A stretch of 64,000 bases of DNA from Macrotrachela quadricornifera (lineage: Eukaryota > Rotifera > Eurotatoria > Philodinida > Philodinidae): the NCBI GenBank assembly GCA_022393335.1, contig JAJEKB010020956.1:458529-522528 (forward strand), written 5' to 3'. The position numbers were made by a program, and so were the translations under genes. Positions 1-64,000 of the stretch are shown here, one piece after another. The notes under the pieces are model-generated. The model did not search any database, was not told where the DNA came from, and saw nothing but the letters and a program-made list of their open reading frames with translations. Positions within the stretch are counted from its first letter, which is position 1. Every line of letters begins with the position of its first letter.

Positions 1-272
1 CATGGCCAATGTATGGAACAGCATATGTTTTTAGCAAATCGTTTTTTGCAGGTTGGATTATTGTTGGAATTGTTTGGATGTTTATTTCATTCATTATTGT
101 TGGTATTTATCCAATTTTTGAAGGTCGTCAATCAATTGCATCTGTTTGCCAGAAAGTTTATGCTCATATGATATCAAAAAATAAAACTACTAAAGATAAT
201 ACTGAAACGAATAATGAAACAAAAATAACTTTCGAAAATCCATGTAATAATGATACAGAAGTAACTTTTTAA
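1..272 (+). CDS. DUR3-like urea / sodium:solute symporter, C-terminal end (5' truncated)
   Basis: The reading frame is open from the window edge to the TAA at 270-272, so only the last ~90 residues are present. It begins WPMYGTAYVFSKSFFAGW, continues through a hydrophobic membrane helix (about 22 residues, rich in I, V, F and W), and then YPIFEGRQ. That pattern of a YVFSK motif, a last transmembrane helix, then YP-x-x-EGR is what I recall from the C-terminus of DUR3-type urea/polyamine symporters of the SSF family. The final 45 residues are a polar, Asn/Thr-rich cytoplasmic tail. A polyadenylation-type AATAAA follows about 35 bases after the stop. Family membership is from remembered motif similarity; substrate is inference. 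Another SSF member is possible. Confidence 0.65.
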   Translation, partial: WPMYGTAYVFSKSFFAGWIIVGIVWMFISFIIVGIYPIFEGRQSIASVCQKVYAHMISKNKTTKDNTETNNETKITFENPCNNDTEVTF

Positions 273-489
273 TTTGTCTTTAGTGTTATTTGTTTCGAAA
301 TTATATCAATAAAAATATCAAGTTTTTTCTCACTAATAGTTAGAATGTTCTAACTGCATGTATCAAATAATATTTCTCTATGTGTCAGAATTTTTGATAA
401 TATCTTGCGCAAGAGAGAATTGAATACGATAAAATGTGTGAAAAATCATAAGCACGAGACATAGAACAGGGCTCCAAACTGCTAGCAAA
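273..489. other. 3' flank of symporter gene, no further gene seen
   Basis: AT-rich 3' untranslated/intergenic DNA with one AATAAA motif near 309. Nothing else recognised. Confidence 0.6.
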
Positions 490-1200
490 TTCTAAGTTTT
501 ATATATTCACTTAGTTTAAATTAATACCATTAGAAAAGCATCTAGTAATGATTAGAATCTCAGAGTTTGAATATAGATGAATATTTCCTGTCGAAGATGT
601 CAAGGCGTTTCATATGGTGCAATAAGGAATCATTATAAACAACATATACTCGGATTCAAAATTGCTAATATTGATTCATCTGATATTATTAGAAGAAATT
701 TATTTGATTTTTAATATATAAAAGAAAAGATTGGTTCATTTGTTGATGCCCTAGTTAGTGGAAATTAGAAGAATCAATTCATATAGGTTTCAATACGTAA
801 TACGTGGTACTACTAATATATTAAACTTGATTTTCGCGCATATATTATCGTCTAGTATTAGTTTATTAATATGTGATTAAAGATAGTCTACATTATGAAG
901 AGTATGTAAATTGATTCTTCTAATTTCCACTAACTAGGGCATCAACAAATGAACCAATCTTTTCTTTTATATATTAAAAATCAAATAAATTTCTTCTAAT
1001 AATATCAGATGAATCAATATTAGCAATTTTGAATCCGAGTATATGTTGTTTATAATGATTCCTTATTGCACCATATGAAACGCCTTGACATCTTCGATAG
1101 GAAATATCCATCTATATTCAAACTCTGAGATTCTAATGAATACTAGATACTTTTCTAATGGTATTTATTTAAATTAAGTGAGCATATATTGAACTAAGTT
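490..1200. repeat. Foldback element P1: ~285-bp imperfect inverted repeat
   Basis: The arm at about 490-777 is repeated in inverted orientation at about 911-1200. Matching runs are almost continuous, for example GCCCTAGTTAGTGGAAATTA at 748-767 against its complement at 921-940, and the segment containing CATATGGTGCAATAAGGAA is matched on both sides. The spacer (778-910) has no ORF. No transposase is present, so it fits a non-autonomous foldback/MITE-type element, or an inverted duplication. Target-site duplications were not resolved by eye. Confidence 0.85.
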
Positions 1201-1519
1201 ATTAAACATATTACAACAATATATTATAATACAGTCAAACTGATAATAGTAATAATCGTATATCTCAACTTAGAAGGCCCAGGAAAACCAAACCCTTCCA
1301 GGGTCCTTAATAACTCATTGAGATCTATCATTTGAGGCTATAGCCAATCCAAAAGCGAATAGACAGTTGGGGATATTCCCTCGTAAGTATTTATTTTAGA
1401 AAACAGTATTGATCATGAATAAGAATTATTTACTTCAATGAAAATGTTTGTATGTAAAATAGTAGTGACTGTTGATGTGCAGCGAGCAAGATGTTTGAAT
1501 TTTAAGGTATTTACACGAT
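1201..1519. other. Intergenic, carries a stray copy of the P2 terminus
   Basis: No gene. The stretch near 1353-1395 (AATAGACAGTTGGGGATATT followed by CCCTCGTAAGT) is a direct copy of the right end of palindrome P2 (2127-2155). This suggests nested or repeated insertion of the same element family. Confidence 0.5.
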
Positions 1520-2155
1520 ATCTAGGACACTCTTCGCGAGGGAATCTTTTTAAATGTCTTATCGTTTTCAGATTCGGTCTCTGACAATAAGGTAAATCTC
1601 GATAAGGTATGAAAAACCATACATGGATGAGTGCTTGTAGACTCTTTGTCCGGAGTTATAGGCATTTTACTCGGATTTTAGTCTATAGCATGATATACAC
1701 CAAAAAATCGAATAATGATATTTCGACTTGGGATTTTGTCCACAAACAGATCTACTTGTAAATAGGATGTCCTGTAAATTTCGGCTAAAAAAAGTGTTTC
1801 CTTCCCTAGAGACTAAAGTCAAAAGAATATCATTCACATCTTACGAAGAATGCTAAAAATTTTCGTGTTTTGAGACTAGTATCTTGGAAGAAAAAACATT
1901 CTTTTGAGCTAAAATCTTCAGGCCATTCTATCCACAAATGGTCTCAGCTGGAAGAAAAAACTCAGGTCGAAATATCATCATTCGATTTTTTGGTATATAC
2001 GATGCCATAGGCTAAAATCCGAGCCTGTAAGTCTAGGCAAAAGACCTAGAAGCACTCATTCTTTTGAGTTTTTTCATATCTCACCAAGGCCTATCTTATG
2101 CACAGGGACCGAATCTAAAAGCAATTAGACAGTTGAAAATGTTCTCTCGTAAGTT
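1520..2155. repeat. Foldback element P2: imperfect palindrome
   Basis: Left arm about 1520-1815, right arm about 1885-2155. The best matched core is ATATACCAAAAAATCGAAT-type sequence: 1693-1712 on the left and the complement at 1987-2006, extended by GATATTTCGAC and TCGGATTTTAG on both sides. The outer ends CTTCGCGAGGGAAT and TTCTCTCGTAAG also pair. No coding capacity. The copy is noticeably diverged (several mismatches per 20 bases), so it is old. Confidence 0.75.
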
Positions 2156-2647
2156 GATAATTTGCGAAAGCGAACTTTAAAATAAAATTTGCTCTATCGG
2201 CGACTCATGGACAGTTCATCAGTATGTTTATATTTGATTTAAAAACAATTTTTTTTTAAAATTGAAATGGAGTGAAAATATGGCAATATAATAAAAATTA
2301 TTTTTTATCTTCTTCCAAAATAAAAGATGGATAATCCACCTATGAATCTATAAATATATGATATAAAATTTGTATTTATTGTCAATTATTATCATTACTC
2401 AAAAGTGATAGTAGTATCGAATTACTTATTGTCCGTAAAATTATTGATTTAGGTTTAACTATTGGTGATATTTAGAATTAAGTTTGATGACCGTCTAAAA
2501 AATTCTCATACAAAAAAGTCAATTAAATTTTAAACTAAGTAGTGGTACACAATCAGTTATTAATTCTTCACAAAATGAACAATAACATGTACATTCTGTG
2601 TCATATGCGTGATTTATTAAGATAGAACGGAATATATAATAACGGAT
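2156..2647. other. Intergenic, no gene seen
   Basis: AT-rich DNA with frequent stops in all frames; no repeat or gene recognised. Confidence 0.6.
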
Positions 2648-3312
2648 GTCCCAGAAACAAATCGACCTTCTAATAATTTGAAGATTTCTCCTTTATTGTC
2701 CCTGTCATTAAAAATCTTTTTTTTATAAAAAGATAGCGTTGGAAATTCTCTACAAAACAATATATAACAAAATCATAAAACTGTTACAGATATATTCGAA
2801 AAAAATTGAAAAATAAAGAAGCACACAGAATTGTAATTTGTAACGTTCAACATAATAGATAGTCGGGCTTGCATCTAATGCTTTTATTATTTCACCCTAA
2901 AGCGTGAAAAGCTCTACAATTTACAAAGAACGAATTATAAAAAAGGAAGATAAAAAAACCGAATACGTTTTGTAGCAAAAGAATATATCATTATCGCGCA
3001 GTCAAAATTTTATCATTCAAAAACTTTCATCTTTTAGTATATTTTGCTCTTAAATAGGGCGATGTAAGTGATGAGAAAATAGAATGAAAAATAGAGCCTT
3101 TTACTATATTCAACCAGTTACAAATTACAATTTTTTGTGCATCTTTATTTTCAATTCTTTTCGAATATATTTGCAACAGTTTTATGATCTTATTATATGT
3201 GGTTTTGCAGAGAATTTCCAGCGCTGTCTTTTTATAAGGAAAAGATTTTTAATGACGGGGACAAAAAAAGAGAAATCTTCAAAATATTAAGAGACACTAT
3301 TATTTCTGGGAC
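2648..3312. repeat. Foldback element P3 (shared family with P5)
   Basis: Left arm about 2648-2850 and right arm about 3118-3312 are inverted copies: GTCCCAGAAA at 2649 pairs with TTTCTGGGAC ending at 3312, and TTGGAAATTCTCTACAAAAC at 2739-2758 pairs with its complement near 3205-3225. The spacer holds GCGTGAAAAGCTCTACAAT. A near-identical string occurs at about 37001-37019, and a related one inside P5 near 20778, so P3, P5 and P8 belong to one repeat family. The small ORF at 3084-3290 lies entirely inside the right arm and is not a gene. Confidence 0.8.
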
Positions 3313-4117
3313 ACCTGTTGCTTCCAGTTAGATACAATCATATTGTCCCATCTTTTAAAAATATACACTATTAAGGCACTCCTTCCCACCCTAATATATG
3401 TAATTTTTCGATGTTTTGATTTATAGCACATTAGATAGAGCAAAGTCTCTGCTATCGAACGCACTATGGTTTATTGGTTTTATGATGAGTTTTCACGAGA
3501 AAAAAATCGGTTTTTCGAAAGTCTCCTAATCTAGACTTCTTAAGGTACTTCCCAAACCTCAAAATGTCAATTTTGATGAAACTTTATCGAGGTAAATAAA
3601 ATATCAGAGAATATATTTAAAAAATGTTCTGCTATCTATCAGTATAAATTTGTTTTTGATTTTTTTAAAATAAAAAACCACATTAATTTTATTAATACAA
3701 AATGTTTTTCATTATCTAGAGTAAAAAAAAAATTTTTCTTATAGTTTCTACTATATATTTATGAAATTAATTTCTTTTTATATGGAATACATTTTATAAC
3801 AAATTATATTGTAACAACGGAAAATAAAATTAATACGGTCGCTATAATAATAACAATTATTATTATACAGACGTCTAAAATGCAAAGAACTAATTATCTT
3901 TTATGTCTATAGAAATAAAGAAAACAAATTCATATACGTCCGCTTAGTTCCATTTTCTTATTAACTTTAAAGAAAGCTACTAGCACTATACAAACTCATT
4001 CTATTTTTCATTTTTTTTATCAGTTTAATTATTTCATCTATCAACAACAATTAAAGTAAGATATAAAAAAAGTATTTAAATTAACTTTTGAGCACTGAGA
4101 AATAGAGTATCAAAAAT
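3313..4117. other. Intergenic, no gene seen
   Basis: AT-rich DNA with homopolymer runs. No coding signal or clear repeat recognised. Confidence 0.6.
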
Positions 4118-4188
4118 TGAATAATTTTTATTTATATTCAATGGTTGATTCTGTTCCACAATCTTTGAATATAAATAAAAATTATTCA
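4118..4188. repeat. Small perfect inverted repeat (24-bp arms)
   Basis: Positions 4118-4141 (TGAATAATTTTTATTTATAT then TCAA) are exactly complementary in reverse to 4165-4188, with a 23-base spacer. It is a potential hairpin about 400 bases beyond the 3' end of the ADP-ribosyltransferase gene. Confidence 0.85.
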
Positions 4189-4225
4189 TTTGATCATGAA
4201 TGAGATTAGTAGTCTTATATTACCG

Positions 4226-4299
4226 ATTTATTTATCAAGATAATAAGTTATTCTTTTGTTGGAACAAAAAAGAATAATTTATTATCTTGATAAATAAAT
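4226..4299. repeat. Small near-perfect inverted repeat (~35-bp arms)
   Basis: Left arm 4226-4260 and right arm 4263-4299 (ATTTATTTATCAAGATAATA and its complement) differ by one base and a two-base indel, with a two-base loop. This is effectively a cruciform-forming palindrome. Confidence 0.85.
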
Positions 4300-4370
4300 T
4301 TTTTTTTTCTTTTTTATACTAATGTACTTTAATAATGAGCTTCTTAGGTGGCTATTATCTTTTAACCTAA

Positions 4371-4515
4371 CACAGAGAAATTTCTGCCTTATTGGAACAT
4401 GATACTTATCGTAAAGATCTTTTCCTACAATACATGTTATTTAACATGTATTGTATTACTTTAACGATGGGCACCGTCGAATTCATGTTCTCAATAAGAG
4501 CAGAATTTCTCTGTG
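4371..4515. repeat. 145-bp MITE-like palindrome
   Basis: It starts CACAGAGAAATTTCTGC and ends GCAGAATTTCTCTGTG, so the outer arms pair. The centre ACAATACATGTT-ATTT-AACATGTATTGT (about 4430-4456) is a perfect hairpin. Intermediate sequence pairs more loosely. No coding capacity. It fits a miniature inverted-repeat element in the 3' flank of the ADP-ribosyltransferase gene. Confidence 0.8.
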
Positions 4516-4599
4516 CGCGCGCGCATATCCAATATAAAAATCCATTTACTTAATCGTTTTATTTTCTTTTTCAAAAAAAAAAAACAAACATACATCTCA

Positions 4600-7194
4600 T
4601 TACAATTTCTTTTTTACTTCATCAAGGTTCTTTCTATATCCTTGAACATAAGGGTGATTTGATGGTAATGAGTGTTCTCCAATATTCACTGCACGTTTAT
4701 AATACGAAAATGCTTTCGAGTATTCATCCATGCTGTAATACACATTACCGATGTTGTTGTAGGACATAGCCAAATCAGGATGATTTGCAGGAAGTGATCG
4801 TTGTTTAATTTCAAGGGCTTTTTCATGAGACAAAAGTGCTTTCGAGTATTCACCCATGTTGGAATACACCGAACCGATGTTACTGTAGCACGCAGCCAAA
4901 TCAGGATGATTTGCAGGAAGTGATTGTTGTTGAATTTCAAGGGCTTTTTCATAATACGAAAGTGCTTTCGAGTATTCGTCCATGTTCTTATACATCGAGC
5001 CGATGTTGTTGTAGGACACAGCCAAATGAGGATGATTTGCAGGAAGCGACTGTTTTTGAATTTCAAGGGTTTTTTCATAATACGAAAGTGCTTTTGAATA
5101 TTCACCCATGGTTCCATAGACATTACCGATGTTGCCGTAGGATCCAGCCAAATCAGGATGATTTTCAGGAAGTGATTGTTGTTGAATTTCAAGGGCTTTT
5201 TCATGAGACGAAAGTGCTTTTGAGTATTCACTCATTTGCAAATACACTAAACCTAGCGATAGAAAGGATTTAGCCAAATCAGGATGATTTGCAGGAAGTG
5301 ATTGCTGCTGAATTTCAAGGGCTTTTTCATAAGACGAAAATGCTTTCGAGTATTCGCCCATGGTGTGATACATATAACCGATGTTATTGTAGGACACAGC
5401 CAGTTCAGGATGATTTGCAGGAAGTGATTGTTGATGAATTTGAAGGATTTTTTCATAAAACGAAAGTGCTTTCGAGTATTCACCCATGTTGTAATACACA
5501 TTAGCGATGCTGCCGCAGGATCCAGCCAAATCAGGATAATTTGCAGGAAGTGATTGTTGTTTAATTTCAAGGGCTGTTTCATAATACGAAAGTGCTTTCG
5601 AGTATTTACCCAGGCTATTGTACACCGCACCAATATTGTGGTAGAGCACACCAAAATCAGGGTGATTTGAAGGAAGAATTTTTTGATAGATTTCAAGTGA
5701 TTTTTCGTAGAAAGCAATTGCTTCTTGATATTCTCCTTGCATATCTTTTACCCATACAAGATCCTTATAAATATTGGCTTTTTCCCTTTCATCATTTGTT
5801 TGTTCAAGAAGAACTTCATAAATTTCTTGAGCTTTTTTTGGTTGACCTATTTTTCCTAGTAATAAGCCCAATCGAGCCCATCCTGTTGGTCCATCAGTTT
5901 CTTTTCGGATACAATCAGTAAGTATACGACGATCCTTATCATTATCACTGATAAGAGACAAATCCACTTGAAAGAGACGAGGATTACCATCCAGTTGCTT
6001 CATATCAACTATACGAAATACTGTGTGCATGGAGAAGAGAACTTCATCCTCCTTTGGAAAATAGCTAATACCTTTGATGGAAGCAAAAGGAGTTGATGGT
6101 ACTGAAGGATTCATAGTCATGACGAAAAGGGTACCCACCATGTCGGGATTAGTAAGAGCTTTGTGGGCAAAAGGTAGAGAAATTTGACGATCTTTGCTGG
6201 TGGATAAAAAATTGTTAAAGGACATTAGACCACCTTTGTTATTCTTCAATTGATTACAATCTGTTTTGGACAAGGCTTGACCACGATAAACAGAGAAAGT
6301 TGTAACATTATGATGAGAATGATGACCAAATTGTTCTTTGTGTAATTGATCGATCTGTCGATGTAAATCATTGATGAAAAATCCCGTTTTAATCATAATA
6401 TCTCCATTCATTGTTCGAAGACCACGATTGAGCATTGGATATAGAAATGATTCACATGTGTACCACCAAATTGGAGTTTTATTATGATAGTTTTGTTTCA
6501 ATTGTTTGACATTGATCAATTCTTGTTCATTGTCAACGAAAGCATCTGCACAACAATCAATAAATTCTTGGAAATGGATTTCTTCAAATTTAATGGATAA
6601 TAAGATTTCTTTGAAGATTTGTGTATACACAAAAGTTGAATCTAATTGATCCAACTTTGTATTCGATGTTTTACCACTTGTATTCATAATGCTAATGGAA
6701 ATTAAATTTTGTTCACATTGTTGAGCTGCTTCTTTGAGAGCAGCACAAATTGGAGTTATTTCTGTGAATACACCCCGAATTTTTGACCATTCTTTAGCCC
6801 ATTGTTCGTGGTATTTTTTATTACCACAAAAGATAAAAATTGAATCTACTTGGGACATATTGTGAATACGAGGCACAATATGTTCACCAAATGCACCAGA
6901 TATAATCATACATACCTTTTCCTTGTCATTAATTTCTAGAAACTGTATACATTCTTGTTCATCAGTAAATGTATTGACGCTGTTTATTATACGGCGCAGC
7001 CGTGCTACGGTGTTTTGGCAATCAGCATTATATTCTGCATCAATATTCTTATCTAACCAAATGAGAAGGACATTTTGTACCATTTTGATGTTAATTCGTC
7101 GGCGTGCAGTTGCATCTTTTGGAACAGTTGATACTTTTTCTGTTTCTTTTGCATTATTAGTTTTGTCAGCAGTCGTTGATTTTTGCTTGCTCAT
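4600..7194 (-). CDS. Arginine-type ADP-ribosyltransferase with C-terminal TPR (kinesin-light-chain-like) array
   Basis: Single exon, 864 aa, ATG at 7194. Residues ~38-165 form an alternating strand/helix region (NVLLIWLD, KVCMIISGAF, SIFIFCG) resembling a receiver-like fold; its role is unknown. Residues ~295-405 carry the mono-ADP-ribosyltransferase R-S-E signature: R304 in VYRGQ, S331/S333 in the STS motif, and E382-x-E384 in KEDEVLF. This is the arrangement used by arginine-specific enzymes that move ADP-ribose from NAD+ to protein arginines. Residues ~440-485 look like one divergent TPR, and 491-864 hold eight full 42-residue TPRs plus a partial ninth (A-L-S-Y-Y-E-K-A-L-E-I pattern). No signal peptide is visible, so it is probably cytoplasmic. 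The TPR array presumably selects targets. Domain calls are from motifs; substrate is unknown. Confidence 0.88.
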   Translation of the reverse strand: MSKQKSTTADKTNNAKETEKVSTVPKDATARRRINIKMVQNVLLIWLDKNIDAEYNADCQNTVARLRRIINSVNTFTDEQECIQFLEINDKEKVCMIISGAFGEHIVPRIHNMSQVDSIFIFCGNKKYHEQWAKEWSKIRGVFTEITPICAALKEAAQQCEQNLISISIMNTSGKTSNTKLDQLDSTFVYTQIFKEILLSIKFEEIHFQEFIDCCADAFVDNEQELINVKQLKQNYHNKTPIWWYTCESFLYPMLNRGLRTMNGDIMIKTGFFINDLHRQIDQLHKEQFGHHSHHNVTTFSVYRGQALSKTDCNQLKNNKGGLMSFNNFLSTSKDRQISLPFAHKALTNPDMVGTLFVMTMNPSVPSTPFASIKGISYFPKEDEVLFSMHTVFRIVDMKQLDGNPRLFQVDLSLISDNDKDRRILTDCIRKETDGPTGWARLGLLLGKIGQPKKAQEIYEVLLEQTNDEREKANIYKDLVWVKDMQGEYQEAIAFYEKSLEIYQKILPSNHPDFGVLYHNIGAVYNSLGKYSKALSYYETALEIKQQSLPANYPDLAGSCGSIANVYYNMGEYSKALSFYEKILQIHQQSLPANHPELAVSYNNIGYMYHTMGEYSKAFSSYEKALEIQQQSLPANHPDLAKSFLSLGLVYLQMSEYSKALSSHEKALEIQQQSLPENHPDLAGSYGNIGNVYGTMGEYSKALSYYEKTLEIQKQSLPANHPHLAVSYNNIGSMYKNMDEYSKALSYYEKALEIQQQSLPANHPDLAACYSNIGSVYSNMGEYSKALLSHEKALEIKQRSLPANHPDLAMSYNNIGNVYYSMDEYSKAFSYYKRAVNIGEHSLPSNHPYVQGYRKNLDEVKKKL
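4603..5724 (-). repeat. 126-bp tandem repeats encoding the TPR array
   Basis: About nine units of 126 bases (42 codons) lie head to tail. DNA identity between units is high: the string GATGATTTGCAGGAAGTGAT recurs almost unchanged at one-unit spacing on the plus strand. That degree of nucleotide conservation suggests recent unit duplication or gene conversion. The plus-strand ORFs here are shadows of this periodicity. Confidence 0.9.
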
Positions 7195-7835
7195 AATTTT
7201 GATATATGAATGTTTTTAAATTTGAAATAATTGAAAAAAATACTGGTGAAAATATGATTTAAAATGTGATCTTTTATGAGATATCTACTTCTTTGCTAGA
7301 TTTTACTTTCTTCGTTCCGCTCTCTCTCTTTTTTTCGAATGTCTTTTTTTTTATTTTATTATTGTAGGGTAACAGAGATCCTTTTGCTTCCTTCTTTTAG
7401 TTCGTTTCTATCTCGAATGATGAGAGGTAAAGAATCAAAGAAGGTAACGAAGAGAAAGAAAACGACACAAGATAAGAACACGAGAATATGAAAGACGAAT
7501 AGAATGAATACAGACAGTAACAGCTAAAACAATGTGAAGGTATGTGAATAACATACCTGTAAGATACCTCTCTACCAAGCAACAAAATATATGTCCACAC
7601 ACATTCGATGATATGAGCAAAAGCAACAAAAATAAAATTGAAAGAGGGCAACAAAGCTTAGAGAAGAACAAAAAAAACGAAAACACATTCACCGAAAAAA
7701 ATGAGATTAAAGAATAGTGCATATGGTTAAAAACAACAATACGAATATGAATGGGTACAGTCTCATGATAAAAAGAAAAAAATAGAAGAAAAATGTGAAT
7801 TGACGATATTTCCATTTGTGGATGGAAAACTTTAA
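7195..7835. promoter_or_regulatory. 5' flank of the TPR-ADP-ribosyltransferase gene, purine-rich on plus strand
   Basis: Upstream of the minus-strand start, 7300-7360 is pyrimidine-rich on plus, and 7420-7520 is a long GAAAG/AAGAA-rich stretch. Similar purine-rich tracts lie 5' of the minus-strand SDR gene (17040-17200) and the GTPase gene (26380-26530). A shared promoter character is inference. The segment from about 7360 also shares sequence with 17540-17900. ORFs at 7397-7815 are low-complexity products and are not annotated. Confidence 0.3.
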
Positions 7836-8234
7836 TTAAACTATTCGATTGTGAGAATAATATTGAAATACATGATTATATGAATAATTCAATTCTTTAC
7901 TAAAAATATCAAATACAATAGCTTCACAATAGGGTTTAACGTGAAATTGTAGAACTGAGAGATCTGGATGAACACCATAAACAGAAAGGTTTTTCGAAGA
8001 TGTTTTAATTTTAATGAACAAATCTAGATAAAGATTATAAGATTTACGCCTTACAATAGTTGTTGTTGATGAGTTTTGCTCACCATAATGTTGTTTTTTA
8101 TATTTATTCCAATTATAAACAATACGAGTTTTATCAAGAATTGGAGGTTGACGTGAGTTACATCTATCAGACGAAAAATATTGAACATTCTGAGGGTGAG
8201 GATGAGGACGGGTGAAAGTCTTGGGTAATGGCAA
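7836..8234 (-). pseudogene. Unknown gene fragment, copy 1 (homologous to 17864-18664)
   Basis: Open for 132 codons from ATG 8234. The product is not recognised. Its middle aligns codon by codon with a broken copy near 17900-18250: PQNVQYFSSD and LDKTRIVYNW here against PQDV-stop and LNKTHIFCG-stop there, and LFIKIKTSS against LFNKIKTTS. Here the frame is intact, so this copy is younger or still selected, but upstream of PQNV the sequence does not match the longer copy 2, so it is probably a 5'-truncated gene or a last exon. It could also be coding through an unrecognised upstream exon. No function is proposed. Confidence 0.4.
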
Positions 8235-10706
8235 GAATCATGCGAGAACTTTTGTAGTTTTGCAAATCTTTTAAAAATTTAATATCTATGCCATAGTATT
8301 AGAAAAAGAAGAAAATGAGTTCTTGAGTTTGATTTAATGAGACTGAAGATCTAATATGCACAGTCAGTCATATGTAAAGATCATTATCTCTAACAGAATG
8401 GGTGAAAGATCAAGAATTGCTGTTCCTGATAGAACTATGAAAAGAAAAGGTGTTTCATAAATTTTAATATGCTGATAATAAACTTGCCAATTATAAACGA
8501 ATTAATTACAAAAAATAAATTTTCTCTTCAACTGATACGAAAGAAAAAAATGTTACTACTCTATACTTTACTTCATGTGCGTTAAAATTATTTAACAGTT
8601 GCACACCTACATAGATACTAAAAACTGATCCTAATGATAGTATCAATATTTTTAAATGAATAATATTAGAAAAAAAACCGAATGAACATTGATCTCCTTC
8701 TGATAAATTAATTCAAAGGACAACAGAAATCATTATGAGATAAGAGAAACATAGACTTTCTAAGTCACTATTTAAGAAAAAACACCTGAAAAATTCTTGA
8801 TTATACGTTAAATGATCTACTCTTTCTATAAAACCTTACAATAGCCTATGTCTTCATAAAAAAACATTATCACTTTTCTATAAATTTCAGAATAACAAAA
8901 CGTTTTTCATGAAAGGGGTAACATAATCAATCTTCGTTCATAGAAACAAAAACTTTTTTTCCTTGAGTTTTAAGATAGTAAGCCTCTTTTATGTTTATAT
9001 ACTTTTGCTGCCGTAAACTCTTCAGGGATTTAGGATATTATCACAAACCAATGAAGAGTTTATGGAAAGTTGCATATAGGACAAGAATTTAATAGTCTAG
9101 TCTTTCTTTTTTACAGTATAGATTGAAATCTTTATTATCTAGTTAAAAAAAAAAGTTTTATTTCGAATTCCTTTAATAATCAATTATTTATAACGAACGT
9201 TGAACGATAAATTCTTCTTCTTCTTCTGAATAGCACTTTGCAAAAGTCATTTTTGTATACAAAAATCGTTAAGGTTTAAAGACATCAGCAAATTATTCAC
9301 TCTAATCATTTTAATTTCGCTCGTTTTCAATCAAACGAAAAAATGACAATAAGAAATTGACTGTTAATATACTACTTGAAACCACAGCTTCTCTATCAGT
9401 ACCATTATTACTATGAGAGTTAATGCAATATATAAAATTCTTTCGTCATTTAGTTTGTCATTTTTGGAATTACAAACTTTCAAATTAATGGATTATCTTG
9501 AAATACGTAAGTAAGATATTATTCTTCATCTTTGATAAAATAATCATCATTTAGACTGAGTGTAACATTTTTTTTTATGAATAGTACAATAGATAATGAA
9601 CGACATATTATAATTTAATCAATAGAGAGATATTGATATGAGAACGATATTCAGATAGCTCTAGACTATAACGATTTATTCAATAATCAAAGCAAATACA
9701 CACAATGAATTAGTCATACGGACAATACTTCAGTATATTCATTCTTCGGCTTGACTCATTTTTTTCGTTCGTACCATAATCGACTCTTCTTATATTGACG
9801 TTCTTTTCTTAAGTCGACCATGATCTTATAGGAGCACAAGGATAGAGGTAGAGTAGGGATATAAGGACACACAATAATGATACAATAGTGCTATAAGAAC
9901 GCAAGAATGATATCGTTATAGGGACAAAAGGATAAAAGTATAACAGTAATCGAAGGATACGTTATAGCGATATAGAGACAGAAGGATGGTGGTAGTATGC
10001 AGTACTCATTTATGTTTAAATTGCGAACGTAGGGTATTTTATTCATACGTTTTACTGTATAATACATATTTTTATGACAAAAAACTAAGAATAGTATAAA
10101 ACTGTCGAGAAAATTCTGAATTATTAATTAGTACAAGACTTACACAGCAAAAAATTGCTCATGATTTAAATATTAAGATCTAAGGAACATTATATACGAT
10201 GTTATACGACAGATGTTTGTATAGGAAATCTTTTCTAGAAAAAAACGAAAACAAATTATAATCACTTTATCTGTGTCTATTTTACAATGTTAAATCGAAT
10301 AAAACATTGAATGATATAATATTGATTTGAAGCTGTTTGTCAAATATCTTCTATTAATAATAACAACTACCTATCATCCTTTTCGTTTTTTAATTTCACA
10401 GAAATTCAATAGTAGGTTTTTGGCATACATTATTCTTAAATTCTTCTTTTTTCGCGATTAATAATCATTGCTATTAGTTTGTCTATCTGCTTGTCGTTAT
10501 ATCAATCTTTTCTTTTTTTTTGTATTATGCATATATTTCGATGAATAAGAAAAGAATCAAAATTTTATCGTATATTATTGTTTTGTGCCTTGCTTTGATT
10601 TATCTTTCTTTCTATCGTTAAAAACACCGAAAGAAAAGAAAAAAAAAAGAAATATCTTATCAGTCACAGTCATTAAAAGTGTACAAAGTGATCGAAACAG
10701 AGATTC
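8235..10706. other. Intergenic, 2.5 kb, minor repeats only
   Basis: No gene seen. A 26-bp imperfect inverted repeat (GTAAACTCTTCA-containing arm at ~8998-9024, complement at ~9052-9078) could form a hairpin. A degenerate minisatellite lies at 9825-9990 (separate entry). The 3' part (10450-10690) is pyrimidine-rich and is presumably the 5' flank of the methyltransferase pseudogene. Confidence 0.5.
9825..9990. repeat. Degenerate minisatellite (ATAGGGACAAAAGGAT-like units)
   Basis: The stretch repeats a loose 18-25-base theme of the type TATAG-GGACA-AAGGATA about seven times, for example GTTATAGGGACAAAAGGATA near 9914 and ATAGCGATATAGAGACAGAA near 9964. Units differ by several bases each. No coding frame. 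Confidence 0.5.
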
Positions 10707-11557
10707 ATGGCAAATGATAAAGCAAAAAGTAAATTAGAAGAAGAACCTTCAAATTCATGGAAAACTACTGATTATTTGGAAAAATGGAATCCAAATGCAT
10801 ATTTAAATTTTTTTTATAATATGGATGAAAATCATTCTAGTCGACCTCTATTAGATTTTGTTATCTTGAATGTTATTAAAATATGAAATACTGTTTACAA
10901 TAAAAAAGAACATATTGTATTAGAATTTGGTGGTGGTCCTTGTCTTTGGGCATCTTTTCTTTTAGCTCAATATTTTGATAAAATATGGTTTTGTGATTAT
11001 GCTCCATCAAATTTAAAATCAATTCAAGATTGCTTAGATGAAAAATCAAATGTATTTAATTAGAAACCATTTTTTCATTACGTATTGGGTTTTAAACAAG
11101 ATCATCATGATAATGAAATCGAGTATGAAACTAAACTTCATTCTTCACTTAAAAATGGTAAAATATTTCGATGTGATACTAATAATGAAAATTCATTATT
11201 TATTGATGGTCCTGATAATGATCAAAATCATCAACAATTTGATATGATTTTTTCTAGTTTTGTCTTGAAAGTGCTTGCCTATCATATGATATTTTTCGAC
11301 GAACAATTTCTCGATTTAGTAATATGTTGAAATCTGGTGGACTATTATTAATTTGTTCATTTCGAAATTCAACACAATATACATTTTGTGGTGATACATT
11401 TACTGATTTACCATTAAACGAAGAAATTATTCGAACTGCTTTTATTGAAACTGGCTATTTAACTGAACCAGTATACACTACCTTAGATATTAAACCTGAT
11501 CCTATACACTATACTACGACTGATGGAATTATGATTTATTATAGTTTTAAAAAATAA
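10707..11557 (+). pseudogene. NNMT/PNMT/INMT-family N-methyltransferase pseudogene
   Basis: Starting at ATG 10707 the frame reads with similarity to the nicotinamide/indolethylamine N-methyltransferase family: a YLEKWNPNAYLNFFY segment (family: DYLEKYY), the SAM-binding motif LEFGGGP, CDYAPSNL, and C-terminal LKSGGLLLICSF and GDTFTDLPLNEE. Two in-frame stops interrupt it: TGA near 10885 and TAG near 11059, both at positions where Trp (TGG) would fit. One frameshift lies near 11250, after which the frame starting 11324 completes the protein to the TAA at 11557. Length (~280 codons) matches the intact family. No GT-AG intron explains the breaks, so it is a pseudogene with few lesions, hence fairly recent. 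Confidence 0.85.
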
Positions 11558-12349
11558 ATAATAAAGAACGACTTTATCAATTGATTAAATACACTATCAC
11601 ACAATTAACAATGTAATAATCATATCTCTATTATGTGTTCTTTCCTTTTATGACTGATAAGAATTCATTTTAAAAAAATAAAAATACAGTTAACTGCTCA
11701 TGAAAGAATGGCGAAATAATTTTTGTATTTGTTTTACTTAGACATTACAATGAAAGTATAAATTTTATTAAACATATTAAGAAACGTCTATTGAGCTTTT
11801 TAAACATTCTTTCATCAAAAAAAAGGAAAAGAGGAATACGTTTTTCAAATTGATTAAATCATTGATATTGTATTCTTTTTTTTTAAACGTTTTGCCACAC
11901 ACTAGAAACCATTTGTTTGATAAGAAAACTGGAAAAAAATCGAATCTTTCATTTTTAGAATGTCAATCAATGAAAGAATAAGTCTCTTTTTAGTAAGATA
12001 CATGTGTTTGCAAAAAATTCGTTTCTCTATTTTTATAAATAATTACGAATGTGATTTTTTGAGAGATAAACCTTCGACAGATATGCTACATCTTATATAC
12101 ATAGAAGTGTAATTTCTTTCCTCTCTTTATTATAATATTGACAAATTAAAAGAAACAGATGCACTTAAACATCAAGATCAAAATGATTGATCATGTGTTC
12201 TTGATGGAAAAGAAAAAAAAGCTATTGGTCAATACATTCTGCATAACGATGAAATAATTCGATCAAGAAGCATATAAATGATGATTTCAATATTGCAATA
12301 TTTACGGATGAATGTTTATTCCAGCTTTTTGTAATACAGTTCACCGGTC
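11558..12349. other. Intergenic, no gene seen
   Basis: AT-rich flank between the methyltransferase pseudogene and foldback P4. Nothing recognised. Confidence 0.6.
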
Positions 12350-13588
12350 ATGTAAGGAAAGTTAACAGTTAATTCGAATATTTTTCAAAATCATTCGTCT
12401 CAACGTCTGAGCCATCTACAACTCTGCAAGCTCTATCAAACGATACCAAAAAATCCCTAAAACACTCGACTCGAACCTAAAAAAAAACTGGAATTATCCA
12501 AACAATCTGTAGAATATCATCAGCATTTTCTTTCAAACTTATGACGATTCGTCTCATTACATGAGTCTTCAGGAAAAACTAAATTATTTGACGCAGAATT
12601 TTAAGCTCTATCGAATGGTATATGTCTTGCATACCTCACTACAAGTAAAATATCACTTTCAATGGTAAAACCTTACAAAATCTTAGTATTATGACCATTT
12701 ATTCAGCAATATTATACTTATCTTTTAGTAATTTCACATATAAAAGTGGTGTTTGTAGCCAAACGGTATACGCATCAATAAATCCTCTTTTTAAACTAAC
12801 CATTTGTATATTTACTTACGAGAGAAAAAAGTTTTTATTTATTCTTTATTATACAGAAAATAAAAATAAACTAACGTCCCTACGCCACATACAAACTTTC
12901 ACTTCGCCTAAATAGCCATATCCCACCGGTGATGCTGACTTTTGTACATAATGTAGAAGCATTTTAAGACCCTACTGGGAAATTTCTAAAGCGTTACCAA
13001 CAGCTAACTCATATTCACTATGAAAAATCACTCACCTCGCGCACAATTATCTACTGTATGAAAAGATCAGATAATGACAAAAGTCAGGTATATGTCTCAA
13101 AAAATTAACAAAACTTTAACAAAAGGAAATAAACACAATACTTCGAACATTTACGCATCGTAATGGTATACCCATGATATGTACTTCTACAAAACGAAAT
13201 TATAAAAGCATAAAAATGCCACTTACATCGATGGCTAACAAAATTGCAAATTTCTCCATAACGATAACAATTTCACACTAAGTTTTTATCAATTCAACCA
13301 CTTCACTGTTTTACTACGAATAATCTCAAAAGTCTCAAACACGTCACACATACTGCTAAAACTTTCCCTAAAGATTCATGTAGTGAGATGAATTGTCATA
13401 AGTTGGAAGGAAAACGCTGGTGACATCATATAAGTTGTTTGGATGATTTCAGATGTTTTAGGTTCGGGTAGAGTTTTTTAGGGATTTTTTTGTATCGTTG
13501 GATAGAGCTTGCACAGTTGTAGGTGGCTCAAATGCTGAGGAGAATAGTTTTGTAAAATACTCGAATTCATTGCTAATTTTCCTTACAT
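12350..13588. repeat. Foldback element P4, ~250-bp inverted arms
   Basis: Left arm ~12350-12605 pairs with right arm ~13340-13588: ATGTAAGGAAA at 12350 with TTTCCTTACAT at 13578-13588; GCAAGCTCTATC near 12426 with GATAGAGCTTGC near 13502; CAAACTTATGACGATTCGTCTC with its near-complement around 13390-13411. Arms are about 80% identical by eye. The ~730-base interior contains one short ORF (12691-12915) with no recognisable product. It is non-autonomous or decayed. Confidence 0.8.
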
Positions 13589-14206
13589 TTTTTCATAAAA
13601 GAAAAATCAACATCAAAAAAGTATATCGATGCTGATGGACATTAACTCGAACATTTGAATCAAATGCTTTATTTAGTATTGATGTGACGTTTGGATCTTT
13701 TTTGTACTGTTAACAAGAAAAAGAGTTACAAAAATGCGTATGAATCATCCTATAACAATTTTATTCTCGAAAAAATTCACCTCATTTAGTCTACATTTGA
13801 GTGAAATATTTCGATTTTGTATCAGTGTGTTATTTATAAGCCACTCTAAATATACAGAAATTCTTTTAGAATGAAAATGTGTTCTTTTTTTTATCTTATA
13901 AAAATCAAACATGAAAGTATCAATATTAAAACAAATAGGTTTGATTGAAATATTCATTTCACTTTATTATTTTTTCATACAAATGATAGCGATGTCAGTC
14001 ATTTCAAATGCCCGTGTTTATCATCTCTTTTTTTTTTCTTTATCTTGATAAAACAAAAAAAAATAAGTGTCACTGGCATACCGATGCACTTATCTGAAAC
14101 AAGTGACGAAGCAGAAAAAATGTGTATATATAAGTGCTGTTAACTATGATCATCATTTACAGTTAATATCACGTTATATCCAGCGACGTGACGACGCATA
14201 TCAAAA
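13589..14206. other. Intergenic / cathepsin promoter region
   Basis: No gene seen. A TATATATAAG element near 14126-14136 lies about 75 bases before the cathepsin L start codon and could be a TATA box. Confidence 0.4.
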
Positions 14207-15434
14207 ATGAAATCTTTAATTCTTTTATGTGCCATTCTTATAAGCGGACATTGTTTCCCAACATCGAATGAATCTTGGTCTTTATTTAAACGTGTTTTTA
14301 AAAAAAATTATAACTCCAGTGAAGAAGAAATAAATCGGTTTGTTATAATTTTAATTTCAAAAAAAAAAAATAATAAATGAATTTTATTAATAGTCGTCAA
14401 ATCTGGGAAAAAAACGTAGCAATGATTCATCAACATAATCTTGAATCTGACCTTGGTCTTCATAGTTATACACTTGCAATGAATCAATTTGGTGATATGG
14501 TAAATATATAGGAAAAAAAATAGACACAAATCTTTGTTTTTCTTAAATATTTTATTTTAAAGACAAATGAAGAATTTCGAAAACAAATGAATGGATTTAA
14601 AATGGTTTCAGAAGACGAAATAAATCCAACCCAATATCAAACATTTTCAGCACCAGCAAATTTTGTTTTACCAGATAGTGTTGGTAAATCCTTTTTTTTT
14701 AAATGTTATCCTATTTGATCTATCATCTACTCAAAAATATAGATTGGCGTACAAAAGGTTATGTAACATATGTAAAAGATCAAGGACAATGTGGTTCATG
14801 TTGGGCTTTCTCTACAACTGGTGCACTTGAAGGACAACATTTTGCAAAAACATCACAACTTGTTCCACTTTCTGAACAAAACTTACTTGATTGTTCATTG
14901 CTAAATTTTGGATGTAATGGTGGTAATCAAGATCTTGCTTTTGATTATATTAAACTTCATCATGGAATTGATACTGAAGAAACTTATCCGTATATGGCTG
15001 AACGTCAATTATGTCAGTTTAAGAAGAAAGATATTGGTGCTAATCTTACTGTAAATATATTTATTTTTAAAATAAAAGTAAACGATTATTTTATTTGATA
15101 TATATTTTAGGGATATGCTCGAATAGAAAAGCACAATGAAGCAGATCTCCAAGCTGCAATTGCAAAAGTTGGTCCAATAGCAGTCTCTATCGATGCTGGA
15201 CAAGGTTCATTTCAATTTTATTCGCGAGGAGTCTATGATGAACCTAATTGTTCAACAAAAAGACTTGATCATGCCGTTTTAGCAGTTGGATATGGAACAT
15301 TAAATTCAACCGATTATTATATTGTTAAAAATTCTTGGGGTATCAATTGGGGAATGCAAGGTTACATACTAATGAGTCGAAACAAACAAAATCAATGTGG
15401 AATTGCTACGTCAGCTCTTTATCCATTGGTTTAA
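14207..15434 (+). CDS. Cathepsin L-like cysteine protease (5 exons)
   Basis: Exons 14207-14337, 14394-14499, 14563-14683, 14743-15050 and 15111-15434, all with GT-AG borders and consistent phase, give 329 aa. A signal peptide ([16 protein letters not shown]) leads an I29-type propeptide with an ERFNIN-like helix and an MNQFGDMTNEEF segment. The mature papain-fold domain has the oxyanion Gln133 and catalytic Cys139 in [10 protein letters not shown], His276 in [11 protein letters not shown] and Asn296 in KNSWG. GCNGG is also present. The length is standard for cathepsin L. Role: lysosomal or secreted endopeptidase, for example in digestion. AATAAA follows immediately at 15436-15441. The apparent start at 14703 is intronic. 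All catalytic residues are present, so it should be active. Confidence 0.95.
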
Positions 15435-16186
15435 AATAAAACATTCATAAATGATTTACTTTATTTTAACATCTAAAAATAAAATACAAAGTCATTTGTT
15501 TTTGTTCTAGTAGAATGTTGAGGAATTTCATCTGACTGCAGATTAGAAAAATTTATTTCTAATAAAATCAACAGTTACAACAAAACGTCTCTGTAGTGGA
15601 GGCTTAGCTTACAATTTTTATGAGCCTTATTTTAGTGTTCACATATTATGATTTGGATCTCCTGCGTGAATTTAGTTGATTTAAGTTTTTACCAGACCGA
15701 TAAAAATTAATCATATCTATTATGTTTTTTTTATATATGGTTCTAGAACACTTTGATTATGCTATTTTTGAAAGAATAATCATATTTTCGGTGAATAATA
15801 CCAGATTTATCAAATAAATATAAACTATCTATGAATAAAGTGCAATGTCCTAATCTATATTTTCAAGCAGATGATTTTCTAAAACTTTATTCATTAATTA
15901 ATCGATTAGATTAAATCTAGACAATGTGATAAAATTGACTTTGATTTCAAATTATAATTAGTATAATCATTTGAGACAAAAAATGAGACTAACTTATTCA
16001 TAATCAGATGCAATCAAAATTTCTATTGAGATGCGATAGTGTTTTATACTCTCAAGATGAACTGAATCGGTATAAAATCTTGTTTCTTCAAAATGTAAAG
16101 AATATTAACAGTGACAAAAAAAAGTTTATTTGAAATCTAACACTACAGTATTATATTTTAGAAAAGAAAAAGACAAAGAGATAAAA
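15435..16186. other. Intergenic between convergent cathepsin and SDR genes
   Basis: Contains the cathepsin AATAAA and AT-rich DNA. No gene or repeat recognised. Confidence 0.6.
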
Positions 16187-16951
16187 TTATTCTTTCATGT
16201 ATTGTTCAAATTCACCAGCAGTTTCTTCTCTCCACCTTGAAAGTGCTGGACGACCATGAGTAATATCACGTAGATTCCATGCCATACGTTTATGATCTAC
16301 TTCATTAGTTACAGAATTATCAGGACAGAGAATATAAAATTGTTTCTGCTCAATTTGTTCAAACATGTACGAAGCAACTTGATCTGCAGTCCACGCTGAA
16401 TCTGGTTTACTTGTTGAAGCACCTCGAGTCATTCCGGTATAGGTATATCCTGGAATTAGAAGATGTACGCTGACATTTGTTTTGCGAAGATCATAAGAAA
16501 GACTCTCTGCTAGTGACTTAACAGCGGCTTTTGAAGCATTGTATGCCGGATTTCCTGGTGGATTAGTAATACCTTGTTTAGATCCAGTGATAACAACAGT
16601 TGCTGTTGTATTTTCAATTAATGGAAGAAGAGCCGCAATACCATTAACTATACCATATAGATTGGTATCCATCATTTTACGCCAACCATCTGGATCCGTC
16701 CACGAAGATTTAAATCCAATGCCTGCATTGAGCATGACAAAGCCAATAGATCGTCCCTTGATTACATCTATTACTTTTTTCCATTCAGATGCTTGTCCCA
16801 CATCGAACTGCAATGTTTCCGCCTGGATATCTTTCTCAAACTCAGCTCGGTCAATCAGTAGAAGCGAATGTGTATTTTCCAATCGTTGAGCTACAGCATG
16901 TCCAATTCCAGATGCAGCTCCTGTAATAATAGCAAGCGGTTTTGTTGCCAT
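16187..16951 (-). CDS. Short-chain dehydrogenase/reductase (SDR), single exon
   Basis: 254 aa from ATG 16951, typical of classical SDRs. Rossmann dinucleotide motif TGAASGIG at 10-17; NAG at 75-77; catalytic Ser124 in ITGSKQG, Tyr137 and Lys141 in YNASK; N97 in DTNLYG. D34 after the second strand (LLLIDR) favours NAD(H) over NADP(H). No signal peptide or membrane segment, so probably cytosolic. The coding region is clearly richer in G+C than the DNA around it and has no introns, which together with bdelloid biology suggests acquisition from a microbe (inference). Substrate cannot be told from sequence. A purine-rich tract on plus (17040-17200) lies upstream. Confidence 0.93.
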   Translation of the reverse strand: MATKPLAIITGAASGIGHAVAQRLENTHSLLLIDRAEFEKDIQAETLQFDVGQASEWKKVIDVIKGRSIGFVMLNAGIGFKSSWTDPDGWRKMMDTNLYGIVNGIAALLPLIENTTATVVITGSKQGITNPPGNPAYNASKAAVKSLAESLSYDLRKTNVSVHLLIPGYTYTGMTRGASTSKPDSAWTADQVASYMFEQIEQKQFYILCPDNSVTNEVDHKRMAWNLRDITHGRPALSRWREETAGEFEQYMKE

Positions 16952-17539
16952 CCTGTAAGTTAATTTAGAAAGTATCTATCGTGAATCGTAAACTTGCAAG
17001 TAGTTCTTTTATTATCTAAAGATGAATATTATCAAATAAAATAATCAAACAAATATGCAAAGTCAGACAAGAGAAAGAAAGAGAACGGGAGAATGACTCA
17101 GCAAAGCAGGATAGACGAACATGAGAAAAAAAAGAGTAAGATATGCGCTCGCAAAAAAAGAGACGGCGGTGAATGTTTTTATTAACAATGTGAAACAAAG
17201 ATATATAACATATAAAATCTCATATCATAGATTTTAAAATAATTTTAAAGAAAACAACATTAAAAACAACCAAAATTTAGTATCTTATAAATAATATGTG
17301 TTCGACAAGTACTGACTTAGACTTGATAGTGCTGGAAGAAAAGAAAGATAAAAAAACACAGTAGAATAGAAAAAAAACAAGAAAGAAAGAATGAAAGAAA
17401 AAATGGCAAAGAGGATAGAACGAAGAAAAAAGATGCCGCTTTTTTGTATATCTAAATTTTTAATAAATATCTTTAGAAATAAACTAGTTTCTTACGATAC
17501 CATTTACCATTAAAATCCTTACGTTGATGTTGACTCAAA
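16952..17539. promoter_or_regulatory. 5' flank of the SDR gene
   Basis: AG-rich on plus (CT-rich on the gene's own strand) between 17040 and 17200 and again at 17335-17425. No gene; the 60-codon ORF at 17016-17198 is a low-complexity by-product. Regulatory meaning is inference. Confidence 0.3.
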
Positions 17540-18664
17540 ATGTTTAAGCTGTATAGGAGATCCTTCTTTGACTCTCTTGTCGGTATATTCTAACTCGAAT
17601 GACTAATGATAAAAACATAATGTATACAAGAATGCAAAAAAAAAATAAACGAAAGAGAAAGGTATGCGAATAGATATGTAAGTGCAACATGTATCAAACA
17701 AAATGTGGATAAATATGTACACCTTCTCTATCTAATATACCTACTCAGCGGCCGAAAATGTGCGTTCACACACAGAACGCAAAAAAGAATCAGGCGAACG
17801 AATGAACGAAGACACATTAACTGAAAAAAAAATAAGAATGAGGTAAAAGAATAATGTACATGATTAAAAATAAGAAGGCGAATATGAGTATGGCCACACA
17901 ATAAGAAGAAAAAATGTTAATTGACGAAATCTCCATTTGTGGAGAGAAAACCTTAATTGAATTATTCGATTCAAAGAATAGTATTGAGTCCGAAATCGTT
18001 GAAATGAAAGAGTTGGGTGAACAACATATATAAAAAAATCATGCGAAGTCGTTTTAATTTTATTGAACAAATCCGAATGAAAATTATTGAATTTATGCCC
18101 TCGAATAGTTGTTAGTAATGAGTTCCCTCTATGACACTGTTGTTTATTATATTGATTTCAACCACAAAAAATATGAGTTTTATTAAGACTTGGAGATTAG
18201 TGTGCTATATATTCATCAGCAAATAAAAATTAAACATCCTGTGGTAGAATAATACTAATGTATGAATCATTCACAGTTAGACTATCTATAAATTGAGCAA
18301 AATCTTCAGTTACACCTTGCTGTTTTAATTCACCACAATTGTTCATTACTTCTGCACATTGTCGTTGGATTTTGAAATCGGGATCAATTACATTAATTAA
18401 TATAGCTAAACAATGATCTTGTTCAGGTTCACGTAGATGTGTACTTTCTATATCTTCGAATCAATTGATTTGATTATCATTATTTAATCCTTTATGTGAT
18501 GCTTGTAATTGTACTCGATCCAATACTTCTTCAATATATTGTAACCAATTGACAATATCATGATTCCAGAGTACCATCGAATTTGATAAGCGATCTAATT
18601 CCAACTTCGATAACCGAAAAAAATATTGAGTAAGAGGAAATGAAGTTGACCATAAAAATGACAA
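17540..18664 (-). pseudogene. Unknown gene, decayed copy 2 of the 7836-8234 family
   Basis: Minus-strand reading from ~18664 gives a coding-like frame (RLSKLELDRLSNSMVLWNH, then VNWLQYIEEVLDRVQLQASH) with an in-frame TGA at 18461-18463. It then reads on as FEDIESTHLREPEQDHCLA and DPDFKIQRQCAEV to PQDV, where it joins the part shared with copy 1. There further stops appear at positions where copy 1 has Gln, Gln and Trp. Non-coding similarity continues on plus from ~17540 (compare 7360-7830). The protein family is not recognised; the acidic helical text vaguely recalls retroelement Gag, but no nucleocapsid knuckle is present. Almost certainly a dead copy. Confidence 0.6.
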
Positions 18665-19238
18665 ATCTCTGGTAAATAAGTGTGTGATAAGACGAACGGA
18701 TCACGGCACCAAATATAAGAGGTCCTTCTTTGTTTTTCAAGGCATTAAGCTATTAAGAAATTTTTCCTATACGGTTTAAGGTTTGATTTGAGACTATCAG
18801 TATCGATTCCACTAATAGAAACATTTAAGAAATATGAATTTTTCCAAAGCATAGACTCTTCTATGCAGATACTATAGTAAAAATAGTTATCTTGAAACAT
18901 TAAGAGTATTGAATCAAAACTCGGTAATATAATTTTGTTGAAAAAGCTTGGATTCTCTAGAAAATTTTCTTAAAAATCTCATAGAGAAGAAACATAATTA
19001 TTAAAATTATCTTGATTCGTTTTTTATTGTTGGATGGTAATCATCACCTTTTCTCTCTTTGTAAATTCGATTATATTCATTTGAAGATCTATTATATTGA
19101 TAGTGGTTTATTTCATGGAGATAAAATCAACAGCAGGAACATTAATGCACATAAGCGACTATTAGAACATAGAGCAAACGATAAATGAAGTGTATCACTA
19201 TTTACTTTACATAGATTCATGTATGTTCGTCTCAAATA
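18665..19238. other. Intergenic, no gene seen
   Basis: AT-rich. The 5' end may belong to the decayed copy 2 gene (an ORF runs to 18740). Nothing else recognised. Confidence 0.5.
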
Positions 19239-20174
19239 TTACGTTGGAAATGTCAGTTGCGGTATAATTCTCCTGTCATTATTATTATATGTAATCATGT
19301 TAATAAATTCCTTCTGAAAGTCATTAAATGTAATTATATAAAGTGGAAATGATAATATATGATAGGTATAAAGCATAGAATCCAATGTGTACAGAACAAG
19401 GTAGCCTGCTGTATTTACGAAAAATCCAAAGGCAACAGTAGCAGGTGTAGTCATGATTAAAAAGAGAAATGTAGTGATAACAAGTGTAATTGTTATGGCT
19501 CGACGTGAAATACGCGAATTTTGAAGTACAGCCATACGATGTCGATGAATTAAATGATAGATAACACCACTATTGAAGATAACCATCAACAAGAATGGTA
19601 AACAATTGTACATGGCTAAATTAACAAAATTCCATATAGGATAAATAATATATAAGCGAGAATTAATATTTACTGATCCATTTGCTTCATAAAAGCAGCC
19701 AAATATAATAATATGTAAGTTGAATAAAGCGAAGAAACTGATAATAGATGCAATAATAATAAGAACACTTTTAGGGTGATTGAACCACGTTCGATGAAGA
19801 TTACACTGTGATAAGTATCTATCAAGAGAGATAAATACTCGTAGCCAAGCTGATGTTTGATTAGTAAAATAGTTAAAAAACCATGCATATTTGCAAGATA
19901 CAACTGAATATGTGATAAGCTCGAATCCATGTATAGTCAATGCATAATGATTAAAATTCCATCCATATAACATAAGAATATCAAAAATGGCAATGGTAAG
20001 CATATAATATAGTGTTGATCGTTCATCCGTGTTTCGAAATTTGGATCGACAGAGAATAAATAATGTTAGAAGATTGAGCACAGTACTAAGAATAATTAGG
20101 CTAAAGGCATAATAGGCGATAGCAACTACTGAGATATCCGATCGATTTGTGTTTGTTGTTGTGTTATTCGACAT
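19239..20174 (-). CDS. Rhodopsin-class GPCR, peptide-receptor type (orphan)
   Basis: 311 aa, one exon, ATG at 20174. The short N-terminus has glycosylation sequons (N4-T-T, N10-R-S). Seven hydrophobic segments: about 17-41, 54-75, 90-115, 136-158, 178-205, 226-250 and 258-283. Family marks are N34 in TM1, D65 in TM2, D118-R-Y at the end of TM3, Cys94 and Cys160 placed for the TM3-ECL2 disulfide, and a basic third loop (HRHRM, SRISRR). The NPxxY of TM7 is replaced by FPLYIITF. This variant architecture is common in large invertebrate orphan/FMRFamide-receptor-like families. Plasma-membrane receptor; ligand unknown. A lineage-expanded, fast-evolving member is likely. Confidence 0.88.
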   Translation of the reverse strand: MSNNTTTNTNRSDISVVAIAYYAFSLIILSTVLNLLTLFILCRSKFRNTDERSTLYYMLTIAIFDILMLYGWNFNHYALTIHGFELITYSVVSCKYAWFFNYFTNQTSAWLRVFISLDRYLSQCNLHRTWFNHPKSVLIIIASIISFFALFNLHIIIFGCFYEANGSVNINSRLYIIYPIWNFVNLAMYNCLPFLLMVIFNSGVIYHLIHRHRMAVLQNSRISRRAITITLVITTFLFLIMTTPATVAFGFFVNTAGYLVLYTLDSMLYTYHILSFPLYIITFNDFQKEFINMITYNNNDRRIIPQLTFPT

Positions 20175-20565
20175 CTTACAATGGAACGACTTTCGTGACT
20201 TGGATTATATATTAAAAACGATATCTGGGAATAATTATTTATTAATTAAAGATAGAATAAAGTCTATGGTTAATGCATGGCTTGTAAGAACTGTATCACA
20301 TCTTACATTCAATGTATTCTTGAGACCTTAAGGCGACGTTGCATTAGTTAGATTGAAGTCGGCTGAAATGGTCATAATATGCTAAAACTGTGGTAGAGAG
20401 AGTATAATGTTTGAAAGAGATCTTCAAGCAAAGAACAAAAACAGCTCAGTTGGCAACCAAAATTTTCTTTCTATCCTAAATCTATGTATTTAATATGGAA
20501 AAACAAGAATGATAAATTGCAGTCTTGATACTTTTGAAATTTCTCTTTTATTATTTGCTTAATTT
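20175..20565. other. 5' flank of GPCR gene, no gene seen
   Basis: AT-rich DNA, nothing recognised. Confidence 0.5.
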
Positions 20566-21210
20566 AATCACTTTCTTTAATGAAAAGATAGTATTTAAAA
20601 TTCTTTACAAAATCATATATGACTACGCCCAAAAATTATTTTAGATGTGCTTGAAAAAATATGAAAAGTAAAGATTTACAAAAAAACTGCAAAAATTAAT
20701 GAGCTGTTCATAAAGGATGGTCACACTTCACACCACTTTATTAGAAAAAGAAAATATACCAAAACAAGTAACATGGAAAGATCTACAATTTATACAAGAC
20801 TATTTATTTTATAGTTACAACTTTTTATTGATAAAATTTTGGGTGATTTAATTTTGGTCATGTGAAGACGAGAATTTTTTTTTTGTACAAGATGAATTTA
20901 GTTTTCAATCAAAGTTTTGTCCATTTTGTCACTAAAAAATTGAAACTATAAAATGAGCGATCTTATGTGTAATGTAAAGCTTTTCATACTGCATGTTTTG
21001 ATATATTTTGTTTTGTTAATAGAGTGATGTAATGAAACAGTTGAATGCAAAAATCAGTCATTCTTTATGACTAACTCGTTAATTTTCATAGTTTTTTTGT
21101 ATGTCTTTACTTTTCAATTTTTTTCAAATATACATAAAATAGGTTTGGGGTTCAATTTCGTAAGATTTTATAGAGAATTTCAAGCGCTATATTTTGATTA
21201 AAAAAGAGTG
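20566..21210. repeat. Foldback element P5 (family of P3 and P8)
   Basis: Left arm ~20566-20718 and right arm ~21055-21210 are inverted copies (AAAAGTAAAGATTTACAAAA near 20663 against the complement of TTGTATGTCTTTACTTTTCA near 21099). The spacer carries GATCTACAATTTATACAA and TTTTCATACTGCATGTTTTG. Related strings occur in P3, in P8 and at 34370-34440, so this is one dispersed family. No coding capacity. It abuts P6 directly. Confidence 0.75.
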
Positions 21211-21827
21211 TTTAGCTCTAGTACTCCCAAGCTGGATCATTTTTGACTCATATTGAAGACATCCTTCTCGAAAAACGAAGTTAACACCGAGTCAAGTGAA
21301 ATAAACTGATATATTAAGGATATGTCGGAGAGGCTATGGTAAAATTTTCAGTTCTATATTGTGATGCTTAAAGGACATATTAACCAAAAAATTGTCAAAA
21401 TGTGTCTCATTTAGCAACCTAGATTTCTCTGTTTTATTTATACAATATGTTAAATATTTTTGTATCGAAAGAACATGTCAAGATGCAGAGTATGACCGAG
21501 TTCCTTTTCCCCTAAACTGAGATGCGTTCGATTATACTCTGGATCTTGACATGTTCTTTCGACACAAAAATATTTAACATATTATATAAATAAAAAAGAG
21601 AAATCTAGGTTGCTAAGTGAGGAACATTTAGACAATTGTTTAGTTAATATGTCCTTTAAGCATTAAGGCATAGGACTGAAAATTTTATCATAACCACTTA
21701 ATCACAGCTTCAACATATCCTGAATATATCAGTTTATTTCACTTGACTTGATGTGAAGTTCATTTTTGGAGAAGGATGTCTTTAGTATGAGTCAAAAATG
21801 ACCCAGCTTTGGGGTAATAGGGCTAAA
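21211..21827. repeat. Foldback element P6: 617-bp near-complete palindrome
   Basis: Arms 21211-21499 and 21529-21827 pair over almost their whole length with a loop of about 30 bases. Outer ends TTTAGCTCTAGTACTCCCAA and TTGGGGTAATAGGGCTAAA match; internal AAGTGAAATAAACTGATATA, AAAGGACATATTAAC and GACATGTTCTTTCGA runs match exactly or with single differences. Roughly 85-90% arm identity by eye. Strong hairpin potential; no ORF of note. Confidence 0.9.
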
Positions 21828-22823
21828 TTAAGCGAAAATTAGAGGAGAAATTTTCTAAATATTGAGACCGCAATTTATTCTGCGTCATTCGATAAAAACA
21901 AAGCTTAATTAAAATACAAAAGACCTTGTCACGTCCGATATTTTGATATATTCTTTCAAACATTAAATATATAGACCCAAAATTCACATAGAATTCTAAA
22001 TTGCGAAATCAAAAAAGGATGAATTAAAAAAATATTCTTTGTTGTTTCTAGGAAAAGTCTGTTTTTAATCAGAAGATGGCAAGAATCATTAAAACATTTC
22101 TCGACAAATAGAATGCCAAAAATAATCATGTTGGTTGTGAAAGATCTAAACAGTAAAGAACGTATTGCTACCGTTAAAAAACCTTTTTTTTTCAAAAGAT
22201 GATTTTCACATTTTTTATCTCTAGATTAACTCTTCCTTCGATGAATCTCGATGAATTTATGCATATCTTGAGGAATCTTCTGGAAATCTACATCTGCTAG
22301 AATTCTAGCTTGTTAAGAGAATGATGACTTCATCTGTTTCACTCAATCTATCTCTCAGAAGCATATTCTTATCTAATAGAGAAAGTCTCCTCGATCTATC
22401 CCATGTGCATATATCGATTACTATGTATATTTAAACTTCATAGGAAAAAATAGACTATTTCGATTGAGATGAAATAAAACTAAAAAAAAATAATATTTTA
22501 TCTCCATTCGATGTAAAGAGTTACTACTTACACTAAGATGGATTAAAATGAAAGAAATCCTATGTTTATCTCTACTAAATAAAAACCTGATTATTGTGAT
22601 TAAGTTAGAATAAAACTAAAAAAACACTAATTTAACTTATATAAGATTATAAGAAAAGATTTTTTTAATTAAAATGTAACAAAACTAAATTAACTATATA
22701 TCACAAATTATTGAAAAAGGTTTTTACCTTCATCGCATAAAAGAGATTATGTTCATGAGTTTGATGAAAAAGTATAAATTTGTTTGCACATCTTCTTGTT
22801 ATTTTTATTATTTTTTGTTAATG
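21828..22823. other. Intergenic, no gene seen
   Basis: AT-rich, no gene. ORF 21956-22195 is hydrophobic noise without features. Confidence 0.5.
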
Positions 22824-24037
22824 TATTAGGAAGTATTTCAAACTTTTTGCCATCCGGCCGCTCTGCTTCTCTTCCGTTCTCATGCCGCTCTATCACGGTG
22901 TAATGAATTTATTTTAATTACATTTTGATATAATATTTAATTCTGATGTATGTATATATATACGGATATACGGATATACGAAGTATATTTTTTCATTCCT
23001 ATTCAATATTACGTTGAAAGTGTAATAATTATATTTTTCTCTTTTGTTTTGAACATCAGTCATCTGTAACTTGATATAATAAAAACTCGTTTAAAAAGTG
23101 TTGAAAACTTGATGAAATAGGTCTAAGTAGAATAGCTTGTATCAAATTGAATATGTAGTTAAACTGTAATTCATGAGAAATAATGAAATAGAATAGCATT
23201 GGTTCATCTCTGCCTTTTAATTGCGTTGCTATCAACCGCTAGCAAAGTGACTAAAAATGAAAGAAAGATAGATGAAAAAAGTGACGGCTCTTGGCAACAA
23301 ATAAACCAGTATATGTTATTATTTTCTTAATAAAACACAGGATCATCATTAGCTTCAACAATTTCTGAAGTTTCTTCGCGTAGTTTTTAGATTTGTACAT
23401 TATTAAAGTTAAATAGATAAGCACAAAACGTACGATCTTTGTGATATAAAGACTTGTTTAAACTTAGATAAGCTTATTGATTCTATTGTTTGGATGACTG
23501 CATTCTATTCCTATATCATGAGAATTATTTAACAATACATATCTGTATATTTTTTGTTACACTATTTTCCTTAATTGACTTAACTTATATATGCGTATAT
23601 AACAATCGTCCCAGTTTGTGTATTCTCTTGAATAAAATAATCAGTCGTATTTGCTATACAAAAATGGATGTTACTTTATTTTATTATTTCTCATGAATTA
23701 CAGTTGAACTACATATTCAATTTGATACAAGCTATTCTACTTCGATCTATTTCATCAAGTTTTCAACACTTTTTAAATGAGTTTTTATTATATCAAGCTA
23801 CAGATGGTTGATATTCAAAACAAAAAAGGGTCTCTCAAGAAAGAGTGAGAAAAATATAATTATTACGTTTTCAACGTAATAAAGTTGAACGGAAATCTTA
23901 TCATGAATTAAAAAAATTTTTCTCTCATACATACATCAGAAACAAATATTATATTAAAATGTAATTAAAATAAATTCATTATGCCGCGACAGAGCAGCCG
24001 GCCAGACGGCAAAAATTTTGAAATGTTTCCTTATTGA
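22824..24037. repeat. Foldback element P7 with ~370-bp terminal inverted repeats
   Basis: Arms 22824-23198 and 23670-24037. The ends carry a GC-rich island that stands out from its surroundings: TTGCCATCCGGCCGCTCTG at ~22848 and CAGAGCAGCCGGCCAGACGG at ~23992. Inner portions match too (TTGAAAACTTGATGAAATAG; TACATATTCAATTTGATACA and complements). The 470-base middle has only a 68-codon ORF with no known product. It looks like a decayed or non-autonomous DNA transposon with long TIRs. Confidence 0.85.
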
Positions 24038-24629
24038 TAAGAATGCTGTAACATGAGCAGCTATAAATTAAGAATTATACCAATCATATTAAGTGTAAAA
24101 ACAATGACAATATCTAGATATATAATGAAATTCTATCATGACCGTATCGAAACTTCCATGAATATTTTTCACTGTTTTTAAAAAATGAAATGCTTGAGTA
24201 GACTTGATACTTTTTAGAAAATGTATAGATTACAAAATCGAATTTTAAGCCTATATGAGCTACAATATTTCCTTAAGAAATTATTTATGTTGAAAATAAA
24301 TTTCTTCATAATTTAATTTTTTTCCTTTACAATTGTATTTCTATTAGAGATAGGTAAAGTAATCCCGGATCCGAAACCAAATTTTGTGTATTATAAATAT
24401 TCTTCTAAAACATTCTGAAAAATTCTTGCGAGATAGAGCAGTACATTGAAGCACTGGAAGTAATACTTTTGTTTTATTCATTGTCGAAAGAAAAAGCAAA
24501 GATTAAATGAATTTTATGAGATCAATCAGTCAATCTTTATTAAAATATATTGATCGACAGAGAAATAAATCCTATACAACAAAAGACAAGATAAGAAAAA
24601 GAAAAATCATAAAATAAAAAATGTATTTT
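24038..24629. other. 3' flank of the GTPase gene, no gene seen
   Basis: AT-rich. Minus-strand polyadenylation-type motifs (TTTATT on plus) occur just beyond the GTPase stop. Confidence 0.5.
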
Positions 24630-26099
24630 TTAATCAAAGATTTTAGCAAGAACTTTTTTCTTGGGACATGTAATTTTACAAAAACCTTCCGAACGTTCAA
24701 CATTAGAATTTAAAGGATCAACATGGCATTTTAAAGGAATTTGTAATTTAAATTTACCAATAGGAATTTTTTCTTGAAGAATATTTGAATTTGTTAATGA
24801 TTCTTTAAAATCAGTACGACAACCTTCGATAATAATGGCTTCTTCAACAATTTGAATACGTGATTCACCTTTTTTAAAACCTGCAAGTTCAACTATACCA
24901 TAAATATCATTATCAGTTTCATATAAACTATAAAGAGGTTGCCATTGTCCATGTTCTGTTGAACTAATACCAATAAAATAACCTGCATCATCATAAAGAA
25001 GTTTTGGTGATAAATTTAATGGATATGGATCTTGATCAAGATTTTCCATTTCTTTTCGATATGAAAGTACAATACGTGGTTCTTTAACATGCATTTGTAC
25101 TTGAAATTTTTGTTGATTATTTTCATTTAATTGATTATCTTGTTCTAGATTATTGATAAATATTTGTGGTAATTTAGTGTTAACAAATTTTATCATTTCT
25201 TTGACAACATTAAGATTTCGTCTACAATCTGTTGCTGTTTGTAAGATATTCATTATACCATCAATAGATTGTCTATTCCATATTTTTGCTGCATCAAAAC
25301 CATTTTTTGTAAAAATAAAATGACGAAGTGTTATATTATTTTGTACAGAACGAAAAAATTGAACATTTGTAGATGTTTGATTGATCTGTAATGTCATTGT
25401 TTCAAATTTAGCATCGAAAAGATATATAACTTCTTCTTCAACTACATTATCTGCATCTTCAACTGTTTCAACATCCATTAAATTATGAATAATAATTATA
25501 TTTTTATTAGTATTGAAATTTTCAGAATGTTTTAATACTTGTTGAATATATGATTGATCTGTAGCACGTAAACGATTAACAACAATGATAATATATGAAC
25601 ATAAATGAAGTGCTATTTCTCTTAAAAGAGCTTCAGTAGCTTTTTTATCCTCGAGTTTATCTTTTGGTATTGGAGTATCAGTACCAGCAGTATCAATAAA
25701 AATTATATTTGAAGCCAATTTTCTACCTGCTGTTATTGATATACCTTCCGTATGTATTAAATTACCATTCGGTAATTGAATATCACAAAGTTGATTAAGT
25801 AAAAATGATTTTCCACGATTATATGAACCAAGAATTGCAACAACTACACCATGATTATCTTCAGTTGTTGATGATTTTGGTTCAACATTCGTTGTATTAT
25901 TTCCAAGTACAATTTCCCAACCTAATGTTGATAATGCAGTAAGACTATCAATACGAATAATAAGATCATATGGTGTAACAATTGGAGCTGCAGGAATTTC
26001 ATTTTTAAGATCTGTATTATTTCGATATTTATCCCAGAGTATTTTGCTACCACCACCAAGCGCTGCTAGACCACCAAGAACAATCGGTAGGGCTGCCAT
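24630..26099 (-). CDS. GBP/dynamin-like large GTPase with C-terminal Hsp20 (alpha-crystallin)-like domain
   Basis: 489 aa, one exon, ATG at 26099. A hydrophobic Gly/Ala/Leu-rich N-terminus (1-22) may insert in membrane. The GTPase domain has the P-loop GSYNRGKS (91-98) followed by FLLN, as in guanylate-binding proteins and atlastins, the G3 motif DTAG (136-139), and an N-x-x-D-like G4 in HNLMD (206-209). Residues ~300-345 look helical and polar. From ~395 an Hsp20-like beta-sandwich follows: YGIVELAGFKKGESRI, VEEAIIIEGCR, IPIGKFKLQIPL and EGFCKITCPKK match the usual strands, including the A-G-F and I-x-C-P-K-K positions. GTPases of this type act in membrane remodelling and cell-autonomous defence; the chaperone-like tail is unusual. 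Function is inferred from domains only. Confidence 0.82.
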   Translation of the reverse strand: MAALPIVLGGLAALGGGSKILWDKYRNNTDLKNEIPAAPIVTPYDLIIRIDSLTALSTLGWEIVLGNNTTNVEPKSSTTEDNHGVVVAILGSYNRGKSFLLNQLCDIQLPNGNLIHTEGISITAGRKLASNIIFIDTAGTDTPIPKDKLEDKKATEALLREIALHLCSYIIIVVNRLRATDQSYIQQVLKHSENFNTNKNIIIIHNLMDVETVEDADNVVEEEVIYLFDAKFETMTLQINQTSTNVQFFRSVQNNITLRHFIFTKNGFDAAKIWNRQSIDGIMNILQTATDCRRNLNVVKEMIKFVNTKLPQIFINNLEQDNQLNENNQQKFQVQMHVKEPRIVLSYRKEMENLDQDPYPLNLSPKLLYDDAGYFIGISSTEHGQWQPLYSLYETDNDIYGIVELAGFKKGESRIQIVEEAIIIEGCRTDFKESLTNSNILQEKIPIGKFKLQIPLKCHVDPLNSNVERSEGFCKITCPKKKVLAKIFD

Positions 26100-29000
26100 A
26101 CTAAATATGAAATAAAAGCAATATAGATAATTAGTGTTATGTGTATGTTTGAAGTATTATATATAGAAATAATTTGAACTAATCTTAAATATGAAATATA
26201 ATTGATAAAAACTACGATTTAGTGATAATGATTGTTAGATCTTTAATCGCTGTTATGTATATAAGGTTATTAATGAAGAGAACAGTAAGTATTTATACTA
26301 GATAAAAAGTGAATATGGTTTGTTCTATGAAATAAGCTATTACAGTTGGAATAATCCATGATCATAACATAAAACAAAAGAAACTGTAAATGGATTAAAC
26401 CCAAAAAAGAAAAAAAAGCGAAGAGAAGTACCAGACAAAATGAAAGAAAGGAAGAAAAAAGAGAGAGAGTGATAGTTGATAACATATATGTAAAGAACGA
26501 AGAAAAGAAAGAGAACGAACATATATGCTACATGTGGATAATATCCTAATCCATTTCTATTTTACGGCGGATCTTATGTCACATATTTATTTGACCATGA
26601 TTTTTCTCACAAAATAAAAATATTGAATAAAATAAATGCTAGTGTTTTTCTTTCCATAAAACAGAAAAAAGAGAGAGGCAAGAGAGTCCTACAATAATGC
26701 ATCATCTACATGATACTAAACCGATACAGAACGAAAGAAATACAAAAGTATGAAAGTAGAAGAAAGTTAGAAGAGAAAACGAGTTGAAATGTACCGTGGC
26801 TTATAGTCATGAAGGATACTTCACTCTACTTTGTTGTATATAACTATTATTTCATCTACCGTTTGTTTTATGCTTGCTTGGTTACTTTATTATTACACAA
26901 AGTATAGAAGAGGTATTTAACTAATGAAAAAAAAACATTAAAATAGGTCACCTATAATCATATTATTGTGAAAGAATAATATATTTATTTAATACTCATA
27001 TCTTCTGCATATATACAGAATGGGCGAAAAAATAAAGAGACAATATTGACAATTATTATTTTGATATCATAAAGCATATTTTTTTAAATCTCTTCAACTA
27101 TTTTCATTTGAATTAACAGTGACATTTAGTAAATAACAGCCCATTCGAGTATTACTTTATTGTGTGGATTGATTTCTCGTATTTTCTTTGTACTATCGGA
27201 TTTGTGCACAGACTGTATTATGTATTTTCATCTGAAAAAATATATACTATCGTTTATATATAGCATAACTGAAAATATTCACTTGTTCATATTAGGAAAG
27301 ACTATTTTGAATTTTGTACATATTTAGTCAAAAATTAAACGATTCGAACGTTATTCTGTAAACTAAAATTTGGTTTGGAGTTATTATTGGACCATTTTAT
27401 TTCATAAAACTGTCACTGTATCCTCTTAACGTCTAAAGATGAAGAAAAAGATTATTTCTATTAGCTAATTAAAAGATATGACCCGATTCATTAATCATTA
27501 CGATATCTGAGTTTGGCTCTAATGAATTTTTTCTGTACAAGATTTAATCAAAGATCCTAGATATGCGATAAAAGATCAATCTTCAAAAAGAATTTAAAAT
27601 AATATCATTGCAGAAATGCGACGCTTATATCGATCGGTATCTCGAAAGATTACAACCATATAGAAATTTAGATGGGAATTATAATGAGTCGACAAAAAAA
27701 AATGTTTTAAGAATATAATTACAATATTAATTTTCCTTTTATTCTTATCGAATATGTAAATGCTATTTTTTTTTCTCATTTCTTATTCAGACGAACATGT
27801 AAAAAGCGCATAACGATACTCTTATTAAGTTAATTTTCACTCTAATTTTAAAAGATTTTTGATCAATTTCAAAAAACAAACTTTCTATATATTATAATTA
27901 TCTGTTTTTGTTGGCCAAGAAATGAAATCACTGCAATAAAAACTACCAAGACTAAAACAACAACAACATGAACATTATATACCAAATACGAAAAATACTA
28001 CGTATTAAAATAATCCATCTTGAGCTATTATTCAATAAAATATCATGATATGAGTATCTGAATTTAAGGCATATAATGAAGTTATTGGTTAGAAAAGTCG
28101 AAACTAGTTGTAGTTGCTCGTATTCACTCTATTTCTTTATCTTTAATAATAGAATATCATAAAATCTACAGAATCCAATTCTGAGCGATCATTTAAGAAA
28201 TAATATTTTGATAATCAATGAATGTATGCATTTATCCTTGTTGGAGTATCCAATCGTGAGGCATGCTTGATAAATGTACCGTATACAAGACTTCTATATC
28301 CTTTCTGCGATTAATACCGATCCGTCCTTGATATCGTAATTAGCGATTATAATATTAAATTTTTGCCAATTTGGAAAAGCTCATTATAGATAATATTTTT
28401 TATTTGTATATTAGTATCTTTGACATTCTATTGAAGAGTCGTAGGGAGGTATGTAACGAGATATGCCACTATCATCTATCTCTCGGCCTCCATATATCCT
28501 GTGACCTTTCTTTTCTACTATGACCGTTATGCTTAATCAATATTCATTGTTCTATTCTTTCTGTATAAGTGTATAGTCTGTGAACGGGAACTTGTTGCAT
28601 GAAGAAACCAAATAAAGTGTGTGTTAATATATCCGGACCATTGCTTTCATCATGGTGTTCATTACACGACATACTATACTTATCAAACAAGAAGAATCGA
28701 TGAAATGATAAAATCAGAACAAACGAAACTATGTAATTACTTCAATTACATCATACAATGCAACTTTCTGACAAAATTCTTTTTTTTTTTCTACTAAAAA
28801 TATCATGAAAATTTAATTTATGCATTGAACTTATTTTTATGACAATTTTATTTTACTGATCATTTTATCAGAATAAATTCTTAAATCTGAATCATTCAAT
28901 TAAGTAGAATTTTAAGATATTTACAAAATTTCAATATGATAATTATTAATTATCAACATCATCTCTATAGTGAAAAAAAAATTGAGCTCGAGACAGTGTA

Positions 29001-30447
29001 AATTCGAAATTTGGAGTTTATGTGTCCAGCTTACTTTTTCTAACCTGATGATTCATTTACATTGCCTACAAGAAATTTAAACGATGACTACTGCATCGCA
29101 TAAACTCATCCTATTGGGTACATTGCACGAATCCACTGAGTTTTGGTCATCAAAATGCCATTGTTTGTTGTTATTGTGTTTCATCATATTCGATTTCATC
29201 CAAACACAATCAAGCCATTGTCAATATTAATCCATGTCAAACAGATAAAATTGTAATCGGAGAAATACGACGCGTTTACATGGTTTCGTATTGAAATTTT
29301 AAAATTTCGTGATCGTATGTGTAGAAATATGATCATTTAAGGACAAACAATGTTCGTCTGCAGTGTTTGTTTCACTTTATATTTCTTCCTATACAATTTG
29401 GACATATACGACCATCCAAAACTTGGTTGTATAGAAAGAAATAGAAGGAGAGATGTTATTTTATATTAACAATAAATCAATCGCATACGGTAATCTAGTA
29501 GCTTACTACGAGATCTGTAGTGAATCCAACAATTTTTGGGAATCAGATATTGATAGATACAACATAAAACATTTTATCAGTATTTGATACGGAGAAATCG
29601 TTAATTTATGATATTGCAGTGTCGAAAGCTATTTTGCCGAAGAAATTTCATTGAATTTGACAGAATTTTAAAATAGGTTTAATCAACCTGAGAATTTTTT
29701 CTCACTTTGACGCAGATATTACGCTATGAATTAATCATTCATTGTTAGATTCACATCATAGAGTTTTTTAGAGTCAAGAAAAATGAACTCAACATTATGA
29801 TTTTACATTGTCGATCTGATACAGAAAAATTTACTAACGTCTGAAGAGAATGACGAGTTCACGTCTGATATATAATTGAGTGACTTTGCCTCCGCTATAG
29901 AGCTATCAACATTGGATCCTAATTAGAGACATCAGTTTGTATTATGTGATCATTTTTTATAAAATACTTACATTAATCATTATATTCGTGGATATTTTCG
30001 CCAACAACCTACTTTTTCATGAAAACAAAAAAGAAATGAATGGGGTATTAGCATCTCTAGAATATGATTTAAATGATTCCTGATTGTGAGATGAAAATAT
30101 TGGTTTCAGAATGATGATCTTTAAAAAATTTTAGCCACTGTAAAAATATATATGTTATCCTATATATATTAATCAATAAAAAAAATTAATATATTTTAGC
30201 AAACATTCGTTCTCTTTATGAATATTAATATTTGCCTATATTTAGAGGTATTTATCAATAGAGAGTGAAAAAATTTCATTTTATTTTTAAGCTGATAGGT
30301 GAATTAATATTAAATGAGGGAGACTTGAAATCCAAAGGTAGGCTAATACTGAACACTTTTTTTTCCAGCATCATCAATCTCTCTTAGCATACGTTTGAAT
30401 AGTGTTAAAAAGTTTTTTCCTCTGTTCTATAATTTGCTTAGTTATAG
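26100..30447. other. 4.3-kb gene-poor region
   Basis: No gene is supported. 26380-26530 is a GAAAGAAAG-rich tract on plus, upstream of the GTPase. Small ORFs (26270-26522, 27594-27779) are low-complexity. A short inverted repeat (TTTCTTCCTATACAA near 29381, complement near 29428-29442) is present. Just before 30448 a pyrimidine-rich stretch ends in TTATAG directly before the ATG; it could be a 3' splice acceptor for a 5'-UTR intron or for a trans-spliced leader (inference). Confidence 0.5.
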
Positions 30448-33215
30448 ATGAAATTGTTATTTTCTGATTTTTGGGTTATATTGACCTTGATCATATTATC
30501 ACAATCAATTTTATGTTCGATTCGCTACGAAAAACGTGATGATTCTGCTCAAGGAATACGTTTTTCTGGAAATGATGAATTTATTATTTTTGCTATGAAT
30601 TTTTATGCAAAATGGGTAGTGGATTTCTATCCATTTAGGCCTTCAGATCACTGTGATACATCATATCGAATGAAAAATTTACATGTTTACAGTTTGACCG
30701 TTTTACCACGTAATGACAATAAAACAACTGATAAACTGCACCGTTTTCTGCAAGTAGCAGAAGAAATAGACACAAAAAATGTAGTTCTTACCGTTTTTAC
30801 TATCAATCAGTCAAGCTGTGGTATGTTTCAAAAGATTTTTTGTGAAACATAAATAATCTTTTATTTTTTTTTAAAGAAATTAATGTTCTTCGTAATTTTA
30901 TTATCTGGCAAAATGAACATCAAGAATATATATTGCTCAAAGTCGATCGATCGAAGAAATTTGCATATGTATTTGCTTACTGGTTTATTGTCTCGTTTAA
31001 TATTGATAATTTTGAGATTGAAACAACATATATGACCGAAATTGTGAAAATGCTATTTCTCATACGTGATGTCGATCTTACTGATTCATATGCAATTCTA
31101 GTTGGATATCTTCCTATATTAGACATGACAAATTTAGTCTCATGTGTGACTCTGCTAGTTACCCTTAATCCAATACAATTAATACATCGAATAGAGAGCG
31201 ATTTTAGTGATTATCTTATGTTATCTGAAGCATTTTCCTACAATTTCGACACCGCCATGTCAGTGGCTATTAATCCTACGCGTCATATAGCTATTATCGG
31301 CGTGCCAATCGATGGATATGTGAGCGTACTCGATATAAATACTACTAGTTCAGATTGTATAGAATGGACATTGAATATTATACAGATATATGCTACTATT
31401 AAACGTGTTACTGGTGTTGGTCGATCTATAGTCTGGCTTGACGATTCAACAGTAGCTACCGTTGTTCTCACAGTTCCGAATCGTCCATGGTCCGCATCAG
31501 AAGTTTGGGTACATCATATTGATACACTATTCAAAAGTCCTCTGTTCGTTTTTCCAAACAATCAACAAAAAATTTTCTTTCCTTTAACTCGATTTCTTCA
31601 AATAGTCACTTGGTCAGGAAATATACTCATACTTACCGATAGACAGATAGTATTGTTTGTGCCGGTAAGACCACCTGGCTTCTTCTCTGAATGGAATCCG
31701 CATCCTCTTAGTAATAATATTGTCTACAATTCAAAACCATGTCTTGCTGGTACCTATAAAAATACATCTAATTTTGGACCGTGTATTATTTGTCCTACAC
31801 AAACAAAGAATCCAGGCAAACAACCATGTAGTAAATGTGAACCATGCGCATCTACTTCCTTCTGTCCTCTAGGTTCCGTTGGCGATGTTTCATTAAACGA
31901 CTATCCATCCTATACTCAAACATTTTCATATCCCGATTCTCCTGATATGAATAATTATGATGATCTTCTTGTACACAATATTTTTAATATTGGTAAAACA
32001 CGTCGTTGTATTGTTATTTCACCATTATTTTGGACAATAATCATCATTACATTATGTTTTATTGTTTGGTTTGCGATGATATTATTAAAAATATGTAAAT
32101 GTCAAAAAGGATATTCTCATCGAAATAGACTGAAGTTATTCTTTAAAAAAACAGATATTATCAGCGAAGGTAAACAATGGATAGGTGGATTATTTTCATT
32201 TTCTATTATTGCATTATTTGGTTTTGTCTTTTGGTTTGCATCTGGATTTTTAAATCTCTATCCAATTGAATTATCTAGTATGTCATATATATCATGTGAT
32301 GATACTATACGTAATGCTGTATATGAAAGTGCATTGCAATTACCATTGCCTAATCCAGATGGAAATGAATGGAAGATTTTTAAAATGCTTAATGATCAAC
32401 CATTTACAATGACTATAGATTTAATAAACACAGCAGCTAATTGTTCAGATATTAGAATGCAACTAAATAAACTAGGAGGGCGATATATACTCTTGCCAAT
32501 TAAATCATGTGTACGTCAGCCAGACAATATTACACTTTCTATAAGCTTTTCATTGTTAACTCATCGTACAACCATACAAATGAATATTACAGGGCCATAT
32601 TTTATTGGAGCAATGCGATTATGTTTAAATGGTCCAGGTCATGTTAACGATGTAAATACTTTACAAACACTTGATATGTGTCAATTATTTTTTACGTCAA
32701 ATGAAACATTATCCCTTATAACAACTTTACATATGGTACTGATTAAAATCATTAATGTGACTAAACCATTGAATGTTGGCGATAATACACATTATCATGG
32801 TCGATGGGCTCCGACTTTTGCTGAAAGTTTACTTTCTGATGAATTATTATATAACGACAATGTCTATGGACAAAGTTTAAGATATCATGATAATAATATT
32901 ATGCTAGTAATTACATTGAGTGAACAACCTTTTTATCTTCAAAATATTCAACAACCTATTGTTCGAAGAGCTGAACTCTTTTTTCATACATTACTCTTTT
33001 GTACACTTATTATTGAACTGTTCGGGATGGGTTTTCTTATATTTAAACTTGCCATTATCCCCTTTATTCATGCTATTGTTCGATGTTGTTGTTGCTGTTG
33101 TTGCCATCATAAGAAACGAAATTATAACGTACGCAAAACATCGTCTACGAGAACAATACAAGAAATCTTAGATATTAATGACATGAATATGCATGAGAGC
33201 AAATCAAAACACTGA
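30448..33215 (+). CDS. Large multi-pass membrane protein with propeller-like ectodomain and Cys-rich module (2 exons)
   Basis: Exons 30448-30820 and 30877-33215 (56-nt GT-AG intron, phase 1) give 903 aa. The signal peptide or anchor lies at 5-24 (FWVILTLIILSQSILC). Residues ~100-400 have repeated strand-rich text with WD/Kelch-like spacing (IAIIGVPIDGYVSVLD, SIVWLDDSTVATVVL), perhaps a beta-propeller. A Cys-rich module at ~413-454 (CLAGTY, CIICP, CSKCEPC, FCPLG) resembles TNFR/ephrin-receptor-like repeats. Transmembrane helices lie at ~508-530, ~561-583 and ~833-858; glycosylation sequons fill the loop between the last two. The cytoplasmic tail begins with seven consecutive cysteines, probable palmitoylation sites. 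Not a family I can name; possibly lineage-specific. Surface receptor or adhesion role is inference. Confidence 0.8.
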
Positions 33216-35162
33216 AGAATATCAACCGAGTTTTTAACCAAACTTCTACATTCTAGAACTTTTATCGTGCTAATCTGATTTCTGTGATTCATCTTCACTG
33301 CGCGATAGTCTTAGACATTTGTACGGATACTTTTACATCGCGGGATATATTGAATATCTATTCTAATTTAGGAACTGATTGATTATTATCAGATTTCAGA
33401 TAATCATAACTCAGTTTATTCGTCAACATTAAGTGATTTTTGTGAAACTCACAATCTAAAAATGTGAGTATAAGCTTTAAGGTCAAATTTTTGCCGCTTC
33501 TCCCTACAGACAGTTTCTGCCAAATTAACATTAATACAAAGAGGATTGACTTAAGTTTCAAAAATTACCGAGAAGAAAATTATGGTTTTTTTCGTTAAAT
33601 TAAACGGTCAATACTAATGATACATCCACTAAAATTGGTGTATATCTTACGTACGACAAAATCTAATTTACATTTTAATAGATTGATTCATTTTGATTAT
33701 TATATATATATATAAGATTTTCGAAAACAATTATGGTTCCTAATCGATAATTATCGAAAATCGAGCTCAACGAGTTCGTATACAGTCACTCATAGTGATT
33801 TTTTCACTCCTATGAAAATATAACGGGTTATGCAAAAGTTTTGTATTAATTAGGTTTTCAGTATAGTATCTGAAGGAATCTTTATTTTGTTAGAAAGGGC
33901 AAAATATTCCATTCAAATATTTTTTATAACACTGCGATTGGGTATTGTGAGCAAGTAAAAATGACATTTTCAAGTGATTGATTGAATTCGTGAATTTTGT
34001 TGTGACATCAAAATTAGCAAAAATGATCTATTTTATATGTAATTAAAGCTTATTAAGATCTCTACAAAGGTACATGAGATAAAACAGAATTCAGTTTCTC
34101 TGTTAGATATCACGAGGAAAGCGGTATTGAATATTGCAAAGAAAAAATCTTGTTAAGATGAAATGAACTGTAGAAACTTTCTTTCTATCTGCTTTGATAG
34201 AGAAAAAAATGCGAAAATTTTTCTATGCTATTTGATCGTATATAAACTAATATTATAATAATAAACTTTCAATAAAATCTGATTCGTTTGTATATTTGCT
34301 GGTTGTATTACGTCATAAAGAGTGTGGCATGTTTACACATTTCACTTTATTATCAGTTAATACGCTGTATTTAAAAAAATTAATCTCGTTTCATACTGCA
34401 TCTTGTGTCATATTTTGTTTTTTTTAATATAATGTTTTTTCAACAAAAACTGTTCTTATCGTTCTATTTTATGATTATAATATTAGTTTTTAAAGAAGAA
34501 TTTTTCCACGTAAATTTTCTTTTAATATATAATTTTGATTATTTTTTTTTCAAAAGAAAACCAGAATAGATTGTTATTATGAGTCGTTGACAGAGCAAAT
34601 CTGTCTATTATAGGTTTCTTTGTATTGATAGCAGACGTATAATTAAAAACAAAAGTCACATTAAAATTCATATGAATAAAAAAAAAAGAATTGAATAATA
34701 TTGGACTTAAAATAACTATAAAGTCTATTGCATTGATATATTTCATACTGAGTTAAAGATAGAAAAACAAAATCATATCTTAAATTTATCCTATCAACTA
34801 GTCCATTGTTATGGAGCATTCCTAAAAATATTATTTTATTATAGTTTTAATAAGGAATCACTCGAAAATCGAATTTCAAACAAGATTTAATCAATAAAAA
34901 TTGTTGTCATTTCAGACTGAACGAACCTTTGTTAACAATAATACTCATTGCTTAAAGTACATGCATATTTTTTTTTTAATTGAATTGTGAAAAAAAATCA
35001 AAGTTTATTGACAAAAAAAAAATATAATTAAAATTGCATTTTTTTTCTTTCTTTTGGTTCTCGCAATCAAAACTCAATAATAATTCTTTCATCAATGAAT
35101 ATAATTAAAATTTTTTTTTCTTTTATATTTATAAGCTATATAGTACCTAAGATTTAAAGGTT
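33216..35162. other. Intergenic with one solo repeat copy
   Basis: No gene. A short TA microsatellite lies at 33702-33716. At ~34385-34440 the string TTTCATACTGCATCTTGTGT and following T-rich sequence matches the inner part of foldback elements P5 and P8, so it is a solo fragment of that family. Confidence 0.55.
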
Positions 35163-38100
35163 ATGTCACGCGGCACTCAAGATCATCAATCATCTTCAGT
35201 ATATATCAAAAAAATTTCACGTCGTCATTTAAAACCTAGTCGATCATTCGAACATCAAGTGAGATTGTTTTTTTAATATGAACTTATTTCGATATTGTTC
35301 AATCTAGCGTTCGAATATTATTAATCCTCAAAATAAATTTTGTTTACCGATCAGATAAATTAATTTTATGTTTGTAAAAATTTTTATTTTATATAAATAT
35401 AGAATTCATCTGATATAAACAATGATAAACAAAGAAATGAATCAAAATCTACTTCAACAGTAAAAAACAATTCTTTTACTGTTTCTAAAGTGTCTCGTAT
35501 CCAATCACTTGAAAAACAAAAGAATTCTGATCCAACCTATGCCAATCAATCATCATTGGATATTCATTTTATAAAAACTAACAATAGTATTCATCCTAAA
35601 AATGATGATAATTCAGTTCGAAATAAAGAATATTTTATTTTATGTTTATCTTACTATTATTTTAATAGATCTTATCAACCGCTAATAGTGGTCATCAACA
35701 ATATAAATCAAATCGTTCATTAACAAATACTATTCATACTCTATCATTTACTAAAATTGATCGTGATCATCATTCAAAATCATGTGTAAGAAACAGAGAA
35801 AGAAAAAAGAATTTTGTCTACTTTTTCATAATGTTTTGTAAGAAAATCAACTATGTTAAATCTTAATTTATTATTCGTTTCTAGGTAATTGTTTTAATAG
35901 TATGAGATAGTTTTTAAATTAGATTGATATTTTTCTCTATCTCAATGTTTTTACTCCTAGTAGGCAATCAATACTTCTCCAAATAAAATTAATTTGACAG
36001 ACAAGGACTTCATAGAAGACAAAAGCAGAACAAGAAAAAGACGAAGACGGTAAGCTTTTTTTCTATTTCATTGAAGATGTAATTTTGATAATAAATTCAG
36101 ATGTTTCGGATGGTGGTGTTGTCCTTTGTGTCTATTTGGTATCATTCTTTTTGGAGCAGCTATTACTGCAATTCTTCTTTCCTTATTAATCAAACCAACA
36201 ACGTCCACTTCGACAACAGTGCCAACAACACCAGCGAAAATAACAACGACAACTACTGAAACAACGACGACATCTCAAACAATAACTACAACTAAAACAA
36301 CGACCACTACTGAAACAACAACAACTACAACTAAAACAACGACCACTACTGAGACAACAACAACTACAACTAAAACAACGACCACTACTGAGACAACAAC
36401 AACGACAACTACACCATGTAAGTAATTCATTATCTTCTTGCCTTATTGATCAATAATTCTCGATCAATAAATAGTGTTCAAGCTAGTAAAATAAAAATTT
36501 CGAAATCTACAAAGTCTAACCGATACTTTCGTGATCGTTTACATTTTTCAAATGTATTAATTTTTTGAATAACTCGCGAATGCAAAAAGGTATCGATATG
36601 AGATTTTTTCTACAATACAGAGAAGACTTCCCTACACGAATTTATATGAGAGTTATAACCCTGATGAGATCAATTAAGCAATAAATCCGACCAGTTTCTG
36701 AGATATGGTCTCTAAATCATTAAAGTACATTGAGCACTGAAAAATTTTTTTCGCTCGGCTCTTCTAATGGCCTCACTTTGAGTTCAAATATTCTGCTATA
36801 ATGCTTAGACATATTTAGAATTATATACAAAATTTTAGAGTTCTAAATCTTGTATTTCGCTGTAGCCCTCTATTTCTTATATGCTAGGTGCATGTAGCCT
36901 GCTAGCGGATGATCCATCTTAAGTATAAGAACTTTGTATATCGTTTTTTGATTCCTAAATACAGTTTACTTAAAAAGCAAAATACATTAGAAGATGCAGC
37001 GTGAAAAGCTCTACAATATAAATCTTATGCTAATTGTGTCCTTTTCTATTTTGAAAATAAAAGCAAAAATTTCTTAACTATCTATCTCAGCGTCGAGAAT
37101 CGATTGCTCAAAAAACTGTTTATTTTGAAAGAAAAAGTACATAACCAACATCCGCTTTATATTGTAAATTGTCTTCTCTTTTCATGCTGCATCTTCTGGT
37201 ATATTTTGGTTTTTTTAATAAAATCTTTTTTAAGAATCAGAAAATCAAATGCGAAGTTCTGTCGTTTATTACAAGTCATGCATTACGTAGCGTATAGAAA
37301 ACTGCATGTCACTCACGTAAAAGAAATGATAGGTAACGACAAAGACCAAGACTTAGAACTCTGAAATTTTGTATATAATCCTGAATATGTCTAAGCATTA
37401 TAACAGGATACTTGAACTCAAACTGAGGCTTTTAGAAGAGCCGGGTAAAAAAATTTTCTAGTACCCCATGTATTCTAGTTTCCTGCGCTGAAACCAAAAT
37501 AGGAGTAATTCCGAGTGCCATTTCAAAGATCGATTTTGTCGCAGCTTCCAATCGAACTTTTGGTCTGTGTCTGTACTTTTCTATAGAGATAACCACAATA
37601 CTTCTTCGGTATTTCGTGGACCAATGTGGATGCAGGTTGAAAATGACATTTAAGATTTTTAAAAAGTTTTGATGAAAACATTCATAATACACATTATCCA
37701 TATTGAATATGAAACCTAAAAGAATGTTGAAATTGCTCTTCTACAAGTTTATATATCTCTGACAACAGTCGAAATTATGATCATTATTGGCGTTTTTTTT
37801 TGAAAAGTGAGTGTTTTAGAATGATATCTATAAAAGATAGGACAGATGTTTATATATATTAAAACATCTTGTTTAGTATGATTTTAGTGTAAGATGTATT
37901 CAAGATACTACAACAATGATTACCCAATTTTTTCCATTTAAAGTGCGCATTAATGTGTTTAAGATAGAATCTTTCAAATCGAATTGATCTGTGAACGATT
38001 GAAGATTGAGCTTTGAAAAGTGTCGGATTTCTGTTGCACTCAATTTTCTAATAAAATTTATGATCATAGAAAATTATTTTGATTGTAACATGTTCTATTC

Positions 38101-38811
38101 AAAAAGAATATTCTTTAACGATTATCTTATGTCCTATTTTCGTTTCAAACATTTCTATAGATTTTGCGATCAACAAATATGATTTTTGAATTAGTTCGAA
38201 TTCATATCAGATTCTTTTTGGCACGATATAAGCTCTACTCTATTGAATAGATTTTTCGTGTTTTAGCTGTATCAGCCTTGACAAGTACAAATGAAACTGT
38301 TTTTGGAATTTGGAATACAACTGCTGGTGGTAATAGCAGTCCATCTATAGCTGGTCAAGATGTTGGAACCTATTATTTTTCTGAAAAACCAATCCATGCA
38401 TTAGATCAGAATACTGGTACAAAGTATACGAGCTTTGGTTATTGTAATTCTACTTCTTCATCTTATCGTGAATGTGGTTTGAATACTGGCTTGTATGTAA
38501 CATTACAACGAGGTGCATCATTAATGCGTGCTGTACGATTTTGTACGGGTAACGATCAACCCTCACGTGATCCACTTACAATGACAATTGAAGGAAGTAA
38601 TCATACTTCGGCTTTGACTCTCGGTTCAAGTTGGACTCTTATTTATAATGGTTCAACTGGACTTGATACTAATCCAGGTCGATCAACATGGGGGATAATA
38701 AAATATTTTTTGAGTAATTCAATTGCATATCTTAGCTATCGAATTCTTGTCACCTCACAACGATCATTTGATGAGGCTGTTCAATATTCAGAAGTACAAT
38801 TACTTGGTTAA
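35163..38811 (+). CDS. Mucin-like type II membrane protein with discoidin-like ectodomain (6 exons)
   Basis: Exons 35163-35258, 35403-35615, 35669-35785, 35964-36049, 36101-36417 and 38267-38811 join in phase to give 457 aa. The N-terminal ~170 residues are polar and cytoplasmic, ending in an RKRRRR stop-transfer motif. A Cys/Trp-rich transmembrane segment (CFGWWCCPLCLFGIILFGAA...) follows at ~172-200. Then comes a ~75-residue Thr-rich stalk of tandem T-T-T-E/K units (probably O-glycosylated) and a ~178-residue domain with the galactose-binding/F5-8C-like pattern (HALDQNTGTKYTSFG, GLYVTLQRG, MTIEGSN, YSEVQLLG). This implies a cell-surface or glycocalyx lectin-like protein. The donor of exon 2 (GTTCGA) is weak. 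The last intron (1,849 nt) hosts foldback P8. Family name is inference. Confidence 0.75.
36225..36415 (+). repeat. ACA/ACT-rich coding minisatellite (Thr stalk)
   Basis: An imperfect 48-base unit (ACTAAAACAACGACCACTAC with a GAAACAACAACAACTACA-like remainder) repeats about three times within a run of threonine codons. Unit copies differ at single bases. Length polymorphism between individuals would be expected. Confidence 0.85.
36722..37470. repeat. Foldback element P8 inside an intron
   Basis: Left arm ~36722-37075 and right arm ~37100-37470 pair around a centre near 37085. Good runs: CGGCTCTTCT near 36755, TATAATGCTTAGACATATT near 36798 and TTATATACAAAATTT near 36821, each with its complement between 37345 and 37450; TTAGAAGATGCAGC near 36987 with GCTGCATCTTCT near 37187. 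It lies wholly inside the last intron (36418-38266) of the discoidin-like gene and accounts for much of that intron's size. The 86- and 89-codon ORFs inside it are not genes. Confidence 0.85.
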
Positions 38812-39074
38812 TAACTATTTTTTTATTTGATATGAGGTTAAAAATGATGTGAATGTATTAATGTCTCCTTCGAAAATACAAATATTTGTGCTTTCTTCTA
38901 TTTTTTTATCTAAACAAAATTGCACTTATATAAATTAGAAATAATTATGTATAACTAACAAATCTAATCATTAGTATTATCTGCTCGTCTAACTGTCATT
39001 TGAATTGTATTTAATGCAGTTAGTTTTCAAGGTCGAAAGTCTAAAAACATCTAATTAGTCAGATGTACGATGTA
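38812..39074. other. Short intergenic flank
   Basis: AT-rich 3' flank; no feature recognised. Confidence 0.5.
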
Positions 39075-39290
39075 CTATCCAGAAGATTTAATCCGACTTG
39101 TAGATCCGATCGTTTTCGATTGGATCCGCGTTGGAAAGAGAATGAGATCCGACCGGATTTCATTATGCTTCCGTTACATTCCGACAAAATCCGGGTTGGA
39201 ATTCGGCTGATGGGAACCGATAAAATTCGATGCGAACCCAACCGAAAACGATCGATTCTACAGATCGGATTGAAACTCATGGGATGGCAA
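39075..39290. repeat. Inverted repeat P9 beside transposase remnant
   Basis: TTAATCCGACTTGTAGATCC then GATCGTTTTCG (39079-39117) pairs in reverse with CGAAAACGATCGATTCTACA then GATCGGATTGA (39243-39273). The segment is richer in G+C than the flanks. It directly precedes the transposase fragment, so it may be an internal or terminal repeat of the same element. The ORFs on both strands (39063-39293 and 39059-39376) reflect the palindrome. Confidence 0.65.
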
Positions 39291-39770
39291 TAGTAACTAT
39301 ATCTGGGTATGCTGTCAAGATTTTCGGGCCGTTCTTCTGCAACTTTCATAACAACGATGTGTCTATTCTCAAACATATCACGTTCAACAACTATGAGGAT
39401 ATTCTCAATTGGATCGGAGAGGCTGACATCATGATTCTTGCTAGAGGCTTGAGGAATACTCTCGATATACTGAAACCTTTCAGCATTGACACTGCCATGC
39501 CTTCATTTTTCGATTAAAATCAACAAAAATTCGATGTATACGATGCCAATCGATCTTATTTCATTACCAGACTATGCTGGGTGGTTGAAAATATCAATGA
39601 ATCGGTCAAGAGATTCAAACGGTTTAATAAAACCATTTAAGATTTGTCGTTGCCATCGTGGCAACACTTGCCCATTGCTGGTACGTTCCTATGGCAGCAG
39701 CTCATCCGACGATGTCAATGTCGTTTATACACTTATTCTCGCATAAAACAAATGAAAAGAAGGAAGCACA
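39287..39770 (+). pseudogene. DDE transposase fragment (Harbinger/ISL2EU-like), decayed
   Basis: The frame reads SGYAVKIFGPFFCNFHNNDV, then GEADIMILARGLRNTLD, then after a TAA at 39515-39517 continues in the same frame with YDANRSYFITRLCWVVENIN and VKRFKRFNKT to a second TAA (~39640). These match the DDE_Tnp_4-type signature I know from Harbinger/ISL2EU transposases (GDI-x-x-x-DRGFRD and W-V-V-E-x-x-N). The catalytic Asp of the DRGFRD motif reads Ala here (LARGLRN) while the WVVE glutamate remains. With internal stops, a lost catalytic residue and no N-terminal half, it is a dead C-terminal remnant. Confidence 0.75.
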
Positions 39771-40064
39771 CACATATCTCTGATATGTAATGTTTGTCAT
39801 TCTGAATAAATATGAATCGTCTAAAGATAAAAAATGCACATACGTATGTATGAATTTCGTAACATATTTATAAATGCGTATGTGTACGTGTGTGCAGAAT
39901 TTACCAAATATTTCATGTGAAAAACACTTGTGTGATTATGAGCGTCTCTTTTTTAGGTTAAATGATACACAAACAAGATTTTAAACAACGTGAAAATGTA
40001 GAATTGGTAGTAATATTGAGTTTTATTGTTCTTTGACGAAATGGGTTGTACCATTGTCATTCTA
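39771..40064. other. Short intergenic flank with GT-rich tract
   Basis: CGTATGTATG and GCGTATGTGTACGTGTGTGC near 39843-39896 make a degenerate TG/TACG-rich tract. No gene. Confidence 0.5.
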
Positions 40065-43000
40065 CTAATCACATTCTTCTAATTCAAATTGGTATATAAT
40101 TCCATTTCGAGCTGTTTCATCATATTCACTGATTATTTTTATTAAAAACATTGAACGAGGTAGAATAAGAACTTCTTGTTCATCGGATACCTCGGAAATT
40201 TGTTGAATTGCATAAGCTGTATGATGATGTTTAATTCTATAGATGCATATAGCAGAAAAATAACAAAAATTCAAATGTAATGTTCGACGTACATAATCTC
40301 CTTGACCATCTAATGCTGCCATTTCTGCTTGCAAAAAATCTTTTGTAGTTGATAAAAGTGCTGTTATCATGACTTTTGTTCCAACACTATATTTAATTAA
40401 ATCATCTTTAGAAATGACCATTCCACGATATGTCTCACCTAGATAAATAAATGATTCAAATGAATTAAATGTTCGTAATACATAGATAAATCGATGAAAA
40501 TCCGTTATTTCATTTGTATTTTCAAGCAGATATTTATTGAAAACCATAGAAAAATTCGTAACGCTGGTAAAAGCTCGAAGAATATACGTGGGATCATCGT
40601 TTGCTTTGTTTAAAAACCAATTAATTATCATTTTTTCCTTCCTAAAAAGTTCATTCGATAAGGAACACAAATGTTGAATTTTTGTCAACAGTTCACAATA
40701 GTTCGAGTTAGTCAACAATTGATCGTCAAATGATAAGATATCTTTTGTCCATTCTGAGTATTGATAACTGAGATCTGTTAAAAATCGTAGAATAACATTT
40801 GAACGTTTAAAAAGACATTTAATCATATCATTAGATGCTCTTTCATAAGCAGTCATTTTATGTTTAGCATCACGAATGGATCGTGATGCACCTTTTCTCA
40901 ATAGAAGTCGTATAATATCTTTATTATTTTTAGAAACAGCCACATGTAAAGCAGTACTTCCATTTCGCTGCACTTCATTTATCTGATCAAGTTCCATTTG
41001 TGAGAGATATTCTTTCACTTGATTGATAGCATTGCTCTTACAAGCTTTAAAAAGATCTGAAGCTGTGATAGAAGTTGATGAACTTATAATCAATGGTAAT
41101 ATTTCCTTATTTACATTACGTAACAAGTTTGATAATAAATCAATTGCATCATCGAATCCCAATTGTGTAAAATTAATTACTTCAGTTTCATCGAAAATTT
41201 CTTCTAAATAGTTTTGCATTCGATAATATTTGTCAATGATTATCGGTACAATCTTCAATTTTTTTTTCAAGGCATACTGTAAAATAGCTCGACATGTATT
41301 GCTTCTTTCATAGTGTTCACTTAAATATACAACAATAATATTGATTGAATCACATGCTTGAAGTTTCCAGTGTAGCAACTTGTCGTTTTCAGTTTTGAAT
41401 TCAGAATTGTATGAAAACCAAACTCGAAATCCATTTGCAATTAGACTATGATAAATCTGTTGGCATGATTTTTGATCATCGAGACTACAATCTAGAATTA
41501 TATCTTGTTGCATTCCATAGTTTGCGAGTTTTTCATAATCAGAAAAATCACTTTCAATACTTCGTAAGCTCTTTATTCCAAAACCATCACCCAATGTCCA
41601 TAATAAACCCAAGGCATAACATTCAGATATTCGTAACATTTGCATTTGACCTTTTAACTGTTTCCTAATAATCGAAGAAAATGATAATGTCCAGAGAAAT
41701 TCATATACATTCAATGTCTGTAAATGTAGATTCAATAAGAAATAATAGATTTTATTAAGACGTCCAATAACGTCTTGAATAGATTTATAATGAAATATTG
41801 TTGAAAATAAATCAAAATAACTTATATTATTATGCCACAATTCTACTAATTGAGATTTATTCTCAAGTAAATCAAAACTACGACGAGTAATTGTTTCAGC
41901 TATGTTTAATCGTTCAAGTGCTGTTTCATCAATCAAAATCAGTATTAAAGATAGAGCATGAGTATGAATTGAAGTGTAAGATGGATGAATATATGGCAAA
42001 CAAATATCTACTGCTTTTTTTGCACGTAACCAATTTCGGTTATTGTTGATAGTTGGTTGAGTACTGAAAACTATGAAATATTGAATAATAAGTTTAATTA
42101 ATTTTTCTTCATCAATGGATACTGATGATATTTCTTTCTGCTTAAATTTTTCATATGTTAATATCTTCAGCAGAATTTCCATATATTCTTCATGATTTAA
42201 CAAAAACAGTTCAGTTCGAATGGGATTTGGATCATGGAACGATGGTTTTGGAAATACTTTTTTATAATCTTTTATTAACAAAGTAAGAACTTTTCGCATA
42301 CAATATAACGTATCATTAGACCATTGATCAATGTATTTGGAACGATGAATGATGAACACCATGTATGAATGCATGAGTGGCACTGCAATTTCCAATTGGC
42401 CTCCAATATATTCATAGATTTGTGTACAAAAATACGCACATGTTCCTATATAAAATTTATCAATAGGTCGACAATCTATTTCAGACGAATATACACATTG
42501 CTTGTGAAAAGGATTAAGTAAACAGTCGACAATAGCCCATCGTAATGAATCCTCTGATCTTATATCTCTAATATAATATTTTGTTATATGAATTAATCGA
42601 TCAAACCACAATATAAGCTCCGTTAAATAAATACTATTTTGTAACTTTGACGAACGAGTATTGTTTGAATTAATGTATTTTATAATATCTATCCATGTAG
42701 ATTCAAACTTGAAGTTTAAACAGAATTCTTCTATAGTTTTGTTTTCTGCTATGCGTTTTCCTTTTTCTGCTTTACTGATTTCAAATGAAAAGAATATTTT
42801 AGAATTTAACTGGCGAACATTTTTCAAATAATTTAATTCAGATTGATCGCATTGTTCTTCATTTGTCTTCCACCATTGATTCCAAAGGAAATCAGCTACT
42901 TGTTCAATTTTAAATAACAGTTTTTTTTGTTCTTTTCCAGAAAATAGTTCATCGGTAAATAGATCATTTGATAACTGTAAATATAAATGTATAATACTGT

Positions 43001-43106
43001 TGAACTGATCGATCATTGATTTTGTAACAATTGTTATTTGATTATTCTCCAAATTTAATCTAGACGATTCAATTAGATTATTAACTTTTTGAACGAAATC
43101 ATTCAT
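40065..43106 (-). CDS. TIR-like / ankyrin / ADP-ribosyltransferase multidomain protein A
   Basis: Single exon, 1,013 aa from ATG 43106 (the frame stays open to a TTG at 43127, but ATG at 43106 is the likely start). Residues ~1-525 are helical with no recognised motif and align with protein B (44558-47990), e.g. FYIGTC and LLWTLGDGFGI. A TIR-like fold spans ~534-665 (DIILDCSLDD, NIIVVYLSEHY, KLKIVPIIID). By alignment to SARM1-type TIRs, the NADase glutamate position is Ala (CRAILQYAL). Ankyrin repeats ~683-768 (GSTALHVAVSKNNKDIIRLL). The C-terminal ADP-ribosyltransferase has R894 in TYRGM, S919 in LLSTT and E976-x-E978 in DEQEVLILP: a complete R-S-ExE set. Predicted cytosolic NAD+-dependent protein modifier with signalling scaffolds. 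Divergent head-to-head with protein B. Confidence 0.88.
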   Translation of the reverse strand: MNDFVQKVNNLIESSRLNLENNQITIVTKSMIDQFNSIIHLYLQLSNDLFTDELFSGKEQKKLLFKIEQVADFLWNQWWKTNEEQCDQSELNYLKNVRQLNSKIFFSFEISKAEKGKRIAENKTIEEFCLNFKFESTWIDIIKYINSNNTRSSKLQNSIYLTELILWFDRLIHITKYYIRDIRSEDSLRWAIVDCLLNPFHKQCVYSSEIDCRPIDKFYIGTCAYFCTQIYEYIGGQLEIAVPLMHSYMVFIIHRSKYIDQWSNDTLYCMRKVLTLLIKDYKKVFPKPSFHDPNPIRTELFLLNHEEYMEILLKILTYEKFKQKEISSVSIDEEKLIKLIIQYFIVFSTQPTINNNRNWLRAKKAVDICLPYIHPSYTSIHTHALSLILILIDETALERLNIAETITRRSFDLLENKSQLVELWHNNISYFDLFSTIFHYKSIQDVIGRLNKIYYFLLNLHLQTLNVYEFLWTLSFSSIIRKQLKGQMQMLRISECYALGLLWTLGDGFGIKSLRSIESDFSDYEKLANYGMQQDIILDCSLDDQKSCQQIYHSLIANGFRVWFSYNSEFKTENDKLLHWKLQACDSINIIVVYLSEHYERSNTCRAILQYALKKKLKIVPIIIDKYYRMQNYLEEIFDETEVINFTQLGFDDAIDLLSNLLRNVNKEILPLIISSSTSITASDLFKACKSNAINQVKEYLSQMELDQINEVQRNGSTALHVAVSKNNKDIIRLLLRKGASRSIRDAKHKMTAYERASNDMIKCLFKRSNVILRFLTDLSYQYSEWTKDILSFDDQLLTNSNYCELLTKIQHLCSLSNELFRKEKMIINWFLNKANDDPTYILRAFTSVTNFSMVFNKYLLENTNEITDFHRFIYVLRTFNSFESFIYLGETYRGMVISKDDLIKYSVGTKVMITALLSTTKDFLQAEMAALDGQGDYVRRTLHLNFCYFSAICIYRIKHHHTAYAIQQISEVSDEQEVLILPRSMFLIKIISEYDETARNGIIYQFELEECD

Positions 43107-43156
43107 TTTATTATATATTCTCTTCAATGATTTAGTAAATTAAATCCTACTGATTG

Positions 43157-43331
43157 CTAATGAATGATTTTGTCACCAGAAGATAATTCAGCAGTAAGAT
43201 GAGTTCTATAGAATTCACGAGGACCACCTAAATATAAATATAACATTCGTATTTTCAAATCACATGGAGAGCGTGTGAGTACAAGCGGAAGTGAATAGAT
43301 GGGTTCAGATCCATCTTTATAATGCATATAC
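43157..43331 (-). other. Orphan exon-like coding stretch
   Basis: On the minus strand a TTTGTGCAG acceptor-like sequence is followed by 57 codons (RTYMHYKDGSEPIYSLPL, LTRSPCDLKIRMLYLYLGG, PREFYRTHLTAEL) and a TAG at 43157-43159. Composition looks like real protein rather than AT-rich noise, but no upstream exon is visible and the family is unknown. It may be a relic last exon between the two TIR/ADP-ribosyltransferase genes. Confidence 0.3.
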
Positions 43332-44557
43332 GTTCTCTGCACAAATATGTATTTGTTATGGTCTGTGGACTTTATGCCTCACCGTAATCGAAGATTTTAA
43401 AAATCTGTGGTCGTCAGATCGTCTATAGTTTTAATGAAGGTATATCGCATCTGAAAATTTCCGAACCAAACTCTAGACTTTTCATATTCAGATTTGATAA
43501 ATTCTACTATGAAATGATGAGATGTAACTTTTTACACTTATATTCTTACATTACTTTCACATCATCTCGTCTGAAAGAATGAAATAAAATAGAGAGATCT
43601 TATAATTAACACGGCTTAACTTGGAATATTGGAATCTATAAATTTCTCTTTCCTTCGAAAATTTTTTCGACAGTATAAAAAGCCTTTTGTTTTTAACACG
43701 TAAAAATTTTCTTCTTTTAACTTTAACTGCTTAAATGAAAACTGAAAGCGCTTCTGTTGTTTTTTCTCTTCTTTTCTAAAATAAACACAGGTAATGGAAT
43801 TAATATTTCTACATTAAATTTAATTGAAAGAAAGAAGCTATATATATTTTTTTCTTAATATTTACACATAAAAAATTGTCTGTTTTGTCTAAAAAGTTAT
43901 TTACGTTCAGTAATACTAGTAAACAACAAATGCTTTTACAGCAGGTTAGATATAAAGAATTTCTAAAGTTTGTCGAAACATTTCAAGTCTAGTCTACTGC
44001 TGAAATTTCATAATCATACTGGTCATCTATATTATACAGTTGTATTGTTTACAAATGCTTGAAACATATCTTGTATATTAATATTTTGTATTAAGTACCA
44101 TCCCTAAAATTGAAATTCTTGAGATGTTTGAAGCAGAATAAAATTATAATTTGTCTTTGAGTTATCTAGTATTTGGCGTTGTAAAGAAAAAATAATAATC
44201 TAATCACGTTTTTTCTTTCATTGTAGAATATTACTTGCAGCCATTGAAACTGATGCTTTTACAAAATAAAACTACTTACTACATTGCTACCGATCTATTA
44301 ATAGGTTGTGAGAGTATGGCATGAGTGATGACATAGCGTTTAAAATAGAAATTTAATAGCATGCATCGAGTTGCAAGAAAGAAAATTTAACAACAGAAGA
44401 AAAGTTTTAACGCACCTCCATATGCACAATGCATATAATAATGCAGATGATTTACTTCGATGTGTTTATGATCTTTATTTTTGACGATTTCGAATTTTAG
44501 ATGAAGGAATCTCAATCATTCTAGTTTTTCAATTCAAGTTAAAGTGATAACAAACAA
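43332..44557. promoter_or_regulatory. Region between the divergent TIR/ADP-ribosyltransferase genes
   Basis: About 1.2 kb of AT-rich DNA holding the 5' flank of protein B and, beyond the orphan exon, that of protein A. No palindrome or gene was recognised. A shared bidirectional promoter is possible but not visible. Confidence 0.3.
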
Positions 44558-47500
44558 ATGGATGAGCTCTTGGAAATCTTATCTCTACAAGAGAAATGTA
44601 CACCTGAAGAGCAAATAAAAGAAAAATATATTAGTCAGTTGACGAAAGAGATTGACCAATGTTTAAGTATACCTAACGATGAATTTTTTGCAGCTTTATT
44701 TTCTTATAACGATAGATATGCACGAAAACATCCTCTGTCAAAAGTTCTTGAGATTGCCGATAGTTTATGGAATGAATGGATGAAAAGAGGTTACATTTAT
44801 GAAGATTATGAATGTCAGTTTTTAAGAACTATTTATCTACTAAATACAAAATTAATTCATTCTGATCAAGCTTCACCTAAGAAGAAAGCAGAACAACAGT
44901 ATAAAGGAGATGATCCTGTTCTTTCATATGAATTTAGCGATTTGCTGTTTAATTCTATACACCATAAAACCTTCCGAACCATCTTATCTTCAGTAAGTAC
45001 TTCAATTGCTTCGTCATCAACATATTCCGGATTGGTTGAATTAATGATGTGGTTAGATATGTACGCTACTTTCAATCAACGTTTTTCATATGAACAAGAT
45101 CAACTAAAAGAACAGATGGATCTAATTCAACCATGGATTTTAGATGAAAATTATAAGAAATATTTATCTTCATATAGCAGTGAAATTAATATCGTAAAAA
45201 AATTCTACATTGGCACATGTTCGTTGTTCTGCTCATCACTATATAAGTATGGCGGATATCGCGAACCGTATCGATGGAGTAAACTTGTTGAATCACTTTT
45301 ATTCTATTTTCAATCTTATATTATTGAATCAGCACAATTTATAACACAATGGACTGACGATCATTTATATTGTGCTGTTGGAATTATGAATATAATTACA
45401 AATTATTATTGTCAAACCAATAAAAATAAAAATTATCCATCGCTTCAGCCAAATTTGTTTCGACAATACAAACAGTTTCACGAGAGTTTAATTAAAATTC
45501 TAGAACAAGAACAATTTCGACAACAAATTCTATCAACTAGGACAAATTATGAAACACATCTTATCGATTTAATAATGAAATATGTTTTAACTGTATTGGA
45601 TGCATATAATGACATTAAGTATATACTACGATTCATGAATACATTTCCTATTTTTGCAAAATTTCTCGAAACTGAACATGCCGAAATAAATCTGAATGCA
45701 TTATATCTATGTTCAAAAATTTGTATAGATGATGATATAAGAAAACTGAATATAGCAGAGAAATTAACGTCTATCTATTTACGATCGATTGAAGATTTAA
45801 CAGCAATTTACTTACAACTGAACGAAGATGTGAAGAAACAATATTCAAAATCGTCTACTCTAACAATGCGTCAAAGAACATATATTGAGACTCGATTAAA
45901 TACACATCTAGACTATTTTTCATTATTGACAACTAAAACTTCTATACAAGAAGCAATAGGTATTCGAAATGGATTAAGATATTTTGTTGATTATCCAGAA
46001 AAAGAAAAATTTCAGGAAATATTTCACATTCTTTGGTCATTATCATTTCATCCATTAATACAAAAACAATTCCGACATAACGAACTTCTTTTAACTACAA
46101 TAAGAAAATGTCAAAAAGAAAAGAACGATATCATAAGTATCATTTTATGGACACTTGGAGATCATATAGGAATAGCAAACACGGCATTGGCAAGAGAGGA
46201 ACATGATCATAAAAACTTTTCGATGAATTTTTATGTAAACAAATGGGAAGAAATTTTTCCGTATAAAGTTATTCTTAGTTACAGTGATTACGATCATGAT
46301 ATAGGTGAAAAGATTTCCAATCATTTACGCATTAACGGATTTCGTCCACTATGTGAATTGTCTATTTCTTTGTTGCAGTCAAATCAATTAGATTCATTAC
46401 AAAATATGATTATTTGTTTGAGTGAATCTTATGAACAAAGTAATTTTGATCGTGCTATTCTTCAATTTTCTACAAAGAAACAATTTAATATTATTCCTAT
46501 TATTATTGAAAAATATTATAAACCACAAGGTTGGATTAAAGAAATATTTTCCCAAACACAGATTATCGATTTAACACAACTAACATTTATTGATTCAATA
46601 AATATGTTAATCAATATTTTACAGAACAAGATCAAAATAAAATCGAAAGTTTCTTCAGCTGAAATGACTATAGATAATATTGATCAATCCGAGAAAATTT
46701 CTCAAGATCTATTTAAAGCTTGCAAAAGAAATGATGTAAGAAAATTAAGAAAATATCTTAAAACATTAACAATAGATCAAATTAATCGAATAGGATTGGA
46801 TGGAAATACTGCATTACATATCGCTACGAATTGTAATCATAAAGAAATCATTGAACTTTTATTGAATAATGAAATATCAAGATCAATTCGAAATTCAATA
46901 ACAAATCTTACTGCATATGAAGAAGCTTCTACATTAGAAATTAAACAACTTTTTCAACGTATAAATGATGTTAATCGATTTGTTGCAGAGTCATCTCCGG
47001 AATTTTTCGAATGGACTCTTCATTATGATGATCCAAGTTTACAACGATCACAATTTCGACGACAATTACAAAATCCATTTAAAGTAGATAGAAATGATGT
47101 CCGAACAACACTTAAAGATTATCAATTATCAATGATTTTTCGTGAAATATTAGAAAAATTTTCAGAAAATTTCTTTACACCATTATCTTCAACTGAAATT
47201 TCATCAAGACATAAATCATTTATTGATTGGTTTTTTCAACAAGCAATTGAAAAAGCAAATTCAATATATATTCTCAAAGCTTATACTAGCACAACAAGTT
47301 TCTATCGAATTCTGAATAAAACTTTAGCTCAATTTGCATTAGGATATTTCGATGCAATTCTTCAAGAATCCACTGATTATAAAGTTGTTGCTTCTATCAT
47401 AAGTCTTATTTCGTTGCTTATCTATGATCCTGATATTGATAAATATGATTATCGTGGAAAAACCTATCGAGGAATGTTATTTACAGAAAAAGATCTTATG

Positions 47501-47990
47501 AAATATGTTGTTGGTTCAAAATTAATGAATATTTCTTTTGTATCCACATCAAAAACTCGTGATGTAGCCGAGATATTTGCAGATGAATGTACTCAATCTT
47601 CTTTTTCTTCAACATCAAATAAAAATCTTATCAATATACCAACAATTTGTATATATACAATCAAAAACATGGGAACTGCACTTGATATTGAAAAAATATC
47701 GGAAATTCCAGATGAACGTGAAGTATTATTATTACCATTTTCAGCATTTCAAATTCGATGTTTACGAAGATTAGATAAAACAGTTAAGAAAGGAATTGCA
47801 GTTGAAGTGGAATTAGAAGAATGTGACGAATATCAAGGAAAAGAATTTCAAATGCATAAACAACGACAACTTTTACAATCCTTGTTACAACAACATGATG
47901 GTATGAGTTTCTTTTCATCATTGAAAAATAGTTTGTTTTTTTTACTTTTTTAGATTTTACAAATAATATAGACAATCGCATATCAGATTA
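44558..47990 (+). CDS. TIR-like / ankyrin / ADP-ribosyltransferase multidomain protein B
   Basis: Exon 1 44558-47900 with a likely 52-nt terminal intron (47901-47952, GTATGAG donor and CTTTTTAG acceptor) and final exon to TAG 47988-47990, about 1,126 aa. Without splicing the frame ends at 47953 (1,131 aa, with a Phe/Leu-rich tail read from the intron). N-terminal helical region ~1-560 parallels protein A (FYIGTC, ILWTLGDHIGIA). TIR-like domain ~568-690 (KVILSYSDYD, MIICLSESY, FNIIPIIIEKYY), again with Ala (DRAILQFS) at the NADase glutamate position. Ankyrin ~717-800 (GNTALHIATNCNHKEIIELL). C-terminal ADP-ribosyltransferase: R971 in TYRGM, STS at 996-998, E1053-x-E1055 in DEREVLLLP. Role as for protein A; the conserved triad suggests an active arginine ADP-ribosyltransferase. 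Confidence 0.88.
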
Positions 47991-50323
47991 GACTTTCAGT
48001 ATATCAACTATGACTACACAGCAAAAATACGGAACTTTTCTGCGATCTCAAGGAATGGATAAGTGGATGAGAGATGAACATAATAATCACACCCTCATTT
48101 TTAATCTCTTTCATATTAAAAATAACATTTTTCTTTGGCTTTTCGGTTGTACTTACAAAAATAATTTTTAACTTATGATAAAAATGTAGGAAATTTTCGT
48201 TTCTGTAAGTATACACTATAGTCAACAAGTAACGCTCATCAAAGCTAACTCGCTTAACCCTCGACTGAATCCATTCTATCTATTTTGAGAATCATTGTCA
48301 GATAAGTCGTCGATAAGTGTGACGCTATACTCGCCTCAATGTGAACAAACTCTCCATATGTTATGATTCCCAAACGCAAGACTATGATTCTCAAATTCGA
48401 AAATATTTCAAGTATTGGCGATTTTCTCATCATGAGTAATACGCTTTGACTTTTATGCAGCAATAATTATGTGCTGACATTGGTCGCCTGAATTACACTT
48501 GAAATACTTCTTTCGAAAAATATTCTACATTTAATTGAAAGTTGTGCGCAAGAGAAAGTCATGTTAATCTTGTAAATGACCAGCGGATTGCTCGTTAGTG
48601 ACCGTACAAGGCGTCACTCACGACTAATGATAGTGAGCCTCCCTCATTCTATCTTCTTTTTAAACTAGTCTTCTAGCTGCGTTACGATTGAATCAAATTG
48701 ATTCCCGTTCCGTAAGAACTAGCAGGTTTTTAATAGGATCACTCCTAACCATAAGTCTTAAAACGCAAACGGAAAAAGAGGTATAGAATTAAAGCAAAGA
48801 AAAAATATGCAGAAACACACTTTGTTGAAGAAAACACGTGTGACAATAGAGATTTACCTGTGTATTTTGTGTAGAAAACATTTCAAAGCTGTTCTTCTGT
48901 TTCCAAAGGGACCACATTCTCAGATTCCATAAATCATGCAGAGTTATCGTAAGTTTGCCAAAACATCTTTCTTGTTTTGAATATTAATCTCTCATAGGAG
49001 CCCCTAGTCGATCCATTGTTTATGTCTGCTTCTGTAACTAATAGTTCAATTTTGTTTACAAACTCAACAAATCATGCCTAACTTTATACGAACGGTTATG
49101 AGGTATGGGATGAAAATCTTCAGACGAGAAATTCAAAAATTAAGTTTATTTTACATACTCTTAATAATAATGCACCTTCCATCGAACTGAACGGACTGTT
49201 GCTGTGACATTTGCCTATTATTGTTTTTAAAACATTTTTTACCGTGAGATATCGTTCACTGTCTATCATGCATGTTGAATTGATTAGAAAAATGTCGAAG
49301 CGTCTCAGTTGATTAATTTTATACTCATTTACGGAATATTTCATGTGCAATAGATCATCTATGCCTGTTAGTTAGCTTCCTGCTTATGGATTTGTTTGGG
49401 TACTCTGACAAAATAATGAGTTGTATGTAAATAAGAGATGATCTAAAGTTACGAAGCAATATATAGACAACTCTTCCGTGTGGATTTAATTTCTTTATGA
49501 ATTATTACTATAGTTAATTTTGTAGAACTCACAAGTAACGCAACGCAGACGTCGCTAAGCCCTCTACTGGAAGGAGATTAATGTGGCGAAAATAGAATAA
49601 AATATTCAGTTGACAAGTTCTAAATTCTATCGACACATTTTAATTTAACATTTATCTATATGTTTATAACGGTAGTAATTGCAGATATAATTAATCTAAT
49701 ATATCAGTAGTAAAAGAGAGATTCTCGATCGTGTTGCGAAATCTTCTGACATTCATATTTGCCATTATCTGTGTGGATATTATTTGGGATTGTCGTTTCT
49801 TTATATTGGTCGAACTGTGTTTGTGATTTGAACATCGTATAATTATTTAAATACTTCTGTTAATTGAGCTGTAAACAACTAACGCTCGTCAGTACGACCC
49901 GCTTGATCCTCGACTGAACCTTATCTAATCGTTATCTATCTTTGCTTGATGGATCCTGTTTCGAGAATTATTGCTGAATACATAGATGCATACAAATAAA
50001 TCGCATGATATTGACAGTGACAACCTTTATATAATTATTAAAAGATCGGATCTTTGAATTTTTTGTTAAGATTTTCTATAGTGAATCGTGAGAGATAGCT
50101 CACAATCGATCGTTAGCGTTCCTACGGATCGTCACTCTCGATTACTCGATTTTGCGTATGATGTGAGGTATAATTTAGAGTCGTACTTCTTTACTCATTT
50201 TATACTAGTAGTGAATAAAACAAGAAGATTAACACATGTAAAAATAATTGGATCGGCATTTTAGATGGTATAATGGGAATGGCATTCACACATATATGAT
50301 ACTAATTTTCATGGTCTCGATTC
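47991..50323. other. 2.3-kb intergenic region with diverged direct repeats
   Basis: No gene. Related strings recur: AAGTAACGCTCATC...CTCGACTGAA (~48231-48275), AAGTAACGCAACGC...CCTCTACTGG (~49531-49570) and ACTAACGCTCGTC...CTCGACTGAA (~49869-49908). A second motif, TCGTTAGTGACC...CGTCACTCACGA (~48592-48624), recurs as TCGTTAGCGTTCC...CGTCACTCTCGA (~50110-50140). This looks like an old duplication of an unknown element. Small ORFs here show no features. Confidence 0.45.
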
Positions 50324-50828
50324 TGACAAGGAAACATATTTGAGTGTACCCATGCAGAGAGAGATTTAAATCATTCTATCATATAGGGTTATTCATGAAT
50401 GTCTTACGAGGGAACCACCCAAGGTGTTACCCTCCGTTTTTTCTCGTTCATGTTGCATTGGATAGAGTATAAGTAGATGGTAAAGACCCTAAAGGGATTT
50501 CTACCCATGCCTTATCTTTTAAAAACTACAGCTACTCTTCTATTTTGTGCTTTATATATATTTTCAAAAAAGTCGTAGGGAACCTCAGGATTCGAAAAAA
50601 GTATATTTTCGAATTTTGACCTGAAACTTTGAGTATTTAGAGATCTGATATAGACTAGTTCTTATGAAAAGTTTTGAAAGTTTTCATTAAGCTTTTTTCG
50701 AAAATGAGCCTTTTTAAATCTTTACCAACGGGTAATATTTATGAGAAAGGACGTGTATCTACGAAGTTCCATATTCGAATGATTTAAATCTCTCTTTGCA
50801 TGAGTACACTCAAATATGTTTCCTTGTG
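50324..50828. repeat. Foldback element P10 with ~52-bp terminal inverted repeats
   Basis: TGACAAGGAAACATATTTGA then GTGTACCCATGCAGAGAGAG (50323-50362) and on to TTAAATCATTC is repeated inverted at 50777-50828 with two or three mismatches. The interior (400 bases) has no ORF of interest; parts near 50590-50720 may fold weakly. MITE-like. Confidence 0.85.
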
Positions 50829-51047
50829 AGTCAATTTCTTTCACATCATTCTTCAAGGCTGTCTACCTTTCGAAGCTACATATTCAGCGTTATGTCAATT
50901 ATCATGAATATTCTTCGTTCGTAACTCCTTATTGTTGTATGTTATTTCCTATAAAAACGGCTATTACTGCACTGCAGAGCTATCTTGTAAAATACTGATG
51001 AAAATATTCCATTCACTTTGAACAAAATTGTTGACATTTGTATCAAA
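50829..51047. other. Short intergenic flank
   Basis: No feature recognised. Confidence 0.5.
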
Positions 51048-51231
51048 ATTAGAGACCTGCAAAATGGTCACGGTCACGGTCACGGTCACGGTCACGGTCA
51101 CGCGTGACCGTGATCGTGACTAGTTTTGGCAATATCTTCGTGACCGTGACCGTGACCGTGACCAGATGGCTCGTGACCGTGACGTGACCGTGACTGAGCA
51201 ATCATGACCATGGTCACGCAGATCTCTAAAA
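51048..51231. repeat. Palindromic GGTCAC hexamer element with short terminal repeats
   Basis: Six or so GGTCAC units run from ~51065, turn at CGCGTGACCG (~51101) and are followed by GTGACC units on the same strand (51140-51165, 51171-51195), so the whole block is a hexanucleotide palindrome. It ends CATGGTCACG. The block is framed by TTAGAGACCTGC (51048-51059) and GCAGATCTCTAA (about 51219-51230), inverted with one mismatch. High GC and strong self-pairing, with no coding capacity. Confidence 0.9.
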
Positions 51232-51352
51232 CTGACTCAATTTATAATTGAATTGAGAAATGGAAAAATCTATGTTTTTATTATGTTCATATTTAATAAT
51301 AAATCTGAACTGAAAACAACATAAAAACAACAGTGAAGAAACAACAAGATTG

Positions 51353-51752
51353 NNNNNNNNNNNNNNNNNNNNNNNNNNNNNNNNNNNNNNNNNNNNNNNN
51401 NNNNNNNNNNNNNNNNNNNNNNNNNNNNNNNNNNNNNNNNNNNNNNNNNNNNNNNNNNNNNNNNNNNNNNNNNNNNNNNNNNNNNNNNNNNNNNNNNNNN
51501 NNNNNNNNNNNNNNNNNNNNNNNNNNNNNNNNNNNNNNNNNNNNNNNNNNNNNNNNNNNNNNNNNNNNNNNNNNNNNNNNNNNNNNNNNNNNNNNNNNNN
51601 NNNNNNNNNNNNNNNNNNNNNNNNNNNNNNNNNNNNNNNNNNNNNNNNNNNNNNNNNNNNNNNNNNNNNNNNNNNNNNNNNNNNNNNNNNNNNNNNNNNN
51701 NNNNNNNNNNNNNNNNNNNNNNNNNNNNNNNNNNNNNNNNNNNNNNNNNNNN
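51353..51752. other. Assembly gap (400 N)
   Basis: Exactly 400 undetermined bases, a number that suggests an arbitrary or estimated scaffolding gap. It lies next to a palindromic satellite-like block, a plausible cause of assembly failure. Any ORF spanning it is an artefact. Confidence 0.99.
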
Positions 51753-52766
51753 TTTCGCTCGAAAGAGCTGAACTTTGAGCTGGAGCTGGTGCACCCCTAT
51801 TTCTAATGGCAGGTGTACCCAGCAGAAGTAAAATGTACGGGACACCTGCTATTACAAAAAAACACGCTGCGGTACACTTGCTTAAAAAATTAGAGTGTAC
51901 CTTGTACACTTTACAAAGTGAATATACACTTTGTTTTTTTATATGTTGAGAAGTATTTTTATTCTTACACATTTACTCTGAAATGATCGATAATATTACA
52001 CAGTAATCTATATTAAAATTTTATGTTGATTTCTTATTCCAGTTTTTTATGTTTACAGTTTATGTATTTATGAAACTATCAAATGTAAATTGAACTTGTT
52101 TATCTATTATTTGTTTGTTTAAAATTGATGTATTATTTTATAAAAGGAAAAAAATGAACTTGATTTATTTTGCATGATTTTGTAGTATATGAACCTTTGT
52201 TTGAGTACATTTTGTACCCTTACCATTTAAAAATAAAGTGTACACATACATTTTGTTTTAAGAAAATAGAGGGTACCGTACATTCTATTTTGGATTTCTA
52301 TTAGAAACGCTGGTATGCACGGGTTTCTGCTAGTATATATATAGCGTTCAACGAATATTTCTAAATTATTAATTTATCCTTGTTTAGAAATATTTTAGAT
52401 ATTAATTTAATTATTTTTGACGATCATAAAAGATTTGATTGTTTTTGTTTTTTTTTTGGCGATTATTTTTGTAATTATTTTTTACACGTAGTATGTCAAA
52501 CTTATGTGAAAGTTTTTCGATTTTCCGTTGTATTCTTTAGTTTTTTTCTTTGTAAAATAATTTTTTCTTTTTTTTCCTTGCTATTAATTGTGTTTTTAAT
52601 CTCAAAGCTGAGAATTCTTTTCAAATCAATAAGAAAAGAATCTTTTCTGAGCTGAAGATATTAAAAATGATTTTTTCAATCATTAATTAATCTACTTAAA
52701 GCTAATTCAGACGGGAACGAAGGAAAGTGTACGTCATGTGCACCAATCACGTACGTGCGCAAATAA
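51753..52766. other. Intergenic flank after gap
   Basis: No gene. Repeated GTGTACC / GGTACAC-like strings (51813, 51870, 51893, 52215, 52237, 52272) occur in both orientations and may be remnants of a tandem or inverted element. 52430-52620 is T-rich and low-complexity. Confidence 0.4.
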
Positions 52767-53070
52767 ATGGTGCACGGACTGACTTGGGTAGTTTGTTTTG
52801 GTTGTTGGTTAACAAAAGGAAGGTATCCAGACTGCGGAAAAACCTCGAAAACTGTCACGCTTAATAAACTCAAAGCCGGCATCCCTCCCTGTGATCAGAC
52901 GAGACCAACCTTCCTCCTATCAACGCACTCTAAAATATTTGAAAAAGCTCTGCTTGATCGTGTTAGCCTTCGGGCCACAAGAAGTAGTTTTGTGCCATAC
53001 GAACAATCTGACTTCAGAACTAGTTTTCTACTTTATACTTCACGTTTTAATATATATTTAAGAGGAAAAA
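52767..53070 (+). pseudogene. Non-LTR retrotransposon reverse transcriptase fragment
   Basis: The plus frame reads TLNKLKAGIPPCDQTRP, then FLLSTHSKIFEKALLDRVSL and SFVPYEQSDFRT. It matches the reverse-transcriptase core pattern N-K-x-K-A-G-x-P, R-P-I-S-L-L-S-x-x-S-K-x-F-E-K and E-Q-S-G-F-R known from LINE-like elements. Only about 80-100 codons of the finger region remain; the catalytic YADD region is absent. Downstream sequence becomes T-rich noise. The Ser-Asp for Ser-Gly change in EQSDFR and the truncation indicate a dead 5'- and 3'-truncated copy. Confidence 0.75.
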
Positions 53071-54658
53071 TGTTGGAAAGATTAACAAGGTATTCTTTTT
53101 CATTTGATATTTTAATAATGGTAAGAAAAAGAATTTTTTTTTCTTTTCGTTTTCTATTCTCTTGATTATATTCCTCTCAAGTGTTATTACATTTCTGTTG
53201 GGAAATACCCACTGTGAATCGTGATTACGTGATGCACTATTTTGGTATTGATTCTTCAACTTTCTTTTCTTATTATTAAAAATTTTTTTTTTTTCTATAT
53301 AATAATTGTTCAACAAAACGGAAAGGACATAAAATTCTTGAGGGTGAAGGGTTCGTATATTACAGATTTTCGAATGAGATTAATCGTCGAGTTCGAAGTT
53401 ACCGTTCTTGAATCGAATTGAGCCTATATTGCGCTCGCTATACGGACGAAGTATGTTCTCACTCGTCGTGCTTGCATATGCGATACGAAATCGTGAGAAA
53501 AATATTGTTTACTGTTGTATTGACTACGTCACTGAAGGTAACTGATCTTTAACTTTTTACACAGAACACTGTGATGATCGTAGCGTGGAAGAGATCCAGA
53601 ATTTCTCTTGATTCAGTATCACTTGAAACAATGAAACCATGTATCATAATGGAATTTGAAATAAGAAAAAGCAGAGCTACAACGAATTCAAAAATTCAAG
53701 TTCCCAAGGCAAACTAGTGTGGCATTAAGGAGAGGAAATGAGCCCGACGTTGCAGTCGGCGAGTACTAGATTTAGTTCATGAATCTATTCTCGAAGATTT
53801 CTGAACATCTTCAGTTCACATAACTATTTTTGGTAACTAATGTCGGTAATTAGTATTACTATTTTTCTGCAATTATTCTTGTCTAGACGTCTTTTTTTCT
53901 TTTCAAGAAAAGAAAAATACGTCACTCGTCGGCTTCTTGTCAATTTTTTCTTTCGAAGTAAAAGCGCGTGGACGACTGCGACTTGTGCAAACACAACTTT
54001 TTTTTTCTTTGATAAAAAAAAGAGTAACGAGCCGACCGACAGAACAAGTAACATTTTAAGCATCAAATGTAGAAACTTTTGGGAAAAAAATGTATTGTGC
54101 ATTTATTATTTATTTCGAATATGGTGGCTATTTGACTGAATCTTTGAAATAATTGTTTTGCACATAACGTCAAATGTTGCCTGTAAATAAGCTTGAAACT
54201 CTTCTCATTTCTATCGAATTTGCTACTTTGTAAAACAGACTTTCTCCTTTTAGTTTGAAGTTACTCTGAATTTACAGTTTTTGCGTGAATTAAACAAAGA
54301 TATTTTGTTAATTGTTTTCTGATAGCACTTCGGAAAGATCTATAGAAATAGGAGATAGATGGATTTAGCAGGCAGACCTGTGTTCAGGATAGGTTCTGAG
54401 GTTATTAAAGCTATCTTTAAATAATATTTCACGTTGAAAAGTCGTCAGCTTAATTATAAGAAGTGGCACATAGAGATGGAAGTTGGAATCCGATGAAGTA
54501 ATCATAACTTTCGACACAAATAATACAGACTTAATCCTTTTGGTTTTTTTCCCACTCGTCATTTTCTTGAGTCAGTGGGAATATGAATGAGTATAAATGA
54601 AAGAGAAACTCTCAGAATATTTACTACTAAAATTCTTTGATATCAAAATTAAATCGAA
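53071..54658. other. 1.6-kb intergenic region
   Basis: No gene supported. A GC-richer patch (53380-53560) and a small stem-loop (GCCCGAC-GTTGCA-GTCGGC at ~53742-53760) are present. ORF pairs at 53824-54139 on both strands are mutual shadows within T-rich/A-rich sequence. Confidence 0.45.
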
Positions 54659-56728
54659 ATGGATAAAATGAAAAATCTATTGCGATTATCTTTATGCTGT
54701 ATTAATTATAATAAACGCCTCGTTGCTACCAATCGCAATGAATTAGTCCTCGAGACTTCAACTCGACCGATAAAAAACGCTGCACTATGGTCAGTTATAT
54801 ATTGTCCATCATTTTGGATCTTGATGAACCAAAAGACTTCCACGTTTCTCATTATCAATACGAAGAATAAGCTTGTTAGTGGTTCAGCAAATGGAAAACT
54901 CAACTTCGATGAATCAGTGAAGGTGAAAGATGGTAATCGATCTTTGTTACTTCGATTATCGCGCACTAATGCTGCTAAGAACAACGAACTCGCTCTCGAG
55001 CTTCTTGACGAGAACAACGTGGACGAAAAAGGTTCCACTGTGTTTTTCTTTTGTGAACAATCCCATCAAATATTTAAAAGCATTGATCCTGACATCGTCA
55101 GCAAAAGTCTTGATACCATTAAGACCCTGTCTGACTTAAGTAACAATTACTATGACTATATTATTGTTGGCTCTTCGTTTTGTTCTCTGGCCTTCTGTCA
55201 TCAAATTTTACAGAATGATCCAGCGGCAAAAATCCTTGTCTTGGAGCAAGGCCGCAAGTATTTGCCGGAACATCACCAACATTGTCTTCTACCTGCTCGT
55301 CCAGGAGAAGTGGAATTTCGACCTTGGAGTGTTTCTCAAGAAACTACACAGAACGAATTTATTCAAGATGTTCATGGTCAGATACCATTGCTTGGTGGGA
55401 GATCTACTTACTGGAGTGGATGGACCCCAACACCCTCAAACAAGGAAATGACGGGGTGGCCAGAAGATCTCAAAGTTTCATTGCAAGAAACATATTTTAC
55501 TCAAGCACGTGAATTCCTCAATGTCGTCACAGCAAATAATATCAATGCACAAGAAGATGATCATTTTTTGTATCGCACATTTCAAGGTTGCTTGAAAAAA
55601 TCCTTTGACAACGCCATTAACATAGAATCCGTCGAAGAAGTTCTTCATGCTCCTCTTGCTATGGGTGGTGATCGGTAAGTTAGATTCGTTATTGAAATGT
55701 GTAAGAATAATTTCTTTCCCCTTAGATCAATCAAGTTTTCCACAATCGAACGATTATTGGCAATGGAAAATATTACAATGATTTTTGATTGCACAGTAAA
55801 AAAGATCTTTCATGATGGCAAAAAAGCCACAGGTCTTCAAACAAGCCATGGTAAGATCTTATTTTCCAACCGCACCAAGTTGGTCTTAGCTATGAGCACA
55901 TTACCTGCCACTACATTAGTGCTCAACTCATTCAAAACGGCTGATTTTCCGCAACTTTCTAATGTTGGAAAGAGATTCAGCGCTCATTTCGTTACCTCAG
56001 TAACTGCTCGAATCCCCAGACAAAACTTACCACTTCTTGGCAATGATCCTACTATTGAATTGGGTGCCATATACATTTCAGGCATCAAAGACGAAGCACA
56101 ATATCACCTTCAACTCTCTGGAGTGGCTTACACACATTGCAATGATGACAATCGTATTCATGATATCTGCAAGAAATACTCAGCCAATTCAATACCTCGA
56201 GAGTGCATTGATGTATCACAAGACTTCGTAGTTTTATCTTGCTCTACATTGGGAGAACTGGATTACAAAAATAAGAACAATCAATTTTTCTTGAAGGACA
56301 ACTCTCAATGTCTCACTAACAATGGAATTTTGAAACTTCATCTTAGTAATCAAGATAGAAAACTCTGGGATTGGATGGATCATATAACATATGAGATCAT
56401 GAATAAATGTTTATCATCTCCAATCAGTAATGACGTTGAATACTGGCATGAGACCGACAATACCTGGAGTAAAGAGCTTCCTTCATCAGAGCAGATACGA
56501 AAGAAGCTGCTCGTCCATGATACTTCAACAATGTGGGTGGGAGACAAGGAAGATAATGAAGCTCCAGTGGGTCTTGATTATGGTCTCCGAGGCGTGGAAA
56601 ATGTTTACATCACCGGAGGATCACTGTGGCCTACAGGTGGATCCTGGAATCCTGTTTTGACTATTGTTGCCATGTCCATGCATCTTGCTGATACCTTTTA
56701 TAAAAATACATGTAACATTACCGAATAA
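54659..56728 (+). CDS. GMC/pyranose-oxidase-like FAD oxidoreductase (2 exons)
   Basis: Exons 54659-55674 and 55726-56728 (51-nt GT-AG intron) give 672 aa. Residues 1-160 are a non-catalytic N-terminal extension. The flavin-binding strand-turn-helix is YIIVGSSFCSLAF (167-179), a variant of GxGxxG, with E196 (LVLEQG) placed for the adenosine ribose. GGRSTYWSGW resembles the GMC second signature. The C-terminus carries HDTSTMWVG and GVENVYITGGSLWPTGGSWNPVLT-type sequence: the His and Asn of the GMC/pyranose-2-oxidase active site, the Asn in S-W-N-P-V-L-T as in N-P-T-L-T. Likely oxidises an alcohol or sugar, with O2 or a quinone as acceptor. GC is above that of flanking DNA and there is only one intron, so microbial or fungal origin is possible (inference). 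Confidence 0.85.
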
Positions 56729-57964
56729 GAACTATATTATACTTTTGTTATTCTCAAAAATTACTTGTTTTTTGTATATACCTGAAGTGATATTTAAATA
56801 TTTTTTTATTTTATATAGTTTTAATATATTTTAAATAATACCCTTTTTTTTGAATGGTATTAACATGTATTATTGTTGATCATCGGTGATTTCTTTAATG
56901 CCATTTAAGCAGCAAATTTTAGTCACATGGTTTTTCTTTTTCTTTTCTCTTTCTTACAACATACTTCACCAATACTGTGAATAACACAGTAGAATTATTA
57001 TATCTTGGTGATGCAATACTTATGATGGATATAAAAACGTGTGCATTTTATTACTCTCGATTTTCATCTCAGTTTCAAAAGAAGAAAAGGCCATGGCTTC
57101 TGATTAGCGATGTCAGCATATGACTCGATAGTCTTTTAAGAGAGCACCCATGAGCCCATCGAGAATTCAAAGCACTCGTCAAAAAATTTTTTTTTTGATT
57201 TAATATTCTCATTTTGTTCGGCATCATTGAAAACGTCTAAATCCAAATTTTTAGCGCATTTGGTTGAGCTGGTGAAAAGTTAGCTCGATTTTACTGTCGA
57301 GCGCTCACAATGATATTTGAAAAATATAATCAAAAATCGTTCGTATAAAGAGAAGATTTTTTCGATCACATTAATTTAATGAAATTTTTTGTGTAATATA
57401 CCAAATGATAGAGCATCGAAAGCTGAACAAAATTTACCTATTTATAAATTATACTTCGATATGCTGTTCGAAAGTTATTTCTGAAATACTATCTAAAGTT
57501 GAGGATTTTTTGAATAAAAAATATGCCAATTTTTTTTAGTATATTAGCTGCCATTTAGTCATTTTAAAAGTCTCCATGTTGAATTTCACATATGTTGTAC
57601 AACCTTTTCTCCTCTACATAATGGTAAAAAAACCTTAGAATAGTGTCGAAAAGTGCCTTACAATGTTGACTAACTAAATACTATTTTACGGAAAAAATTA
57701 TTATAAATACTTTTTTTGATGAAAAACAAAGTTTTTAGTAGGTTAGAAAATACAGCTGTGCTCAAAAAAACATACACATCATTTCCTTCCTCAGAAGAAA
57801 TAGAATGTAAAGATCTTTTCTCGTTGCATATAGTAAAATCAATCACAATGCAAATTTCAAGATTTTTAACTTCTTCGTCCCGAAAAATAATAAAGTTCAC
57901 CTATTTATTTTGACTTTATCCTCTCAATATTTTAGTTTATAACTGACCGAAGGTTCCGATGAAG
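56729..57964. other. Intergenic, 1.2 kb
   Basis: AT-rich; no gene. The paired small ORFs at 57670-57913 on both strands have no features. A single TACAGCTGTGCTCAAAAAAA string near 57750 resembles a Tc1-type end but has no partner. Confidence 0.45.
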
Positions 57965-58310
57965 TGATCACCAATCGACGGTCTTGCCCTATTCTTTCCA
58001 GGTTCTTGTTTTTCTTGATTTTCAGACAAGATTCTTTTTCCATTCCTTCTATACAAGATTCTTGCCTGAAAAAACTGATCTTACCTTTCTGACAAGGTTC
58101 GTGTAGACCGAATCTTGTCTGGCAAGGCAAGAAGTCCTCCTCCAGACAAGATTCTTGTATTCTTGCTTTCTTGCCTGATTCTTGCTTTTCTTGATGTTCT
58201 TGTCTGATTCTTATTATTCTTGATGTTCTTGCCTGATTCTTTTTTTTCTGAGATTCTTGTCCGTTTCTTATTTTTTTTATTGCTTGCCTGATTCTGGTTA
58301 TATTAAAGAA
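57965..58310. repeat. Left inverted end of the CAGACAAGATTCTT element
   Basis: It starts TGATCACCAATCGACGGTCT, and its first ~75 bases match the reverse complement of 60300-60377 closely (CTATTCTTTCCAGGTTCTTG common to both). Inside, CAGACAAGATTCTT and CAAGATTCTTGCCTG recur in both orientations (near 58023, 58052, 58112, 58143). From 58190 a ~30-base direct repeat CTTGATGTTCTTGTCTGATT / CTTGATGTTCTTGCCTGATT follows. Confidence 0.85.
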
Positions 58311-58495
58311 CCTTTTTTGTAGGTTATTATTACTCTATTTTTCATATAATTTTATTATGATTTTGCACATCATGTACAAAAATAAATGTAAAAAAAACAA
58401 AAAAATACTTTTAATTTCATATGTTATTAAAGCAGTTTCAATTTTTAACACAAGAAAAACATAAATTTTTCATTATCAAAAAAAATCTTATTTTT

Positions 58496-59954
58496 TCAAA
58501 CCTCATCATCATCATGTGCACCATGGATACGCTGAACGGCTGTTGTATTTCTTTTTGATGATTGATTCGACGTTTGTTTTTTGATGTCTTGTTCCATTTG
58601 TTGTAATGAATTTTTTATTACTTGACTGTTTGTCAAAGTAGTTGTCGGATGAAGTCCATGAATGTATGACAAGTAACCTAAAGAAAAGAAAATTCACATT
58701 AGAAAAGATTAACTTTCTAAATGTATCTTACTCAACAATATGTCGCATTCACCTGGACGTAAGTCATTAAATGATGCCATTTCACAATATCCAGCGCGTA
58801 CTAAAGCTCTAGCAGTTAGATTTAATGATGCATCACGTTGAACATGAGACACATTAATCCCATTTAATTCCTGCAAGCAAAAAAGATCTATTAATAAATG
58901 TTCTGCACTTTGTACAATTTAATATCCTCTCTATAATACAAAATCAATGCATTAAGGGTGTTCTGAGTTCTGATTTAATCACTTACGATTGAAACATGTT
59001 CATCATCATTTTGTTGTCGAGTTTGCAATACTTTTGCTTGCTAATAGAATAAGAAAAATAATTAATATTAATTAAATTCATATTAGTTGTTACTATGTGT
59101 AGTATATGAGATAATTGCTCACATGAGCCAAATTCGGAATAAAATCATAACCATAATTATAATCTTTATCATTAAATATATAATCATGAGCATATGTATC
59201 ATTATTAAATATAATACCAGCACGAGTATCATCAGCATGTGTATCATTCATAGGTGAATCATGAAGAACCATATTATCATCAAAAATTCGATTATCCATA
59301 GTGACATCATTTTCAAAGTTTTCCATAATATCAGATGAGTATGGACGTGATTCACTCTAAAAAAAGAAAAGTACAAAAATTTATATTTTGAGCTAGCTCG
59401 ATTAAATTAAGTTATTTACAAAATGTTCGACTGGTAAATGATGGTGAGATAATTGAGTATGATGATGTTGATCTTTTTTCTTATGACGCCATCGACGTTG
59501 TTTATTTGTATGTGGTGCCGACCCTAAAAAAATAGTATTTGAGTCGAAAAGACAAAATGCATATAGATATTATCTACATTACGACGAGCATTATCAAACA
59601 ATAATTTCTTGAGTGAATCAAGATTTCTTTCATCCATAAAAAAATACTTTTGTGGATATTGAAAAATCTAAAAAATATAGTATAGAAAGGTATGGATTAA
59701 TAAAATATCGAAATATGTTCAATAAGTGTAGTTTTTCAGAAAACAATAGAAAAAAAGATATCACATATTCCATTGTTTTCTTGATATCGAATGAAAACTT
59801 TTTCTATACATACAATTGAAATAATTAGTTGTTCGATGTCGTTTAAATTAAATGAACGCTTTAGGAAAAGTATATGTCCAAAGTGAATTGCACTTCTTGT
59901 CGAATCATTAATGAATAAATAACGTTCAGACATTGCATTTATATATTTGATCAT
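58496..59954 (-). CDS. Seven-exon gene of unknown function enclosed by the CAGACAAGATTCTT inverted ends
   Basis: Minus-strand exons 59814-59954, 59578-59667, 59420-59479, 59123-59356, 58987-59040, 58753-58870 and 58496-58677 join with GT-AG borders in phase to 292 aa, stop TGA at 58496-58498. The product starts MIKYINAMSERYLF, has a helical N-terminal part (NLNDIEQLIISIIFQ, DSLKKLLFDNAR), a His-rich linker (DQHHHTQLSHHH), an Asn/Asp/Tyr-rich middle, a compact conserved-looking part (VSHVQRDASLNLTARALVRA, EMASFNDLRPGYLSYIHGLH) and an acidic end (GAHDDDEV). No transposase motif, signal peptide or membrane helix. The borders of exon 3 are the least certain. Intact frames across seven exons suggest selection. 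Family not recognised; nuclear or cytosolic role cannot be told. Confidence 0.6.
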
Positions 59955-59984
59955 ACAAAGATGACATCACGTGTCGTCGATCTT

Positions 59985-60377
59985 GAAAAGCTGACAAGAA
60001 TCTTTTTCTTTCCTATTCTAAGAATCTTGTCTGAATAGTAAGAAATTTAAAATATCTTATATTTTTTTCCAGTTTCTGTTTTTTCATAATTTTCATACAA
60101 GATTCTTTTCGTCTTGAACTTCAGACAAGATTCTTTTTAAAAGAAAAAAAAAAAGATTCTTCTCTGAACGTTAAATATATCTTGAATATCTTATAATTCT
60201 TGCCTGATTCTTTTATTTCTGATTTATCAGCCGAGATTTTTGTCATCTTAAGCTCCAGACAAGATTCTTTTTACTTTCCTGTTGAAAAGAATCTTGCCTG
60301 AATACAAGAATCTTGTCTGGAAGTAAAGAAAAACAAGAACCTGGAAAGAATATGGCAAGATCGTCGATTGGTGATCA
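59985..60377. repeat. Right inverted end of the CAGACAAGATTCTT element
   Basis: It ends CGTCGATTGGTGATCA at 60362-60377, the exact complement of TGATCACCAATCGACG at 57965-57980. Internal motif copies: ACAAGAATC near 59996, AGAATCTTGTCTG near 60020, ACAAGATTCTT near 60108, CAGACAAGATTCTT near 60123 and 60257, and a palindromic pair AGAATCTTGCCTGAATACAA then GAATCTTGTCTGG near 60288-60320. No target-site duplication is obvious next to the two ends. Confidence 0.85.
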
Positions 60378-62434
60378 TCCAAGATATCACATAAATATTG
60401 AAGTATTTATGATGTATTAATGCTAACGACTTGTTTAATGACATAACTGATACATTTTCAGTCATTTTTCTCATTAGAAACCCTCTTGATGACAAAACTT
60501 TTTCAAAATAGTATGGCTCTTTTCATCGCTTACACCTAACAGCAAAAAAATAAGTAGCTCTCAAGCAGATAAACTTAATAAAAGTCATTAAGATTGCATC
60601 TTAACGTATAACAGGCAATACACCTTGATTTGCATGAAGATCTGATTCATAAACCTTTTTTTACTTTTACAGATGCATATTTCAGTCATTCGTTTAGACG
60701 TTTTAACTAACAACGACATATTTTTATCTGGTACTATTGTTATAGATAGTCCTTAGTGAGATATTTGTTTTACGATGAATAACAGGAACAGATCGAATGC
60801 CTTTATTCCAATAATATAGTATTGCTATATGATGATTTTTTAAATCACTAGTTGACGTCATGATTAAATGTATATACACAAAAAAGAAAAGAAATCACAC
60901 TTCTGTGTGGCCAATGTGTTATATAGCTATAGTACACTTATCCCTGGAAAAATGAATTTCATAACTGCTTTCTAAGACCAAGAAAACCGTTATACAAAAA
61001 ATTTAATTTTGTGCAAGTTTTTTTCAAAACACCTGTACTGGATGAATATTATTTCCATTTAATTAATGAGCTTGAACTATTTTTACTTGTATTTATTAGA
61101 ATATTATATGACTTATTTATGAAAAAAATTAAAATATCTAAGTTGAAAATCTTGAGATTTAGTTGATCGTAATTTACTTTTTAGTTGAAAAGTTTGATCA
61201 GTATTTAATTTATCGGTGAAGCAGATGAATTTCGTATGAAAATGACCGACTACGCCGGATTCAGACTATAGGAATCCATCTAGATACTATTCACTGAAAT
61301 TTATTGTCTTTCCCTGAAAATCATGAAATTTTACGAGGTTGCTTTAATTATCGGTAGAAATCCATGTTTTTTCAGTTTATTTTATATATACGCTATCAGT
61401 GTTAATAAATAAGAAATATCCATATCAAACTAACTTTAGTCTAATTGATGATTATTGGATACTTTTTCTCCTTAAAGAATATACTTAGTTTGTTCATGTT
61501 TTAAATTTCGTAGAGAAAGAAATATAAAAAAATATATGAATATTTCCATCATTACTATTAACATCTTTTGTATTAACGTTTCTTGATTTATATACCAAAA
61601 TACTGATCTAAACTGCACTAATAAGCTAGGGACCAAACCGAAACTGATATTGATTCGCAAAGTTGCAAACGGAACTGATCGGTTCATAAACCCAATCATG
61701 CCCATCTCTGCTACAAACCAAGGATTATTTGACAAAATTCATCGGTTAATAGCGAAGCTCGTACAATATCATAAAACTATAACATATATATTAATCAAGG
61801 ATTTTTCATACAACTATCATCAATATACAACAATAAAATAGATTTAAGAGACAAAACTAGAAATTCTCATGTATATTGGAATGAATTTAATGGATGATAT
61901 TCATATCTGATTCTTATAATTATGGTTATGATTGTATAATTGAATTAAATTAATCAAAATAATTCTATTCATATCAATAAAATACTTGAAATTTTTTTTA
62001 CAAGAAAAAAAAATCTTCGTAACAAATTAAATCAATTAAAATCTTTTCAGATAAAATTTAGAAAAAAAGTTTATTTGACAATATTTTTATTTTAAAATTC
62101 ATTTAAACAAGTTTATATTGACTTATTCTATTTTTTCTTTATTAAACGAATAGTATGTGAAGATTAAAACGTGCATTGTATTTTTAATATCACGTGGCTC
62201 GTAACGTGATCAATAGAATAAAATAATTTTTACTTTATTTCACTTAGAACATAATATTATTCTTTAACGCTGTTTTCTTTATACTATATCATTTACTTTT
62301 GTTTGGAAAAAATCATTTTCAATTAATTATCAAACAAAAAAAGAAAATTTTATTAAAATAAAGCGTGATTAACAAATACTATATAAATAAAAAAAAAGTA
62401 CATTGTCAGTTGTTGTTTTTATTGTTTATTATAT
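60378..62434. other. 2-kb intergenic region
   Basis: No gene supported. Near 61697-61710, CATGCCCATCTCTG (complement CAGAGATGGGCATG) resembles a hAT-type terminal repeat, but a partner end was not found. ORFs 61472-61735 and 61650-61841 overlap each other on opposite strands and show no features. Confidence 0.45.
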
Positions 62435-62665
62435 TTATTTAAATTCTTTGTTATGTCCTGGAATTCCTCCACCCCATGTATCACCAAGTTTATCCATAGG
62501 AACATCACGTTGTTTACTTTGTTTATCAGTATCAACCGGAGCTCTTCCTTCATTACGTATATCATTATTCATAACATCTGTACTTCCACTAGTTGATGTT
62601 TTAGCAGCATTTTTTTCCGGTAAATTACTCAATGATGAATCGGTTTTGTGTTGTTGTGTAGACAT
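62435..62665 (-). CDS. Small hydrophilic Gly/Lys/Asp-rich protein
   Basis: 76 aa if translation starts at MSTQQHK (ATG 62665); an upstream in-frame ATG at 62701 adds a hydrophobic 12-residue leader and is less likely. Very polar, with few aromatic residues (one Trp, one Phe) and no Cys, and ends DKLGDTWGGGIPGHNKEF. Such composition recalls hydrophilins and other disordered stress proteins, but no LEA repeat is present. The GC of the coding stretch exceeds that of both flanks, supporting a real gene. Function unknown. Confidence 0.55.
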   Translation of the reverse strand: MSTQQHKTDSSLSNLPEKNAAKTSTSGSTDVMNNDIRNEGRAPVDTDKQSKQRDVPMDKLGDTWGGGIPGHNKEFK

Positions 62666-63580
62666 TATTTCGAATGAAAGTACAATAATAATGTTATTCA
62701 AATTATATATTTATTCGATAATCATTAACACAGAATAGACGAAAAAAAAAAAATCATTTTTCTTTATCTTATCATTATTATATAAGATGGAGAACGTGTG
62801 CAAATGAGTCATATATAACAATACGCTTATTCTATTTCAGGTGTTGATAATGTTGTTTTTATTATATATTAAATCAATCAACAGTAACGATAAGATGATG
62901 TTTGCTTCGGTTTTATCTTTGTGTTAACCAAAGAGATTATTACAAAGATATTTGTTTCTTTTTATATTAACAATTTCTATAAAAAAAAAGAATTATTTCG
63001 ATTATTATTTACGCGATTTTACAATAAAAATTTAATGAGATTGAAATTTTCTCTATTGAATCAAAACAAAATGGTTTTTCTTGATGTCTCCATATTTTCT
63101 ACTTTTCCTTTCTTTTATCAAAGTTAACGGAAACAATATCAGTTCTACTTATTTGAAAGAACAAACATTATGATCAATGACATTCATAAGAAAACTAAGA
63201 GATTTTCTACATCAAGGGTTAAGTTTTATAATAGGATTTATTATCAAAAGTTCACAACTTGTTTACAGCGATATATCTAATGTAATATTGACACAAGTCA
63301 AAGTACAAATTTTGACAATTTGCGTGAAGTCTATTGCATAAATCAGTGCTGAGAATTTTTTGTATCTAAATATCAGGAGATACGTTCTTTGACATTTTCA
63401 TATTGTCATATTATTTATTAGAATTCTCAACTATATAAAGTAATAAATCGAATTATATTCATCAAGAAATTTTAATATAAAGTACAGTTTTTTTGTACAA
63501 ATGTGAATAAATATCATTCATATACAGGAAGAACAAGATAAACAAATTAGATAAATTGATGTATGTCTTTTTCTCTCTGT
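62666..63580. other. Intergenic, no gene seen
   Basis: AT-rich promoter-side flank of the small protein gene and 3' flank of the BrkB-like gene. Nothing else recognised. Confidence 0.5.
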
Positions 63581-64000
63581 TTAAACGTTATTATTTTCTT
63601 CTAATTGTGGTTCAATACTATTCCGTTTCTTAAATAGTCGTAATTTGTTCATCCATCCATTTCGATGTTGTTCATTATTATTGTCGTGCAATATCTCGTT
63701 AGTGTCATGATGAGAATGTTCATCTTGATTTTGATTAATATATGTTCCAAGTGGATAGTTCAATGGTGGATACTCTTCAAAAAAGTGAGCATTTATTTGA
63801 GCACCAAATATGAGAATTATAGCAAAGTAATAAAAGAAAAGAATAAGAATGACAGCAAAACCAATTTGACCTATACAAATTATAATATATAAAAAAATCA
63901 AAATAAATTTAATATTATTCAAATTACCTGCATAATTGCTCATAAATTGTCGTACATACAATGGAAACAAAATAATAAAGATTTCTAATGTTATCGAAGC
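63581..64000 (-). CDS. YihY/BrkB-family membrane protein, C-terminal part (runs off window)
   Basis: Exon from the window edge to 63928, a 57-nt GT-AG intron (63871-63927), then exon 63581-63870 ending in TAA. The joined frame reads LFPLYVRQFMSNYAGQIGFAV and continues LILFFYYFAIILIFGAQINAHFFEE. The pattern YA-x-x-G, then a membrane helix ending in L-x-F-G-A-x-I-N-A, is the hallmark of the last transmembrane helix of the YihY/BrkB (UPF0761) family (bacterial: L-L-G-A-E-I-N-A). A ~75-residue polar tail rich in His, Asn and Asp (DEHSHHDTNE) follows. The family is mainly bacterial, so this may be an acquired gene that gained an intron (inference). Function in any organism is poorly known. Confidence 0.75.
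   Translation of the reverse strand, partial: ASITLEIFIILFPLYVRQFMSNYAGNLNNIKFILIFLYIIICIGQIGFAVILILFFYYFAIILIFGAQINAHFFEEYPPLNYPLGTYINQNQDEHSHHDTNEILHDNNNEQHRNGWMNKLRLFKKRNSIEPQLEENNNV

Follow-up and report, generated by a model that had tools for sequence, protein, structure and literature searches.

TIR domains come in two modes, scaffolding and enzymatic cleavage of NAD+. Among the described proteins closest to the pair studied here are SARM1/TIR-1, ARM-SAM-SAM-TIR NAD+ hydrolases; according to the accessible part of one report, mutation of the glutamate in SARM1 abolishes the NADase activity, and the BB-loop region is used in TIR assembly (PMC8635717). The available portions of two reports describe 10 TIR proteins with an Armadillo fold from Aplysia (PMC9334734) and the ecTIR-DC proteins of placozoans (PMC6321704), both being lineage-specific TIR proteins whose function is either unknown or hypothesized to be that of an adaptor.

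Here we analyze two genes, P1 and P2, from a 64,000-bp stretch of the genome of the bdelloid rotifer Macrotrachela quadricornifera (hereafter, the window). They resemble SARM1/TIR-1 in that an ARM-type solenoid precedes the TIR domain within one intracellular chain, as modeled for P1, and in that the output domain is expected to use NAD+. Unlike SARM1/TIR-1, they have no SAM domains before the TIR domain (Pfam lists none in either protein at E values up to 1) and no catalytic glutamate, and they add ankyrin repeats and an ADP-ribosyltransferase (ART) after the TIR. SARM1 chain 9l2d is third in the Foldseek list for P1 with E 8.8e-4, but its TM score by query is 0.14. The Aplysia proteins share with P1 and P2 the combination of an ARM fold with a TIR domain (PMC9334734), whereas neither they nor the placozoan proteins contain a joined ADP-ribosyltransferase, as far as the accessible parts of these reports go (PMC9334734, PMC6321704). 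No published description of the ARM-TIR-Ank-ART architecture was found in the literature searched, mostly outside subscription journals.

Gene pair and domain architecture

P1 (1013 aa, counted from its first Met) occupies an open frame at positions 40065–43106 of the reverse strand and P2 (1131 aa) one at 44558–47953 of the forward strand, both free of internal stops. These neighboring, single-frame genes lie head to head on opposite strands and align over nearly their full length (BLASTP, 31% identity, E 3e-122), confirming the paralogous pair proposed by the first-pass annotation; of the span assigned there, 40065–47990, the pair itself is real, but the end runs beyond the P2 stop at 47953. 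The 1451 bp between the first-Met codons (43107–44557, unstranded) are a candidate shared promoter region; the same spacing is 2225 and 350 bp at two other loci with this pair, C4388 and C4804, respectively.

In a confident AlphaFold model, P1 residues 1–530 (41517–43106, reverse strand) form an ARM/HEAT-type helical solenoid immediately followed by the TIR domain, and hence the earlier description of an unclassified N-terminus of ~530 residues has to be dropped, as this is no novel fold. The N-terminus of P2 (residues 1–565; 44558–46252, forward strand) is probably of the same type, judging by its alignment with P1. On the reverse strand, P1 continues with the TIR domain (residues 531–666; 41109–41516), ankyrin repeats (682–770; 40797–41063), and the ART domain (776–1013; 40068–40781). 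P2 carries, on the forward strand, a degenerate TIR domain (568–700; 46259–46657), ankyrin repeats (714–803; 46697–46966), the ART domain (809–1090; 46982–47827), and a C-terminal tail (1091–1131; 47828–47950), in which a Pfam search found no domain and which has no counterpart in P1 in the alignment. Profile searches and structure prediction, suggested at first pass as a check, recovered the ARM/HEAT-type solenoid, TIR, ankyrin, and ART folds. NCBIfam models match the pair just at the repeat or fold level and far below the cut-off, while defence-system models yield one weak match over the P1 ankyrin region and none for P2.

The ankyrin-ART module

Ankyrin repeats are present in both proteins, both by Pfam matches, in line with the initial annotation, and in the models. 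The Pfam ART family PF01129 matches P2 weakly (E 0.0054, 16.5 bits; cut-off 22.3) and P1 not at all, the gathering score being reached by neither protein. Hence the ART assignment, also proposed originally, is based on homology to short ankyrin-ART proteins and on the fold, and by these it holds. Thus, one short relative, L009, passes PF01129 (6.7e-8, 32.6 bits), each of the 50 matches listed by Foldseek for the P2 TIR-to-ART model has an ART fold, including XopAI (3.1e-8), Vis, and HopU1, and the same is true for the top two matches of the full P1 model. XopAI, C3, and Certhrax are ADP-ribosyltransferases, which not every match title states. Bacterial XopAI, HopU1, Vis, and C3 have only the ART fold in common with the pair, at 13–20% identity in the rows listed.

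The short bdelloid ankyrin-ARTs (PF01129) have the same Ank-ART module with the R-S-ExE motif but, unlike P1 and P2, do not exceed 596 aa among the rows listed and contain no Pfam TIR; this comparison was made by Pfam, in which an ARM part would not show. Several sources name these short proteins NAD(P)(+)--arginine ADP-ribosyltransferase.

The R, S, E, and E residues are kept in all 54 aligned Ank-ART rows, including 10/10 fused ones. In P1 (reverse strand) these are R894 (40425–40427), S919 (40350–40352), E976 (40179–40181), and E978 (40173–40175); in P2 (forward strand), R971 (47468–47470), S996 (47543–47545), E1053 (47714–47716), and E1055 (47720–47722). All nine residues originally cited, R894/S919/E976-E978 and R971/S996-S998/E1053-E1055, were located at these positions. 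Judging by sequence, P1 and P2 would be intracellular mono-ADP-ribosyltransferases of the arginine type, with both catalysis and arginine specificity being predicted.

The TIR domain and loss of its glutamate

The TIR-like domain noted in both proteins is supported by a TIR_2 match above the cut-off in P1 (4.1e-9), where the TIR fold is also kept in the predicted model, and by a match slightly below the cut-off in P2 (7.6e-6, 26.9 bits; cut-off 28), where strands and helices alternate along the TIR stretch of the model. Structure comparison of the P2 model by VIA-align returned matches filled with ankyrin chains, and hence does not constitute a test of the P2 TIR. In the alignment, the BB-loop/alpha-B stretch is largely missing from P2-type TIRs, so that TIR-driven assembly may fail for P2.

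The position of the enzymatic-TIR glutamate is occupied by E in 24 of the 24 unfused TIRs read from the same genome and by I or V in all ten rows of the fused clade (I608 at 41283–41285 in P1, I634 at 46457–46459 in P2), nine of which have the Ank-ART attached. The fused clade consequently has no catalytic glutamate of an enzymatic TIR (NADase) and retains the ART residues, in agreement with the earlier notion of a TIR scaffold beside an NAD+-using effector. In reference TIR alignments, the same column contains E in TLR2, a glutamate in Cat1, and Q in MyD88; as TLR2 is a scaffold TIR, glutamate in this column is no proof of an enzyme. The loss is confined to one clade and hence represents one event, not ten; a Fisher test on these counts was discarded because the rows are related by descent.

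Probable origin by fusion

The ARM-TIR and ankyrin-ART halves each belong to families that are also found unfused in this genome. Four ARM-TIR genes (C2332, C5032, C4973, C4058; TIR_2 5.9e-22 to 6e-27) have an N-terminus and a TIR domain homologous to those of P1 and P2. Unlike the pair, they keep the TIR glutamate (4/4) and are devoid of an Ank-ART, and in three of them the TIR is followed by a SAM match that stays below the cut-off (E 0.0075–0.066). The fused clade constitutes one side of a branch both in the tree of the N-terminus and TIR (10/14 rows, support 100/99) and in the Ank-ART tree (10/54 rows, support 96/84), and these trees fit a putative single fusion event. C4677, a lone copy described below, forms a long branch in the Ank-ART tree, and the two trees conflict on the junction of P0002, a predicted protein from the further source named below, relative to C4804. 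C3952 was considered as a second fusion and not accepted as one. There, an ARM-TIR gene that keeps the glutamate is followed on the same strand, after about 1.1 kb, by a short Ank-ART, but the open frame of the TIR gene comes to an end, and the initial Met of the Ank-ART is one that stand-alone relatives have as well; a spliced transcript may nevertheless join the two.

Paired loci and selection

The head-to-head arrangement is seen at 3/3 paired loci: the window, the near-identical, collinear C4388, and the diverged C4804 (Ks about 0.8). C4804 was considered as a homoeologous block, which its flanks do not demonstrate. Outside the pair, the matches listed for these flanks (21–27 kb each side; the listing has a gap between about 35.9 and 41.4 kb) are a TPR/ART-like frame with 24% identity to the ART-TPR gene of the window and short, unordered matches to 2.6–2.8 and 57.9–60.4 kb of the window; the locus is therefore termed a diverged paired locus. 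With dN/dS of 0.33–0.43 for whole genes, the pair is under purifying selection. Outside the source genome, relatives come from Adineta steineri (P0001 and P0005, listed on contigs of different lengths) and from one further source (P0002 and P0006).

Functional interpretation

We propose, with a probability of about 0.5, that P1 and P2 are intracellular switch proteins derived from the fusion of an ARM-TIR protein with an ankyrin-ART, and that in the fused lineage the TIR glutamate was lost and the ART became the enzyme. This reading builds on the observed architecture, recurrent pairing, trees that fit one fusion, glutamate loss, retained ART residues, and purifying selection, and would involve autoinhibition, assembly, and co-expression. 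The ARM solenoid and ankyrin repeats would keep the protein off and/or recognize a ligand or partner; upon release, the TIRs would pair or assemble, gathering or freeing the ART, which would then ADP-ribosylate its target proteins at arginines. P1 and P2 are diverged paralogues that have been kept together; they may be co-expressed from a shared promoter region and act as a mixed complex. A more specific version, which we offer tentatively, is a SARM1-like enzyme swap: an ancestral ARM-TIR NADase would have lost its glutamate once and acquired the ankyrin-ART output, with TIR assembly now triggering protein ADP-ribosylation in place of NAD+ destruction, and the obligate pair would predate the split between the source species and A. 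steineri.

Less likely is that the ART is a plug-in tail and the proteins are localized, constitutive mono-ADP-ribosyltransferases, with the ARM, TIR, and ankyrin parts serving for binding or localization only, no switch, and a glutamate lost because nothing selected for it. The ART is indeed widely expanded in this genome (150 of 1473 candidate places were scored and 150/150 match) and joined to other partners, e.g., in an ART-TPR gene at 4600–7215 of the window; the degeneracy of P2-type TIRs and the weak constraint on the P1 TIR compared with C4388 (dN/dS 0.62) point in the same direction. However, dN/dS in other TIR comparisons is 0.34–0.42, and the full ARM-TIR-Ank-ART length has been kept in both genes at paired loci separated by Ks of about 0.8.

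It is unlikely that the pair are dual NAD+ enzymes, in which the TIR, relying on a different residue, still cleaves or binds NAD+ and works together with the ART, e.g., by sensing NAD+. The fold retained in the P1 TIR model would allow for this, and Dictyostelium discoideum TirD oligomerized and was toxic to yeast independently of its putative catalytic glutamate, according to the accessible part of the report (PMC13142454), but such a role sits poorly with I or V in every fused-clade row vs. 0/24 unfused TIRs and with P2-type copies devoid of the BB-loop region.

Quite improbable is decay, with genes that are intact by chance and have no present function: P1 dN/dS between near-identical copies is 0.43, not low, and the lone fourth copy, C4677, contains an interruption of about 775 bp with TE-like ends (it looks intron-split), but none of the six frames at the three paired loci is interrupted, other sources contain relatives, and the ART residues persist throughout the fused rows. 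Finally, that the fusion is an artefact and the halves are separate genes is very improbable, since, although the parts are separate elsewhere and side by side at C3952, and the predicted P0006, a P2-like protein from the further source, stops behind the TIR and lacks an Ank-ART, one open frame spans all domains in each of the six paired-locus genes, and P0001 and P0002 are each predicted as one protein. The truncation of P0006 and the missing part of the P0005 N-terminus are either prediction errors or real losses.

Biological significance

By analogy with TIR, ARM-TIR, and ART proteins elsewhere, the pair may have an immune, stress, or anti-mobile-element role. Two sources searched in support of an immune role contain no mention of ADP-ribosylation, TIR, ankyrin, or Toll (PMC11258130) and of ADP-ribosylation, TIR domain, ankyrin, or immunity (PMC5916493), and a third has nothing bearing on it (PMC8494770). 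No literature on bdelloids and ADP-ribosyltransferase was found in a search whose coverage mostly excluded subscription journals. In the accessible part of one report (PMC12220480), the genes that are lower in flight show enrichment of the term protein ADP-ribosylation, without reference to P1 or P2.

The analysis newly shows that both halves belong to families with unfused members in this genome, with trees that fit one fusion, and that the TIR glutamate has been lost while the ART residues were kept; the combination may be read as an enzyme swap, with a non-catalytic TIR scaffold serving the ART. A lineage whose TIR gave up its enzyme residue where another NAD+ enzyme was joined to it would be a natural experiment on the interchange of scaffold and enzyme, and a bdelloid genome with very many TIR and ART genes would gain a testable intracellular ADP-ribosylation switch.

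A divergent gene pair and its copies

The window carries two intact genes that diverge on opposite strands, P1 (40065-43106, minus strand, 1013 aa) and P2 (44558-47953, plus strand, 1131 aa), with 1451 bp between their first Met codons. Their products, which join an ARM/HEAT-type helical N-terminus (ARM), a TIR domain, ankyrin repeats (Ank) and an ADP-ribosyltransferase (ART), are paralogous along almost their full length (31% identity, E 3e-122), and all nine residues cited in them by the first-pass annotation were found where it had placed them.

Such pairs occur at three loci of the 450 Mb genome (the window and contigs C4388 and C4804), head to head in each, and all six genes have open frames. 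The C4388 pair is 95% identical to that of the window, and this contig is collinear with the window wherever matches are listed (window about 21 to 49.5 kb). The intergenic DNA of the C4388 pair (locus L032) is about 770 bp longer. Among the matches listed, none joins window about 49.6-61.5 kb to C4388:243.9-257.5 kb; here, about 1.6 kb downstream of P2, a large stretch would have been inserted, deleted or replaced. The C4804 pair is about 56% identical to that of the window (Ks 0.75-0.80), its first Met codons being separated by just 350 bp. A single unpaired and more diverged copy was found on C4677, where about 775 bp split the ARM frame from the TIR-Ank-ART frame. The interruption starts with a GTAAGT donor-like site, and since its ends look by eye like inverted repeats (L030:5417-6190), it may be a transposon-derived intron.

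Over whole genes, dN/dS for P1 is 0.43 against C4388 and 0.39 against C4804; for P2 it is 0.33 and 0.43, respectively. By part, values against C4804 are 0.30-0.34 for the ART and 0.41-0.47 for the N-terminus; the P1 TIR is weakly constrained (0.62 against C4388).

In a search of 5.8 billion proteins that relies on shared short words, P1 matched P0001 from Adineta steineri (62%) and P0002 (51%), each over 100% of its length, and two other proteins in the ankyrin part only. For P2, the matches P0005 (A. steineri) and P0006 cover 63% and 61%, respectively. The search did not link P1 to P2 and thus can overlook relatives. One 203,110-base contig is listed for both P0002 and P0006, which are probably neighbours; the contigs listed for P0001 and P0005 differ in size.

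Probable origin by fusion and age of the duplications

The genome also contains the ARM-TIR and Ank-ART halves unfused. A strong TIR is found in four ARM-TIR genes (C2332, C5032, C4973, C4058), three of which have a SAM match 3' of the TIR, under the cut-off in each case. Short Ank-ART frames are many, and a protein search with one of them gave 71 matches, the first 49 of which (P0007-P0055; named sources Rotaria, Didymodactylos, Adineta) align to the Ank-ART or ART part and the rest apparently to ankyrin alone.

In the tree of the N-terminus and TIR (N+TIR), the 10 rows of the fused clade split from the 4 unfused rows with support of 100/99. The Ank-ART tree has 54 rows, 44 of them short and 10 fused; the latter form one side of a branch (96/84) that is present in 97% of 200 bootstrap trees, and are drawn within the short ones. 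The trees were rooted at the midpoint, and C4677 is a long branch. A single fusion explains both trees. On C3952:53000-59372 (L068, L008), a gene with ARM-like frames and a TIR ends about 1.1 kb upstream of a short Ank-ART on the same strand. This Ank-ART is a stand-alone gene and not the short one closest to the fused clade in the tree; the arrangement could show a possible starting state for the fusion.

The P1 and P2 clades have support of at least 100/99 in both trees, and in both the C4804 locus branches off before the window and A. steineri separate; these topologies indicate that the P1/P2 split predates the C4804 separation. The placement of P0002 differs: the N+TIR tree groups C4804 P1 with P0002 (99/95) and window P1 with A. 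steineri (94/93), while the Ank-ART tree unites P0002, A. steineri and the window, with C4804 P1 outside (92/78).

TIR and ART are each very abundant in this genome. Scoring 150 of 1473 candidate places gave at least 150 PF01129 (ART) matches, the rows listed all exceeding the cut-off, and scoring 150 of 349 gave at least 151 TIR_2 matches; these lower bounds include near-identical copies. Among 14 control genomes, PF01129 was found in none and TIR_2 in 4. Some ART matches sit in frames of 2000-7200 aa. The window itself holds a second ART gene (4600-7215, minus strand; PF01129 8.8e-7, then TPR repeats with nine TPR_10 stretches) and a GBP/dynamin-like GTPase whose C-terminus is an HSP20-like segment (24630-26156, minus strand; HSP20 match slightly under the cut-off). 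Masked or unknown bases at about 51.3-51.8 kb give X in the frames.

Loss of the TIR glutamate

The alignment column that holds the catalytic Glu of enzymatic TIRs is E in 24/24 unfused TIRs, namely the four ARM-TIR genes and 20 of 83 other unfused matches, taken from the upper part of the match list, where seven, mostly look-alikes, were passed over. The C3952 TIR also has E. In the fused clade the column is I or V in 10/10 rows, 9 of them with Ank-ART attached (P0006 stops after the TIR); P0005 has I, as read by eye. Most of the BB-loop region is also gone from P2-type TIRs. All 54 ART rows, among them the 10 fused ones, retain the R, the S and the two E. Glutamate loss and fusion map to one branch, and either order fits.

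Solved TIRs matched by a profile of the unfused ones include Cat1, TLR2, MyD88, RPS4, RUN1 and tir-1. In the alignments shown, TLR2 has E opposite the column, Cat1 a Glu and MyD88 Q; for RUN1 the alignment stops at this column (profile position 71, chain residue 81). We take this RUN1 residue to be catalytic E100, the counterpart of SARM1 E642. As TLR2 has E here, Glu alone is insufficient for an enzyme. Mutation of the SARM1 glutamate is reported to abolish NADase activity (PMC8635717).

Predicted function

We favour the reading of P1 and P2 as switch proteins, in which the TIR now is a non-catalytic scaffold and the ART is the output; the switch would involve ART catalysis, autoinhibition and a trigger. 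The leading alternative is that they are simple localised ARTs whose other parts serve as passive scaffold. ARM-TIR proteins are already known from molluscs (PMC9334734), as are short Ank-ART proteins from sequence databases; in the accessible parts of the literature searched, we found no description of the fused ARM-TIR-Ank-ART form or of the TIR residue loss. For the favoured switch proteins an immune role is plausible, because TIR and ART are both named among the effectors of immunity and cell-death systems (PMC8195603).
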